Assembly (NCBI GenBank): GCA_017519865.1
Contig: JAFWRQ010000012.1
Coordinates: 1-47,182, forward strand
DNA: 47,182 nt
DNA from: Bacteroidales bacterium
Lineage (GTDB): Bacteria; Bacteroidota; Bacteroidia; Bacteroidales; UBA932
Reading direction: 5' to 3'
Every line of letters starts with the position of its first letter. The first letter of the stretch is position 1. The translations under genes were made by a program, and so were the position numbers. Shown piece after piece: positions 1 through 47,182 of the stretch. The notes beneath the pieces are model-generated. The model was not told where the DNA came from. It made no database searches and worked only from the letters and a program-made list of their open reading frames with translations.

Positions 1-267
1 ACCTCCGACCGAGTAAGCAAGCGTCAGGTCCAGTTCCTTCGTATCGGCCGGGTCGGACAGGCCCACCGAGCCCCAGGCCGAGAGGCTCAAGCCCTTGTAG
101 CTGACGCCGAGCGCCGGCTGCATCGACACGTCGCCCAATTCTATGCCGCGCCAGACATAACTGCTAACGAAGTCGGTGCCGATAGTGGTTTCCACCATGT
201 CTTGAGCCTTGGTGGTTGCTGCACCGAAGAGCAGCAAAGCAAGACCGCTGTAAAATATCTTTTTCAT
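1..267 (-). CDS. Outer-membrane beta-barrel protein, N-terminal part (runs off window)
   Basis: Only the first 89 codons are in the window; the C-terminus lies beyond the left edge. The protein starts MKKIFYSGLALLLFGAATT and has a clear signal peptide, probably cleaved after the Ala-Gln near residue 22. The mature part contains a DFVSSYVWRGI segment followed by alternating polar and hydrophobic residues, the pattern of the first strands of an outer-membrane barrel (TorF-like or porin-like). It is the third gene of the glnK-amtB unit, 24 nt after amtB, so it may let ammonium or a nitrogen source through the outer membrane. The barrel assignment is from pattern only, and the substrate is inferred from context. 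Confidence 0.7.
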   Translation of the reverse strand, partial: MKKIFYSGLALLLFGAATTKAQDMVETTIGTDFVSSYVWRGIELGDVSMQPALGVSYKGLSLSAWGSVGLSDPADTKELDLTLAYSVGG

Positions 268-291
268 AGGTTATATCAATTTAATTGTCAA

Positions 292-1509
292 CTAGTTATA
301 ACAGCTTTCACCGTGTTCGTAAATATCGAGGCCTTCCTCTTCCACGCGCTTGCCCACACGCAGGCCGCAGAACTTCTTGATGCCGAAGAACAGCAGGAAT
401 CCGCAGGCGGCCGCCCAGAGGTCGATGACCGCGATGCCCAGGCACTGCACGCCGAAGAAGTGCCAGCCGCCGCCGTAAAGGAGACCTCCGTCGGTAGCGA
501 GCAAACCGGTCATGACCGTGCCCAGAATACCGCAGACGCCATGGACAGAGGACGCGCCCACAGGGTCGTCGATGTGCAGTTTATGATCGATGAATTCAAT
601 CGCGAACACCAGTACGATGCCGCAGGCAAATCCGATGATGACCGCGCCCCAGGGCGAGACCATGTCGCAGCCGGCCGTTATGCCGACAAGGCCCGCCAGG
701 ATACCGTTGAGCATCAGGGAGAGGGACGGCTTGCCGTACTTGATCCAGGTCAGGAACATGGTCGCGGCGCCGCCGGCGGCCGCCGCCAGGTTGGTAGTCA
801 GGAAGACATGCGAGATGGCGATGCGGTTAACTTCCCCGCTGGCAGCCAGCTGGCTGCCAGGGTTAAAGCCGAACCATCCGAGCCAAAGGATGAAGACGCC
901 GAGTGCGGCGAGGGCCAGGTTGTGGCCCGGGATGGCGCGGCTCTTCTTATCCTTGCCGTACTTCCCGATACGCGGTCCGAGGGCAATGGCGCCGATGAGG
1001 GCCAGCACGCCTCCGACGCTGTGGACAATCGCGGAACCGGCGAAATCGTGGAAGCCAAGTTCATCGAGCCAGCCGCCGCCCCAGGTCCAATGGCCCTCGA
1101 CGGGATAGATGAGCAGCGAGATCACTGCGCTGTAAACCAGATACATAGAGAACTTCGTACGCTCGGCCATGGCTCCGCTCACGATGGTCGCGGACGTAGC
1201 GCAGAAGACCGTCTCGAAGATCAGGAAGCCTTCAACGGGCAGGTCACCCTTATAGAAGGACAAGTCGCCCCAGTTGGGCGCGCCGATGAAGCCGGCGCCG
1301 TCGCTGCCGAACATGAAGCCGAAGCCGACGAAGAAGAAAAGCAAGGAGCCGAGGATGAAGTCCACGAAATTCTTCATCAGGATATTGACCGAGTTCTTGC
1401 TGCGGGTGAAACCGGCCTCGCAGAGGGCGAATCCGGGTTGCATCCAGAAAACCAGCATCGCTGCCAGCAACATCCATACAGTATCGAGGGATATAGCTAT
1501 GTCGTTCAT
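292..1509 (-). CDS. amtB: Ammonium transporter, Amt family
   Basis: This 405-residue inner-membrane channel conducts ammonium/ammonia. About eleven hydrophobic segments are visible. The twin pore histidines are H163 in AIVHSVGG and H323 in SSVHGVCG, and the family signature DDPVGASSVHGVCG is intact. The C-terminal tail EEEGLDIYEHGE is the conserved segment that responds to P-II binding. The start at 1509 begins directly with the first transmembrane region, so there is no separate cleaved leader like that of E. coli pre-AmtB. The gene lies 21 nt downstream of glnK and 24 nt upstream of an outer-membrane protein, forming one unit. The unit appears to be controlled by the leader and attenuator at 1933-2149. 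Confidence 0.96.
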   Translation of the reverse strand: MNDIAISLDTVWMLLAAMLVFWMQPGFALCEAGFTRSKNSVNILMKNFVDFILGSLLFFFVGFGFMFGSDGAGFIGAPNWGDLSFYKGDLPVEGFLIFETVFCATSATIVSGAMAERTKFSMYLVYSAVISLLIYPVEGHWTWGGGWLDELGFHDFAGSAIVHSVGGVLALIGAIALGPRIGKYGKDKKSRAIPGHNLALAALGVFILWLGWFGFNPGSQLAASGEVNRIAISHVFLTTNLAAAAGGAATMFLTWIKYGKPSLSLMLNGILAGLVGITAGCDMVSPWGAVIIGFACGIVLVFAIEFIDHKLHIDDPVGASSVHGVCGILGTVMTGLLATDGGLLYGGGWHFFGVQCLGIAVIDLWAAACGFLLFFGIKKFCGLRVGKRVEEEGLDIYEHGESCYN

Positions 1510-1530
1510 GGTCCTTTCGTTTTGAGGGTT

Positions 1531-1878
1531 CTACTTCCTGTCGCGGAGAACGGTGTCTCCATGTTCACCGGTCCGGATGGACCAGGTGTCGATGACGTCG
1601 CTGACGAAGATGCGTCCGTCGCCCACCTCGCCCGTGCGGGCGGAGGCCATAATGGCCTGGACCGCCGGCTCCACGAACTGGTCGCGGCACACGATGGTGA
1701 TCTCGATCCGGGAAATGACATCGGTGGAATACATCACACCGCGATAGATGCGGTCCTCACGGTCTTGGCCGACGGCCTTGACCTCCGAATAGGAGAACCA
1801 GTTGATGTCCGCTTCGAAAAGCGCCTGTTTGACATCCTCAAAGTGCGTCTTGCGCACAATGGCTTCAATCTTTTTCAT
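1531..1878 (-). CDS. glnK: P-II family nitrogen regulatory protein (GlnK type)
   Basis: This 115-residue P-II signal protein normally forms a trimer that senses ATP/ADP and 2-oxoglutarate and blocks AmtB when nitrogen is plentiful. The B-loop motif TGEVGDGRIFV and the C-loop IRTGE near the end are intact. In the T-loop the usual RGAEYMVD is RGVMYSTD: Tyr50, equivalent to the uridylylated Tyr51 of E. coli, is present, but the residue before it is Met rather than Glu. No uridylyltransferase gene is in the window. Its place directly before amtB argues for the GlnK role. The start ATG at 1878 is preceded by an A-rich stretch without a Shine-Dalgarno sequence, as usual in Bacteroidota. Confidence 0.94.
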   Translation of the reverse strand: MKKIEAIVRKTHFEDVKQALFEADINWFSYSEVKAVGQDREDRIYRGVMYSTDVISRIEITIVCRDQFVEPAVQAIMASARTGEVGDGRIFVSDVIDTWSIRTGEHGDTVLRDRK

Positions 1879-1932
1879 GACTTTCGTGTCTGTTTTGTTA
1901 AGTTGTCGTTTAATCCCCGGGGAAGGAAAAAC

Positions 1933-1961
1933 AAAAAAGACCGGCTCTTTCGAACCGGTCT
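1933..1961 (-). terminator. Intrinsic terminator/attenuator in the glnK leader
   Basis: On the minus strand AGACCGG (1961-1955) pairs with CCGGTCT (1944-1938), a 7-bp GC-rich stem with a 10-nt loop, followed at once by a run of six T. It sits 55-83 nt before the glnK start and downstream of a dedicated promoter, so it lies inside the glnK leader and would stop the operon unless antiterminated. It could also stop readthrough from pyrG. Confidence 0.85.
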
Positions 1962-2003
1962 CCTATTATGCTCATACCACAAAAATCACCTTATCCGACC
2001 GGC
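1955..2003 (-). promoter_or_regulatory. Predicted antiterminator pairing for glnK-amtB
   Basis: CCGGTC at 2002-1997 lies within codons 33-35 of the leader peptide and is identical to the 3' arm of the terminator. It can therefore pair with the terminator 5' arm GACCGG at 1960-1955, which would prevent the terminator from forming. A ribosome finishing at the leader stop (1986) would cover it, while a ribosome stalled at the Gln/Asn codons 24-27 would leave it free. The pairing is seen in sequence; the function is inferred. Confidence 0.65.
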
Positions 2004-2099
2004 AAGACAAGATACAGCATTATTATTCTGGGAATTCTGTGAATTCTCAGAGACAAGCTGCTGCTTGAAATTGGCCGTAATGGTGAAAATGTCGATCAT
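1986..2099 (-). CDS. Gln/Asn-rich leader peptide of the glnK-amtB operon
   Basis: This 37-residue open frame starts ATG at 2099, about 13 nt after the predicted transcription start, and ends TGA at 1986. It begins MIDIFTITANF and then carries KQQ at 12-14, N19, QN at 21-22 and QNNN at 24-27. Nine of fifteen residues from 13 to 27 are Gln or Asn. No domain is recognisable. Its place between a promoter and a terminator, with the antiterminator arm in codons 33-35, marks it as an attenuation leader whose translation probably senses charged tRNA-Gln and/or tRNA-Asn. Ordinary cellular function as a protein is unlikely. The ORF and its geometry are seen directly; regulation is inferred. Confidence 0.7.
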   Translation of the reverse strand: MIDIFTITANFKQQLVSENSQNSQNNNAVSCLAGRIR

Positions 2100-2118
2100 T
2101 TCGTTCGTTCTTCTGTTA

Positions 2119-2149
2119 CAAATTTAGTCAGCGGAAATCAAAAATGCAA
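2119..2149 (-). promoter_or_regulatory. Promoter of the glnK-amtB unit
   Basis: The -7 box TAAATTTG (2126-2119) and a -33 box TTGC (2149-2146) are separated by exactly 19 nt, matching the Bacteroidota consensus TTTG-N19-21-TAnnTTTG. Transcription should start near 2112, about 13 nt before the leader peptide ATG and 68 nt after the pyrG stop. Confidence 0.75.
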
Positions 2150-2179
2150 GATATTTTTTAAAAATTTTTATAAACCGTT

Positions 2180-3796
2180 TTAATCCTTAACCTTCTTGTA
2201 CTCAAGCGCTGCGGCGACCAGACCTTTAAATAAGGGATGGGGATTTTCGGGCGTGCTCTTGTACTCCGGATGGAATTGAGATCCAATGAAGAAAGGATGT
2301 GAGGGAAGCTCTACGATTTCCACCAGGCCGGTCTCGGGATTGCGTCCCGTAGCCATCATGCCGTTTTTCTCGAACTCATCGAGATACTCGGAGTTGAACT
2401 CGTAGCGGTGACGGTGACGCTCGCGTATGGACAGGCCGCCATAGAGCGACGCAGCCAGCGAGCCTTCTTTCAAAGTACACGCATAGGCTCCCAGCCGCAT
2501 GGTGCCTCCCTTTATCGTGGTCTTCTTCTGCTCTTCCATCATGCAGATGACGGGATGCGTGGTCTCAGGGTCCTTTTCCGTCGAGGAGGCGTCGGAATAG
2601 CCGAGGACATCCCTCGCAAACTCCACTACGCACATCTGCATTCCGAGGCAGATGCCCAGGAAGGGAATGCCGTTCTCACGGGCGTACTTGATGGCGTGGA
2701 TCTTGCCTTCGAGGCCCCTTTCGCCGAATCCCGGCGCGACGAGGATGCCGTCGGCTCCCTTGAGCAGTTCACCGACATTCTCCGGAGTGATGCTCTCGCT
2801 CTGGAGAGTCCTCACGTGCACCTTGCAGTCGTTGGCCGCCCCGGCGTGGACAAATGCTTCCTGTATGGATTTGTAGGCGTCCTGGAGTTCCACGTATTTG
2901 CCGACGAGGACTATGTCCGCATCATGCTTGGGATTCTTGATCCTGTCGAGGAAAGTCTTCCACCTGCCCAGCTCCGGCGTGGCAAAGTTGTCGATCTGGA
3001 GTTTTCGTACGGCGAGCTCGTCAAGATGCTCTTCGTGCATGTTCAGGGGGACCTGGTAGATGCTCCAGGCGTCGATGCTCTGGATGACGTGGCCGGGACG
3101 GACATTGCAGAACAGGGCGATCTTGCGCTTGAGCTCCGCCGACAGGGGATGCTCGGTGCGGCAGACGATGACGTCAGGCTTGACACCTCCTTGCTGAAGC
3201 ATCTGGACGGAGTGCTGCGTAGGCTTGGTCTTGAGCTCCTTAGCCGCGCTCAGGTAAGGGATGAGCGTCAGGTGGACGGACATGCAGTCTTCCTCCGGAA
3301 GTTCCCACTGGAGTTGCCGGACAGCTTCAACGAAAGGCTGCGACTCCATGTCACCTATCGTCCCTCCTATCTCGGTGAGTATGATGTCATAGTCTCCGGT
3401 CTGGCCGAGAAGGAGCATCCTGCGCTTGATCTCGTCAGTAATGTGCGGAACAATCTGGACGGTCTTGCCAAGATAGGCTCCCTCACGCTCCTTCGTGATG
3501 ACCGTATTGTATATCCTTCCGGTAGTAACGTTGTTGGCCTGCGAAGTGTATACTCCCAGGAAACGCTCGTAATGACCGAGGTCGAGATCGGTCTCGGCGC
3601 CGTCTTCCGTGACATAGCATTCACCGTGCTCGTACGGGTTGAGCGTGCCCGGATCGATATTGATGTATGGGTCGAATTTCTGAATGGTCACACGCAGGCC
3701 CCTTGCCTGAAGCAGTTTGGCCAGCGAAGAAGCGATAATCCCTTTTCCGAGCGAGGAGGCGACTCCTCCGGTGATGAAAATATACTTGGTATTCAT
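2180..3796 (-). CDS. pyrG: CTP synthase
   Basis: This 538-residue enzyme makes CTP from UTP, ATP and glutamine, the last step of pyrimidine nucleotide synthesis. The N-terminal synthetase domain (1-270) has the P-loop segment ITGGVASSLGKGI and FDPYINIDPGT. The C-terminal glutaminase domain (about 295-538) has the nucleophile Cys383 in GICLGMQM and the SQFHPEYKS His-Glu pair near residue 515. Length is normal. The start lies only 12 nt after the carAB stop, so the two are almost certainly co-transcribed, putting two glutamine-dependent pyrimidine enzymes in one operon. No convincing terminator follows the stop; the next hairpin is the glnK attenuator 220 nt downstream. Confidence 0.97.
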   Translation of the reverse strand: MNTKYIFITGGVASSLGKGIIASSLAKLLQARGLRVTIQKFDPYINIDPGTLNPYEHGECYVTEDGAETDLDLGHYERFLGVYTSQANNVTTGRIYNTVITKEREGAYLGKTVQIVPHITDEIKRRMLLLGQTGDYDIILTEIGGTIGDMESQPFVEAVRQLQWELPEEDCMSVHLTLIPYLSAAKELKTKPTQHSVQMLQQGGVKPDVIVCRTEHPLSAELKRKIALFCNVRPGHVIQSIDAWSIYQVPLNMHEEHLDELAVRKLQIDNFATPELGRWKTFLDRIKNPKHDADIVLVGKYVELQDAYKSIQEAFVHAGAANDCKVHVRTLQSESITPENVGELLKGADGILVAPGFGERGLEGKIHAIKYARENGIPFLGICLGMQMCVVEFARDVLGYSDASSTEKDPETTHPVICMMEEQKKTTIKGGTMRLGAYACTLKEGSLAASLYGGLSIRERHRHRYEFNSEYLDEFEKNGMMATGRNPETGLVEIVELPSHPFFIGSQFHPEYKSTPENPHPLFKGLVAAALEYKKVKD

Positions 3797-3808
3797 AGTA
3801 TTGGATAT

Positions 3809-6800
3809 TTATGCGTATTCGTCCCAACTCTTGATAGGCAGTTCGTCGATTTTCACCGTGCAGAAAGCGTTTATGAAGGCGATGGCGAGCCGGGCATTGG
3901 TGATCAATGGAATGTTGAGGTCGATGGCTGCCCTGCGGATCTTGTATCCGTTGGAGAGCTCGCGCGGAGTCAGGTCCTTGGGGATGTTGACGACCATGTC
4001 TATGGTGCGGTTGTGCATCAGCTCGATGGCCTGGGGATGCTTCCCCTCGTCACTTGGCCAGTACACGGCCGTGTTGGGAATGCCGTTCTCGGAAAGGTAA
4101 CGGGAAGTGCCTCCGGTCGCATACAGCTTGTAGCCGTGCTCCGCCAGCATGCGGGCGGAGTCGAGCATCTCAGCCTTCTGCATCGGGGTTCCCGTGGAGA
4201 GGAGGATGCCCTTGGAAGGGATGCGGTATCCTACGGAAAGCATGGACTCGAGCATCGCCCCCGTGACATCGTCTCCTATGCAGCCGACTTCGCCAGTCGA
4301 TGCCATGTCCACTCCAAGTACGGGGTCGGCTTTCTGGAGCCTGTTGAAGGAGAACTGCGAGGCCTTGATCCCGACGCAGTCGAGGTCGAAGAGGTCCTTG
4401 GACGGAGGCTCGGGAGATTCTCCGAGCATGACCCTAGTAGCAAGCTCCACAAGGTTGATTTTCAGCACCTTGCTGACAAATGGGAAGCTGCGGCTGGCGC
4501 GGAGGTTGCACTCTATGACCTTGACGTCGTTGTTCTTGGCGAGGTACTGGATATTGAACGGTCCCGAGATGTGGAGCTCCTGCGCTATCTTGCGGCTGAT
4601 GCGCTTGATGCGTCGTACTGTCTCGACATAGAGCTTCTGCGGGGGGAACTGGATGGTAGCGTCGCCGGAATGGACTCCTGCGAACTCCACGTGTTCACCG
4701 ATCGCATAGGCGATGATGCGTCCGTGGTCCGCAACGGCGTCGAACTCGATCTCCTTGGCATGTTCGATGAAACGGCTTACCACGACCGGGTGCTCCTGCG
4801 AGACTTCGGCGGCCAGCTGAAGGAAGCGCTCCAGCTCCTCTTCGTTGGAGCAAACGTTCATCGCCGCTCCGGAAAGCACGTAGGACGGTCGTACCAGTAC
4901 GGGGAAGCCGACTTTGCCTATGAAAGCGGTTATATCCTCCCTTGAAGTCAGTTCTCCCCATTCCGGCTGATCCACGCCTATCCTGTCGAGCATTGCGGAG
5001 AACTTCTTGCGGTCTTCAGCGTTGTCTATGTCTTCCGCGGAAGTGCCGAGAAGCGGGATGCCGCGTGCCGCCAGCTTGACGGCGAGATTGTTGGGTATCT
5101 GACCTCCGGTGGATACAATCACGCCTTTAGGACGTTCGAAACCGGCAATGTCGAGCACGCGTTCAAACGACAGCTCATCGAAATACAAGCGGTCGCAGAT
5201 GTCATAGTCCGTCGAGACAGTTTCCGGATTATAATTGATCATAATGCTCCTGAATCCCCGGCTGCGGACGGTGTTGAGAGCCTGGACACAGCACCAGTCG
5301 AATTCGACGGACGACCCTATCCTATAGGCTCCGGAACCAAGAACTATGACGCCGTCCCGACCGTCGTCGAATGATATGTCATTTTCCGTTCCCTGATATG
5401 TCAAATACAGATAGTTAGTCTTTGCCGGAAACTCACCGGCCATGGTATCGATCTGCTTGACGACGGGGGTAATGCCGTATTTCTCCCGCAGCGCGCGTAT
5501 CTCCAGTGATTTGAAGGCATGTCCTGGCCTTGACAGCGCACGGGCGATCTGGTAGTCGGAGAACCCGTAAACTTTAGCTTTGCGGAGCAAGTCGGGACTG
5601 ATTCCGGAGTCGGCGGATCCGATTTCGTCGGCAATATCTACGATGTTGCGCAACTTTCGGAGGAACCATCGGTCGATGCTTGTCAGTTCGTGAATCTTGT
5701 TTATGCTATAGCCGACCTGCATCGCTTCGCTGATGGCAAAGATCCTCATGTCGGTCGGATCCTTGAGGGCGCGGTCCATGCCGTTCATCCGGATATGCTT
5801 GTTCTCCACGAATCCGTGCATGCCCTGGCCTATCATCCTCAGACCCTTCTGGATGGCTTCCTCAAAAGTACGTCCTATAGCCATGACCTCTCCTACCGAC
5901 TTCATGCTTGAACCGATCTCGCGGTCCACGCCGTGGAATTTGCCCAGATCCCATCTGGGAATCTTGCAGACTACATAATCCAATGCCGGTTCGAAGAATG
6001 CCGATGTCGTCAGGGTGACGCTATTCTTGAGCTCGAAAAGTCCCTTGCCCAGTCCCAGCTTGGCCGCAACGAAAGCAAGAGGGTACCCCGTGGCCTTTGA
6101 TGCGAGGGCAGAAGACCGGCTCAGCCGGGCATTGACCTCTATGACGCGGTACTCTTCTGAATCAGGGTCGAATGCATACTGAACGTTGCATTCGCCGATG
6201 ATGCCCAGATGCCTGACGATGCGGATGGACAATTCTCGCAGGAAATGGTATTCGGAGTTTGTCAGTGTCTGCGAAGGAGCTATGACTATGCTTTCACCGG
6301 TATGGATGCCGAGCGGGTCGAAGTTCTCCATGTTGCAGACCGTGATGCAGTTGTCATATGCATCACGGACGACCTCGTATTCTATTTCCTTCCATCCTTT
6401 CAGGCTTTTCTCGACGAGGACCTGAGGCGAGAAGGAGAAGGATTTCTCAGCGAGACGGACCAACTCATCTTCGTTGTCGCAGAATCCCGAGCCAAGACCT
6501 CCGAGAGCGAAAGCAGAGCGCAGGATGACGGGATACCCCAGTCCTTCCGCAGCCTTCTTTGCAGTTTCAACGCTTTCGCAAGCTTCGCTCCTGATGGTCT
6601 TCACTCCTATTTCGTCAAGTCTTTTTACGAAGAGTTCACGGTCTTCCGTATCGATGATGGTCTGCACGGGGGTTCCCAGCACGCGTACTCCGTATTTCTT
6701 CAGGATTCCGCCTTTGAATAGTTCGATGCCACAGTTGAGTGCAGTCTGGCCGCCGAACGAGAGGAGGATGCCGTCCGGGAGTTCCTTTTCTATGACCTTT

Positions 6801-8191
6801 TCGATGAAAGAAGGGGTCACGGGGAGGAAATAAATCTTGTCCGCTATGCCTTCGCTTGTCTGGACCGTGGCGATGTTCGGGTTTATGAGGATCGTGGAAA
6901 TCCCTTCTTCGCGCAATGCCTTAAGTGCCTGTGAGCCGGAGTAGTCGAATTCACCAGCTTCGCCAATCTTCAGGGCTCCTGATCCGAGGACGAGGACTTT
7001 GGATATCTTACCGGAGTTATCAGGCTGGCTCGCATGCTTGGTTAGGTGTCCGATGATGGGGGCTTTCCCGCAGTTGTCCTGTTCTTCCATCAGTTCGGTG
7101 AAGCGGTCGAACAGGGACTCGGTATCCAGCGGACCTCCGCTGGCTTCGGGATGGAACTGTACGGAGAACCAGGGCATGCTTGTATGCTCGAGACCTTCGT
7201 TGGATCCGTCGTTCATATTGACCAATAGCGCTCTCCACCCTTCGGGAAGGGAGTCGTTGTCGATGGCGTATCCGTGATTCTGGCTGGTGATGAAACATCG
7301 GTCCGTTCCGGTTAGACGGGCAGGTTGGTTGTGACCGCGGTGTCCGTATTTCAACTTGAAAACCTTTGCGCCGGCGGCGATGCCCAGCAGCTGGTTGCCG
7401 AGGCAGATGCCCATTACGGGTTTGGCATGGCCGGTTTTCCGGGCTTCTTTCTCTCCTTCTGCGAGCGCGCGTTTGAGTATGCTGATGGTCTGCTTGCATT
7501 CCTCCGGGTTGCCAGGGCCGTTGCTGAGGAAGATTCCGTCGTAGTCCATCCCGGTATAGTCATAATCCCACGGGACGCGTATGACTTCGATGCTGCGGGA
7601 CAGGAGACAGCGGATGATGTTGTACTTGCATCCGCAGTCCACCAGAATTACGGTTTTCTTTGCCGGACCCTCAGGTTTGTAGCGTATGACATCCCGGCAG
7701 GATACCTCGGCGACGAAGTTGTGCTTGCCGTACTCCGGCCACTTATTGTCTGCAACTTCCACTCCTTCCGGTACGATGCGACCGTGCATGACACCGCGCT
7801 CACGAAGGATCTTTGTGAGTGCACGGGTATCGATGCCGGTGATGGCCGGGACGCCCTCGCGTTTTAACCACTCGTCCAGGCTCTCTTCGGCGTCCCAGTG
7901 GCTGTATTCCTTACTGTAATCCGCCACTACGAGTCCGCTAGCGAAAATACGGTTTCCCTCAAAATGCTCTTCAAGGCCGTTTTTGTTCCGTGCGTGGGCT
8001 GGGACACCGTAGTTGCCGATAAGAGGGAAGGTAGATACGAGGATCTGTCCGGCGTATGAAGGGTCGGTGAGACTTTCCGGGTAGCCGGTCATTGCCGTGT
8101 TGAACACGATCTCGCCGGCTGCTTCACTCAGGCTTCCGAAGGCGCGTCCCTCGAATCGGGATCCGTCTTCCAGAATTAAGTTCGCTTTCAT
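3809..8191 (-). CDS. carAB: Carbamoyl-phosphate synthase, fused small and large subunits
   Basis: This 1460-residue protein makes carbamoyl phosphate from glutamine, bicarbonate and ATP for pyrimidines and arginine. Residues 1-370 are CarA: the N-terminal domain, then a class I glutaminase with Cys263 in GICLGNQL and H347/E349 in FHPEA. A linker of about 25 residues leads without a stop into CarB from about 395, starting KVLVLGSGALKIGEAGEFDYS. CarB has two ATP-grasp halves (a second GSGAYRIGSSVEFD start is visible) and a C-terminal MGS-like regulatory domain with YATGGTSRYL. Bacterial carA and carB are usually separate genes. The open frame could extend to GTG 8197, but ATG 8191 fits the CarA N-terminus. 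The start follows the attenuator T-run by 8 nt. pyrG follows in the same operon. Confidence 0.95.
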   Translation of the reverse strand: MKANLILEDGSRFEGRAFGSLSEAAGEIVFNTAMTGYPESLTDPSYAGQILVSTFPLIGNYGVPAHARNKNGLEEHFEGNRIFASGLVVADYSKEYSHWDAEESLDEWLKREGVPAITGIDTRALTKILRERGVMHGRIVPEGVEVADNKWPEYGKHNFVAEVSCRDVIRYKPEGPAKKTVILVDCGCKYNIIRCLLSRSIEVIRVPWDYDYTGMDYDGIFLSNGPGNPEECKQTISILKRALAEGEKEARKTGHAKPVMGICLGNQLLGIAAGAKVFKLKYGHRGHNQPARLTGTDRCFITSQNHGYAIDNDSLPEGWRALLVNMNDGSNEGLEHTSMPWFSVQFHPEASGGPLDTESLFDRFTELMEEQDNCGKAPIIGHLTKHASQPDNSGKISKVLVLGSGALKIGEAGEFDYSGSQALKALREEGISTILINPNIATVQTSEGIADKIYFLPVTPSFIEKVIEKELPDGILLSFGGQTALNCGIELFKGGILKKYGVRVLGTPVQTIIDTEDRELFVKRLDEIGVKTIRSEACESVETAKKAAEGLGYPVILRSAFALGGLGSGFCDNEDELVRLAEKSFSFSPQVLVEKSLKGWKEIEYEVVRDAYDNCITVCNMENFDPLGIHTGESIVIAPSQTLTNSEYHFLRELSIRIVRHLGIIGECNVQYAFDPDSEEYRVIEVNARLSRSSALASKATGYPLAFVAAKLGLGKGLFELKNSVTLTTSAFFEPALDYVVCKIPRWDLGKFHGVDREIGSSMKSVGEVMAIGRTFEEAIQKGLRMIGQGMHGFVENKHIRMNGMDRALKDPTDMRIFAISEAMQVGYSINKIHELTSIDRWFLRKLRNIVDIADEIGSADSGISPDLLRKAKVYGFSDYQIARALSRPGHAFKSLEIRALREKYGITPVVKQIDTMAGEFPAKTNYLYLTYQGTENDISFDDGRDGVIVLGSGAYRIGSSVEFDWCCVQALNTVRSRGFRSIMINYNPETVSTDYDICDRLYFDELSFERVLDIAGFERPKGVIVSTGGQIPNNLAVKLAARGIPLLGTSAEDIDNAEDRKKFSAMLDRIGVDQPEWGELTSREDITAFIGKVGFPVLVRPSYVLSGAAMNVCSNEEELERFLQLAAEVSQEHPVVVSRFIEHAKEIEFDAVADHGRIIAYAIGEHVEFAGVHSGDATIQFPPQKLYVETVRRIKRISRKIAQELHISGPFNIQYLAKNNDVKVIECNLRASRSFPFVSKVLKINLVELATRVMLGESPEPPSKDLFDLDCVGIKASQFSFNRLQKADPVLGVDMASTGEVGCIGDDVTGAMLESMLSVGYRIPSKGILLSTGTPMQKAEMLDSARMLAEHGYKLYATGGTSRYLSENGIPNTAVYWPSDEGKHPQAIELMHNRTIDMVVNIPKDLTPRELSNGYKIRRAAIDLNIPLITNARLAIAFINAFCTVKIDELPIKSWDEYA

Positions 8192-8199
8192 AAGCACAT

Positions 8200-8229
8200 A
8201 AAAAACCGATCCTCCTCCTGGAGAACCGG
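8200..8229 (-). terminator. Intrinsic terminator/attenuator immediately before carAB
   Basis: On the minus strand CCGGTTCTCC (8229-8220) pairs with GGAGGATCGG (8215-8206): ten base pairs including two G-U, a 4-nt AGGA loop, then six T. It lies downstream of the carAB promoter and only 8 nt before the start codon. It must be bypassed for carAB-pyrG to be expressed, which points to attenuation. Confidence 0.85.
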
Positions 8230-8268
8230 AATGACATTTTACGGGTTTGACTAATTATGGCTTCATCC
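8220..8268 (-). promoter_or_regulatory. Possible antiterminator pairing for carAB
   Basis: GGATGAAGCC at 8268-8259 spans the leader peptide stop codon. It can pair with the terminator 5' arm CCGGTTCTCC as GGA/TCC, GAA/TTC and CC/GG, eight pairs with two single-base bulges. A second pairing, GGGTTTG (leader codons 33-35) with CAAACCC downstream of the stop, could form a separate hairpin. This is weaker than the glnK case and should be folded computationally. Confidence 0.35.
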
Positions 8269-8394
8269 TACCGGAAGGACATGGCATGGCAAACCCAACC
8301 GGGCCTTGACCCGGATGGTCTGATTATTATCCTGATGTCCGGAAGAGCACCAGAGAGCAGTCAGATAGTCACGTCCTTGGATGGAATCGCTCAT
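8263..8394 (-). CDS. Leader peptide of the carAB-pyrG operon
   Basis: This 43-residue open frame starts at ATG 8394, about 17 nt after the predicted transcription start, and ends TGA at 8263, 33 nt before the attenuator. It reads MSDSIQGRDYL near the start and holds HQDNNQT at 20-26 followed by IRVKAR. The block CAG-GAT-AAT-AAT-CAG resembles the CAG-AAT-AAT-AAT block of the glnK leader. The same frame stays open further upstream, but those codons lie beyond the promoter and so cannot be in this transcript. No protein family is recognised. It probably senses translation of Asn/Gln, or possibly Arg, codons. The function is inferred. Confidence 0.6.
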   Translation of the reverse strand: MSDSIQGRDYLTALWCSSGHQDNNQTIRVKARLGLPCHVLPVG

Positions 8395-8417
8395 GGGGAA
8401 TTCTGCTAACTGGACTA

Positions 8418-8448
8418 CAAAGTTAATAAACGGATTTAAAAACGCAAA
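8418..8448 (-). promoter_or_regulatory. Promoter of the carAB-pyrG operon
   Basis: A -33 box TTTG (8448-8445) and a -7 box TAACTTTG (8425-8418) are spaced by 19 nt, a full match to the Bacteroidota consensus. Transcription should start near 8411, well after any upstream in-frame start, which fixes the leader peptide start at 8394. Confidence 0.8.
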
Positions 8449-8484
8449 CACTTGGGCTTAACTCTCTGATGATTGTCGTCTGCG

Positions 8485-8515
8485 GATTGCACAATCATAT
8501 GTGGATTGAACAATC
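8485..8515. promoter_or_regulatory. Tandem palindromes, candidate operator upstream of carAB
   Basis: Two copies of GATTGnACAATC (8485-8496 and 8504-8515) are repeated at a 19-nt step. Each is itself a palindrome (GATTG/CAATC). They lie about 40-70 bp upstream of the carAB -33 box, where an activator or a looping repressor might bind. No known regulator is assigned. Confidence 0.4.
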
Positions 8516-8596
8516 CCGACTCCTGCTGTGCGTGGCCTCCGTGGAGACGTACAAGAAGGTTGATATGTGCTGTTTCGCTCTCCAGGTCAAGGGTTG

Positions 8597-8765
8597 CCGC
8601 GACGCCGAAAAAACGCATCGATTTTCGGCGTCGCGGTGCGATATCGGGTGTATTTGCCTGTTTTTCTTCCGCGACGCCGATCCCACGGCCAATTTTTCGG
8701 CGTCGCGGAAAATGCCGCAGGACGGGTCATGGCGGGATTCCGCTCGCTGCGCTCGCGCTATCCCG
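8597..8765. repeat. REP-like cluster of three palindromes
   Basis: Two hairpins share the core CGCGACGCCGA. In the first, 8597-8611 pairs with 8622-8636 in a perfect 15-bp stem with a 10-nt loop. In the second, 8667-8680 pairs with 8697-8710 in a perfect 14-bp stem with a 16-nt loop. A third inverted repeat, CGGGAT (8733-8738) with ATCCCG (8760-8765), encloses a GC-rich CGCTCGCTGCGCTCGCG core. No reading frame of merit covers the region. The look is that of repetitive extragenic palindromes; copies elsewhere cannot be checked here. Confidence 0.6.
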
Positions 8766-8790
8766 TTGGGGGAGTTATCAGAGCAAGGAT

Positions 8791-8823
8791 AAAACAAAAC
8801 AGCCCGGCGCTATGCGCCAGGCT
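8791..8823 (-). terminator. Intrinsic terminator of tRNA-Ser
   Basis: On the minus strand AGCCTGGCGC (8823-8814) pairs with GCGCCGGGCT (8810-8801), ten pairs with one wobble and a 3-nt loop, followed by GTTTTGTTTT. It lies 14 nt after the tRNA 3' end. Confidence 0.85.
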
Positions 8824-8837
8824 GCATCCTTGCTTTG

Positions 8838-8925
8838 CGGAGAGGGCGGGATTCGAACCCGCGAACCCCTTTGGGAGGTCACGCGCTTTCCAGACGCGCC
8901 TCTTCAGCCACTCGAGCACCTCTCC
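8838..8925 (-). tRNA. tRNA-Ser (anticodon GGA)
   Basis: Read on the minus strand, an 88-nt class II tRNA with a long variable arm. The acceptor stem GGAGAGG/CCTCTCC has 7 bp and G73 as discriminator, as expected for serine. The anticodon arm CGCGTCTGGAAAGCGCG shows the GGA anticodon (UCC/UCU codons), and the T-arm has GGTTCGAATCC. The 3' CCA is not encoded: the genome continues CAAAG after the discriminator, so the CCA-adding enzyme encoded nearby would be needed. Confidence 0.96.
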
Positions 8926-8942
8926 TTTGCGGTTTGCGGGTG

Positions 8943-8950
8943 CAAATATA
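8943..8950 (-). promoter_or_regulatory. Probable -7 box for tRNA-Ser
   Basis: TATATTTG on the minus strand lies 18 bp before the tRNA 5' end. No good -33 box is seen at the usual spacing. Confidence 0.5.
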
Positions 8951-8962
8951 AACAAAAAATGT

Positions 8963-8970
8963 TAACTTTG
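8963..8970 (+). promoter_or_regulatory. Probable -7 box for the HsdR-N gene operon
   Basis: TAACTTTG lies 36 nt before the start at 9007. A TTTG occurs upstream, but at 26 nt rather than 19-21, so the -33 box is uncertain. Confidence 0.5.
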
Positions 8971-9006
8971 TACTCTTACATCGAAAATTGACACCTTTTC
9001 GCCTAA

Positions 9007-9423
9007 ATGTCCATGGAGATGATATATGACCCGCTCAGGCGCAAGGACGTACCGCTCACTCCCGAGGAGAGGGTGCGCCAGTGGTTCATCGAACAGCTGA
9101 AGACGTCTGCCGGAGTCCCTCAGCATCAGATGATGAGCGAGGTTGCCATGGAGTACGGTGCAGGAAAGAGATGGCGGGCGGACATAGTGGTATACGGTCA
9201 CGGCGGCGTGCCGATGGCAGTCGTGGAGTGCAAGCGTCCTGACGTCGAGATCACCAAGGACGTACTGGAGCAGGCCCTGCGTTACAGCGCCGTCCTGAAG
9301 GTCCCTTTCCTTTTCCTGACCAACGGTCATCTTACATATATCTGCCGCAGGGCGGGGGATACTTATGAGTTCCTGGACAAGGCGCCGGTTTATGAAGAAA
9401 TGCTTGTTCAATGCCAACGATAA
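9007..9423 (+). CDS. Stand-alone HsdR N-terminal nuclease-domain protein
   Basis: This 138-residue protein matches the type I restriction enzyme R N-terminal domain (PD-(D/E)XK fold). Visible motifs are RQWFIEQLK, then RADIVVY and MAVVECKRPD, giving the D...ExK residues (D in RADIV, E and K in VVECK) of the nuclease core, followed by ALRYSAVL and a FLTNG segment. No helicase domain and no HsdM/HsdS gene is present, so it is not a restriction system as such. Small proteins of this kind are common in Bacteroidota; their role is unknown to me. The last 13 nt overlap the start of the CCA-adding enzyme, so the two are translationally coupled. Confidence 0.8.
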   Translation: MSMEMIYDPLRRKDVPLTPEERVRQWFIEQLKTSAGVPQHQMMSEVAMEYGAGKRWRADIVVYGHGGVPMAVVECKRPDVEITKDVLEQALRYSAVLKVPFLFLTNGHLTYICRRAGDTYEFLDKAPVYEEMLVQCQR

Positions 9424-10844
9424 CTACCGGTTTCCTAGATAAGCCGATCTTCGGAATTGTTTCGGACGTTGCTGCCGAGAGGGGCGTAAAGGCCTTTGTC
9501 ATCGGCGGTTATGTGCGTGATTGCTTCCTCGGGCGCCCGTGCAACGACATCGATATCGTGGTCGAGGGCAGCGGCATTGACTTCGCCGAGGCCGTAGGCA
9601 AAGTTACCGGCAAGACCGTCTCCTATTTCAAGAATTTCGGCACCGCCATGATGCGTTATCACGGCGACGAGGTGGAGTTCGTGGGTGCGCGCAAGGAGTC
9701 CTACAGGCGTGAATCGCGCAAACCTATCGTCGAGAACGGGACACTGGAGGATGACCAGCTGCGGAGGGATTTCACCATCAACGCCATGGCTTTCAGTCTC
9801 CAGAAGGACAGCTTCGGAGAGCTGGTGGACCCCTTCGGGGGCATCCGTGACCTGGCTTCCGGCATCATCCGTACTCCTCTGGAACCCGATACGACCTATT
9901 CCGACGACCCCCTCCGAATGCTCAGGGCCATCCGCTTCGCAGCGAAGCTTTCCACGCCTGAACTGGAGTTCAGGATAGTGCCTGAGTCGCTCGAAGCGAT
10001 GAAGCGGATGAGCGGCCGCCTCTCCATCCTTTCAAAGGAGCGCATAGCCGAGGAACTTGACAAGATGCTGATGACCGACCGTCCGTCCATGGCTTTCAGG
10101 CTGATGGACGAGACCGGGCTGCTGGAGCACGTCCTGCCGCAGCTCTCCGCCTTGAAGGGCGTTGAGACCATCGAGGGCCGTGGCCACAAGGAGAATTTCT
10201 CCCACACCCTGGCCGTGCTGGACAACGTCGCAGCGACAGGAGCCGATCTCTGGCTCCGGTGGGCGGCGCTCCTGCACGACATCGGCAAGCCCGCATCGAA
10301 GCGTTTCGAGCCGGGTATCGGCTGGACCTTCCACGGCCACGAGGTGATCGGTGCGAAGATGGTTCCCAAGATATTCCAGAGCCTGATGCTGCCCCTTAAC
10401 GAGAAGATGAAGTATGTGCAGAAGCTTGTGCGGCTGCACCTTCGTCCCATCGCCCTCGTCGACGACGAGGTCACGGACTCGGCGGTGCGCCGCCTCCTCT
10501 TCGACGCCGGCGACGACATCGACGACCTCATGGTCCTGTGCAATGCGGACATCACTTCCAAGAATCCCGCGAAGGTGGCGCGCATCAAGCACAACTTCGA
10601 ACTGGTGAAGCAGAAGATGGTCGAGGTGGAGGAGAGGGATTCCATCCGCAACTTCAAGAATCCCATCACCGGCGAGTACATAATGGAGGTGTATGGCCTG
10701 GCTCCCGGCAAGCCCATCGGCGTGCTGAAGGAGTATGTCAAGGAAGCCATCCTCGACGGTGTCATCGCGAACGATTTCGCCGAGGCAGACCGCCTTATGC
10801 GCGAAAAGGCTTCGGAGATGGGCCTGACTCCTGTTGTGAGATGA
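9411..10844 (+). CDS. cca: CCA-adding tRNA nucleotidyltransferase with HD domain
   Basis: This 477-residue enzyme adds or repairs the tRNA 3' CCA. The N-terminal nucleotidyltransferase head has AFVIGGYVRDCFLG and the metal-binding DIDIV pair. RRDFTINAMAF and the RNA-binding domain with DDPLRMLRAIRFA follow. From about residue 260 there is an HD hydrolase domain (ALLHDIGKP, HGHEVIGAKM), as in the larger family members. Its substrate need is clear here, because the nearby tRNA-Ser gene lacks an encoded CCA. The start overlaps the upstream gene by 13 nt and the stop overlaps the recombinase start as ATGA. Confidence 0.95.
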   Translation: MPTITTGFLDKPIFGIVSDVAAERGVKAFVIGGYVRDCFLGRPCNDIDIVVEGSGIDFAEAVGKVTGKTVSYFKNFGTAMMRYHGDEVEFVGARKESYRRESRKPIVENGTLEDDQLRRDFTINAMAFSLQKDSFGELVDPFGGIRDLASGIIRTPLEPDTTYSDDPLRMLRAIRFAAKLSTPELEFRIVPESLEAMKRMSGRLSILSKERIAEELDKMLMTDRPSMAFRLMDETGLLEHVLPQLSALKGVETIEGRGHKENFSHTLAVLDNVAATGADLWLRWAALLHDIGKPASKRFEPGIGWTFHGHEVIGAKMVPKIFQSLMLPLNEKMKYVQKLVRLHLRPIALVDDEVTDSAVRRLLFDAGDDIDDLMVLCNADITSKNPAKVARIKHNFELVKQKMVEVEERDSIRNFKNPITGEYIMEVYGLAPGKPIGVLKEYVKEAILDGVIANDFAEADRLMREKASEMGLTPVVR

Positions 10845-11839
10845 ATCCCCTGATAGACAGTTATATACAGTATATATCGGCGATACGCAGGTATTCGCCG
10901 CGGACGCAGTCTATATATCGCGATGTCCTTGTGGAGTATGCCGGATACAGCCTTGAGTCTCCGGACGACCCGGAAGCCCTTGCCGCTTCCCTGGTACCGT
11001 CTTCCCTCCGAAACTACGAGGTCCATCTGATGGAGGACAGGAAGCTGGGCGCACGGACAGTCAACCTGCATCTATCCGTCCTGAGCGGTTTCTGCCGCTA
11101 TCTGATGACGCAGGGCAGGCTCAAGTCCAATCCGGTCCGCCTGGTCACCCGCCCAAAGACGGAGAAAAGGCTTCCGGAGTTCTACCGTGACGAGGCGATG
11201 GAGAAGTATTTCTCCGAGACCGCCCATGCCGCATCGGAGGATGAACTGGAACTGTTGCGGACGCTCGATCCCGGGGAGGAGCTCGCGAGGACGCTGTACG
11301 AGCGCCGACTCCGCCGGCTGGTCGTCAGCCTGCTGCACGCCTCCGGCCTTCGCCGCGCCGAGCTTGCCTCGCTGGATGTCAGAAGCCTTGACCGGCAGCG
11401 CAATATGCTGACTGTCAGGGGAAAGGGTGACAAGATGAGGGAGGTGCCACTGATCCCTTCAGTCGTCGGAGAGATAGATTTGTACCTGCAGGCCGCCGAA
11501 GTTTTCTTCGGCGGCGTCCCGGAGGCCGGAGATCCGCTCCTGCGGACCCCGGCCGGCCGCCGGCTCTACCCGGTCTACATCGACCGGGCCGTAAAGGCTG
11601 AACTCGGAGCCCTTCCGGACATCACCGGCCGCAAGTCGCCGCACGTCCTGCGGCATACGCTTGCGACCGGGCTTCTGAACGAAGGCTCCGACCTCAATTC
11701 CATCAAGGAACTGCTCGGCCACTCGTCGCTGGCAGCCACGCAGGTCTATACCCACAACTCCATCGAGAGGCTGAAAGCCGTCTATGAAAAGGCGCATCCG
11801 CGCGCAAAGGACCCGTCCGACATCAAGCCGGAGAAATAG
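10841..11839 (+). CDS. xerC: XerC/XerD-type tyrosine recombinase
   Basis: This 332-residue recombinase resolves chromosome dimers at dif. The N-terminal SAM-like DNA-binding domain (1-100) begins MNPLIDSYIQYI. The catalytic domain has Arg171 (GLRRAEL), the Lys of GKGDK (194-198), His268 and Arg271 (PHVLRH), His294 (GHSS) and nucleophile Tyr303 (VYTHNS), so all six residues are there. It is slightly longer than typical XerC because of an insert around 125-155. The start ATG overlaps the cca stop (ATGA). The position directly before hpf and the lack of mobile-element signs favour the housekeeping XerC/D role over an integrase. Whether it is XerC or XerD cannot be told from this sequence. Confidence 0.9.
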   Translation: MNPLIDSYIQYISAIRRYSPRTQSIYRDVLVEYAGYSLESPDDPEALAASLVPSSLRNYEVHLMEDRKLGARTVNLHLSVLSGFCRYLMTQGRLKSNPVRLVTRPKTEKRLPEFYRDEAMEKYFSETAHAASEDELELLRTLDPGEELARTLYERRLRRLVVSLLHASGLRRAELASLDVRSLDRQRNMLTVRGKGDKMREVPLIPSVVGEIDLYLQAAEVFFGGVPEAGDPLLRTPAGRRLYPVYIDRAVKAELGALPDITGRKSPHVLRHTLATGLLNEGSDLNSIKELLGHSSLAATQVYTHNSIERLKAVYEKAHPRAKDPSDIKPEK

Positions 11840-11840
11840 G

Positions 11841-11865
11841 AAGTCGAATATTGCACGACTTTTTT
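11841..11865 (+). terminator. Intrinsic terminator after the recombinase gene
   Basis: AAGTCG (11841-11846) pairs with CGACTT (11856-11861) over a 9-nt loop, with T continuing to 11865. The stem is short, so it may be partial. Confidence 0.6.
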
Positions 11866-11873
11866 GCGTAATC

Positions 11874-11905
11874 TTGGGTTTTGTGCCACGATTTTTGTAT
11901 ATTTA
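11874..11905 (+). promoter_or_regulatory. Promoter of hpf
   Basis: TTGG (11874-11877) and TATATTTA (11898-11905) are spaced 20 nt apart, a near match to the Bacteroidota promoter. The roughly 50-nt leader that follows contains a CCCC-GAAA-GGGG tetraloop hairpin at 11929-11940. Confidence 0.55.
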
Positions 11906-11958
11906 CCCACGTAATGTTGTACTAACCGCCCCGAAAGGGGTCCTTAATATATTTCACT

Positions 11959-12252
11959 ATGGAGATCAAGATCAAATCCTTGAAATTCGACGCAGACCAG
12001 AAGCTGGTCGCCTTCGTCGAGAAGAAAGTCTCAAAGCTCGAGAGGTTTTACGAGGGTGTCGACACCGTAGACGTGACGCTGTCACTGCTGCCGGAGCCGG
12101 ACAACAAGAACGCCAGGATCCAGATCCACGTCCCGGGACAGGAGCTCATCATCGAGCGCAACGCCAAAACCTTCGAGGATGCCATCACTGAGTGCGCCGA
12201 TGCGATGAAAGAAAAGCTTACAAGGTTCAAGGAGAAGTTGTACGAAGCATAA
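11959..12252 (+). CDS. hpf: Ribosome hibernation-promoting factor (short form)
   Basis: This 97-residue HPF/RaiA (S30AE) protein binds the 30S subunit and inactivates ribosomes in stationary phase. The beta-alpha-beta-beta-beta-alpha pattern is apparent: MEIKIKSLKF, then a helix with EKKVSKLERFY, strands with VDVTLSLL and ARIQIHVPG, and a last helix with ECADAMKEKLTRFKEKL. It lacks the C-terminal dimerisation domain of long HPF. It sits between xer and holA and has its own promoter and a strong terminator. Confidence 0.93.
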   Translation: MEIKIKSLKFDADQKLVAFVEKKVSKLERFYEGVDTVDVTLSLLPEPDNKNARIQIHVPGQELIIERNAKTFEDAITECADAMKEKLTRFKEKLYEA

Positions 12253-12267
12253 ATACTTTATTTCTGA

Positions 12268-12293
12268 GGATGGTTGACAAACCATCCTTTTTT
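12268..12293 (+). terminator. Intrinsic terminator after hpf
   Basis: GGATGGTT (12268-12275) pairs perfectly with AACCATCC (12280-12287) around a GACA loop, followed by six T. The hairpin overlaps the promoter of holA. Confidence 0.9.
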
Positions 12294-12303
12294 CATACCT
12301 TTG
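12274..12303 (+). promoter_or_regulatory. Promoter of holA
   Basis: TTGA (12274-12277) and TACCTTTG (12296-12303) are separated by 18 nt. The start codon is at 12310, so the transcript is predicted to be leaderless or nearly so. The -33 element lies inside the hpf terminator stem. Confidence 0.6.
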
Positions 12304-12309
12304 TACGGT

Positions 12310-13356
12310 ATGGCCAAGAGCTCCGTCAATATCCCCGCACTCTGCGGGCAGTTGGTTGAAGACGCCCGTGCAGGCGTCTTCAAGCCTGTGTATCTGCTCA
12401 TGGGAGACGAACCGTACTATCCCGACCTCGTGTGCTCCGCCGTAATGGAGCACTGCGTGGACGAGAGCTTCAAGGATTTCAACGAATACATATACTATGG
12501 TGCCGACACGGATGCCGAGACCATTGTGTCTTCCGCCCGTCAGTATCCTATGATGTCCGACCGCACGCTCGTCGTGGTCAAGGAGGCGCAACTGATGAAG
12601 GACATCGAGCAGTTGCAGTATTACTGCCAGCAGCCGCTCGACTCCACCGTGCTGGTAGTGCTCTTGCACAAGGGCACGGTCGACAAGCGCAAGGCCTTCT
12701 ACAAGAGCGTGCAGAAGTGCGGCGGCGCCATCGTCGAGTCGCCCGCGCTGCGAGACTACGAGATTGCGGACTGGATAGTCCGCCATTTCCGCTCGCGCGG
12801 GCTCACCATCTCCCCTGAAGCCGCCTCCCTGATGGGGGAGAGCACCGGTACGGAACTGAGCACCATCGTTGTCGAGACGGACAAGCTGGTCAAGAACCTC
12901 CCGGAGGGTGTCGATACCGTCACGGTATCCGACGTCGAGAGGAACGTCGGCATAAGCCGCCAGTTCAGCGTCTTCGAGCTGAACCGCGAACTGGCGGCCC
13001 GAAACGCCTCCAAGGCGCTGCGCATCGCTGCGCACGTCGGCTCCGCCGCCCGCTTCGCGATGCCCATGGCCGTGAGCGTGATCTTCTCGCAGTTCTACAA
13101 GGTGCTCCGGTACGGAGCCCTGCTGCAGCGCAGCCCCAGGCCTTCGGCAGAGGAGAAGGCTGTGGCCCTCGCCGGGGTCAACCCCTATTTCTACCGCGAC
13201 TACGATATGGCCGTCAGGAATTATCCCCTGCCGAAATGCATGAAGGTCATCTCCTTGCTCACCGAATATGACTACAAAGGGAAAGGCGGAGACGGCGGTG
13301 ACATGGACGACGGCACGCTGCTGGTGGAGATGGTGACAAAAATCTTGAATGTTTAG
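12310..13356 (+). CDS. holA: DNA polymerase III, delta subunit
   Basis: This 348-residue clamp-loader subunit opens the sliding clamp. KPVYLLMGDEPYY near the N-terminus matches the family start (F/LYLLxGxE). The middle has SDRTLVVVKEAQLM, and the lid region contains SPEAASLMGESTGTELSTI. The C-terminal collar is helical. An upstream TTG at 12274 would give a longer frame, but it lies in the terminator and promoter, so ATG 12310 is taken as the start. It is monocistronic, followed by an AT-rich promoter for the ABC transporter. Confidence 0.92.
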   Translation: MAKSSVNIPALCGQLVEDARAGVFKPVYLLMGDEPYYPDLVCSAVMEHCVDESFKDFNEYIYYGADTDAETIVSSARQYPMMSDRTLVVVKEAQLMKDIEQLQYYCQQPLDSTVLVVLLHKGTVDKRKAFYKSVQKCGGAIVESPALRDYEIADWIVRHFRSRGLTISPEAASLMGESTGTELSTIVVETDKLVKNLPEGVDTVTVSDVERNVGISRQFSVFELNRELAARNASKALRIAAHVGSAARFAMPMAVSVIFSQFYKVLRYGALLQRSPRPSAEEKAVALAGVNPYFYRDYDMAVRNYPLPKCMKVISLLTEYDYKGKGGDGGDMDDGTLLVEMVTKILNV

Positions 13357-13361
13357 AATTA

Positions 13362-13395
13362 TTTGTTGTTTTTCAATATAATTTTATTATTTTTG
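13362..13395 (+). promoter_or_regulatory. Promoter of the ABC exporter/nucleotidase unit
   Basis: The -7 box TATTTTTG (13388-13395) is clear. The -33 element could be TTTG at 13362 (22-nt gap) or TTGT at 13366 (18-nt gap). The surrounding 50 bp are strongly AT-rich against a GC-rich background. Confidence 0.6.
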
Positions 13396-13423
13396 CAGAG
13401 CCAAACATAAAATTGAACGAACA

Positions 13424-14284
13424 ATGGGATTGATAGAGTGCAAGGAAGTTTGCAAGAGTTTCGGTGAGAAAGTGGCGCTCGACCACGTTTCCATCGACAT
13501 TCCCGAGGGCAAGATCTTCGGCCTGCTGGGCCCCAACGGCGCCGGTAAGACTACCCTCATACGTATCATCAACCGTATCACCATCCCCAATTCCGGGGAG
13601 GTCTTTTTCAAGGGTGCCCCCATTACCCAGCATGATGTCGAGAAGATAGGCTATATGCCGGAGGAACGTGGCCTCTACCGCAAGATGAAAGTAGGAGACC
13701 AGGCGATGTACCTCGCCCAGTTAAAGGGGATGACCGCGCGCGATGCACGCGGAGCCCTCAAGGAGTGGTTCATCCGCTTCGGCATCCAGGACTGGTGGGA
13801 CAAGAAGGTGGAGGAGCTTTCCAAGGGTATGGCCCAGAAGCTCCAGTTCATCACTACCGTCGTCCACAAGCCCAGCCTGCTCATCCTCGACGAGCCTTTT
13901 TCCGGCTTCGACCCCGTCAACGCCGACATCATCCGCAAGGAGATTCTCAGGCTTCGCGACGAAGGCGCCACGATCGTCCTCTCCACCCACAATATGGAGT
14001 CCGTGGAGGAACTCTGTGACGACATCGCCCTCATCAACAAGTCCCGCCTGGTGATCACCGGCGGCGTCGAGAACATCCGCCGCGAGTACGGCAACAACAA
14101 TGTCGAACTCATCTACACCGACGCCGACGGCCGTCACACCGAAGTGCTTCCGCGCGAGGTCGACGGCAACTCCACGCTCGAGAACTACATCGCCAAGGGC
14201 GTGACCATCAACGCATACCGCGAGCTTATGCCTCGCATGAATGACATTTTCATCAAACTTGTAACAGGGGAGGACGCGAAATGA
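13424..14284 (+). CDS. ABC transporter ATP-binding protein (NatA-like)
   Basis: This 286-residue ATPase has Walker A GPNGAGKTT at 36-44, a C-loop LSKGM at 132-136 (degenerate from LSGGQ, as is common in this group), Walker B LLILDEP at 152-158 and an H-loop STHN. A C-terminal extension of about 70 residues resembles the DUF4162 tail of NatA and similar ABC-2 exporters. The stop overlaps the start of the permease as ATGA, so the two make one exporter. Substrate is unknown; sodium or small-molecule efflux has been reported for relatives. Confidence 0.92.
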   Translation: MGLIECKEVCKSFGEKVALDHVSIDIPEGKIFGLLGPNGAGKTTLIRIINRITIPNSGEVFFKGAPITQHDVEKIGYMPEERGLYRKMKVGDQAMYLAQLKGMTARDARGALKEWFIRFGIQDWWDKKVEELSKGMAQKLQFITTVVHKPSLLILDEPFSGFDPVNADIIRKEILRLRDEGATIVLSTHNMESVEELCDDIALINKSRLVITGGVENIRREYGNNNVELIYTDADGRHTEVLPREVDGNSTLENYIAKGVTINAYRELMPRMNDIFIKLVTGEDAK

Positions 14285-15639
14285 ATCTGCATACCATTGG
14301 AATAATTATCAAGCGCGAGTACCTCAACAAGGTCAAGAAGAAGAGTTTCCTCGTCACGACGCTGCTCGTGCCCATCCTCGTGGCCGGCTTGACCATCGGA
14401 GTCATGGCGGTCATGATGACCACCAAGGAAAAGACCAAGACCATCGCCGTGGTGGACGGATCGGGCATTGTGATGCCATATCTCGAGAACACCGAGACCA
14501 TACATTACGTAGACTGCACTGGCCAGGCACCCGATTCGGTCAAGCTCCATATGCCCGAACTCGGATACGACGGCCTCCTGAACATCCCTGAACTGGATGT
14601 CGAGGGCAAGACCATCCACCCCGACCTCTACTCTCCCAAGCCCTTGGGAATGGACATGACAGACAATATATCCAACCGTCTTGACAAGGCCGTCGAGGAT
14701 TACCGCATCGCATCGTACGGCATCGAAGACCTGGACAAGATAATGAAGGAAGTCAAGTCCGACGTCAGGCTCCGTACTTACACCGTGTCGGAGAGCGGAG
14801 AGGAGAAAGCCTCCGAAGCAGGCGTCTATTCCATCATTTCGATGGTCCTGGGCATCATCATCTTCATGTTCGTCACCCTTTTCGGCAGCATGGTGATGTC
14901 CGCCGTCATCGAGGAGAAGCAGAGTCGCGTGGTTGAGGTCCTGGTATCCTCCGTCAAGTCCACTGAACTCATGTTCGGCAAGATCATCGGCATCGCACTT
15001 GTCGCCATCACCCAGTTCCTGCTCTGGATCCTGCTCTCCGGAGCCATCATAGGGATTGCAGGAGGCGTCCTCAAGGACAGGCTCATAAGCCAGGCGGACC
15101 CTGTCGAGCTCGCCCAGTCGCTGGGCGTCAGCCCTGACCAGCTCGATACCGTCGACCTTTCGCAGCTGGCCGGCTCCGGCAACGAGATCGCTTCGACCCT
15201 CGACATGATCCACGGTATCCCGTTCGCCAAGATAATCATCATCTTCCTGGTGTTCTTCCTGTTCGGATACCTGCTGTATGCTTCGCTTTTCGCGGCCATC
15301 GGCTCAGCGGTGGAGAACGCCGAGGATACCCAGCAGCTCCAGATACCCTTGACCGTTCCGCTGATGCTGGCTTACATCATCGCACTGTACGCGTTCAAGG
15401 CTCCCGACAGTTCCATCGCGTTCTGGGCTTCGATGTTCCCGTTCACCTCGCCTATCGTCATGATAGCCCGTCTGCCGTTCGGCGTACCGGGCTGGGAGAT
15501 AGCCGTTTCGCTCGGCCTTCTCATCCTTACCTTCATCGTCTGCGCCTGGGCTTCCGCCAAGATCTACAAGGTCGGCATCCTGATGTTCGGCAAAAAGTCC
15601 ACGTGGAAGGACCTTTGGAAATGGTTGAAACAGAAATAA
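14281..15639 (+). CDS. ABC-2 type permease (NatB-like)
   Basis: This 452-residue membrane partner of the preceding ATPase begins with a cytoplasmic IIKREYLNKVKKKSFLV segment and one transmembrane helix. A large extracytoplasmic domain (about 55-180) follows, then five more helices, including the conserved EEKQSRVVEVLVSSVKSTELMFGKI segment between them. This is the layout of NatB/YhaP proteins. The stop is 1 nt before the next start, so the exporter is co-transcribed with the split 5'-nucleotidase genes. Confidence 0.9.
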   Translation: MNLHTIGIIIKREYLNKVKKKSFLVTTLLVPILVAGLTIGVMAVMMTTKEKTKTIAVVDGSGIVMPYLENTETIHYVDCTGQAPDSVKLHMPELGYDGLLNIPELDVEGKTIHPDLYSPKPLGMDMTDNISNRLDKAVEDYRIASYGIEDLDKIMKEVKSDVRLRTYTVSESGEEKASEAGVYSIISMVLGIIIFMFVTLFGSMVMSAVIEEKQSRVVEVLVSSVKSTELMFGKIIGIALVAITQFLLWILLSGAIIGIAGGVLKDRLISQADPVELAQSLGVSPDQLDTVDLSQLAGSGNEIASTLDMIHGIPFAKIIIIFLVFFLFGYLLYASLFAAIGSAVENAEDTQQLQIPLTVPLMLAYIIALYAFKAPDSSIAFWASMFPFTSPIVMIARLPFGVPGWEIAVSLGLLILTFIVCAWASAKIYKVGILMFGKKSTWKDLWKWLKQK

Positions 15640-15640
15640 A

Positions 15641-16486
15641 ATGAAAAGATTCATCATTCTTCTGACTGCGTCGCTGCTGGCATTCGTGCCGGCCGGCGCT
15701 TTCGGTTTCAGATGGAAGCAGATTCCCGTCGATGCATCCCGCACGGGAGTAACCTGCCCCTCTGCCGACAATGTCCCCGAGGCCATGGGCCGTATGAGCG
15801 GGCGCAAGTACGTGGCTCCCAACGGACGTGTGTTCAAGGGGAGTTCGGTCACGGCCAAGGTGGCGCGCCTGATGCTTGACGCGCAGCCCGGCATGGCCTC
15901 AGTCAAGGAGGTCATAGGCGTTTGCCCGACCGGCCTTGAGCGCGGAGGCGACGAGTCGCTGCTGGGCGACTGGGCCGTGGACATCCTCATGTCCGGCGCC
16001 GAGAAGGAGTTCGGCCGCAAGGTCGACATCGGCGTCCTCAATCACGGAGGCATACGTATCGACATGCCCCAGGGCGAGGTCCTGATGGACGACCTGATGT
16101 CCATGTTCCCCTTCAAGAACTATCTCAGCATGGTCACGATGAAGGGCACTGAAGTCAAGGCCCTTTTTGACCGTATGGGACGCCGTCCCCAGGTGGTCGG
16201 CGGAGTCAAGCTGGTCGTCAAGGACGGCCAGGTGCTGGAACTCCTCGTGGGCGGTGAGCCCGTCGATGACGACCGCATCTACAATGTCGCCACGATCGAC
16301 TTCCTTCTGTCGGGCGGTGACGGCATCTTCGGCGGACGCGAGTTCGTAGAGACCTTCAATTCGGAGCAACTGGTCTTCGACGTGATGCTGGACCATGTCC
16401 GCGAGCTAACTGCTGCGGGCAAGCCCATCGCCAAGGAGAGGGACGGCCGGGTCGATGACCTGACTGAAAGGAAAAGGAGGGACTAA
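15641..16486 (+). CDS. 5'-nucleotidase, C-terminal domain protein
   Basis: This 281-residue secreted protein has an N-terminal signal peptide (MKRFIILLTASLLAFVPAGA). It corresponds to the substrate-binding C-terminal half of UshA-type 5'-nucleotidases: NHGGIR, the FPFKNYL segment, VKLVVKDG and the LLSGGDG loop are visible. It has no metallophosphatase half. That half is encoded by the next gene 3 nt downstream, which has its own signal peptide, so the two exported chains probably associate or act together on nucleotides in the periplasm. The gene order (C-terminal part first) is the reverse of the UshA domain order. Confidence 0.9.
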   Translation: MKRFIILLTASLLAFVPAGAFGFRWKQIPVDASRTGVTCPSADNVPEAMGRMSGRKYVAPNGRVFKGSSVTAKVARLMLDAQPGMASVKEVIGVCPTGLERGGDESLLGDWAVDILMSGAEKEFGRKVDIGVLNHGGIRIDMPQGEVLMDDLMSMFPFKNYLSMVTMKGTEVKALFDRMGRRPQVVGGVKLVVKDGQVLELLVGGEPVDDDRIYNVATIDFLLSGGDGIFGGREFVETFNSEQLVFDVMLDHVRELTAAGKPIAKERDGRVDDLTERKRRD

Positions 16487-16489
16487 GCC

Positions 16490-17305
16490 ATGAAGAGACT
16501 TATACTTACCATCCTGTGCATGCTGGCCGTCATCGTCGGCGCGTCCGGCCAGCGCAATCTCGTGATCGTCCACCTCAACGACACCCACAGCCATCTCGAT
16601 CCGGAGCGTTCCGGGGATGATATCGGCCGCGGAGGCGTCATCGAGCGCGCTGCATACATCGACAGCCTCCGCCAGGCCGTCGGCAAGAACAACGTCCTGC
16701 TGCTCCACGCCGGAGACTGGAACCAGGGCTCGCCTTATTATACCATCTACGAAGGCGACCTCGAGGTCAATCTCATCAATGCCATCAAATACGACTGCCT
16801 CACGCTGGGCAACCACGAGTTCGACAACGGCATCGAGGACCTTGCCCGCCGCATCAAGATGATCAAGCAGCCCGTGGTTTGCGCCAACTATGACTTCAGC
16901 CCCTTCGACATGGGCAAGAAGGGCATCCAGCCTTATACCATCGTGCGCAAGGCCGGCAAGAAGATAGGCATCATAGGCATGCTCACCGACATCACCAAGG
17001 TAGTGGCCTATGAAACCGCCAGCCGTGTCCCCAAGGTCGGGGATGATGCCGAGGTAGTAAACAAATGGGCTGATTATCTGCGCAATACCAAGAAGTGCGA
17101 CATGGTGGTCGTGCTCTCGCACATGGGCTACGACGAGGATCTCGACATCATCGGAAAGATAAGGAATGTCGACATCATCGTCGGCGGCCACTCGCATACC
17201 TTCATGAAAGCCATGGAGTACCGCACAGACCTTGACGGCAAGCAGGTCCCCGTCATCCAGGACGGCTGCTGGGGCCTGAACATCGGCCGCATCGACGTCG
17301 ACTGA
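16490..17305 (+). CDS. 5'-nucleotidase, metallophosphatase domain protein
   Basis: This 271-residue protein has a signal peptide (MKRLILTILCMLAVIVGASG). It is the catalytic half of UshA-type 5'-nucleotidases. The dinuclear metal site is intact: HLNDTHSH, then AGDWNQG, LGNHEFDNG, VVVLSHMG and GGHSHT. It ends just where the C-terminal domain would begin in a one-chain enzyme. It is the last gene of the unit, followed by a strong terminator. Likely reaction: dephosphorylation of extracytoplasmic nucleotides or UDP-sugars. Confidence 0.93.
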   Translation: MKRLILTILCMLAVIVGASGQRNLVIVHLNDTHSHLDPERSGDDIGRGGVIERAAYIDSLRQAVGKNNVLLLHAGDWNQGSPYYTIYEGDLEVNLINAIKYDCLTLGNHEFDNGIEDLARRIKMIKQPVVCANYDFSPFDMGKKGIQPYTIVRKAGKKIGIIGMLTDITKVVAYETASRVPKVGDDAEVVNKWADYLRNTKKCDMVVVLSHMGYDEDLDIIGKIRNVDIIVGGHSHTFMKAMEYRTDLDGKQVPVIQDGCWGLNIGRIDVD

Positions 17306-17323
17306 CCCAACCCCGATATGCAA

Positions 17324-17363
17324 GTTAACCCTCGACCGCCGGTCGAGGGTTAACTGTTTTTTT
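17324..17363 (+). terminator. Intrinsic terminator after the 5'-nucleotidase
   Basis: A perfect 14-bp stem, GTTAACCCTCGACC (17324-17337) with 17341-17354, has a 3-nt loop and is followed by TG and seven T (17357-17363). Confidence 0.9.
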
Positions 17364-17378
17364 GCCTTTTTCAGCCTT

Positions 17379-17403
17379 AACCCTCAACCGGCGGTCGAGG
17401 GTT
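17379..17403. repeat. Second copy of the AACCCTCGACC palindrome
   Basis: AACCCTCAACC (17379-17389) pairs with 17393-17403. Read on the minus strand all eleven positions pair (one as G-U), while the plus strand has one mismatch. It repeats the core of the hairpin 25 nt upstream but has no T-run. It may help end the minus-strand carboxylesterase transcript, whose stop is 10 nt away, or be a repeat element. Confidence 0.6.
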
Positions 17404-17412
17404 GTATGAAGG

Positions 17413-19053
17413 TTATTCTTTGGCGGGGGCTGCGCGCATCATCGCCCAGGGGTTGAAATCCTTGAGGAGCCCGAGGGCTGCGCGGTCGGGAGCGTAACGC
17501 ATCTCGGTGTTGGTGGAGAAGATCATTGTCGGGGCCTCCTCTGGAGTGTAGGCGGGCCACTCGGGGATCTCCTGGCAGTTGGGGTTGCCCGTGCGCATGA
17601 AGGCGAGCAGGGCGGCGGACATCTGGTCGGAGACCTTGCGGGGCTCTGCACCGCCGCCGGTGTGGGTCACCATCAGGTCGGTGTTCTTGAACCAGTAGCA
17701 GATGTCGGAGCAATGGAATGCGCGGATGCGGCCGTCGAACAGGGGGGCATTGTAGTCGAACCAGGCGAGGTAGACCGGAGCCTCCTGCTTGTACTTGGCG
17801 TCAGCAGTTGCGAGGACGTTGGTGCGCTGTGCCACGGTGAGGTTGATGAGTTCTATGGGCTTCTTGTCGGGGAATACTTCCTGGTAAGCCTTGAGGACTG
17901 CCTCAGCGTTCGGCTGTCCGAAGTTGTCACGTACGAACGCTACGGCATCGTTGAAGGAGATGGCTTCCATCTGGGCATTCTCCTTGCTGAGTGCGAACTC
18001 GGAGGAGGTGGTGCAGAGCATCAGGGGAATCTTGGCTGAGTGGGCCTGGGGATCCTGGAAGAAGGTGCCTGCAGGGAGGATCTCACCGTCGGCAACGGGG
18101 GCGAAGCCTCCCATGGCCTCGGTGCCCACCTCGGCGGCAACCTTGTGCGCGAGGGCATAATACTCCTCCCAAGGCATCGCCTGAAGCTTCTTCACGTCAC
18201 CGCGGACGGTCTTGAGGATGGCTGCGCCGACGGCCTTGGAGGCTGCGGGATCGGAGGCGGAAGTGGCGTTGCCGCTGAGGCCGACAGCCTTATGGACGAG
18301 GCCGGCGGCTGAGGGCATGGAGATGACGTTGCAGACCTTGGCGCCGCCGCCGGACTGACCCATGATGGTCACGTTGCCGGGATCGCCGCCGAAGTTGGCG
18401 ATGTTGTCGTGGACCCACTGCAGGGCGGCCACGAGGTCAAGGACGCCGACATTGCCGGAGTACTTGAATGCAGGGTCGCCGCAGGCGGAAAGGTCGGAGA
18501 AGCCGAAGCAGTTGAGACGGTGGTTGACGGAGACGAAGACTATGTCGCCGCTGCGGGCGAGGTTGGCTCCGTGGTAGCCGTCCTGCTCGATGCTGTTGCC
18601 GGAGGAGAAGCCGCCGCCATGCATCCACACGAGGACGGGACGCTTCTTGGCGTCAGGGGAGGGGGTCCAGACGTTGAGGTTCAGACAGTCCTCGCTGACA
18701 TCATAATAGTTCCAGTGGTCAGTGAAAGATGAGGCATTGTTCTGCCATTTGTTCGCCATGTTCTGGGGAGCGTCATTGCCATAGAACAGCGCGGGACGCA
18801 CGCCCTGCCAGCTCTCAGGCTTCTGGGGAGGCATGAAGCGGTTTGCTCCGCCTGTAGGGGCACCGTAAGGGATGCCGAGATAGGTGTACACGCCGTCCAG
18901 GATAAAACCCTGGACCTTCCCGTACTGGGTCTGGGTGATAGCGATGTCGTCGCCGATGAACAGGCGCTGCCCGTCTTCCTGGGCAGCCTTGTCCTTGACA
19001 CCGCAGCTTGCCACTGCGATGAGGGCAGGAAGGATGATTCGGAAAAGTCTCAT
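17413..19053 (-). CDS. Carboxylesterase type B, predicted lipoprotein
   Basis: This 546-residue alpha/beta hydrolase has an N-terminal lipoprotein signal with lipobox VASC (Cys17), so it is probably anchored in the envelope. The oxyanion-hole segment VWMHGGGFSSGN is around 143-153. The nucleophile elbow MGQSGGG contains Ser234, a Glu is in TTSSEF, and a His lies in FHCSDI. YTYLGIPYGAP and EDCLNLNVW are family marks. A longer frame to 19128 exists, but ATG 19053 gives the lipoprotein signal and lies 11 nt after the yicC stop, so the two are likely co-transcribed. The substrate is unknown (esters, possibly plant or host derived). Confidence 0.92.
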   Translation of the reverse strand: MRLFRIILPALIAVASCGVKDKAAQEDGQRLFIGDDIAITQTQYGKVQGFILDGVYTYLGIPYGAPTGGANRFMPPQKPESWQGVRPALFYGNDAPQNMANKWQNNASSFTDHWNYYDVSEDCLNLNVWTPSPDAKKRPVLVWMHGGGFSSGNSIEQDGYHGANLARSGDIVFVSVNHRLNCFGFSDLSACGDPAFKYSGNVGVLDLVAALQWVHDNIANFGGDPGNVTIMGQSGGGAKVCNVISMPSAAGLVHKAVGLSGNATSASDPAASKAVGAAILKTVRGDVKKLQAMPWEEYYALAHKVAAEVGTEAMGGFAPVADGEILPAGTFFQDPQAHSAKIPLMLCTTSSEFALSKENAQMEAISFNDAVAFVRDNFGQPNAEAVLKAYQEVFPDKKPIELINLTVAQRTNVLATADAKYKQEAPVYLAWFDYNAPLFDGRIRAFHCSDICYWFKNTDLMVTHTGGGAEPRKVSDQMSAALLAFMRTGNPNCQEIPEWPAYTPEEAPTMIFSTNTEMRYAPDRAALGLLKDFNPWAMMRAAPAKE

Positions 19054-19064
19054 ATTGGATTGTG

Positions 19065-19952
19065 TTAGAGGATATTCAGACTCTGCTCGCGGATCTTTTC
19101 GAGTTCGTCCTTCATGCGGACGACGCATTTCTGGATGGAGGCGTGGTTGGCCTTGCTGCCGGTGGTGTTGATTTCGCGGCCCATCTCCTGGATGATGAAG
19201 CCCAGTTTCTTGCCGGGGAAAGGCTCGCCGTCGATGGTGTCCATGAAGTATTTGCAGTGCTGGCGCAGGCGGACCTTCTCCTCGTTGATGTCGAGTTTCT
19301 CGAGATAGTAGACCATCTCCTGCTCGAAGCGTTCCTTGTCGACCTTGACCTGGAGTTCCTCGAGGTTTTTCATCAGGCGGGCCCGGACGGCATCGATGCG
19401 CTCGGCCTCATGGCCTTCGACTTCGTCGTAGAGACCGAGGATGGTCCGGACGCGGGAGGTGACATCCTTGTAGAGGGCTTCTCCCTCGTGTGCGCGGTAT
19501 GCGTCGATGGCGGCGAGTGCCTCGTCTATGGCTTTGTCCACGAGCGGCCAGTTCTCTTCGGTGATGACGTCCTGTTTTTTAGCGTCGATGACATCGGGCA
19601 TACGCAAAAGCGTGGCCAACAGGTAGTTGGGTTCGTGGAGGGGAAGGTTCACCGCGCCGATCTCGCTGCCGAGGGCCTGGATCTGGTTGAAGTACTCCTT
19701 TGCCAGTTCGATGTTTACGGCCTTGGCGCTGTCGGCAGCGTTGGGCTCCCAGGTGAGGAACATGTCTATGCTGCCTCTCTGGAGTACGTCCGCGATCTTC
19801 TTGCGGACGCCCATCTCCTTGTCCTTGGGCAGAAGGTAGGACTTTATGTTGATGTCCGCGTTCTTGCCGTTGACGGCGCGGAACTCCACGGTGAGCTTAC
19901 CGTTTTCAAGCTGGGCTTCGGACTTGCCGTAGCCGGTCATCGATCTGATCAT
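19065..19952 (-). CDS. yicC: YicC family endoribonuclease
   Basis: This 295-residue protein starts MIRSMTGYGKSEA, the almost invariant YicC N-terminus, which fixes the start at 19952 although the frame is open to 20030. The conserved segments VEFRAVNGKNADINIK, RGSIDMF and, at the C-terminus, PGKKLGFIIQEMGREINTTGSKAN with a final helix EKIREQSLNIL are present. Members of this family were recently shown to be RNases. Here it is followed by a carboxylesterase, rather than by gmk as in many bacteria. A divergent promoter region separates it from glnS. Confidence 0.94.
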   Translation of the reverse strand: MIRSMTGYGKSEAQLENGKLTVEFRAVNGKNADINIKSYLLPKDKEMGVRKKIADVLQRGSIDMFLTWEPNAADSAKAVNIELAKEYFNQIQALGSEIGAVNLPLHEPNYLLATLLRMPDVIDAKKQDVITEENWPLVDKAIDEALAAIDAYRAHEGEALYKDVTSRVRTILGLYDEVEGHEAERIDAVRARLMKNLEELQVKVDKERFEQEMVYYLEKLDINEEKVRLRQHCKYFMDTIDGEPFPGKKLGFIIQEMGREINTTGSKANHASIQKCVVRMKDELEKIREQSLNIL

Positions 19953-19975
19953 GCCGAATTGTCGTTTTATCCGTA

Positions 19976-19983
19976 CAAAAATA
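19976..19983 (-). promoter_or_regulatory. Probable -7 box for yicC
   Basis: TATTTTTG on the minus strand, 24 nt before the yicC start, lies inside a small palindrome CCGTA-N6-TACGG. The -33 box is unclear. Confidence 0.45.
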
Positions 19984-19996
19984 CGGAATATATTGC

Positions 19997-20004
19997 TATT
20001 TTTG
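19997..20004 (+). promoter_or_regulatory. Probable -7 box for glnS
   Basis: TATTTTTG lies 31 nt before the glnS start and only 14 bp from the divergent yicC -7 box, so the two polymerases would compete. No good -33 box is seen. Confidence 0.45.
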
Positions 20005-20034
20005 CATGATTTACCACGAATTAACATCATTTAT

Positions 20035-21720
20035 ATGGCAGATATCAAAAATACCGTGGAGGCTGCCGAAGAGCCCCGCAAACTGAACTTCCTCGAGGAG
20101 ATAATCGAAAGGGACCTCGCCGAAGGCAAGTACGACAGCATCCTCACGCGTTTCCCTCCGGAGCCCAACGGCTACCTCCATCTCGGGCACGCCAAGAGCC
20201 TCTGCATCAATTTCGGACTGGCACAGAAGTACGGCGGCAAGACCAATCTCCGCTACGACGACACCAATCCCACCAAGGAGGACACCGAGTACGTCGACGC
20301 CATCAAGGAAGACATCAAGTGGCTCGGTTTCGAGTGGGCCAAGGAGTGCTATGCATCCGACTACTTCGACCAGCTCTACGAGTGGGCCGAGCAGATGATA
20401 GAGCGCGGGCAGGCATACGTCGACGACCAGACCCTCGAGGAGATGCGCGAGAACCGCGGCACCGTTGACAAGCCCGGCAAGGACAGCCCCTGGCGCAACC
20501 GCTCCGTGGAGGAGAACCTCCGCCTGTTCCGCGAGATGAAGGCCGGCAAGTATGCCGACGGCGAGAAGGTGCTCCGCGCCAAGATCGACATGGCGCATCC
20601 CAACATGATGTTCCGCGATCCGATACTCTACCGCATCAAGCATGCGCATCATCACCGTACGGGCGACAAGTGGTGCATCTACCCGATGTACGACTTCACC
20701 CACGGCCAGTGCGACTCCATCGAGCACATCACCCACTCCATCTGCACGCTGGAGTTCGACGTACACCGCCCTCTGTACGACTGGTTCATAGAGACCCTGG
20801 GCATATATCCCAGCCATCAGTACGAGTTCGCACGCCTAAACCTTACATACACGCTTATGAGCAAGCGCAAGTTGCTGGAACTCGTCCAGAAAGGCCTCGT
20901 GGCCGGATGGGACGACCCCCGTATGCCTACGCTCTGCGGCGTCAGGCGCCGCGGCTACACCCCCGAGGCCCTCAAGATGTTCTGCGATAAGATCGGCGTC
21001 AGCAAACGTGACCAGCTGATGGATATCCAGTTGCTGGAGTGGTGTGTCCGCCAGGACCTCAACGCCCGTTCCAACCGTTACATGGTCGTCTCGGACGACC
21101 CGATAAAAGTGACCCTTACCAACTGGGAGCCGGGCAAGGTCGAGTGGTTCGACTGCCCGCTCAACCCGGCCGAGCCGGAGGGCGCCACCCGCAGGGTGCC
21201 GTTCTCGGGCGAACTCCTCATCGACCGCGCCGACTTCATGGAGGATGCTCCCAAGAAATACTTCCGCCTCAAACCCGACGGCGAGGTACGCTTGAAGTAC
21301 ACCTACATCATAAAATGCAACGAGGTCGTCAAGGACGCCGACGGAAAGGTCATCGAACTCAAGTGCACCTACGACCCTTCGACCCGTCCCGGCGGGGGCG
21401 AGTGGCGCTCGGTCAAGGGCACCATCCACTGGGTTTCCGCCGCCCATGCCAGGGAGATTGACCTCAGGCTGTACGACCTGCTCTTTACCCTCCCGGACAT
21501 GAGCCAGGTGCCGGAGGACAAGGACTATAAGGATTTCCTGAATCCTGAGTCGCTTGTACTCGGCAAGGGCTACGCCGAACCCGCGCTGCTGGAGGACAAG
21601 TCCGGCATCGCCGTGCAGTTCGAGCGCGTGGGATATTTCTTCAAGGATCCTGACAGCACACCGGAGCGCCCGGTCTACAACAAGACCACGGCGCTGAAGG
21701 ATTCGTTCAAGATACAGTAA
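20035..21720 (+). CDS. glnS: Glutaminyl-tRNA synthetase
   Basis: This 561-residue class I synthetase charges tRNA-Gln. The catalytic core has FPPEPNGYLHLGHAKS at 40-55 (HLGH at 49-52 as the HIGH motif) and MSKRKL near residue 281 as the KMSKS equivalent. RPLYDWFIETL and ARLNLTYT are GlnRS marks. The C-terminal anticodon-binding beta-barrels follow (VKVTL..., DPSTRPGGG...). Length is normal. The start at 20035 follows the promoter closely. Direct charging of tRNA-Gln matters for the Gln-codon attenuation proposed at the left of the window. It converges on the ROK gene with 6 nt between stops. Confidence 0.97.
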   Translation: MADIKNTVEAAEEPRKLNFLEEIIERDLAEGKYDSILTRFPPEPNGYLHLGHAKSLCINFGLAQKYGGKTNLRYDDTNPTKEDTEYVDAIKEDIKWLGFEWAKECYASDYFDQLYEWAEQMIERGQAYVDDQTLEEMRENRGTVDKPGKDSPWRNRSVEENLRLFREMKAGKYADGEKVLRAKIDMAHPNMMFRDPILYRIKHAHHHRTGDKWCIYPMYDFTHGQCDSIEHITHSICTLEFDVHRPLYDWFIETLGIYPSHQYEFARLNLTYTLMSKRKLLELVQKGLVAGWDDPRMPTLCGVRRRGYTPEALKMFCDKIGVSKRDQLMDIQLLEWCVRQDLNARSNRYMVVSDDPIKVTLTNWEPGKVEWFDCPLNPAEPEGATRRVPFSGELLIDRADFMEDAPKKYFRLKPDGEVRLKYTYIIKCNEVVKDADGKVIELKCTYDPSTRPGGGEWRSVKGTIHWVSAAHAREIDLRLYDLLFTLPDMSQVPEDKDYKDFLNPESLVLGKGYAEPALLEDKSGIAVQFERVGYFFKDPDSTPERPVYNKTTALKDSFKIQ

Positions 21721-21726
21721 ATACCG

Positions 21727-22929
21727 TTACAGCGGCAGTCCCAGGAGCTTGCTCCTGGACAGAAGGCAGTCTCCTATCGAGGCTGCCTTTCTGCCCAATT
21801 TGGAGAACTGTATGGTGGTGTCGCTGCTTACCCTGTTGAGGGAAAGTTTGTTGACGGCGGTCTTGATAGGGTACATCAGGTAGTCGCCTCCGACTATGAG
21901 GCGTCCTCCGACGATTACAAGGCCGGGGTTGAAGATGTTTATGATGCCGGCGATGCCGCGTCCGAGCGCGTCGCCGATGTCGCCGATGCCGTCGATGGCC
22001 AGGACGTCCTCGTCCTCCACCGCCTTGAGGATCTCGTCCAGCGTCACATCGCCGTGTTCCGCGAATTTCTTCGACAGCGACGAGGTCTGGCCCTTGCTGA
22101 GGCGCTCCACTATCATCCTGTGCAGGGCGGAGCCGGAGGCGCCTGTCTCAAGGCAGCCTTTCTTGCCGCAGCGGCAGATCAGGTCGTTGTCCAGGATGGG
22201 GAAGTGTCCGATCTCGCCGGAGAATCCGGACTTGCCGTAATAAAGCCTTCCGTCCAGGATCATGCCCATGCCGAGACCCCAGCTAAGGTTTATGAATATG
22301 ACGTTCTTCTCGTCCTTGACGCAGGTGAGGTATTCGCCGTATGCCATTGCCCGTGAGTCGTTCTCGATGCTCACCGGGACGTCCAGCTCGCGCTGGAAGA
22401 AGTCCTTGAGCGGTATGTCCTCGGTCACGAAGTATGTGAGGCTGTAGCCTTTCTCGGGGTTGACGCGGCCGGATAGGCTGACCCCGACGCCGAGGACCTG
22501 GTTCCAGTCGCGGCCGGTATGTGCGACCGACGTGCGTATCATCCGGCAGAGGGAGCGGAACGACTCGGGATTGTCCTCCAGCACGAACTCGATGTCCTGG
22601 ATGAAATCGATGAGTTCTCCCTTGAAGTCGCATATCGCTATGTGGAAGTGCTGGCGTGCGATGTCCACGCCTACGAAGAACCCGGCATCCGGGTTGAGCC
22701 CGAAAATGGACGGCCTGCGGCCTCCGGATGTACCCTGTTTGCCCAGGTCCTGGAGGAAGCCCTCGTCGATCAGTTCGTTGATCAGTTTGGTCACGGTGGG
22801 GACGCTGGCGTTGATCCGCGCGCTGAGGTCGGCTATGCTGTAGCTGCCTGAGTCGATGCAGAGTTTAATAATCTGTCTTTTTAGAGCAGCGTTTTTGCTG
22901 TCGGTCTCGCTGAAAAAATTCTTGTTCAT
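21727..22929 (-). CDS. ROK family transcriptional regulator
   Basis: This 400-residue protein has an N-terminal winged helix-turn-helix (about 15-65, with SIADLSARINASVPTVTKLINEL). A sugar-kinase-like ROK domain follows: VGVDIARQHFHIAICD, the catalytic-type END at 189-191, and the zinc site H242 with C252, C254 and C259 in ICRCGKKGCLE. This is the NagC/XylR/Mlc type, which binds DNA and responds to a sugar or sugar phosphate. ATG 22929 is preferred over the upstream 22950. No sugar operon is adjacent; the divergent neighbour is the HAMP-trkH unit, so its target is unclear. Confidence 0.9.
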   Translation of the reverse strand: MNKNFFSETDSKNAALKRQIIKLCIDSGSYSIADLSARINASVPTVTKLINELIDEGFLQDLGKQGTSGGRRPSIFGLNPDAGFFVGVDIARQHFHIAICDFKGELIDFIQDIEFVLEDNPESFRSLCRMIRTSVAHTGRDWNQVLGVGVSLSGRVNPEKGYSLTYFVTEDIPLKDFFQRELDVPVSIENDSRAMAYGEYLTCVKDEKNVIFINLSWGLGMGMILDGRLYYGKSGFSGEIGHFPILDNDLICRCGKKGCLETGASGSALHRMIVERLSKGQTSSLSKKFAEHGDVTLDEILKAVEDEDVLAIDGIGDIGDALGRGIAGIINIFNPGLVIVGGRLIVGGDYLMYPIKTAVNKLSLNRVSSDTTIQFSKLGRKAASIGDCLLSRSKLLGLPL

Positions 22930-22951
22930 AATTCTTTGGGCACTTCGCAAG

Positions 22952-22959
22952 CAAATTTA
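22952..22959 (-). promoter_or_regulatory. Probable -7 box of the ROK gene
   Basis: TAAATTTG on the minus strand lies 23 nt before the start, in an AT-rich 150-bp divergent region. No clear -33 box. Confidence 0.45.
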
Positions 22960-23053
22960 TGAAATTATTTTATTATTTATGCGTTGTTGAGTAAATTTTT
23001 TTCTTTGTATTATTCGAAATGGCATCCCTGGGTATCAAATCCAGAATTATTGC

Positions 23054-23061
23054 TATATTTG
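23054..23061 (+). promoter_or_regulatory. Probable -7 box of the HAMP-trkH unit, framed by an inverted repeat
   Basis: TATATTTG lies 23 nt before the start at 23084. It is flanked by GAATTA (23044-23049) and TAATTC (23062-23067), a perfect 6-bp inverted repeat that could be an operator. The -33 box is unclear. Confidence 0.5.
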
Positions 23062-23083
23062 TAATTCGTAAAAGGATGAGTAT

Positions 23084-23926
23084 ATGTTTTTGGGCAAGAT
23101 TCGAAACAGCCTGTCTAACCGGCATTTGTCCCTGAGGGCCAAGCTGACCCTCGGCCTGAGCGCCATTGCCGTGGTCCTGGTCATCTCCAGCATCATTTCA
23201 CTGATGGAGTACAGGAGCATGAGTTCGTACGTCTCCGGGCTCATCGCGGACAATATCAATTCCATCAACGTCGCCCAGAAGCTGTCGGAGGTGAGCAACA
23301 CTTACAATCTCGAGATCCTTTCCGTCATCGGCGACGAGGGCGCCAGGCTTCCGGAACTCAACCAGGAAGAATTCGTCGCCAGATGCGACAGCCTCAAGAA
23401 AAACCTGACCTCCGTCAACCTGTTGCCTCTCGCCGACTCCGTCATGTACTCCTATGCCGCATACATGATGACCACCCTCGAACTCGAGGACGTGCTGCTT
23501 TCGGATTTCATCGACTCTCGTACGTGGTATTTCGACCGTCTCCAGCCCAAGTACAACCGCCTGCGCAGTTACATCGACGCACTTAGTGCCGGGATGTACA
23601 ACGACTTGAAAAAGAATTCATTGACTTTCGACAGGGGTTTCTACCGCAGTCTCATCCCGAGCTTTGTCGCCGTCCTTGTAGGACTCCTGCTCGTGGTCCT
23701 GCTGCTGTTCTTCATCCTGTCTTACTACGTCAACCCCATCTACAAGATGCTCGACGCCCTTAAGAACTACAGGTCGTACAACAAGAAATACACTTACACT
23801 TTCGAGGGTGACGACCAGCTCGCCGAACTCAACTCCGGCATATCCGAAATGGCCGCCGAGAACCACCAGCTGCGCAGGCGCCTGTCTGCCCTCAGGAACG
23901 CTACGATCGACCAGCACGAGTCATGA
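23084..23926 (+). CDS. Orphan HAMP-domain membrane sensor protein
   Basis: This 280-residue protein has a transmembrane helix at about 21-41, an extracytoplasmic helical region (42-188) resembling the four-helix-bundle sensor of chemoreceptors, a second transmembrane helix at 190-214, and a HAMP domain (about 214-265) with NPIYKMLDAL and the second-helix signature DDQLAELNSGISEM. It ends in a short coiled coil (ENHQLRRRLSALRNA) with no kinase, cyclase or methyl-accepting output domain. The stop overlaps the trkH start as ATGA, so the two are translationally coupled. It may act as an accessory or sensor for potassium uptake, or it may be the remnant of a sensor kinase. Function is not known. 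Confidence 0.8.
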   Translation: MFLGKIRNSLSNRHLSLRAKLTLGLSAIAVVLVISSIISLMEYRSMSSYVSGLIADNINSINVAQKLSEVSNTYNLEILSVIGDEGARLPELNQEEFVARCDSLKKNLTSVNLLPLADSVMYSYAAYMMTTLELEDVLLSDFIDSRTWYFDRLQPKYNRLRSYIDALSAGMYNDLKKNSLTFDRGFYRSLIPSFVAVLVGLLLVVLLLFFILSYYVNPIYKMLDALKNYRSYNKKYTYTFEGDDQLAELNSGISEMAAENHQLRRRLSALRNATIDQHES

Positions 23927-25377
23927 ACGTAAAGGCGATAAGCAGATATGTGGGCATCGCGCTCCTGGTGAGTGCGCTCTTCATGTTCCTCTCGATCCTC
24001 GTATCGGTGGCGAACGGCAATGATAGTGCGCTCGCAGCCCTGCTCATCTCCTTCACACTCACTTTCACGGCCGGCATATTCCCGTTCATCTTCGTCCGCA
24101 AGACATCGGCGATCACCCTGAGGGACGGTTATATGGTCATCGTACTGTCGTGGATACTGTCGTTCATCTTCGGAATGCTGCCGTATGCCCTCTGGGGAGG
24201 GCCATTCACCGTGACGAACGCCTGGTTCGAAAGCGTGTCGGGCTTCACCACTACTGGCGCCACCATCCTCGACAACATCGAGGCCTTGCCCAACTCCCTG
24301 CTTTTCTGGCGCAGCGCTACGCATTTCATCGGCGGTTTGGGAGTAGTGGTCTTCCTGCTTCTAGTCATTCCTTCCTCCAGCCCCATACGCCTGAGGCTCA
24401 CCAACATGGAGCTGTCTTCGCTTTCAAAGGACAGTTACAATGTCAGGGCCAACAAGGTCGTCATCGTATTCGCATACGTTTACCTCGGCATCTGCGCTGT
24501 GGCGTTCCTGTCGTACATGGCAGCGGGTATGTCTCCGCTCGACGCGATCAACCACGCCTTCAGCGTATGCGCCACCGGCGGATTCAGTACGAAGAACCTT
24601 TCCATCGCAGCGTTCGACTCCAGGATCATCGAAGGCCTCACGATGCTGTTCATGTACGTTGCCACCCTCCATTTCGGCCTGATATACATCGCTTTCGCCA
24701 CGCGTTCGCTCAAGCCCCTGAACAATCCCATCCTCAAGTTCTATACAGGATGCCTGATATTGTTCACTGTGCTCCTTGCGCTTATCCTCAAGCCGGGAGG
24801 CTTTGCGCCGACCTGGGGTAAGGCATTCTGGGACAGCGCCTTCCAGGTGCTCTGCATAGGTTCCAGCACCGGATTCGCCATCGTTGACAATGCCGAATGG
24901 CCGCTTGCTGCCGGCGTCCTTACGCTTTTCATGGGCATCATCGGCGGTATGGCCGGGTCCACCGCTGCCGGCCTCAAGTCCGACCGCGTGCTGATGCTGG
25001 TCAAGTCCATCCTGCGGCAGGTCCGCCTGTCGCTGCACCCTTCCGAGGTCAGCAGCATCAAGATCGGCCGCAGTTTCATCCGGGACGAGGACCTGATGCC
25101 GCAGTTGCTCTATGTCTCGCTGTTCACGCTGTTGCTTGCCCTTTCGGTGTTCCTCAGCCTTCTTTTCGGAGTCAATACCCACAGCGCATTCTCCGCTTCC
25201 GTCAGTACGCTGACCAACGTCGGTCCCGCACTTGAGGAGCTCGGCACCATGGGCAGTTACAACAGCCTGCCCGAGGCGGCCAAGGTCCTCTATACCATGA
25301 ACATGTTCTTCGGCCGCATCGAGATCTATCCCTTGCTGGCCGTGATCTCGATGCTGTTCTCCCGAAAGAAGAAGTGA
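23923..25377 (+). CDS. trkH: Trk-type potassium uptake protein TrkH
   Basis: This 484-residue inner-membrane K+ transporter shows four selectivity-filter loops, one per repeat: TTTGAT (109-114), CATGGFS, SSTGFA and TNVGPA, each with the key Gly. About ten transmembrane segments are present. The family needs a cytoplasmic NAD-binding TrkA partner, which is not in the window. Upstream it is coupled to a HAMP protein. Downstream its stop overlaps the helicase start as TGATG. Length is normal. Confidence 0.95.
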   Translation: MNVKAISRYVGIALLVSALFMFLSILVSVANGNDSALAALLISFTLTFTAGIFPFIFVRKTSAITLRDGYMVIVLSWILSFIFGMLPYALWGGPFTVTNAWFESVSGFTTTGATILDNIEALPNSLLFWRSATHFIGGLGVVVFLLLVIPSSSPIRLRLTNMELSSLSKDSYNVRANKVVIVFAYVYLGICAVAFLSYMAAGMSPLDAINHAFSVCATGGFSTKNLSIAAFDSRIIEGLTMLFMYVATLHFGLIYIAFATRSLKPLNNPILKFYTGCLILFTVLLALILKPGGFAPTWGKAFWDSAFQVLCIGSSTGFAIVDNAEWPLAAGVLTLFMGIIGGMAGSTAAGLKSDRVLMLVKSILRQVRLSLHPSEVSSIKIGRSFIRDEDLMPQLLYVSLFTLLLALSVFLSLLFGVNTHSAFSASVSTLTNVGPALEELGTMGSYNSLPEAAKVLYTMNMFFGRIEIYPLLAVISMLFSRKKK

Positions 25378-26810
25378 TGGACCGGGGCGAATTCCTCTAC
25401 AGAGATTTCCTGAAGCACCTGGACTATGAACCTACTGCCTGCCAGGACAGGCTGCTGAGGGACATAGGGTCTTTCCTTACGGGTGACGATGCGGACATCC
25501 TGGTAGTCAACGGATATGCCGGCACCGGCAAGACCACGGCGCTGGCCGCGGTCATTTCGTCCATGACGGGACTGAGGGTGCCCTGCGTCCTGCTTGCACC
25601 CACCGGCCGGGCGGCCAAGGTCCTGTCTTCTTATGCCGGGCGTCCCGCCTATACGGTCCACAAACATATTTACCGGCAGAAATCCGTCGGAAGCGACGGT
25701 TACGGACAGTTTTCGCTGTCTCCCAACAAGGCCAAGGATACGCTCTTCGTCGTGGACGAAGTCTCGCTAATCGGCATCGAAGAGGCGCAGCAGCGCTCCT
25801 CTGCGGTGTTCGGCACCGGCAATCTCCTCGAGGACCTCGTACGTTTCGTGCGCGCCGGCGCCGACTGCAGGATGATCCTGGTCGGGGATGCGGCGCAGTT
25901 GCCTCCTGTCGGGCTGGACGCCAGCCCGGCGTTGTCCAGGTCCTATATGGAGGGCTTCGGAGGCGTCCGCTTCGCCACCCTCACCTCCGTGGTGCGCCAG
26001 GCACAGGAGTCTGGAATACTCCGCAACGCCACGATGCTCCGCAACCGCATTTCAGATAGTTCCGGCGACGAACTGTTCGACGACCTCAAACTCGACGTAC
26101 ACGGCTTTCCGGACGTGGAACGCATATCGGGAGGGGAACTGATCGAGAAGATATCGGACGCATACGCCCGTTACGGCGAGGACGATACCGTCATTCTCTG
26201 CCGGTCGAACAAGCGGGCCATACGCTACAACCTGGGAATACGCTCCACCGTCCTGTTCAAGGAGGAGCGCCTGGTCCGGGGGGATAAACTGATGATAGTC
26301 AAGAACTGCTACCAGTTCCTCGAAGGGGTGGACGAACTGGACTACATTGCCAACGGCGACATCGCAAGGCTGGAGAGCATACGCCATTTCGAGGACCGCT
26401 ACGGCCTGCATTTCGCCGACGCCGTCCTGTCTTTCCCTGACTACGGTGACCTCGAGATCAATGCCAAGGTCTGCCTGGACACCCTGGAGTCGGAGTCGGC
26501 ATCGCTGACCTACGAGCAGCAGAATGCCCTTTACAACGGCGTCAGCGCCGACTATGCCGACCGGGGGAGCAAGCGGAAGGTCTGGGAGGCCGTACGCGAG
26601 GACAAGTATTTCAACGCCCTGCAGCTCAAGCACGCCGAGGCCATAACCTGCCACAAGTCGCAGGGCGGCCAGTGGCGATGCGTGTTCATCGACTGCCCTT
26701 TCTGGCAGGAGGAGCAGACGCTGGACGACCTCAAGTGGCTCTACACCGCCCTCACGCGAGCCGTCGAGAAAGTATACCTTGTCAATTTCAAGGACCGTTT
26801 CTTCGAATGA
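25377..26810 (+). CDS. SF1 DNA helicase, RecD/Dda-like
   Basis: This 477-residue ATPase has Walker A VNGYAGTGKTT (about 44-54), motif Ia LLAPTGRAAKV, Walker B FVVDEVSLI (about 124-132), motif III LVGDAAQLPPV, and C-terminal motifs including the UvrD-like CHKSQGGQW and LYTALTRAVEKVYLV. This fits SF1B helicases such as Dda or the RecD alpha subunit of exonuclease V. It is shorter than RecD2 and has no RecB/RecC neighbours, so it likely acts alone in replication or repair. ATG 25377 overlaps the trkH stop; a GTG just upstream is the alternative. Confidence 0.9.
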   Translation: MDRGEFLYRDFLKHLDYEPTACQDRLLRDIGSFLTGDDADILVVNGYAGTGKTTALAAVISSMTGLRVPCVLLAPTGRAAKVLSSYAGRPAYTVHKHIYRQKSVGSDGYGQFSLSPNKAKDTLFVVDEVSLIGIEEAQQRSSAVFGTGNLLEDLVRFVRAGADCRMILVGDAAQLPPVGLDASPALSRSYMEGFGGVRFATLTSVVRQAQESGILRNATMLRNRISDSSGDELFDDLKLDVHGFPDVERISGGELIEKISDAYARYGEDDTVILCRSNKRAIRYNLGIRSTVLFKEERLVRGDKLMIVKNCYQFLEGVDELDYIANGDIARLESIRHFEDRYGLHFADAVLSFPDYGDLEINAKVCLDTLESESASLTYEQQNALYNGVSADYADRGSKRKVWEAVREDKYFNALQLKHAEAITCHKSQGGQWRCVFIDCPFWQEEQTLDDLKWLYTALTRAVEKVYLVNFKDRFFE

Positions 26811-26811
26811 A

Positions 26812-28932
26812 ATGAAAACATATATGCTGATGAAAAGATTTATGATTGCCGTTTCGGCCCTGATCCTTTCGGCATCCTTCGTGGATGCGCAGGAGTTCGA
26901 GAGGGTGCCGCTCTCCTGGAAGTGGACCGCCCGCGATGAAGTCGTATTCACCTATGACGGCTCTTACACCGATGCCGACGCTTTCAGCGTGACGGCCCCG
27001 TCCAAGACCATCAAAAGGGGAGTGAAGGCGCCCGAGAAGTTCCAAAGGCTGCCGCTGCAGCCTGAAGGCGCTGTGAATCTTACCTATTCGCCCGACTCTA
27101 CGAAACTCGCCTTCACGCGTGACAACGACCTCTGGGTCGTGGACATCGCTTCCGGCGAGGAGACGCGCCTGACCTTCGACGGGACCGACCTGATCCTGAA
27201 CGGCTACGCCTCATGGGTCTACTACGAGGAAATCCTCGGCAGGCCGTCGATGTACCGGGCTTTCTGGTGGTCCCCCGACTCGCGCAAGATAGGCTTCTAC
27301 CGTTTCGACAATTCCGGAGTGCCGATGTTCCCGATCTATTCTCCCTTCGGGCAGGACGGTTCCCTGAACCGGACGCGTTATCCGAAAGCCGGCGAGACAA
27401 ACCCCGAGGTGCGCATCGGTATAGTCGACCTGGCCACGCGCCGGATTGCCTGGGCGGATTTCGACGAGAAGGAGGACCAGTATTTCGGCATTCCTTTCTG
27501 GGGTGCGGACAGCCAGGGATTCTTCGTGGCGAGGGAGCCCCGTCTCCAGCACGAACTCGACCTGTATTGCGTGAATCCTTCCGACGGATCCAAGAAGCAT
27601 ATCTATCACGAGGAATACCCTACCTGGCTGGACTGGCCGGAGGAGATGAGTTTCGGGGAGAAAGGCCTGTATATGGTCAGGGCTTTCGAAACCGGATGGG
27701 AGCAGATCTATTATCTGTCCTATGACGGCTCCGAGTTCAGGCGCCTGACCGACGGCACGAACTGGAGGACCTCGATAGTGCGCGTGGACGAGAAGGCCGG
27801 GGACGTCTACTTCATGTCCAACCGCGACGATTCGGCCAAGGCTGCCTTGTACAAGGTCGACCGCAAGGGGGTCATCACCGCTCTGACCGATCCCGACTAC
27901 AATGCCTCCGGAGTGCGTTTCTCTCCGGATGGCCGCTGGTTCGTCGTGTCCGTGTCGAATTTCACCACTCCGACCCAGGTGTGGCTTTACGAGACAGCCA
28001 ATGCCGGAATGGCCTGGAGCACCCGCCGGGTAGTGGCCGCGGCTCAGGGCAGGAACCGCAGGGTGAGCCAGCGTTACGCCTCGGCGGCTTTCAAGGTCGC
28101 GGACATGAAGGGCAGGGATTTCGACGCCTCTAAATATGCCCTGCCGCAGATGGTCCGTATCACTACCGACGACGGCTTCGTCATCCCCGCGGCCGTCACA
28201 TACCCGGTCGACTTCGACCCGTCGAAGAAATACCCGGTGCATTTCGAGATTTACGGAGGTCCTAATACCGCATACGTCCGCGAGCGTTGGACCAGCCCTA
28301 GCGCTTCCAGCCAGTGGTGGAGCGACAACGGCATCATCACCGTCACCGCCGACACCCGCGTGGCAGGGCATAACGGCCGTGCAGGTACCGACCAGGACTT
28401 CCGCAACCTCACCGAGGCTCCCGTCAAGGATTTCGTGGCCTGGGCGGAGTATTTCCAGAGCCTGCCGTACGTCATCCCTGACAAGATCGGCGTCGAGGGT
28501 TTCTCCTTCGGCGGTACAATGACCTCGCTTCTGCTGTTCGAGCATTCCGACAAGTTCCATTACGGCATCGCCGGAGGCGGCGTATACGACTGGATGCTCT
28601 ACGACAGCCATTATACCGAGCGCTTCATGGAGACTCCACAGGCTAACCCGGACGGATATGCCGCATCCAGGGTCATTGGCTCAGCGGATTCATATCCGGT
28701 CACTTACGACAACAATGACGGCTCGGTGATGCTCAAGATCACCCACGGGACCGGCGACGACAACGTCCATTTCCAGAATACGCTCCAGCTTGTGGATGCG
28801 CTTCAGAGAGGGGGCAAGTGTTTCGAACTGATGATCTATCCCGACGGGATGCACGGTTATCGCGGCTATCAGGGCCGGCACTCTTCTGGCGCCGACCGCG
28901 ATTTCTGGCTGAAATACCTGAAAGGGGAGTGA
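26812..28932 (+). CDS. Dipeptidyl peptidase IV family serine peptidase (S9)
   Basis: This exported prolyl dipeptidase of about 706 residues carries an N-terminal signal peptide ending SASFVDAQ. The DPPIV beta-propeller domain (about 50-430) includes WVYYEEILGR, whose Glu pair anchors the substrate amino terminus. The catalytic alpha/beta-hydrolase domain has GFSFGG (Ser near residue 565), Asp in GTGDDNVHF (near 648) and His in DGMHGYRG (near 680). It likely removes X-Pro dipeptides in the periplasm. The start could be ATG 26812 or 26830; the first is 1 nt after the helicase stop. It converges on the methyltransferase gene with no spacer. Confidence 0.93.
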   Translation: MKTYMLMKRFMIAVSALILSASFVDAQEFERVPLSWKWTARDEVVFTYDGSYTDADAFSVTAPSKTIKRGVKAPEKFQRLPLQPEGAVNLTYSPDSTKLAFTRDNDLWVVDIASGEETRLTFDGTDLILNGYASWVYYEEILGRPSMYRAFWWSPDSRKIGFYRFDNSGVPMFPIYSPFGQDGSLNRTRYPKAGETNPEVRIGIVDLATRRIAWADFDEKEDQYFGIPFWGADSQGFFVAREPRLQHELDLYCVNPSDGSKKHIYHEEYPTWLDWPEEMSFGEKGLYMVRAFETGWEQIYYLSYDGSEFRRLTDGTNWRTSIVRVDEKAGDVYFMSNRDDSAKAALYKVDRKGVITALTDPDYNASGVRFSPDGRWFVVSVSNFTTPTQVWLYETANAGMAWSTRRVVAAAQGRNRRVSQRYASAAFKVADMKGRDFDASKYALPQMVRITTDDGFVIPAAVTYPVDFDPSKKYPVHFEIYGGPNTAYVRERWTSPSASSQWWSDNGIITVTADTRVAGHNGRAGTDQDFRNLTEAPVKDFVAWAEYFQSLPYVIPDKIGVEGFSFGGTMTSLLLFEHSDKFHYGIAGGGVYDWMLYDSHYTERFMETPQANPDGYAASRVIGSADSYPVTYDNNDGSVMLKITHGTGDDNVHFQNTLQLVDALQRGGKCFELMIYPDGMHGYRGYQGRHSSGADRDFWLKYLKGE

Positions 28933-30063
28933 TCAGATACGCTCCGTCACGGCCATCAGACGCTCGGAAGGAGCGTCGCTGAAGTCTGCCGTGAATGCGA
29001 ATACGTGGGTGTCGCCGCCGGAGGTGACACCCATTTTCTTAGCCAGGGTGTCGCTGGATACGGGAAGGTTGCGGGCAGTGACGGAACACCGCCCGAGGGC
29101 TTTGCCCAGGGACTTTATACCGGCGTTGTTGAAGGGAAGGATCTCCTTTATCGAGAAAGATTTGCCGTAGGATTCCAGCTTTCCGTCCGGGGCTGCGGCC
29201 AGGTACAGATGGGTGAAGCGGCCTATCTTGTAAAGCCCCAGTTTTTCGCACAGTAGATTGAAGCATCCCGCCTTGAGCAGGGTGGCGGAGGGCTCGAAGA
29301 GCACGCCCGAGAGGGCGGCGGGAGCAGACAGCAGCCTGGGCTGCACCGCAGCCTCCTCCTGCCTGGTGAAGCAGAGGCCTTCCGCGACCAGGGTGCATCC
29401 GCCGTCCCATCCCCGGTGCATCCAGACCAGCAGTTCCTTGCACTCGCCGTCAGCGCCGAGGACGTGGACCTCGCGGACGGAAGGGCCGAGCCTGCTGCAG
29501 ACCATGGCGATGTCCGCCATCGGAGACAGTTTCGCCAGTATGTCCGGCGCGGCTGTGAGCAGGCCGTCCCGCAGGGCGGCGATGTCCGGGCTGCAGTCTT
29601 CCAGGAGGAAGACCTTGCGCCCGGTGCCGCTGCGCCGCGCCGGGTCCAGGAAGATCACGTCCGGGCCTTCGGCGACGAGCCCCGGTAGGGTATCCGCAGT
29701 CACCTCTACGTTGGAAATGCTGATATTCGATACTCCCAGCCTTGAGAAATTGCGTCCGGCGGCGGCAGCCAGTTCCGGGTCCATCTCGTTGTAGAGCACT
29801 CGCCCGCAGACGCGGCTGAAAGCGTGGCTGTCCACGCCCAGGCCACCCGTAAGGTCCGCCAGAAGGCGGCAGTCCGGGCATATCCTGCTGACCAGCGCCG
29901 CTTTATAGCGGGCCGTGGCGGAGGAACTGCACTGCTCTGTCGCCAGCCGTGTGGGGAACTCTATTCCGGGCACATCCGCCCACTCCGGCACTTTCTTGCG
30001 CATACGCGCGGATGCGGCGTCGGAGAGGTCGGCGAGAATGTCCGAAAAACTCACTTTTTTCAT
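28933..30063 (-). CDS. Class I SAM-dependent methyltransferase with THUMP-like C-terminal domain
   Basis: This 376-residue protein has a Rossmann methyltransferase core: motif I LLADLTGGLGVDSHAF, an acidic NEMDPE motif II, and FLDPARRSG (motif IV, DPPR-like). The C-terminal part (about 300-376), with YGKSFSIKEILPF and SVTARNLPVS, resembles the THUMP-like domain found after such methyltransferases in Bacteroidota. The likely substrate is RNA, but this is not shown. ATG 30063 gives MKKVSFSD; the frame is open upstream to 30111, but that would lie before the -7 box. The predicted transcript is leaderless. Confidence 0.85.
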   Translation of the reverse strand: MKKVSFSDILADLSDAASARMRKKVPEWADVPGIEFPTRLATEQCSSSATARYKAALVSRICPDCRLLADLTGGLGVDSHAFSRVCGRVLYNEMDPELAAAAGRNFSRLGVSNISISNVEVTADTLPGLVAEGPDVIFLDPARRSGTGRKVFLLEDCSPDIAALRDGLLTAAPDILAKLSPMADIAMVCSRLGPSVREVHVLGADGECKELLVWMHRGWDGGCTLVAEGLCFTRQEEAAVQPRLLSAPAALSGVLFEPSATLLKAGCFNLLCEKLGLYKIGRFTHLYLAAAPDGKLESYGKSFSIKEILPFNNAGIKSLGKALGRCSVTARNLPVSSDTLAKKMGVTSGGDTHVFAFTADFSDAPSERLMAVTERI

Positions 30064-30068
30064 ATTGG

Positions 30069-30076
30069 CAAAGATA
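30069..30076 (-). promoter_or_regulatory. -7 box of the methyltransferase gene
   Basis: TATCTTTG on the minus strand ends 5 nt before the ATG at 30063, so transcription would start at or next to the start codon. The best -33 candidate is TTTA at a 21-nt gap. Confidence 0.5.
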
Positions 30077-30097
30077 GGTATTATGAAAGATAATTTG

Positions 30098-30105
30098 TAA
30101 ATTTG
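30098..30105 (+). promoter_or_regulatory. -7 box of the phosphoglucomutase gene
   Basis: TAAATTTG lies 43 nt before the start at 30149, back to back with the methyltransferase -7 box. The -33 box is unclear. Confidence 0.5.
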
Positions 30106-30148
30106 TGACACTGACGCACGCTAAAACAGATTCTAAAACCATATTTCA

Positions 30149-31813
30149 ATGAAAGATTATAAAGAAGTGGCCCAAAGCTGGCTGAACGGAGATTTCGATC
30201 CGGAGACCAAATGCCGTATCATCGAGCTCCGCAACAACGACCCTGCCGGGTTCGAGGATGCATTCTACAAGAACCTCGAGTTCGGTACCGGAGGCCTCAG
30301 GGGCATCATGGGCGTAGGCACCAACCGCATGAACAAATACACGGTCGGAATGGCCACGCAGGGACTCGCCAACTACATCCTCAAGCACGTCCAGGGAGAC
30401 GACCTCAAGGTCTGTATCTCCTACGACAGCCGCAACAACAGCCGCGAGTTCGCGCGCATCGCCGCGGACGTCCTTTCCGCCAACGGCATCCACGTGTACA
30501 TCTTCGACAACATCCGTCCCACTCCCGAGATGAGCTATGCCGTCCGCAAGAAGGGAGCAGTGGCCGGCATCATGATCACCGCCTCGCACAATCCCAAGGA
30601 GTACAATGGCTACAAGGTCTCCTGGTCCGACGGCGGACAGGTCACTTCCCCCGTCGACAAGGAGATAGTCGACGAGGTCGCCAAGATCACCGACCCCTCG
30701 CAGGTCAAGTTCAAGTCAGACCTCCGCTGCGGCGCCATCGACGTCATGGGCAAGGAAATGGACGAAGCTTATCTCTCCGACCTCCTGTCGCTGTCGCTGA
30801 GTCCTGATGCTGCCGCAAGGCACTCCGACATCAAGATAGTTTACACCCCGCTGCACGGCTGCGGAGTACGTCTCGTCCCCGAGATCCTTCATCGGGCAGG
30901 CTTCAAGAATGTCATCAACGTCCCTGAGCAGGATGTCAGCGACGGCGATTTCCCGACCGTTGTCTCACCCAATCCGGAGGAGCCTGCCGCCCTCAAGATG
31001 GCTGTCGACAAGGCCGAGGAGACCGGCGCCGACATCGTGATCGGCACCGACCCCGATGCCGACCGCATGGGCATCGCCGTGCGTGACGACGAGGGCCGTA
31101 TCGTCCTCTTCAACGGAAACCAGACTGCCTCGATGCTCACTTACTACATCCTCAACCGCTGGAAGGAGCTCGGCAAGCTCGGCGAAGGCAAGTACGTGGT
31201 CAAGACCATCGTCACCTCCGAACTCATCACCGACATTTGCAAGAGTTTCGGAGTGCCCGTGTACAACGTCCTTACAGGCTTCAAGTACATCGCCGAGATA
31301 GTCAAGCGCGAGGAGGCCAAGGGAGGCGAATTCATCTGCGGAGGCGAGGAGAGCTACGGCTTCAACGTCGGCGAGTTCGTCCGCGACAAGGACGCCCAGG
31401 TGTCCTGCCTGATGGTCGCCGAATGCGCGGCCTGGGCCGCCGACCAGGGCCTCACCCTGTATCAGCTGATGCAGAAGATCTACTCCGAATACGGCTACCG
31501 TAAGGAAGGGCTCGTCTCCCTCGTGCGCAAGGGCAAGACCGGCGCCGAGGAGATTGCCCGCATCATGGCCGACTTCCGCTCCGATCCTCCCAAGGAACTC
31601 TGCGGCTCTCCGGTCACAAAGGTGATCGATTACCTCGAGCCGGAAAAGACCGGCCAGCCCAAGTCCAACGTCCTCCAGTTCTTCGACGAAGCGGGCGACG
31701 TGGTCTCCATCCGTCCTTCGGGCACGGAGCCCAAGATCAAGTTCTATTTCGGAGCCAAGGGCGCCGATGCCGACGCCAAGATCGGCCAGCTGAAAGCACA
31801 ACTCGTTAATTGA
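30149..31813 (+). CDS. Phosphoglucomutase/phosphomannomutase
   Basis: This 554-residue alpha-D-phosphohexomutase interconverts hexose 1- and 6-phosphates. The active-site phosphoserine is Ser146 in ITASHNPKEYNGYK. The metal loop is TDPDADRMG (near 300), the sugar-binding loop GGEESYGF (near 400) and the phosphate-binding loop RPSGTEPKIKF near the end. The N-terminal FGTGGLRG matches the PGM2-like subfamily. Length is normal for that group. The purine permease start lies 8 nt beyond the stop, so the pair is probably co-transcribed. Confidence 0.95.
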   Translation: MKDYKEVAQSWLNGDFDPETKCRIIELRNNDPAGFEDAFYKNLEFGTGGLRGIMGVGTNRMNKYTVGMATQGLANYILKHVQGDDLKVCISYDSRNNSREFARIAADVLSANGIHVYIFDNIRPTPEMSYAVRKKGAVAGIMITASHNPKEYNGYKVSWSDGGQVTSPVDKEIVDEVAKITDPSQVKFKSDLRCGAIDVMGKEMDEAYLSDLLSLSLSPDAAARHSDIKIVYTPLHGCGVRLVPEILHRAGFKNVINVPEQDVSDGDFPTVVSPNPEEPAALKMAVDKAEETGADIVIGTDPDADRMGIAVRDDEGRIVLFNGNQTASMLTYYILNRWKELGKLGEGKYVVKTIVTSELITDICKSFGVPVYNVLTGFKYIAEIVKREEAKGGEFICGGEESYGFNVGEFVRDKDAQVSCLMVAECAAWAADQGLTLYQLMQKIYSEYGYRKEGLVSLVRKGKTGAEEIARIMADFRSDPPKELCGSPVTKVIDYLEPEKTGQPKSNVLQFFDEAGDVVSIRPSGTEPKIKFYFGAKGADADAKIGQLKAQLVN

Positions 31814-31821
31814 TACAGACT

Positions 31822-33144
31822 ATGTCGACATTCCTTCGGAAAGCTTTCGGGCTCGACCCCGAAAAGCACAGTATCCGTACAGAGATTGTAGCGGGTATCA
31901 CGACGTTCCTTACGATGGCCTATATCCTGGCCGTCAATCCTTCCATCTTCGGCGCGCTGGACGGCATGCCCAACGGCGCGGTGTTCACTGCGACCGCCCT
32001 GGCGGCCATCATCGCGACCCTCGTCATGGCCTTCTATGCAAAGAAACCGTTCGCCCTGGCCCCCGGTATGGGCCTCAACGCTTTCTTCGTGTACACCGTC
32101 TGCCTGACAATGGGCTACTCCTGGAAGTTCGCCCTGACCGCCGTCCTCATCGAGGGTGTCATCTTCATCATCCTCACACTCACCAAGGTACGTCAATGGA
32201 TACTCAACTCCATACCGCTGAGCCTCAAGAGCGCCATCGGCGCCGGCATCGGTCTGTTCATCGCCTTCATCGGCCTTCAGAACTCCGGCCTCATCGTCAA
32301 TTCCGACTCCACCCTCGTGACCCTCGGTGACGTCTGCCACGGCTCCGGCCTCCTGGCCGTCATAGGCATCTTCATCACGGCCATGCTCCTGATCCTCAAG
32401 GTACGCGGAGGCATCCTCCTCGGCATCCTCATCACATCGCTCCTTGGCCTGATCATCAAGGACCCCGCTACAGGCGTGGCCCTGACGCACTTTCGCGGCG
32501 TTGTCGACACCCCTCCTTCCGTAGGTCCCATCTTCATGAAGTTCGAGTGGAGCCATATCCTTTCGTGGGACATGCTCGCGGTAGTGTTCACCTTCCTCTT
32601 CATCGATATGTTCGACACCATGGGCACCGTCATCGGCGTTTCCCAGAAAGCCGGTTTCGTCGATGAGAAGGGCAATGTCGAGGACATCGACAAGGTCTTC
32701 ATGGCCGACTCCATCGGAACCGTTTGCGGCGCCTGCCTCGGCACCTCCACCACTACCACCTATGTCGAGAGTTCCGCCGGCGTCGGCGAGGGCGGCCGTA
32801 CCGGCCTGACCGCGTTCAGCGCGGCCATCTGCTTCGTGCTCGCACTCTTCTTCGCCCCGATCTTCCTCGGCATCCCCAGCGCCGCCACCGCTCCCGCCCT
32901 CATCCTCGTCGGCGTCATGATGATGGAGCCTGTCGTCCGCATCGACTGGACCAACTTCCGCGAGGCCATCCCCGCTTTCGTCACCCTCGTTCTCATGCCC
33001 GTGGCCTACAGCATCTCCGACGGTATCCTCATCGGTATGATTACCTATGTGGTGCTCAACGCCCTCACCGGCAAGGCGAAGGACATCACACCCACGATGT
33101 GGGTGCTCGCGGTGCTGTTCATAGCACGCTACATATTCATCTAG
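31822..33144 (+). CDS. NCS2-type purine permease (AzgA/PbuG group)
   Basis: This 440-residue inner-membrane permease probably takes up guanine, hypoxanthine or adenine. Family marks are EIVAGITTFLTMAYILAVNP, LAPGMGLNAFF, FLFIDMFDTMGTVIGV and TTTYVESSAGVGEGGRTG. About twelve to fourteen hydrophobic segments are present. The start is ATG 31822; a TTG at 31810 overlaps the upstream gene and is less likely. It ends in a CTAG that also holds the stop of the convergent nth gene. Confidence 0.92.
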   Translation: MSTFLRKAFGLDPEKHSIRTEIVAGITTFLTMAYILAVNPSIFGALDGMPNGAVFTATALAAIIATLVMAFYAKKPFALAPGMGLNAFFVYTVCLTMGYSWKFALTAVLIEGVIFIILTLTKVRQWILNSIPLSLKSAIGAGIGLFIAFIGLQNSGLIVNSDSTLVTLGDVCHGSGLLAVIGIFITAMLLILKVRGGILLGILITSLLGLIIKDPATGVALTHFRGVVDTPPSVGPIFMKFEWSHILSWDMLAVVFTFLFIDMFDTMGTVIGVSQKAGFVDEKGNVEDIDKVFMADSIGTVCGACLGTSTTTTYVESSAGVGEGGRTGLTAFSAAICFVLALFFAPIFLGIPSAATAPALILVGVMMMEPVVRIDWTNFREAIPAFVTLVLMPVAYSISDGILIGMITYVVLNALTGKAKDITPTMWVLAVLFIARYIFI

Positions 33145-33779
33145 GGGTTATTCCTCTGATAGTCACGACACCAATCGCTCAGGCCGCACTCAGTGCACCT
33201 GGGCGATTTTGCCGTACATACGTACCGGCCGTGGAGGATGAGCCAGTGGTGGGAAACCGCCCTCTTGTCCGCCGGGATGTATTTCTCCAGTTCCTCTTCG
33301 ACTGCGAACGGGGTCTTGCCGTCGGAGAGGCCAAGCCTGTGGGATACGCGGAACACGTGCGTGTCGACCGCAATGACGGGCTGGTTGTAAACTACTGATG
33401 CTACGACGTTTGCGGTCTTGCGCCCGACGCCCGGAAGGGTCATCAGGGCGTCGATGTCCGAAGGGACCTCGCCGTTGAAATCGGAGATGAGTTTCTGCGA
33501 AAGGGCTATGAGGTGCCGGGTCTTGCTGTTGGGATAGGATACAGAGCGGACCAGGCCGTAGATGTCTTCGAAACTGGCGGCAGCCATGCTCTCTGGGGTG
33601 GGGAAGTGCCGGAAAAGCTCAGGCGTGACCATATTCACGCGCTTGTCGGTACATTGTGCGGACAAAACCACCGCCACAAGCAACTGGAATGTGGAGTCGA
33701 AATGCAGTTCGGTCTCCGCGACCGGCATGTTTTCGGTGAACCAGCCGACGACTCCGGCGTATCTCTCAGCCTTTCTCAT
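33141..33779 (-). CDS. nth: Endonuclease III
   Basis: This 212-residue base-excision DNA glycosylase/AP lyase acts on oxidised pyrimidines. The helix-hairpin-helix is LPGVGRKTANVV with catalytic Lys121, the catalytic Asp139 is in VDTHVFRV, and the 4Fe-4S cluster is C188-X6-C195-X2-C198-X5-C204. Length is normal. The start ATG overlaps the ftsE stop (ATGA), so nth is translationally coupled to ftsE. The stop overlaps that of the purine permease. Confidence 0.97.
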   Translation of the reverse strand: MRKAERYAGVVGWFTENMPVAETELHFDSTFQLLVAVVLSAQCTDKRVNMVTPELFRHFPTPESMAAASFEDIYGLVRSVSYPNSKTRHLIALSQKLISDFNGEVPSDIDALMTLPGVGRKTANVVASVVYNQPVIAVDTHVFRVSHRLGLSDGKTPFAVEEELEKYIPADKRAVSHHWLILHGRYVCTAKSPRCTECGLSDWCRDYQRNNP

Positions 33780-34486
33780 ATTGTCAGGGCGAGGTCGATG
33801 ACTTCGTCCTCGAGCCTTTCCGTGCAGGTCTCGTCCTTGCACACGAAGACCCTGCCGGGATACTTTTCGAAGATTCCGCGGTTGTGGGTGACCATCACGA
33901 TGGCGGTGCCGTCCTCCTTGTTGATGCGGGTCAGCAGGCGGAGGATGCCGTCGGCGGTCTCGTTGTCGAGGTTGCCGGTGGGCTCGTCGGCTATGATGAC
34001 GGAAGGGCGGTTGAGCAGGGAGCGCGCGATGGCGATTCGCTGCTGCTCTCCGCCGGAGAGCTGGTGGGGCATCTTATGGGCCTTCGTCTCCATTCCGACG
34101 GCCTTGAGAACTTCGAGTATGCGCTTGTCCATGGCCTCACGGTCCTTCCACCCCGTGGCCTTGAGAACGAATTCGAGATTGGATTCGACGGTGCGGTCCA
34201 TCAACAGCTGGAAGTCCTGGAACACTACCCCGGTCTTTCTTCTGAGGAAAGGTATGTCCTTGGGCCTGATACCGTTGAGGGAGAATCCGCAGACCGTGCC
34301 CTCACCCTCTTTCAGGGGGTTCTCGGCGGTCATGGTGCGGATGATGGAGGTCTTGCCCGTACCGACCTTGCCCACGATGTAGACGAAGTCCCCGGGGAAG
34401 ATGTCCATGTCCAATCCGTAGATAACTATGCTCTCGCCGTTGATTATGTTGGCCTTTCTGAAAGAAATGAGGGGTGTATTGTCCAT
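33776..34486 (-). CDS. ftsE: Cell-division ATP-binding protein FtsE
   Basis: This 236-residue ABC ATPase has Walker A GKVGTGKTS at 39-47, signature LSGGEQQR (near 137) and Walker B VIIADEPTGNLD (near 155), followed by MVTHN. The family segments YGLDMDIFPGDFVYIVG and RRKTGVVFQDFQLLMDRTVESNLEF are typical FtsE. Its usual membrane partner FtsX is not adjacent; instead nth follows with an overlap. It would drive septal peptidoglycan hydrolase activation together with FtsX encoded elsewhere. A LolD-like exporter ATPase is the alternative. Confidence 0.85.
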   Translation of the reverse strand: MDNTPLISFRKANIINGESIVIYGLDMDIFPGDFVYIVGKVGTGKTSIIRTMTAENPLKEGEGTVCGFSLNGIRPKDIPFLRRKTGVVFQDFQLLMDRTVESNLEFVLKATGWKDREAMDKRILEVLKAVGMETKAHKMPHQLSGGEQQRIAIARSLLNRPSVIIADEPTGNLDNETADGILRLLTRINKEDGTAIVMVTHNRGIFEKYPGRVFVCKDETCTERLEDEVIDLALTI

Positions 34487-34515
34487 ATTCGGGTGGATTT
34501 GGCGCAATTATTGAG

Positions 34516-34523
34516 CAAATATA
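34516..34523 (-). promoter_or_regulatory. -7 box of ftsE-nth
   Basis: TATATTTG on the minus strand lies 29 nt before the ftsE start, in a divergent AT-rich spacer. The -33 box is unclear. Confidence 0.5.
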
Positions 34524-34536
34524 GCTTTAAAATGTG

Positions 34537-34544
34537 TAAATTTG
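34537..34544 (+). promoter_or_regulatory. -7 box of the TPR/barrel unit
   Basis: TAAATTTG lies 28 nt before the start at 34573. A TTGA at 34511 is 22 nt upstream of it. Confidence 0.55.
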
Positions 34545-34572
34545 TAGGTTAAAGAGAGATAAATGTTTATTT

Positions 34573-37551
34573 ATGCATAGTAAGAGATTATTTGCCGTGG
34601 CCGTGACGCTGTGTGTCGGGATACTTGCCTTCCAGGCACAGGCCGGACCGCGCGACAAGGACTACAGGAAGGCCGTCAGGCTGTACCAGAACGGAATGTA
34701 CGAGCGTGCCAAGGACATCTTCGAGGACCTCGGCCGCAAGGGTGACCTCCTCGGCGAGGGCTATTCCGCCCTTTGCGCAGCGAAAATGCAGACTGCCGGA
34801 TTCATGGACGAGCTCGACTCGTACCTGCTGAAGTATCCGGAGTCGTCCCTTTCTCCCCAGATCCATTTCGAGAAGGGACTTGCCTTCTTCGATTCAGGTG
34901 ACTATGTCTCGTCCCGCCGCGAGTTCGCTTCCTTCTCCAAGGAGGACCTAAGCCGCGACCAGGTGGCCGAGTACGTGTTCAAGCGCGCCTACAGCGACTA
35001 CGCGCTGCAGGATTATCCCAGTGCCCGCGAGCGTTTCCTCGCCGTCGAGAAGATGCCCTTCTCCGACTATACCGCCCCTTCCCGCTATGCCATAGGCTAT
35101 ATCGACTACTCTTCCAGCGACTTCGACTCCGCCATCAACTGGTTCGAGCAGGCTGCCAGGGACCCCCGTTTCACCGAGCAGTCAAACTACTATATCCTCG
35201 AGTGCCGCTTCAACAACAAGGACTACCGCTATGTCACCGAGAACGGTCCCGCAATGTTCGAGAAGGTCCCGGTGGAGCGCCAGCCCCATCTTGCCCGCAT
35301 CCTTTCCGAGTCTTACCTGGTGCAGGGCAATGTCGACAAGGCCAAGGAATACTTTGACAAGAACCGCCTGTCGAACGAGGCCAGGACGCGTTCTGACTAC
35401 TTCTATGCCGGATCGGTGCTCTATGCGATCAAGGATTATGAAGGGGCGGTGGAGAGTTTCTCCGGTATGTCATCCTTCACCGATTCCCTGGGCCAGATCG
35501 CTTCATACCAGATGGCCGACGCCTACCTGCAGATGAAGAACAAGGTCAAGGCGATGGAGAGTTTCAGGGACGCTTCGGCCCTCTCCTATGATCCCGAGAT
35601 CCAGGAGGATGCCATGTTCAACTTCGCCAAGCTCGCCTTCGACCTCAATCAGGACGGACAGCCCTTCGCCGACTATATCGCCCGCTATGCCAAGTCCAAG
35701 CGCGGCGACGACATCTACAGTTATATGGCCCTCTCGAGGCTCGCCGCGCATGACTATGCCGGTGCGGTCGAGGCATACGACAATATCGACGACCTCAGCC
35801 CCGACATGAGGAGCAACTATATGAAGGCCAATTACCTGCGCGCCAACCAGCTGATTTCCAACGGCTCCTGGCGCGACGCGGTCCAGTGCCTCCAGGCGGC
35901 GGCTTTCTATACCGGCCGCCGCGATCCGTTCAACCAGTTGTCGCGCTACTGGCTCGCAGAGTCTTACTACAATTCCGGCAAGTACGCCGAGGCTGAGAAC
36001 GTCTTCACGGATCTCTACAACGGGTCCGCCCTCGAAGGGCACGACGAGGGTAGGGCACTGCCTTACAACCTGGCCTACTGCTATTTCCGTGAGGGGAATT
36101 ATCAGAGCGCTGCCAAGTGGTTCGACACCTACCTGTCTTCCGGAAGCAACGACTTCCGCCGGGACGCCGGAGTCCGCAGGGCGGACTGCGACTTCCTTCG
36201 CAGGGACTACAAGGCCGCTGCGGCGGGCTACGAATCCGTGCTGGCGCGCTATTCCGACCCCGACGACGTCTATCCTTACTACCAGCTCGGCCTGGCTTAT
36301 GGCCTGGCGGGTGACAGGCAGAAGAAGGTGGACGCGCTGTCACGCGTAAAGAAAGCATCTCCTTCGGCCAACTTCTATCCGGAGGCCATGTACGAACTGG
36401 GACGTGCGTATGTCGAACTCGACCGCGACGACGCTGCTGCCGACTGTTTCGAAGCCCTGCGCGCCAACTCCAAGGATGGCAACTATGTGGCCAGGTCGCT
36501 CATCGAACTTGGTATGCTTGCAAGGAACAAGCGCCAGTATGACAAGGCCCTGGGCTATTACAAGGAAGTCGTGGAGAAGCTCCCCCGCAACGAATATACC
36601 GAGGACGCCATGCTCGCCATCGAGTCCATATACCAGTCCATGGGCGAGCCTGAGACCTATCTCGCTTACGCTGAAACCGTCGGTGACGGAACACGCAAGA
36701 CCGAGGCCGAGAAGGAGCAGATCTATTTCAACTCCGCCGAGCAGATTTTCCTGAGCGGCAACTACCAGAAGGCCCTCGTGTCGCTCCAGAAGTATTTCGA
36801 GGCCTATCCTTTCGGCGAACGTGCCACCGAGGCGCATTTCTATGAGGCAGAGTGCTACAACAACCTCGGCCAGAAAGAGAATGCCGTGGATAGCTACGCC
36901 AAGGTGATGACGGCCTCGGACGCCGGTTCGCTGCTGGAGCCTTCGATCCTCAACTATTCGATCCTTTCTTATGGTCTCGAGCACTACTCCGACGCCTACA
37001 ATGGTTATTCGATGCTCCGAGAAAGAGCCAGGATGGACGAAAACGTCTTCGCTGCCAAAGTCGGCATGATGCGTTCGGCCTATCGGGCGAAGAACTTCCG
37101 CGATGCGGTGGCTGCGGCGGATGGCCTGAAGGCCGACAGACGCTGCGACGAGGCTCTCGGCCGCGAGGCGGACTTCGTAAAGGCGAAGTCGCTGATGGGC
37201 ACGAGCCAGCGCGCATCCGCCCTCGACATCTTCCGCCGCCTGGCGGCCAACCCGTCTACGGACGAAGGCGCCGAGGCAGCCTACACGCTCATCCAGAATA
37301 CCTACGACGTGGGTGAGTTCGACGATGTCGAGAAGATGGTCTACGACTTCGCGGCCAAGGCAGGAAGCCAGAACTACTGGCTTGCCAAGGCCTATATCGT
37401 GCTTGGAGACGCTTTCGCCGAGCAGGACAACCTGGCCCAGGCGAAGGCCACCTTCGAGAGCATCGCTTCCGGCTATGAACCGACCGGTCCCGAGGACGAC
37501 GTCCTGGACGCCGTCAGGATGAGACTCGAGAAACTGTCACAAATGATGTAA
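34573..37551 (+). CDS. Large periplasmic TPR-repeat protein
   Basis: This 992-residue protein has a signal peptide (MHSKRLFAVAVTLCVGILAF..., cleaved near QAQA). Nearly the whole mature chain consists of tetratricopeptide-like helical repeats, with recurring patterns such as YQNGMYERAKDIF, YYNSGKYAEAENVF, YFREGNYQSAAKWF and YDKALGYYKEVV. No enzymatic domain is visible. Such long TPR solenoids bind other proteins. The next gene, 7 nt downstream, encodes an outer-membrane barrel, so the likely role is a periplasmic scaffold or assembly partner for that protein. The function is inferred only from fold and context. Confidence 0.85.
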   Translation: MHSKRLFAVAVTLCVGILAFQAQAGPRDKDYRKAVRLYQNGMYERAKDIFEDLGRKGDLLGEGYSALCAAKMQTAGFMDELDSYLLKYPESSLSPQIHFEKGLAFFDSGDYVSSRREFASFSKEDLSRDQVAEYVFKRAYSDYALQDYPSARERFLAVEKMPFSDYTAPSRYAIGYIDYSSSDFDSAINWFEQAARDPRFTEQSNYYILECRFNNKDYRYVTENGPAMFEKVPVERQPHLARILSESYLVQGNVDKAKEYFDKNRLSNEARTRSDYFYAGSVLYAIKDYEGAVESFSGMSSFTDSLGQIASYQMADAYLQMKNKVKAMESFRDASALSYDPEIQEDAMFNFAKLAFDLNQDGQPFADYIARYAKSKRGDDIYSYMALSRLAAHDYAGAVEAYDNIDDLSPDMRSNYMKANYLRANQLISNGSWRDAVQCLQAAAFYTGRRDPFNQLSRYWLAESYYNSGKYAEAENVFTDLYNGSALEGHDEGRALPYNLAYCYFREGNYQSAAKWFDTYLSSGSNDFRRDAGVRRADCDFLRRDYKAAAAGYESVLARYSDPDDVYPYYQLGLAYGLAGDRQKKVDALSRVKKASPSANFYPEAMYELGRAYVELDRDDAAADCFEALRANSKDGNYVARSLIELGMLARNKRQYDKALGYYKEVVEKLPRNEYTEDAMLAIESIYQSMGEPETYLAYAETVGDGTRKTEAEKEQIYFNSAEQIFLSGNYQKALVSLQKYFEAYPFGERATEAHFYEAECYNNLGQKENAVDSYAKVMTASDAGSLLEPSILNYSILSYGLEHYSDAYNGYSMLRERARMDENVFAAKVGMMRSAYRAKNFRDAVAAADGLKADRRCDEALGREADFVKAKSLMGTSQRASALDIFRRLAANPSTDEGAEAAYTLIQNTYDVGEFDDVEKMVYDFAAKAGSQNYWLAKAYIVLGDAFAEQDNLAQAKATFESIASGYEPTGPEDDVLDAVRMRLEKLSQMM

Positions 37552-37558
37552 TTCCGCT

Positions 37559-39334
37559 ATGAGACGATATATTTTCCTCGCTGCGGTCCTGCTGGCAAGT
37601 GTTGCCGCATCCGCTCAGAACCTCAACCCTACCGTCCAGGTTACCAACGACTACGAGGGCAAGCTCATGGAGGTGGAGAAACAGAACGTGCGGATGGCCG
37701 TACCTGACTCCCTCCTCAAGTTCGACTGGAATTTCAACTATTCCGTGTTCGACAATCCCTACCGTGGAGCTTATGAGTTCACCCCGTACCGCATCGACAT
37801 GAAGCCCGATGCGACGGTGCGCGACAACCGGATGCTCTTCCTGAGGGCAGGTGCCGGCTATTCCCTCCATCCTGAGGTGCAGGCGGTTTTCACTCCCGCC
37901 ATCCAGGGCAGGGCCGGCTTCAGCCTTTATGACGATTTCAAGGGCTATGCCGGTAAGTATCACTCTTTCGAGGCCATTACCGGTACTTCCGGCAACAGCC
38001 TCCTCGAAAGGGCAGGTGAGTACAAGGGACACGATTTCGCCAACCGTCTCGGCGGAGAGTTCCGTTATGATGCCCCCACCGCTGTCATCACTTTCGATGC
38101 CGGCCTTGACCTTCTCAGGACGGGGGAGCGGTCCTTCGGCGGCAACAGTATGACCGGAGGAACTGCGACGCTGCGTGCGCGTTCCCTCGGACAGTCTGAT
38201 TTCCTGTATGATGTCAGTGCCGGTTGGAAGGGCCTGGGCAACAATGTCCTGCCCCTGCACTCCGGCTCCAACCCCGACAGATATACCGAGCACGATGCCG
38301 GTTTCGATGCAAGGTTCATCTACAGGCTGGCAGACAACCATGCCATACGTTTCGAGCCGTCATTCCACCATATAGTCTTCGGCGACAAGGTCGTAGTTTC
38401 CGATGGGAAACCCGGCAAGGTCGTCACCAATGCCGTAGACATAGCCCCTGCATACGTCTACTCCGACAACGGCTTCTCGGTCAGGGCGGGGCTGCGTTTC
38501 TCCGGTGTCTGGCGGGATTCCGTGTTCGAGGACATGGCCGATTACGACGGGCGCAAACTCTACCCCGATTTCCGTCTCTCTTACGAAGCCATTCCCGACA
38601 TGCTCGTGTTGTCCGCAAAGGTCGTGGGAGGCCAGCATTTCAATACCTACCGTTCATACCTGATGGACAACCATCACCTGACGGACCTCGTATCCGCCCG
38701 ATACCGCAGCGTCTCCGGTGATGCCACCGTCAATGCCATCGATGCAGGCCTGGGTGTCAGTGGACGCGTCGGCAGCATCTTCCAATATGGCGCGGAAGCC
38801 GGTTTCGCCCGTTACCTGAACGCACCTATGGATGGCATTGCCACGTCTTATTTCCAGGGAGATATCGTCCCGCAGGAGATAGTCGTGCCGGTCATCCTCA
38901 TGGCCAATTATAACCTCATCTACGCCGACCTGAACGGCTCCCTCGCTTCAGACCGCATAGATGCCTCGGCCAGGCTGAGGCTTCAGGATTCCAGGCTTGA
39001 GCCCGATGGGGACCGGACCTCGTTCTGCGTGGAACTGCCGCTCTTCTCCGGATCTGCGGATCTCGTATACAACTGGAACCGCCGCGTTTTCGCCGGTCTT
39101 TCCGCAGAATGGGCCAGTCGCCGGGATGGGTCGGTTGACGATATTTCCGGCAGACAGGCGGACATCCATGTCCCGGGATGGATAGATCTCGGGGTGACGG
39201 CGGAGTTCAAGCTCAACAACCGTTTCTCGGTATGGGCTGAGGGCCGGAACCTCCTGAATAAAACGGTCATGAGGAACTTCATGATCGCCGAGAAAGGGCC
39301 ATATTTTACCGCCGGTATTTGCCTGAATCTGTAA
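37559..39334 (+). CDS. Outer-membrane beta-barrel, TonB-receptor-like without plug
   Basis: This 591-residue protein has a signal peptide (MRRYIFLAAVLLASVAASAQ). The mature part goes almost directly into amphipathic strands ending in aromatic residues, and the C-terminal segment FSVWAEGRNLLNKTV...AGICLNL resembles the last strands of TonB-dependent receptors. No plug domain or CarboxypepD-like start is visible, so active import by TonB is doubtful. It is co-transcribed with the TPR protein upstream. It may be a structural or assembly barrel, but the function is not known. Confidence 0.75.
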   Translation: MRRYIFLAAVLLASVAASAQNLNPTVQVTNDYEGKLMEVEKQNVRMAVPDSLLKFDWNFNYSVFDNPYRGAYEFTPYRIDMKPDATVRDNRMLFLRAGAGYSLHPEVQAVFTPAIQGRAGFSLYDDFKGYAGKYHSFEAITGTSGNSLLERAGEYKGHDFANRLGGEFRYDAPTAVITFDAGLDLLRTGERSFGGNSMTGGTATLRARSLGQSDFLYDVSAGWKGLGNNVLPLHSGSNPDRYTEHDAGFDARFIYRLADNHAIRFEPSFHHIVFGDKVVVSDGKPGKVVTNAVDIAPAYVYSDNGFSVRAGLRFSGVWRDSVFEDMADYDGRKLYPDFRLSYEAIPDMLVLSAKVVGGQHFNTYRSYLMDNHHLTDLVSARYRSVSGDATVNAIDAGLGVSGRVGSIFQYGAEAGFARYLNAPMDGIATSYFQGDIVPQEIVVPVILMANYNLIYADLNGSLASDRIDASARLRLQDSRLEPDGDRTSFCVELPLFSGSADLVYNWNRRVFAGLSAEWASRRDGSVDDISGRQADIHVPGWIDLGVTAEFKLNNRFSVWAEGRNLLNKTVMRNFMIAEKGPYFTAGICLNL

Positions 39335-39351
39335 TTTTTTTCGTAAATTTG
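39318..39351 (+). promoter_or_regulatory. Promoter of gyrB and downstream genes
   Basis: TTTG (39318-39321, within the end of the barrel gene) and TAAATTTG (39344-39351) are spaced 22 nt apart, slightly long. The gyrB start is 37 nt further on. Confidence 0.55.
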
Positions 39352-39385
39352 TCTGTTTTAATACAGGCAAATTTTTTTTAGGTAA

Positions 39386-41401
<2,016 letters not shown>

Positions 41402-41426
41402 ACAGTGAATAAAACCATAGATCGAC

Positions 41427-42689
41427 ATGTTGGATATTTTTGACAGAATCGAGAGAGATTCGGGAGGTCCGATCGGACAGTATTTCGAGCAGGGATTCGG
41501 CTACTATATGTATCCGCGTCTCGAGGGCGAACTTGGCCCCCATATGACTTTCAACGGCATTCCGGTGCTCAACTGGAGCCTCAACAACTATCTCGGACTG
41601 GCCAATCACCCCGAGGTGCGCAAGGCTGACGCCGAGGCCGCTGCCAAGTGGGGCCTCGCGTACCCCATGGGCGCACGCATGATGACCGGCCATACCCGCT
41701 ATCACGAGGCGCTTGAGCGCAAGTTCGCCGAGTTCGAGAAGAAGGAAGACGCCTTCCTTTACAATTTCGGCTATCAGGGCATCGTCTCCACCATCGACGC
41801 CCTCACCGCCCGTCACGACGTCATCGTTTATGACGCCGAGTGCCATGCCTGCCTGCTGGACGGCATCCGCCTCCACATCGGCAGCAAGTACAAATACCGT
41901 CACAACAACATGGCCGACTGCGACAAGGTGCTCGCCCGCGCCTGCAAGGAGGCGGACGAGAACGGCGGCGGAGTGCTCCTCATCACCGAAGGTGTCTACG
42001 GCATGACCGGCGCCCTCGGCAAGCTTGACGAGATCGTGGCGCTCAAGTCCAAGTACAATTTCCGCATCCTCATCGACGATGCCCACGGCTTCGGCCTGCT
42101 CGGTGAGCACGGACGCGGCACCTCCGAGCATTTCGGAGTCATGGACGGCATCGACCTCTACATCGGCGCCTTCGCCAAGTCGATGGCTTCCATCGGCGGC
42201 TTCGTCGCCGGCCCGCACAGCATCATCAACTATCTGCGTGCCAACATGCGTTCCCAGATGTACGCCAAGTCGCTCCCCATGCCGCTCGTCATAGGCAATA
42301 TCAAGCGCATGGAGATCATCGACAGCCCTGAAGGCGATGAGCTCCGCAAGAAATGCTGGACCATCACCCACGCCATCCAGGACGGCTTCAAGAAGGAAGG
42401 TTTCGACATCGGCGAGGCCCAGGCCTGCGTCACCCCTGTGCACATCAAGGGTGGAGTCGCCCAGGCGACCAAGATGGCCAAGGATCTGCGCGAGAACTAC
42501 CGCATCTTCTGCTCGATGGTCATCTACCCGGTCATCCCGAAGGGAATGGTCATCTTCCGCATCGTGTCCACCGCCGCCCATACCATGGAGGACGTGGAGT
42601 ACACGCTCAACGCTTTCAAGGAGATCAAGGCCAAGCTTGACGCCGGCGAATACGACGGCGACGATGTAGCAGCCATGACGATTGAGTAG
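41427..42689 (+). CDS. Alpha-oxoamine synthase, serine palmitoyltransferase-like
   Basis: This 420-residue PLP enzyme condenses an amino acid with an acyl-CoA. The PLP lysine is Lys251 in GAFAKSMASIGGF, the PLP-stacking His140 is in DAECHACLLDG, and DDAHGFG (217-223) holds the Asp and His that bind the cofactor. The N-terminal WSLNNYLGLANHPEV is a family mark. Relatives are 8-amino-7-oxononanoate synthase, glycine C-acetyltransferase and serine palmitoyltransferase. The closest type I recall is the one annotated as Spt in Porphyromonas and flavobacteria. The adjacent SDR fits a 3-ketosphinganine reductase, so sphingolipid synthesis is the likely job. Confidence 0.85.
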   Translation: MLDIFDRIERDSGGPIGQYFEQGFGYYMYPRLEGELGPHMTFNGIPVLNWSLNNYLGLANHPEVRKADAEAAAKWGLAYPMGARMMTGHTRYHEALERKFAEFEKKEDAFLYNFGYQGIVSTIDALTARHDVIVYDAECHACLLDGIRLHIGSKYKYRHNNMADCDKVLARACKEADENGGGVLLITEGVYGMTGALGKLDEIVALKSKYNFRILIDDAHGFGLLGEHGRGTSEHFGVMDGIDLYIGAFAKSMASIGGFVAGPHSIINYLRANMRSQMYAKSLPMPLVIGNIKRMEIIDSPEGDELRKKCWTITHAIQDGFKKEGFDIGEAQACVTPVHIKGGVAQATKMAKDLRENYRIFCSMVIYPVIPKGMVIFRIVSTAAHTMEDVEYTLNAFKEIKAKLDAGEYDGDDVAAMTIE

Positions 42690-42691
42690 CC

Positions 42692-43513
42692 ATGGATCCC
42701 GCGTACTTCAGGGACAAGGTCGTCATCGTGACAGGAGCCAGCTCGGGTATCGGGTTGGCTTCTGCCAAGTTATTCGGGTCTTACGGGGCCCAGGTGGTGA
42801 TGGCCGCGCGTTCCATTGAGAAGATGCTGGCGCTGGTCCCCCAGGTCTCTTCCGACCCGGACAAGGTGCTGTGTGTCAAGACCGACGTGTCGGTCGAGGA
42901 GGACTGCCGCAACCTCATAGACAGGACCGTCGAGAAGTTCGGCGGCATAGATATCCTGGTCAACAACGCCGGGGTGTCCATGAGGGCTATGCTCAAGGAC
43001 CTGGACCTGAAAGTGATCCGCACGCTCATGGAGGTGAATTTCTGGGGGACGGTCTATTGCACCAAGTTTGCCCTGCCCTGGCTGCTCAAGTCCAAGGGTT
43101 CCGTAGTGGGTATCGTCTCCATCGCCGGCTTCTCGGCCCTTCCGGCACGTACGGGATATTCTGCTTCCAAGTATGCTATCCGGGGATTCCTCGACACGGT
43201 CAGGATCGAACATCTCAAGGACGGGTTGAATGTCCTTGTCTATGCTCCCGGCTACACCTCCTCGATGGTCCGGCGCAATGCCCTCACCGCCGACGGCAGT
43301 GCCCAGGGCGAGACGCCGCTGGATGAGAGCAGGCTGATGAGTGCTGAGAAAGTGGCGCTGAAGCTCGCACGTGCGCTTTACCGTCGCCGTTCACAGGTCA
43401 CGCTGACGTTCCTGGGCAAACTTACCATTTTCGCCCATCGTTTCCTGCCCCGTTTCACCGACAGGATGACATACCGCTATATTGCCAGGGAGGCTGACAG
43501 TCCCTTCAAATAA
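42692..43513 (+). CDS. Short-chain dehydrogenase/reductase, candidate 3-ketosphinganine reductase
   Basis: This 273-residue classical SDR has the NAD(P)-binding TGASSGIG at 14-21, NNAG at 91-94, catalytic Ser143, Tyr156 and Lys160 (YSASK). Arg40 in VVMAARS suggests NADPH preference. The C-terminal tail beyond residue 230 is hydrophobic and basic, which could associate with membrane, as in KDSR-like enzymes. It starts 2 nt after the serine palmitoyltransferase-like gene, implying coupled expression. The role is inferred from this pairing; a general fatty-acyl or sterol-type reductase cannot be ruled out. Confidence 0.85.
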   Translation: MDPAYFRDKVVIVTGASSGIGLASAKLFGSYGAQVVMAARSIEKMLALVPQVSSDPDKVLCVKTDVSVEEDCRNLIDRTVEKFGGIDILVNNAGVSMRAMLKDLDLKVIRTLMEVNFWGTVYCTKFALPWLLKSKGSVVGIVSIAGFSALPARTGYSASKYAIRGFLDTVRIEHLKDGLNVLVYAPGYTSSMVRRNALTADGSAQGETPLDESRLMSAEKVALKLARALYRRRSQVTLTFLGKLTIFAHRFLPRFTDRMTYRYIAREADSPFK

Positions 43514-43519
43514 CAGCCC

Positions 43520-45586
43520 ATGAAAACAACCGGAATACCTCCTGCCCTGAAGGTCTGGCTACCGTTCATAGTCCTTTTCTTCATCCTTGTACTGATCCTG
43601 CCGACCAGCCCGAAGTTCGGATATGAGTACAAGCGGGGGTCGGAGTGGAATTATGAGACACTTTATGCCCAGTTCGACTTTCCGATCCTCAAGACCGAGG
43701 AGCAGATCCAGGAGGAGCGTTCCAGGTCGGCATCTAGCGTCATTCCTTACTACAAGTATTCCGAGGATGTCGTGAACAAGAACCTCCGGGCTGCGGAGGC
43801 CCTTTCACTCGGAAGGGACGCGGCCCTCAAACCGGCGATCGTATCGGCCATCCGCGACATCTACGCCCAGGGCGTAGTCCCCGATGAAGGCGTCAAGGTG
43901 GACAAGAACGCCGTCGACATCTCGCGTGAGGTCCTCTACGTCCAGAAGGACAAACGGGCCACAAAGATGCCGGTCACTGAGGTCTACAAATTGTCCGATG
44001 CCAAGTCAAAGCTGATAGCCGAGCTCGGCCGCAACTACAAGGGTTACAACCTCGACTCCATCTTCAAGGCCAATTCGATATATGAACTCATAGTCCCCAA
44101 CCTGGTCTACGACAGGCAGACGACAGAGGTCGTCCATGCCGAATCGGGCACGTTCATCTCGCCTACCCAGGGCTTTGTGAATGCCGGGCAGCTGATCGTG
44201 TCGAACGGAGAGATAGTCACTCCCGAGATCGCCCAGATGCTCGATTCATACAAGGTCGAGTATGAGGACAATATGGGCTACGGTACTTCAAGGGCCATGC
44301 AGTGGGCAGGAAATATCCTGCTCTCCCTGGTGTTGGTGCTCATCCTCTACTTTGCGGTCTATTTCACCAACCGCAAGGTCCTCCAGGAGCCCAACAAGGT
44401 TTGTTATATCCTGCTGGTGTTCCTGATCTTCACCGTTTGCGCGCTCCTGGTGGGCCATACCCAGCCGTTGTACCTTTTCCTTGTACCTTTCACGCTGCCC
44501 GCCCTCTGGCACCAGTCATTCTTCCGCAACAAGGCGGTGCTGGCCCTCTACATGATCACCCTGCTGCCCCTGCTGATCTTTACCCACTACGGGGTCGTGC
44601 TCTTCGTGATGTTCCTTTTCGCGGGCTTCGTGGCCATCTTCGCGTTCAGGTATTTCTACAAGGGCTGGCAGCAGTTCATCACAGGCCTCATCATCTTCGT
44701 GGCGCTTGCGGTTACGTATTTCGGATTCCGCTTCATAGACTCCGTCAGCGGCAATGTCGCCCTGACCCTCACGTTCCTGTTCCTGGGCTCGATCCTGACT
44801 GTACTGGGCTACCAGCTGGTATTCCTGTTCGAAAACATATTCAACCTGGTTTCCAACTCCCGTCTCGCCGAACTGGGAGACACCAGCAACAAACTCCTGC
44901 GCGAACTCGAGGCCAAGGCCCCGGGCACTTTCCAGCACTCGCTGCAGGTCATGTCCATGGCCGATGCAGCGGCGCGCTCCATAGGCGCGAACGTCCTGCT
45001 GGTGCGCGCCGGAGCGCTCTACCACGATATCGGCAAGATGAGCAATCCCCAGTGCTTCATCGAGAACGAGGCACTCCTGCCCGCCGAAGGTTCGACCACA
45101 GGCTATCACGCCAACCTCGATGCACGGCAGAGTGCCAGGGACATCATCGCCCACGTGAAGGACGGCCTGGAACTGGCCGACCGCTACAAGTTGCCGCAGG
45201 TCATCAAGGATTTCATCGCTACACATCACGGTACCACCCGCACGGGCTATTTCTACAACAAGTATATCAACGACGGAGGGGATCCCGACGACACAGCCGA
45301 CTTCTATTATCCCGGCGTCAAGCCTTTCACCAAGGAGCAGGTGATACTTATGCTCTGCGACTCCATCGAAGCCGCTTCGCGTACCCTCAAGGCATCGACT
45401 CCTGAGGAGTACTCGGCCTTCGTTGAGAAGATGGTGGATGCGAAGATGTCCGCCGGCCAGTTCGACGAGTCCTCCATCTCCATCCGGGAGCTCAATATGG
45501 TCAAGGAGAGCCTCAAATCCTATCTCGCGCAGCTTTACCACGAAAGGGTGGTCTATCCCAAGATGAAAGCGAGGCCAGCGAATTGA
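43520..45586 (+). CDS. PgpH-type membrane HD hydrolase (7TMR-HD), c-di-AMP phosphodiesterase-like
   Basis: This 688-residue protein has an N-terminal transmembrane helix, a large extracytoplasmic 7TMR-HDED domain (about 40-255), about seven transmembrane helices (260-450), and a cytoplasmic HD domain with FQHSLQVM, ALYHDIGKM (HD pair near 502), HV in DIIAHVKDG and THHGTTRTGYF. This is the architecture of PgpH, which degrades the second messenger c-di-AMP and thereby affects potassium and envelope balance. It begins 6 nt after the SDR gene and so belongs to the gyrB-led unit. The reaction is assigned from the family only. Confidence 0.92.
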   Translation: MKTTGIPPALKVWLPFIVLFFILVLILPTSPKFGYEYKRGSEWNYETLYAQFDFPILKTEEQIQEERSRSASSVIPYYKYSEDVVNKNLRAAEALSLGRDAALKPAIVSAIRDIYAQGVVPDEGVKVDKNAVDISREVLYVQKDKRATKMPVTEVYKLSDAKSKLIAELGRNYKGYNLDSIFKANSIYELIVPNLVYDRQTTEVVHAESGTFISPTQGFVNAGQLIVSNGEIVTPEIAQMLDSYKVEYEDNMGYGTSRAMQWAGNILLSLVLVLILYFAVYFTNRKVLQEPNKVCYILLVFLIFTVCALLVGHTQPLYLFLVPFTLPALWHQSFFRNKAVLALYMITLLPLLIFTHYGVVLFVMFLFAGFVAIFAFRYFYKGWQQFITGLIIFVALAVTYFGFRFIDSVSGNVALTLTFLFLGSILTVLGYQLVFLFENIFNLVSNSRLAELGDTSNKLLRELEAKAPGTFQHSLQVMSMADAAARSIGANVLLVRAGALYHDIGKMSNPQCFIENEALLPAEGSTTGYHANLDARQSARDIIAHVKDGLELADRYKLPQVIKDFIATHHGTTRTGYFYNKYINDGGDPDDTADFYYPGVKPFTKEQVILMLCDSIEAASRTLKASTPEEYSAFVEKMVDAKMSAGQFDESSISIRELNMVKESLKSYLAQLYHERVVYPKMKARPAN

Positions 45587-45613
45587 TTATTTGAGAATTA
45601 ATGGCTATCTTTG
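45583..45613 (+). promoter_or_regulatory. Promoter of trigger factor
   Basis: TTGA (45583-45586) and TATCTTTG (45606-45613) are spaced 19 nt apart, a good Bacteroidota promoter. The start codon lies 35 nt further on. Confidence 0.65.
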
Positions 45614-45648
45614 CCGCCCGTTTGAGAAAACAATAAAACAATCATACA

Positions 45649-46965
45649 ATGAATATCGAAAAGAAACAGATTGACGACCTGAATGTCCAGCTCACCCTGA
45701 ACATCGCAGCAGAGGATTATGCTCCGGTCAAGAAGAAGAAACTGAACGAACGCCGCCGTACCGCCGAATTCAAAGGATTCCGCAAGGGTATGGTGCCCGC
45801 TTCGCTCATCGAGCGCGTCTATGGCGAGCAGTGCCTGGGTGACGCCGTCAACGACATCATCTCCGAGCAACTCGGTAAGTATATGGAAGAGAGCGACCTG
45901 AACTTCATCGGCGAGCCCCTCTCCAGCGAGGACCAGCCTGAGATCGAGTGGAAGGACGGCAACGACTTCGTGTTCAAGTTCGACCTCGGCATTGCTCCGA
46001 AGGTTGACTTCGAGCTTTCCTCTTCCGACAAGGTGGTCAACTATACCATCAAGTCCACCGCCCTTGCCAAGGAGGAGATGAAGAAGAATATGCTGATGCA
46101 GTACGGCGAACTCCAGGAAGTCGAGACCCCTACCGCCGAGTCTTACCTCTACGTCGACATGGAGAATGACGACAAGACCGTCGAGAACGGCTATATCTCC
46201 ATGCGTGATGTCAGTGAGGCTGTCAAGCCCGCCCTTATGGGTGTCAAGGCCGGTGACAAGCTTGAACTCAATATCAACGAGACCCTCGAGCGCGAGGGCG
46301 ACCGCGCCACGCTGCTCAAGGTCAAGAAGGAAGACCTCGCCTCCATCAACCCCGTCTTCAACGCCACTGTGGTGAACATCAAGAACTTCGAGGCTGCCCA
46401 GCCGACTCCCGAGACCTTCGACCGTATCTTCGGCGAGGGCAAGGTCAAGACTGAGGAGGAGTTCGAGAAGGCAGTCGCCGAGCGCCTGGCTGAGAACTAC
46501 CGCCAGGAGAGCGATTACCGCCTTGGAAAGGACATCAAGGAATATCTGGTAAAGAAGGCCGACATCAATCTTCCCGAAGGTTTCCTCAAGCGCTGGCTTT
46601 ACAGCATCAACAAGGAGAAGTACACCATGGAGGAGATCGAGAAGGAGTTCCCCGCATTCCTTGCCGACTACAAGTGGCAGCTCGTCAGCGACTTCCTGAT
46701 GAAGAAGTTCGATCTCAAGATCGATCGCAACGACCTCAGCGAGGCCGCCCACGGCTACGTCGCTTACCAGTATGCGATGTACGGAATGGGCAATGTCCCG
46801 TCCAATTTCATCGACGAGGCCGCCCAGAAGATGCTCACCGACCGCCAGCAGGTCGAGCGCCTCTCCGAGCAGGTCGCCGAGCAGAAAGTCATCGCCGCCG
46901 TCAAGGACATCATCTCCTTCGACAAGAAGTCCATCTCCGTCGAGAAGTTCCGCGAGCTGAAATAG
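45649..46965 (+). CDS. tig: Trigger factor
   Basis: This 438-residue ribosome-bound chaperone has an N-terminal ribosome-binding domain with the signature GFRKGMVP at 43-50. The central region (about 140-245) is a divergent peptidyl-prolyl isomerase domain in which the usual active-site residues are hard to recognise, as in other Bacteroidota. The C-terminal helical arms run from about 265. Length is normal. It is monocistronic with its own promoter and a strong terminator. Confidence 0.94.
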   Translation: MNIEKKQIDDLNVQLTLNIAAEDYAPVKKKKLNERRRTAEFKGFRKGMVPASLIERVYGEQCLGDAVNDIISEQLGKYMEESDLNFIGEPLSSEDQPEIEWKDGNDFVFKFDLGIAPKVDFELSSSDKVVNYTIKSTALAKEEMKKNMLMQYGELQEVETPTAESYLYVDMENDDKTVENGYISMRDVSEAVKPALMGVKAGDKLELNINETLEREGDRATLLKVKKEDLASINPVFNATVVNIKNFEAAQPTPETFDRIFGEGKVKTEEEFEKAVAERLAENYRQESDYRLGKDIKEYLVKKADINLPEGFLKRWLYSINKEKYTMEEIEKEFPAFLADYKWQLVSDFLMKKFDLKIDRNDLSEAAHGYVAYQYAMYGMGNVPSNFIDEAAQKMLTDRQQVERLSEQVAEQKVIAAVKDIISFDKKSISVEKFRELK

Positions 46966-47022
46966 TCTCTCGGCAGGGCTTCCTTTCCCGAGACCTGATT
47001 CACATTCATGAAACCTGACTGA

Positions 47023-47054
47023 AGCCGGGTGAGCCCACCGCTCTCCCGGCTTTT
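47023..47054 (+). terminator. Intrinsic terminator after trigger factor
   Basis: AGCCGGGTGAGC (47023-47034) pairs with GCTCTCCCGGCT (47040-47051), 12 positions with one mismatch, over a CCACC loop, ending in TTTT. Confidence 0.85.
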
Positions 47055-47182
47055 CTATTCCTTCCTCCTTTCCCTCCTCCCCGCCTTCCTCTTTCCCTCT
47101 TTCCCTCTTACCCTCTATCCCCCTCACTCCCTACTTCCTTCCTTCCCTTCCCTTCCCATCCCTTCTCCCACTCCTGGCCCTC
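47055..47182. repeat. Polypyrimidine low-complexity tract
   Basis: From just after the terminator to the end of the window the plus strand is almost entirely C and T, with irregular CCTT and CCCTCTTT units and only scattered purines. No gene or regulatory site is seen in it. Confidence 0.8.

Follow-up and report, generated by a model that had tools for sequence, protein, structure and literature searches.

A candidate glutamine/asparagine-codon attenuator before glnK-amtB and other nitrogen genes in Bacteroidales

In the window, by which we mean the whole stretch of DNA analysed (47,182 nt), the minus strand carries a promoter-like box, a short Gln/Asn-rich open reading frame (ORF), an intrinsic terminator and then the genes glnK, encoding a P-II protein, and amtB, encoding an ammonium transporter (Table 1). 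This arrangement had been proposed in a first-pass annotation, together with nine Gln/Asn in residues 13–27 of a 37-codon ORF and a repeat of the terminator 3′ arm in codons 33–35, and each of these elements was found as described, the repeat being GCCGGTC. Two measures needed correction: the terminator stem has 11 bp, not 7 bp, and the distance from the −7 box to the ATG is 19 nt, not 13 nt. The box itself we take to be of the Bacteroidota −33/−7 type. Among the 51 distinct leaders described below, a TA-N2/3-TT(T/C)G box ended at most 50 nt from the ATG in 45 (raw count), and the six others include L043, for which only 9 nt of upstream sequence are available. Elsewhere in the window, a 1462-codon ORF (3809–8197, minus strand) that adjoins pyrG directly upstream matches models of both the small and the large subunit of carbamoyl-phosphate synthase and is a fused carA-carB, and the gene for glutaminyl-tRNA synthetase (glnS; 20143–21708, plus strand) is likewise encoded within this window. 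A partial frame after amtB (1–267, minus strand) has no Pfam match, nor does a 230-aa protein with a signal-like start that follows amtB in locus L318 (4528–5217).

Table 1. Features of the leader region and of the predicted controlled genes in the window
Feature	Position	Strand	Remark
Promoter-like TTGC-N19-TAAATTTG	2119–2149	−	sequence match only; TTGC at 2149–2146, TAAATTTG at 2126–2119
Leader ORF, 37 codons, ATG start, TGA stop, MIDIFTITANFKQQLVSENSQNSQNNNAVSCLAGRIR	1986–2099	−	one of 52 leaders
Regulatory codons 13–27, nine Gln/Asn (Gln CAG, Asn AAT)	2019–2063	−	
Putative antiterminator element GCCGGTC, codons 33–35, complementary to terminator 5′ arm	1997–2003	−	
Possible early segment CGGCC, codons 8–10	2072–2076	−	folding; tentative
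Intrinsic terminator hairpin GAGACCGGTTCGAAAGAGCCGGTCTT, 11 bp, −18.7 kcal/mol	1937–1962	−	
Terminator T6 tract	1933–1938	−	
glnK (P-II), predicted controlled gene	1531–1878	−	PF00543, E 8.8e-21
amtB ammonium transporter, predicted controlled gene	292–1509	−	PF00909, E 1.3e-128; TIGR00836 above cut-off

Taken alone, a scan of the window for terminators gave no excess (1 found, 1.1 expected), and a scan for promoters of the sigma-70 type was unremarkable. A density of 8 Gln/Asn in 14 codons was reached by 1 of 671 frames in the window (ATG-initiated, 15–70 codons, both strands, nested starts counted), which is the leader, the next best frame having 5; the Gln+Asn share of glnK, amtB, pyrG and carAB is 3–7%. 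The predicted fold of the 193-nt leader RNA beat 200 of 200 shuffles (z −4.84). What is remarkable is the combination of elements and its recurrence, not the single scans.

Recurrence before glnK was assessed in the best 80 of 499 confirmed loci from a scan of genome contigs with glnK, of which L029 (13 nt upstream) was set aside for the upstream count, leaving 79 readable loci. An upstream frame with 8–14 Gln/Asn per 14 codons was present in 30 of the 79, and the remaining 49 had at most 5 per 14 codons, giving a bimodal density. By one criterion, 29 of the 30 leader loci had a terminator before glnK, versus 1 of the 49 others (L044); in the thirtieth leader locus, L024, it was seen in a second analysis. 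The small Gln/Asn-cluster ORF that the first-pass annotation had suggested looking for in relatives is thus present before glnK-amtB in 30 of 79 loci, each time with a terminator, and in 26 of these 30 leaders the cluster is denser than that of the window. Examples of the peptides are MFIGFKNITTVQLNNNQQQNNQNQNNNQVPMVIPFDRSGM (L021) and MINIFTITANFKQQFVSENSQNSQNNNAVSCLAGRIR (L046). A sample of the family contributed two further glnK leaders, L121 and L147, and L114–L119 were not recounted, their leader peptides being the same as those of loci already in the set. Judged from these sequences, the pairing of leader and terminator at glnK is not due to chance.

The device is found before other nitrogen genes as well. 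In total we collected 52 leaders (51 distinct ORFs), which precede glnK-amtB (33), asnB (12), glnN (4), glmS-pyrG (2) and purF (1). Of the 12 asnB leaders, one lies in the window's own genome (G000:C26), followed by asnB and glnN; glnN follows asnB in 10 of the 12, and the other two stretches end inside asnB. In six asnB-glnN stretches and in L317, glnN is followed by the start of gltB; both glmS loci continue with pyrG, and in L320 glnN is followed by a purF-like gene and pyrG. The asnB of L301 and the glmS of L312 scored above the NCBIfam cut-off, as did the purF that the leader of L288 precedes; the gltB fragment and the glutamine synthetase III (GSIII) of L301, L317 and L319 were identified by profile, the purF-like gene of L320 fell below its profile cut-off, and the remaining copies of target genes were identified by reading or by tblastn. 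The glnN of L320 (G148:C15) is in two pieces, which cover GSIII query residues ~3–256 and 288–726, and is a broken gene or a misassembly.

These leaders were located in part with a hidden Markov model (HMM) of 17 leaders, A1. Over 299 genomes of the window's family, A1 matched 11 places in 10 genomes, and all ten matches besides the window had a leader and a terminator according to our own detector, among them the leaders of glnN in G352 and G211 and of the own-genome asnB. Over 30 named leader-bearing genomes, it matched 45 places in 29 genomes, of which 29 are glnK leaders. The other 16 are spread over 14 genomes: 11 precede asnB, 2 glmS, 1 glnN and 1 purF, and the last (G451:C12) is a repeated stretch without a terminator and was put down to chance. 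In 28 of the 30 stretches L271–L300, glnK starts 69–158 nt past the leader stop; L288 and L300 are non-glnK leaders, and L304 is the twenty-ninth glnK leader. Scans upstream of target genes across the family, made with our own detector, were mostly negative. Among 90 GSIII stretches (L151–L240, two of them from the own genome) only L231 and the own asnB leader (L181) were recovered, dense frames in L186 and L200 not being counted because they had no terminator; the GSIII scan contributed the leader of G148 (L320). Among 30 asnB loci, one of which (L261) is a stretch ending before the gene start, only the own-genome leader was found, a weak frame in L248 (6 of 14) not being counted, and 30 glmS loci, including the own one, gave no leader.

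Could the terminator merely end the pyrG transcript, with the small ORF a chance frame? The position of pyrG just upstream and the single scans without excess would fit, but a promoter-like box separates pyrG from the ORF, whose Gln/Asn density is far outside that of the other short frames in the window. Moreover, ORF and terminator stand in the same order before the own-genome asnB, behind a different gene; relatives have the pair ahead of glnN, glmS and purF; and the 300 nt before glnK are 96–100% identical to RUG13108 versus 85–93% for the last 400 nt of pyrG. We regard this explanation as hardly credible. The reading of the leader as a Gln/Asn sensor, put forward at first pass, gains from the recurrence of the switch before asnB-glnN, glnN, glmS and purF, genes that as a group agree with such a role.

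The own-genome asnB leader nearly duplicates the glnK leaders, as does the corresponding leader of RUG13108, except that both lack one base immediately behind the Asn run. The resulting frameshift changes the C-terminus from AVSCLAGRIR to KLYLVLPVG, so that the ORF now ends at a TAA of the other frame, five bases away from the usual stop; the element and the terminator stem stay intact. Because the frameshift spares the element and the terminator, it argues for selection on codons and RNA rather than on the peptide tail. Codon choice in the distinct leaders also differs from that in the glnK-amtB genes of the leader loci in the 80-locus set, with AAT:AAC at 276:98 versus 52:352 and CAG:CAA at 283:5 versus 168:54, and every distinct leader has at least three Asn and at least three Gln. 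Ribosome-stalling peptides are a known kind of regulator, and the leader could be a functional Gln/Asn-rich small protein or a self-stalling nascent chain instead of a sensor of tRNA charging, as the good conservation of the peptide inside some locus groups would allow. This is very unlikely, given that the order and number of Asn and Gln vary, that no column is invariant among either 17 or 30 leaders, that the own asnB copy has a C-terminus altered by a frameshift with the RNA element intact, and that leaders prefer AAT where genes prefer AAC. Glutaminyl-tRNA synthetase scored above the cut-off in 16 of 16 genomes checked, including the window's own copy, and tRNA-Gln should therefore be chargeable from free glutamine.

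The leader RNA could switch between exclusive pairings. In the window, the element forms 7 pairs with the terminator 5′ arm (p 0.015 against shuffles) and is paired in the minimum free energy structure of the segment ending at that arm. In 32 of the 51 distinct leaders, element and arm were more complementary than in dinucleotide shuffles (p ≤ 0.05). With the site chosen by its arm, 49 of 52 leaders had their best pairing site 16–32 nt beyond the last Gln/Asn codon, the exceptions (L024, L045 and L310) having it −3 to 4 nt from the run; in 31 of 52 the site was 15–16 nt short of the stop, and in L011 and L121 the complementary sequence is located past the stop. In simulations, all 51 leaders formed the terminator when a ribosome stood at the stop and also when there was none. 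With a stalled ribosome, 45 of the 51 gave an antiterminator of 5 or more element bases, whereas L016, L053, L121, L310, L312 and L317 formed fewer than 5 pairs. In a fairer version with a fixed start and shuffled controls, 6 or more arm bases were paired in 43 of the 51 stalled leaders versus 57% of shuffles. In simulated untranslated RNA, at least 4 element bases paired upstream in 31 of 51; in the window 4 of 8 did so, and here CGGCC would, tentatively, pair with the element in the manner of trp segment 1.

Compensatory changes had been suggested for both pairings, and those in the terminator stem were found: two-sided changes G-C/A-T and T-A/C-G occur between leaders (hairpins picked by folding; L043 left out). 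The antiterminator fared less well. An apparent co-evolution of element and arm, matched by 0 of 5000 permutations, was rejected as biased because each site had been chosen by its own arm. When the site was re-chosen for each permuted arm, an equal or better mean was reached in 5809 of 20000 permutations and the test failed; a label-free choice of site gave a modest signal, with 349 of 20000 permutations as good (kinship ignored in both). Selection of element and arm as a pair is thus weakly supported.

The lack of any antiterminator pairs in the simulated stalled state of L121, L312 and L317 could also mean that the terminator answers to another factor, such as an RNA-binding protein, a small RNA or a metabolite riboswitch, with translation only tuning it. 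However, at Rfam gathering thresholds the window contains only a tRNA, all matches but a tRNA fall below gathering in six leader-bearing loci, and the Gln/Asn codon run is the feature common to all 52 leaders, so we consider control by another factor quite improbable. Sub-threshold Rfam matches, for example L20_leader in L021, were dropped as chance.

All leaders among the sampled genomes of stated kinship belong to the window's family. No frame with at least 8 of 14 was found upstream of 28 glnK loci of other families (L082–L110 without L089; best matches among 43 genomes; L096 with 113 nt upstream only), a frame with 7 of 14 in L088 of the order sample not being counted because it lies inside the upstream gene. 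Nor was a leader seen at 29 GSIII loci from other families, drawn from 118 genomes that gave a match. Over 295 genomes of the order, A1 matched 8 genomes besides the own, and all were judged chance: seven have dense frames without a terminator by our own detector, and the eighth, L325, has no dense frame. A second model, A2, built from 30 leaders, missed the window's own leader at E 0.05 over 295 genomes of the order, and its result was not used.

Even at glnK the device is patchy: the conservation of the small ORF anticipated at first pass holds for 30 of 79 loci and not for the other 49, which include the nearest relatives of the window's glnK-amtB genes (L004, L006 and L015). A tree built from glnK+amtB has 76 rows, five loci that lack a full amtB having been left out (L029 scored leaderless, L016 a long branch); it requires the leader label to change 11 times, and supported branches force at least 8 of these changes. 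Leaderless close copies of glnK-amtB (L002–L008, L023, L028 and others) often begin ~115–140 nt past the end of another gene, and translations of the genes preceding them read like C-termini of other nitrogen-related genes. In the window, identity breaks sharply at the glnK start codon (1878) in comparison with L050 and L015: glnK itself is 63–79% identical to RUG13108, and the first 300 nt of glnK are 88–90% identical to leaderless L015. Because the upstream part is RUG13108-like and glnK-amtB is L015-like, the two genes appear to have been swapped while the leader in front of them was kept; a misassembly of the metagenome-assembled genome is another possible source of the break.

The enteric trp, his, leu, thr and ilv attenuators likewise combine a leader ORF with clustered regulatory codons, a terminator and a competing antiterminator, with the element near the stop codon. 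They differ in that the codons here are Gln plus Asn, in Bacteroidales, and in that each enteric attenuator has one operon as its target, whereas the leaders here precede genes for ammonium uptake, P-II and several operons that make or use glutamine. T-box riboswitches for Asn and Gln in Firmicutes also sense tRNA charging and control termination before amino-acid genes, but they bind the tRNA directly without a leader ORF; Rfam gave no T-box match in the window or the six leader-bearing loci, and we do not assign the leader to that class. Nor do we assign it to the glutamine riboswitches glnA and Downstream-peptide of cyanobacteria, which bind free glutamine and share RNA-level nitrogen control by glutamine but have no Gln/Asn leader ORF, and which Rfam likewise did not match in the window or those six loci. 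Four features of a ribosome-mediated transcription attenuator are found here: a short ORF with clustered codons between a promoter (by sequence match) and the genes, an intrinsic terminator that separates the leader ORF from the first gene, regulatory codons that match the metabolism controlled (glnK-amtB, asnB, glnN, gltB, glmS and purF) and, at sequence level, a suitably placed alternative pairing that would exclude the terminator.

The general logic of attenuation is laid out in PMC1183508. In Prevotella ruminicola 23, ammonium changed amtB 69-fold, glnK 46-fold and asnB 38-fold, and glnN, gltBD and pyrG are in the same response list, so that the response overlaps the leader gene set in amtB, glnK, asnB, glnN, gltB, gltD and pyrG; passages of the accessible text disagree on the direction of the change, and that text neither contains the string 'attenuat' nor names a leader (PMC5552732). 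Leader-peptide attenuation has been proposed in Bacteroidota, with clues at amino-acid operons of Flavobacterium psychrophilum (PMC9723704) and leader-like small ORFs in Bacteroides thetaiotaomicron (PMC7366714); as far as the accessible parts of these sources go, the cases are amino-acid biosynthesis operons or unspecified small ORFs, and amtB does not occur in either text. Open-licence full text in PMC yielded no recognisable account of a Gln/Asn leader attenuator or of a glnK-amtB attenuator. The mechanism class is classical, and measured against that text the Gln/Asn sensing and the target set appear new.

Together, the anatomy, the recurrence, the gene set, the complementarity and the presence of glutaminyl-tRNA synthetase make it very probable that the device is a ribosome-mediated transcription attenuator, responsive to the charging state of tRNA-Gln and tRNA-Asn and in control of a nitrogen regulon; from them we infer the stalling, the read-through and the response to nitrogen. 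We suggest that, when both tRNAs are charged, the ribosome would reach the leader stop and cover the element near the end of the ORF, the terminator would form and glnK-amtB would be off. When Gln or Asn is scarce, the ribosome would stall in the CAG/AAT run and leave the element, usually 16–32 nt past the run, free to pair with the terminator 5′ arm, so that RNA polymerase would read through into glnK-amtB. That the element would be covered at the stop and uncovered in the run follows from the size of a ribosome. Untranslated RNA would favour termination too. The same device in relatives, before asnB-glnN(-gltB), glnN, glmS-pyrG and purF, would make up a regulon keyed to tRNA charging.

Nitrogen sensing in Bacteroidales is poorly described. 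We lean, with less confidence, towards the view that in this ruminant- and gut-associated lineage charged tRNA-Gln and tRNA-Asn themselves serve as the nitrogen signal, read by a transferable leader module that requires no dedicated transcription factor and stands before ammonium uptake, P-II, glutamine synthetase III, glutamate synthase, asparagine synthetase and glutamine-using enzymes, as a nitrogen regulon run by attenuation. If so, ammonium uptake and assimilation would be controlled jointly by a concrete switch on the two amide amino acids, an attenuator would be working as a multi-operon regulon, and rumen and gut bacteria would possess a natural sensor of glutamine and asparagine status.
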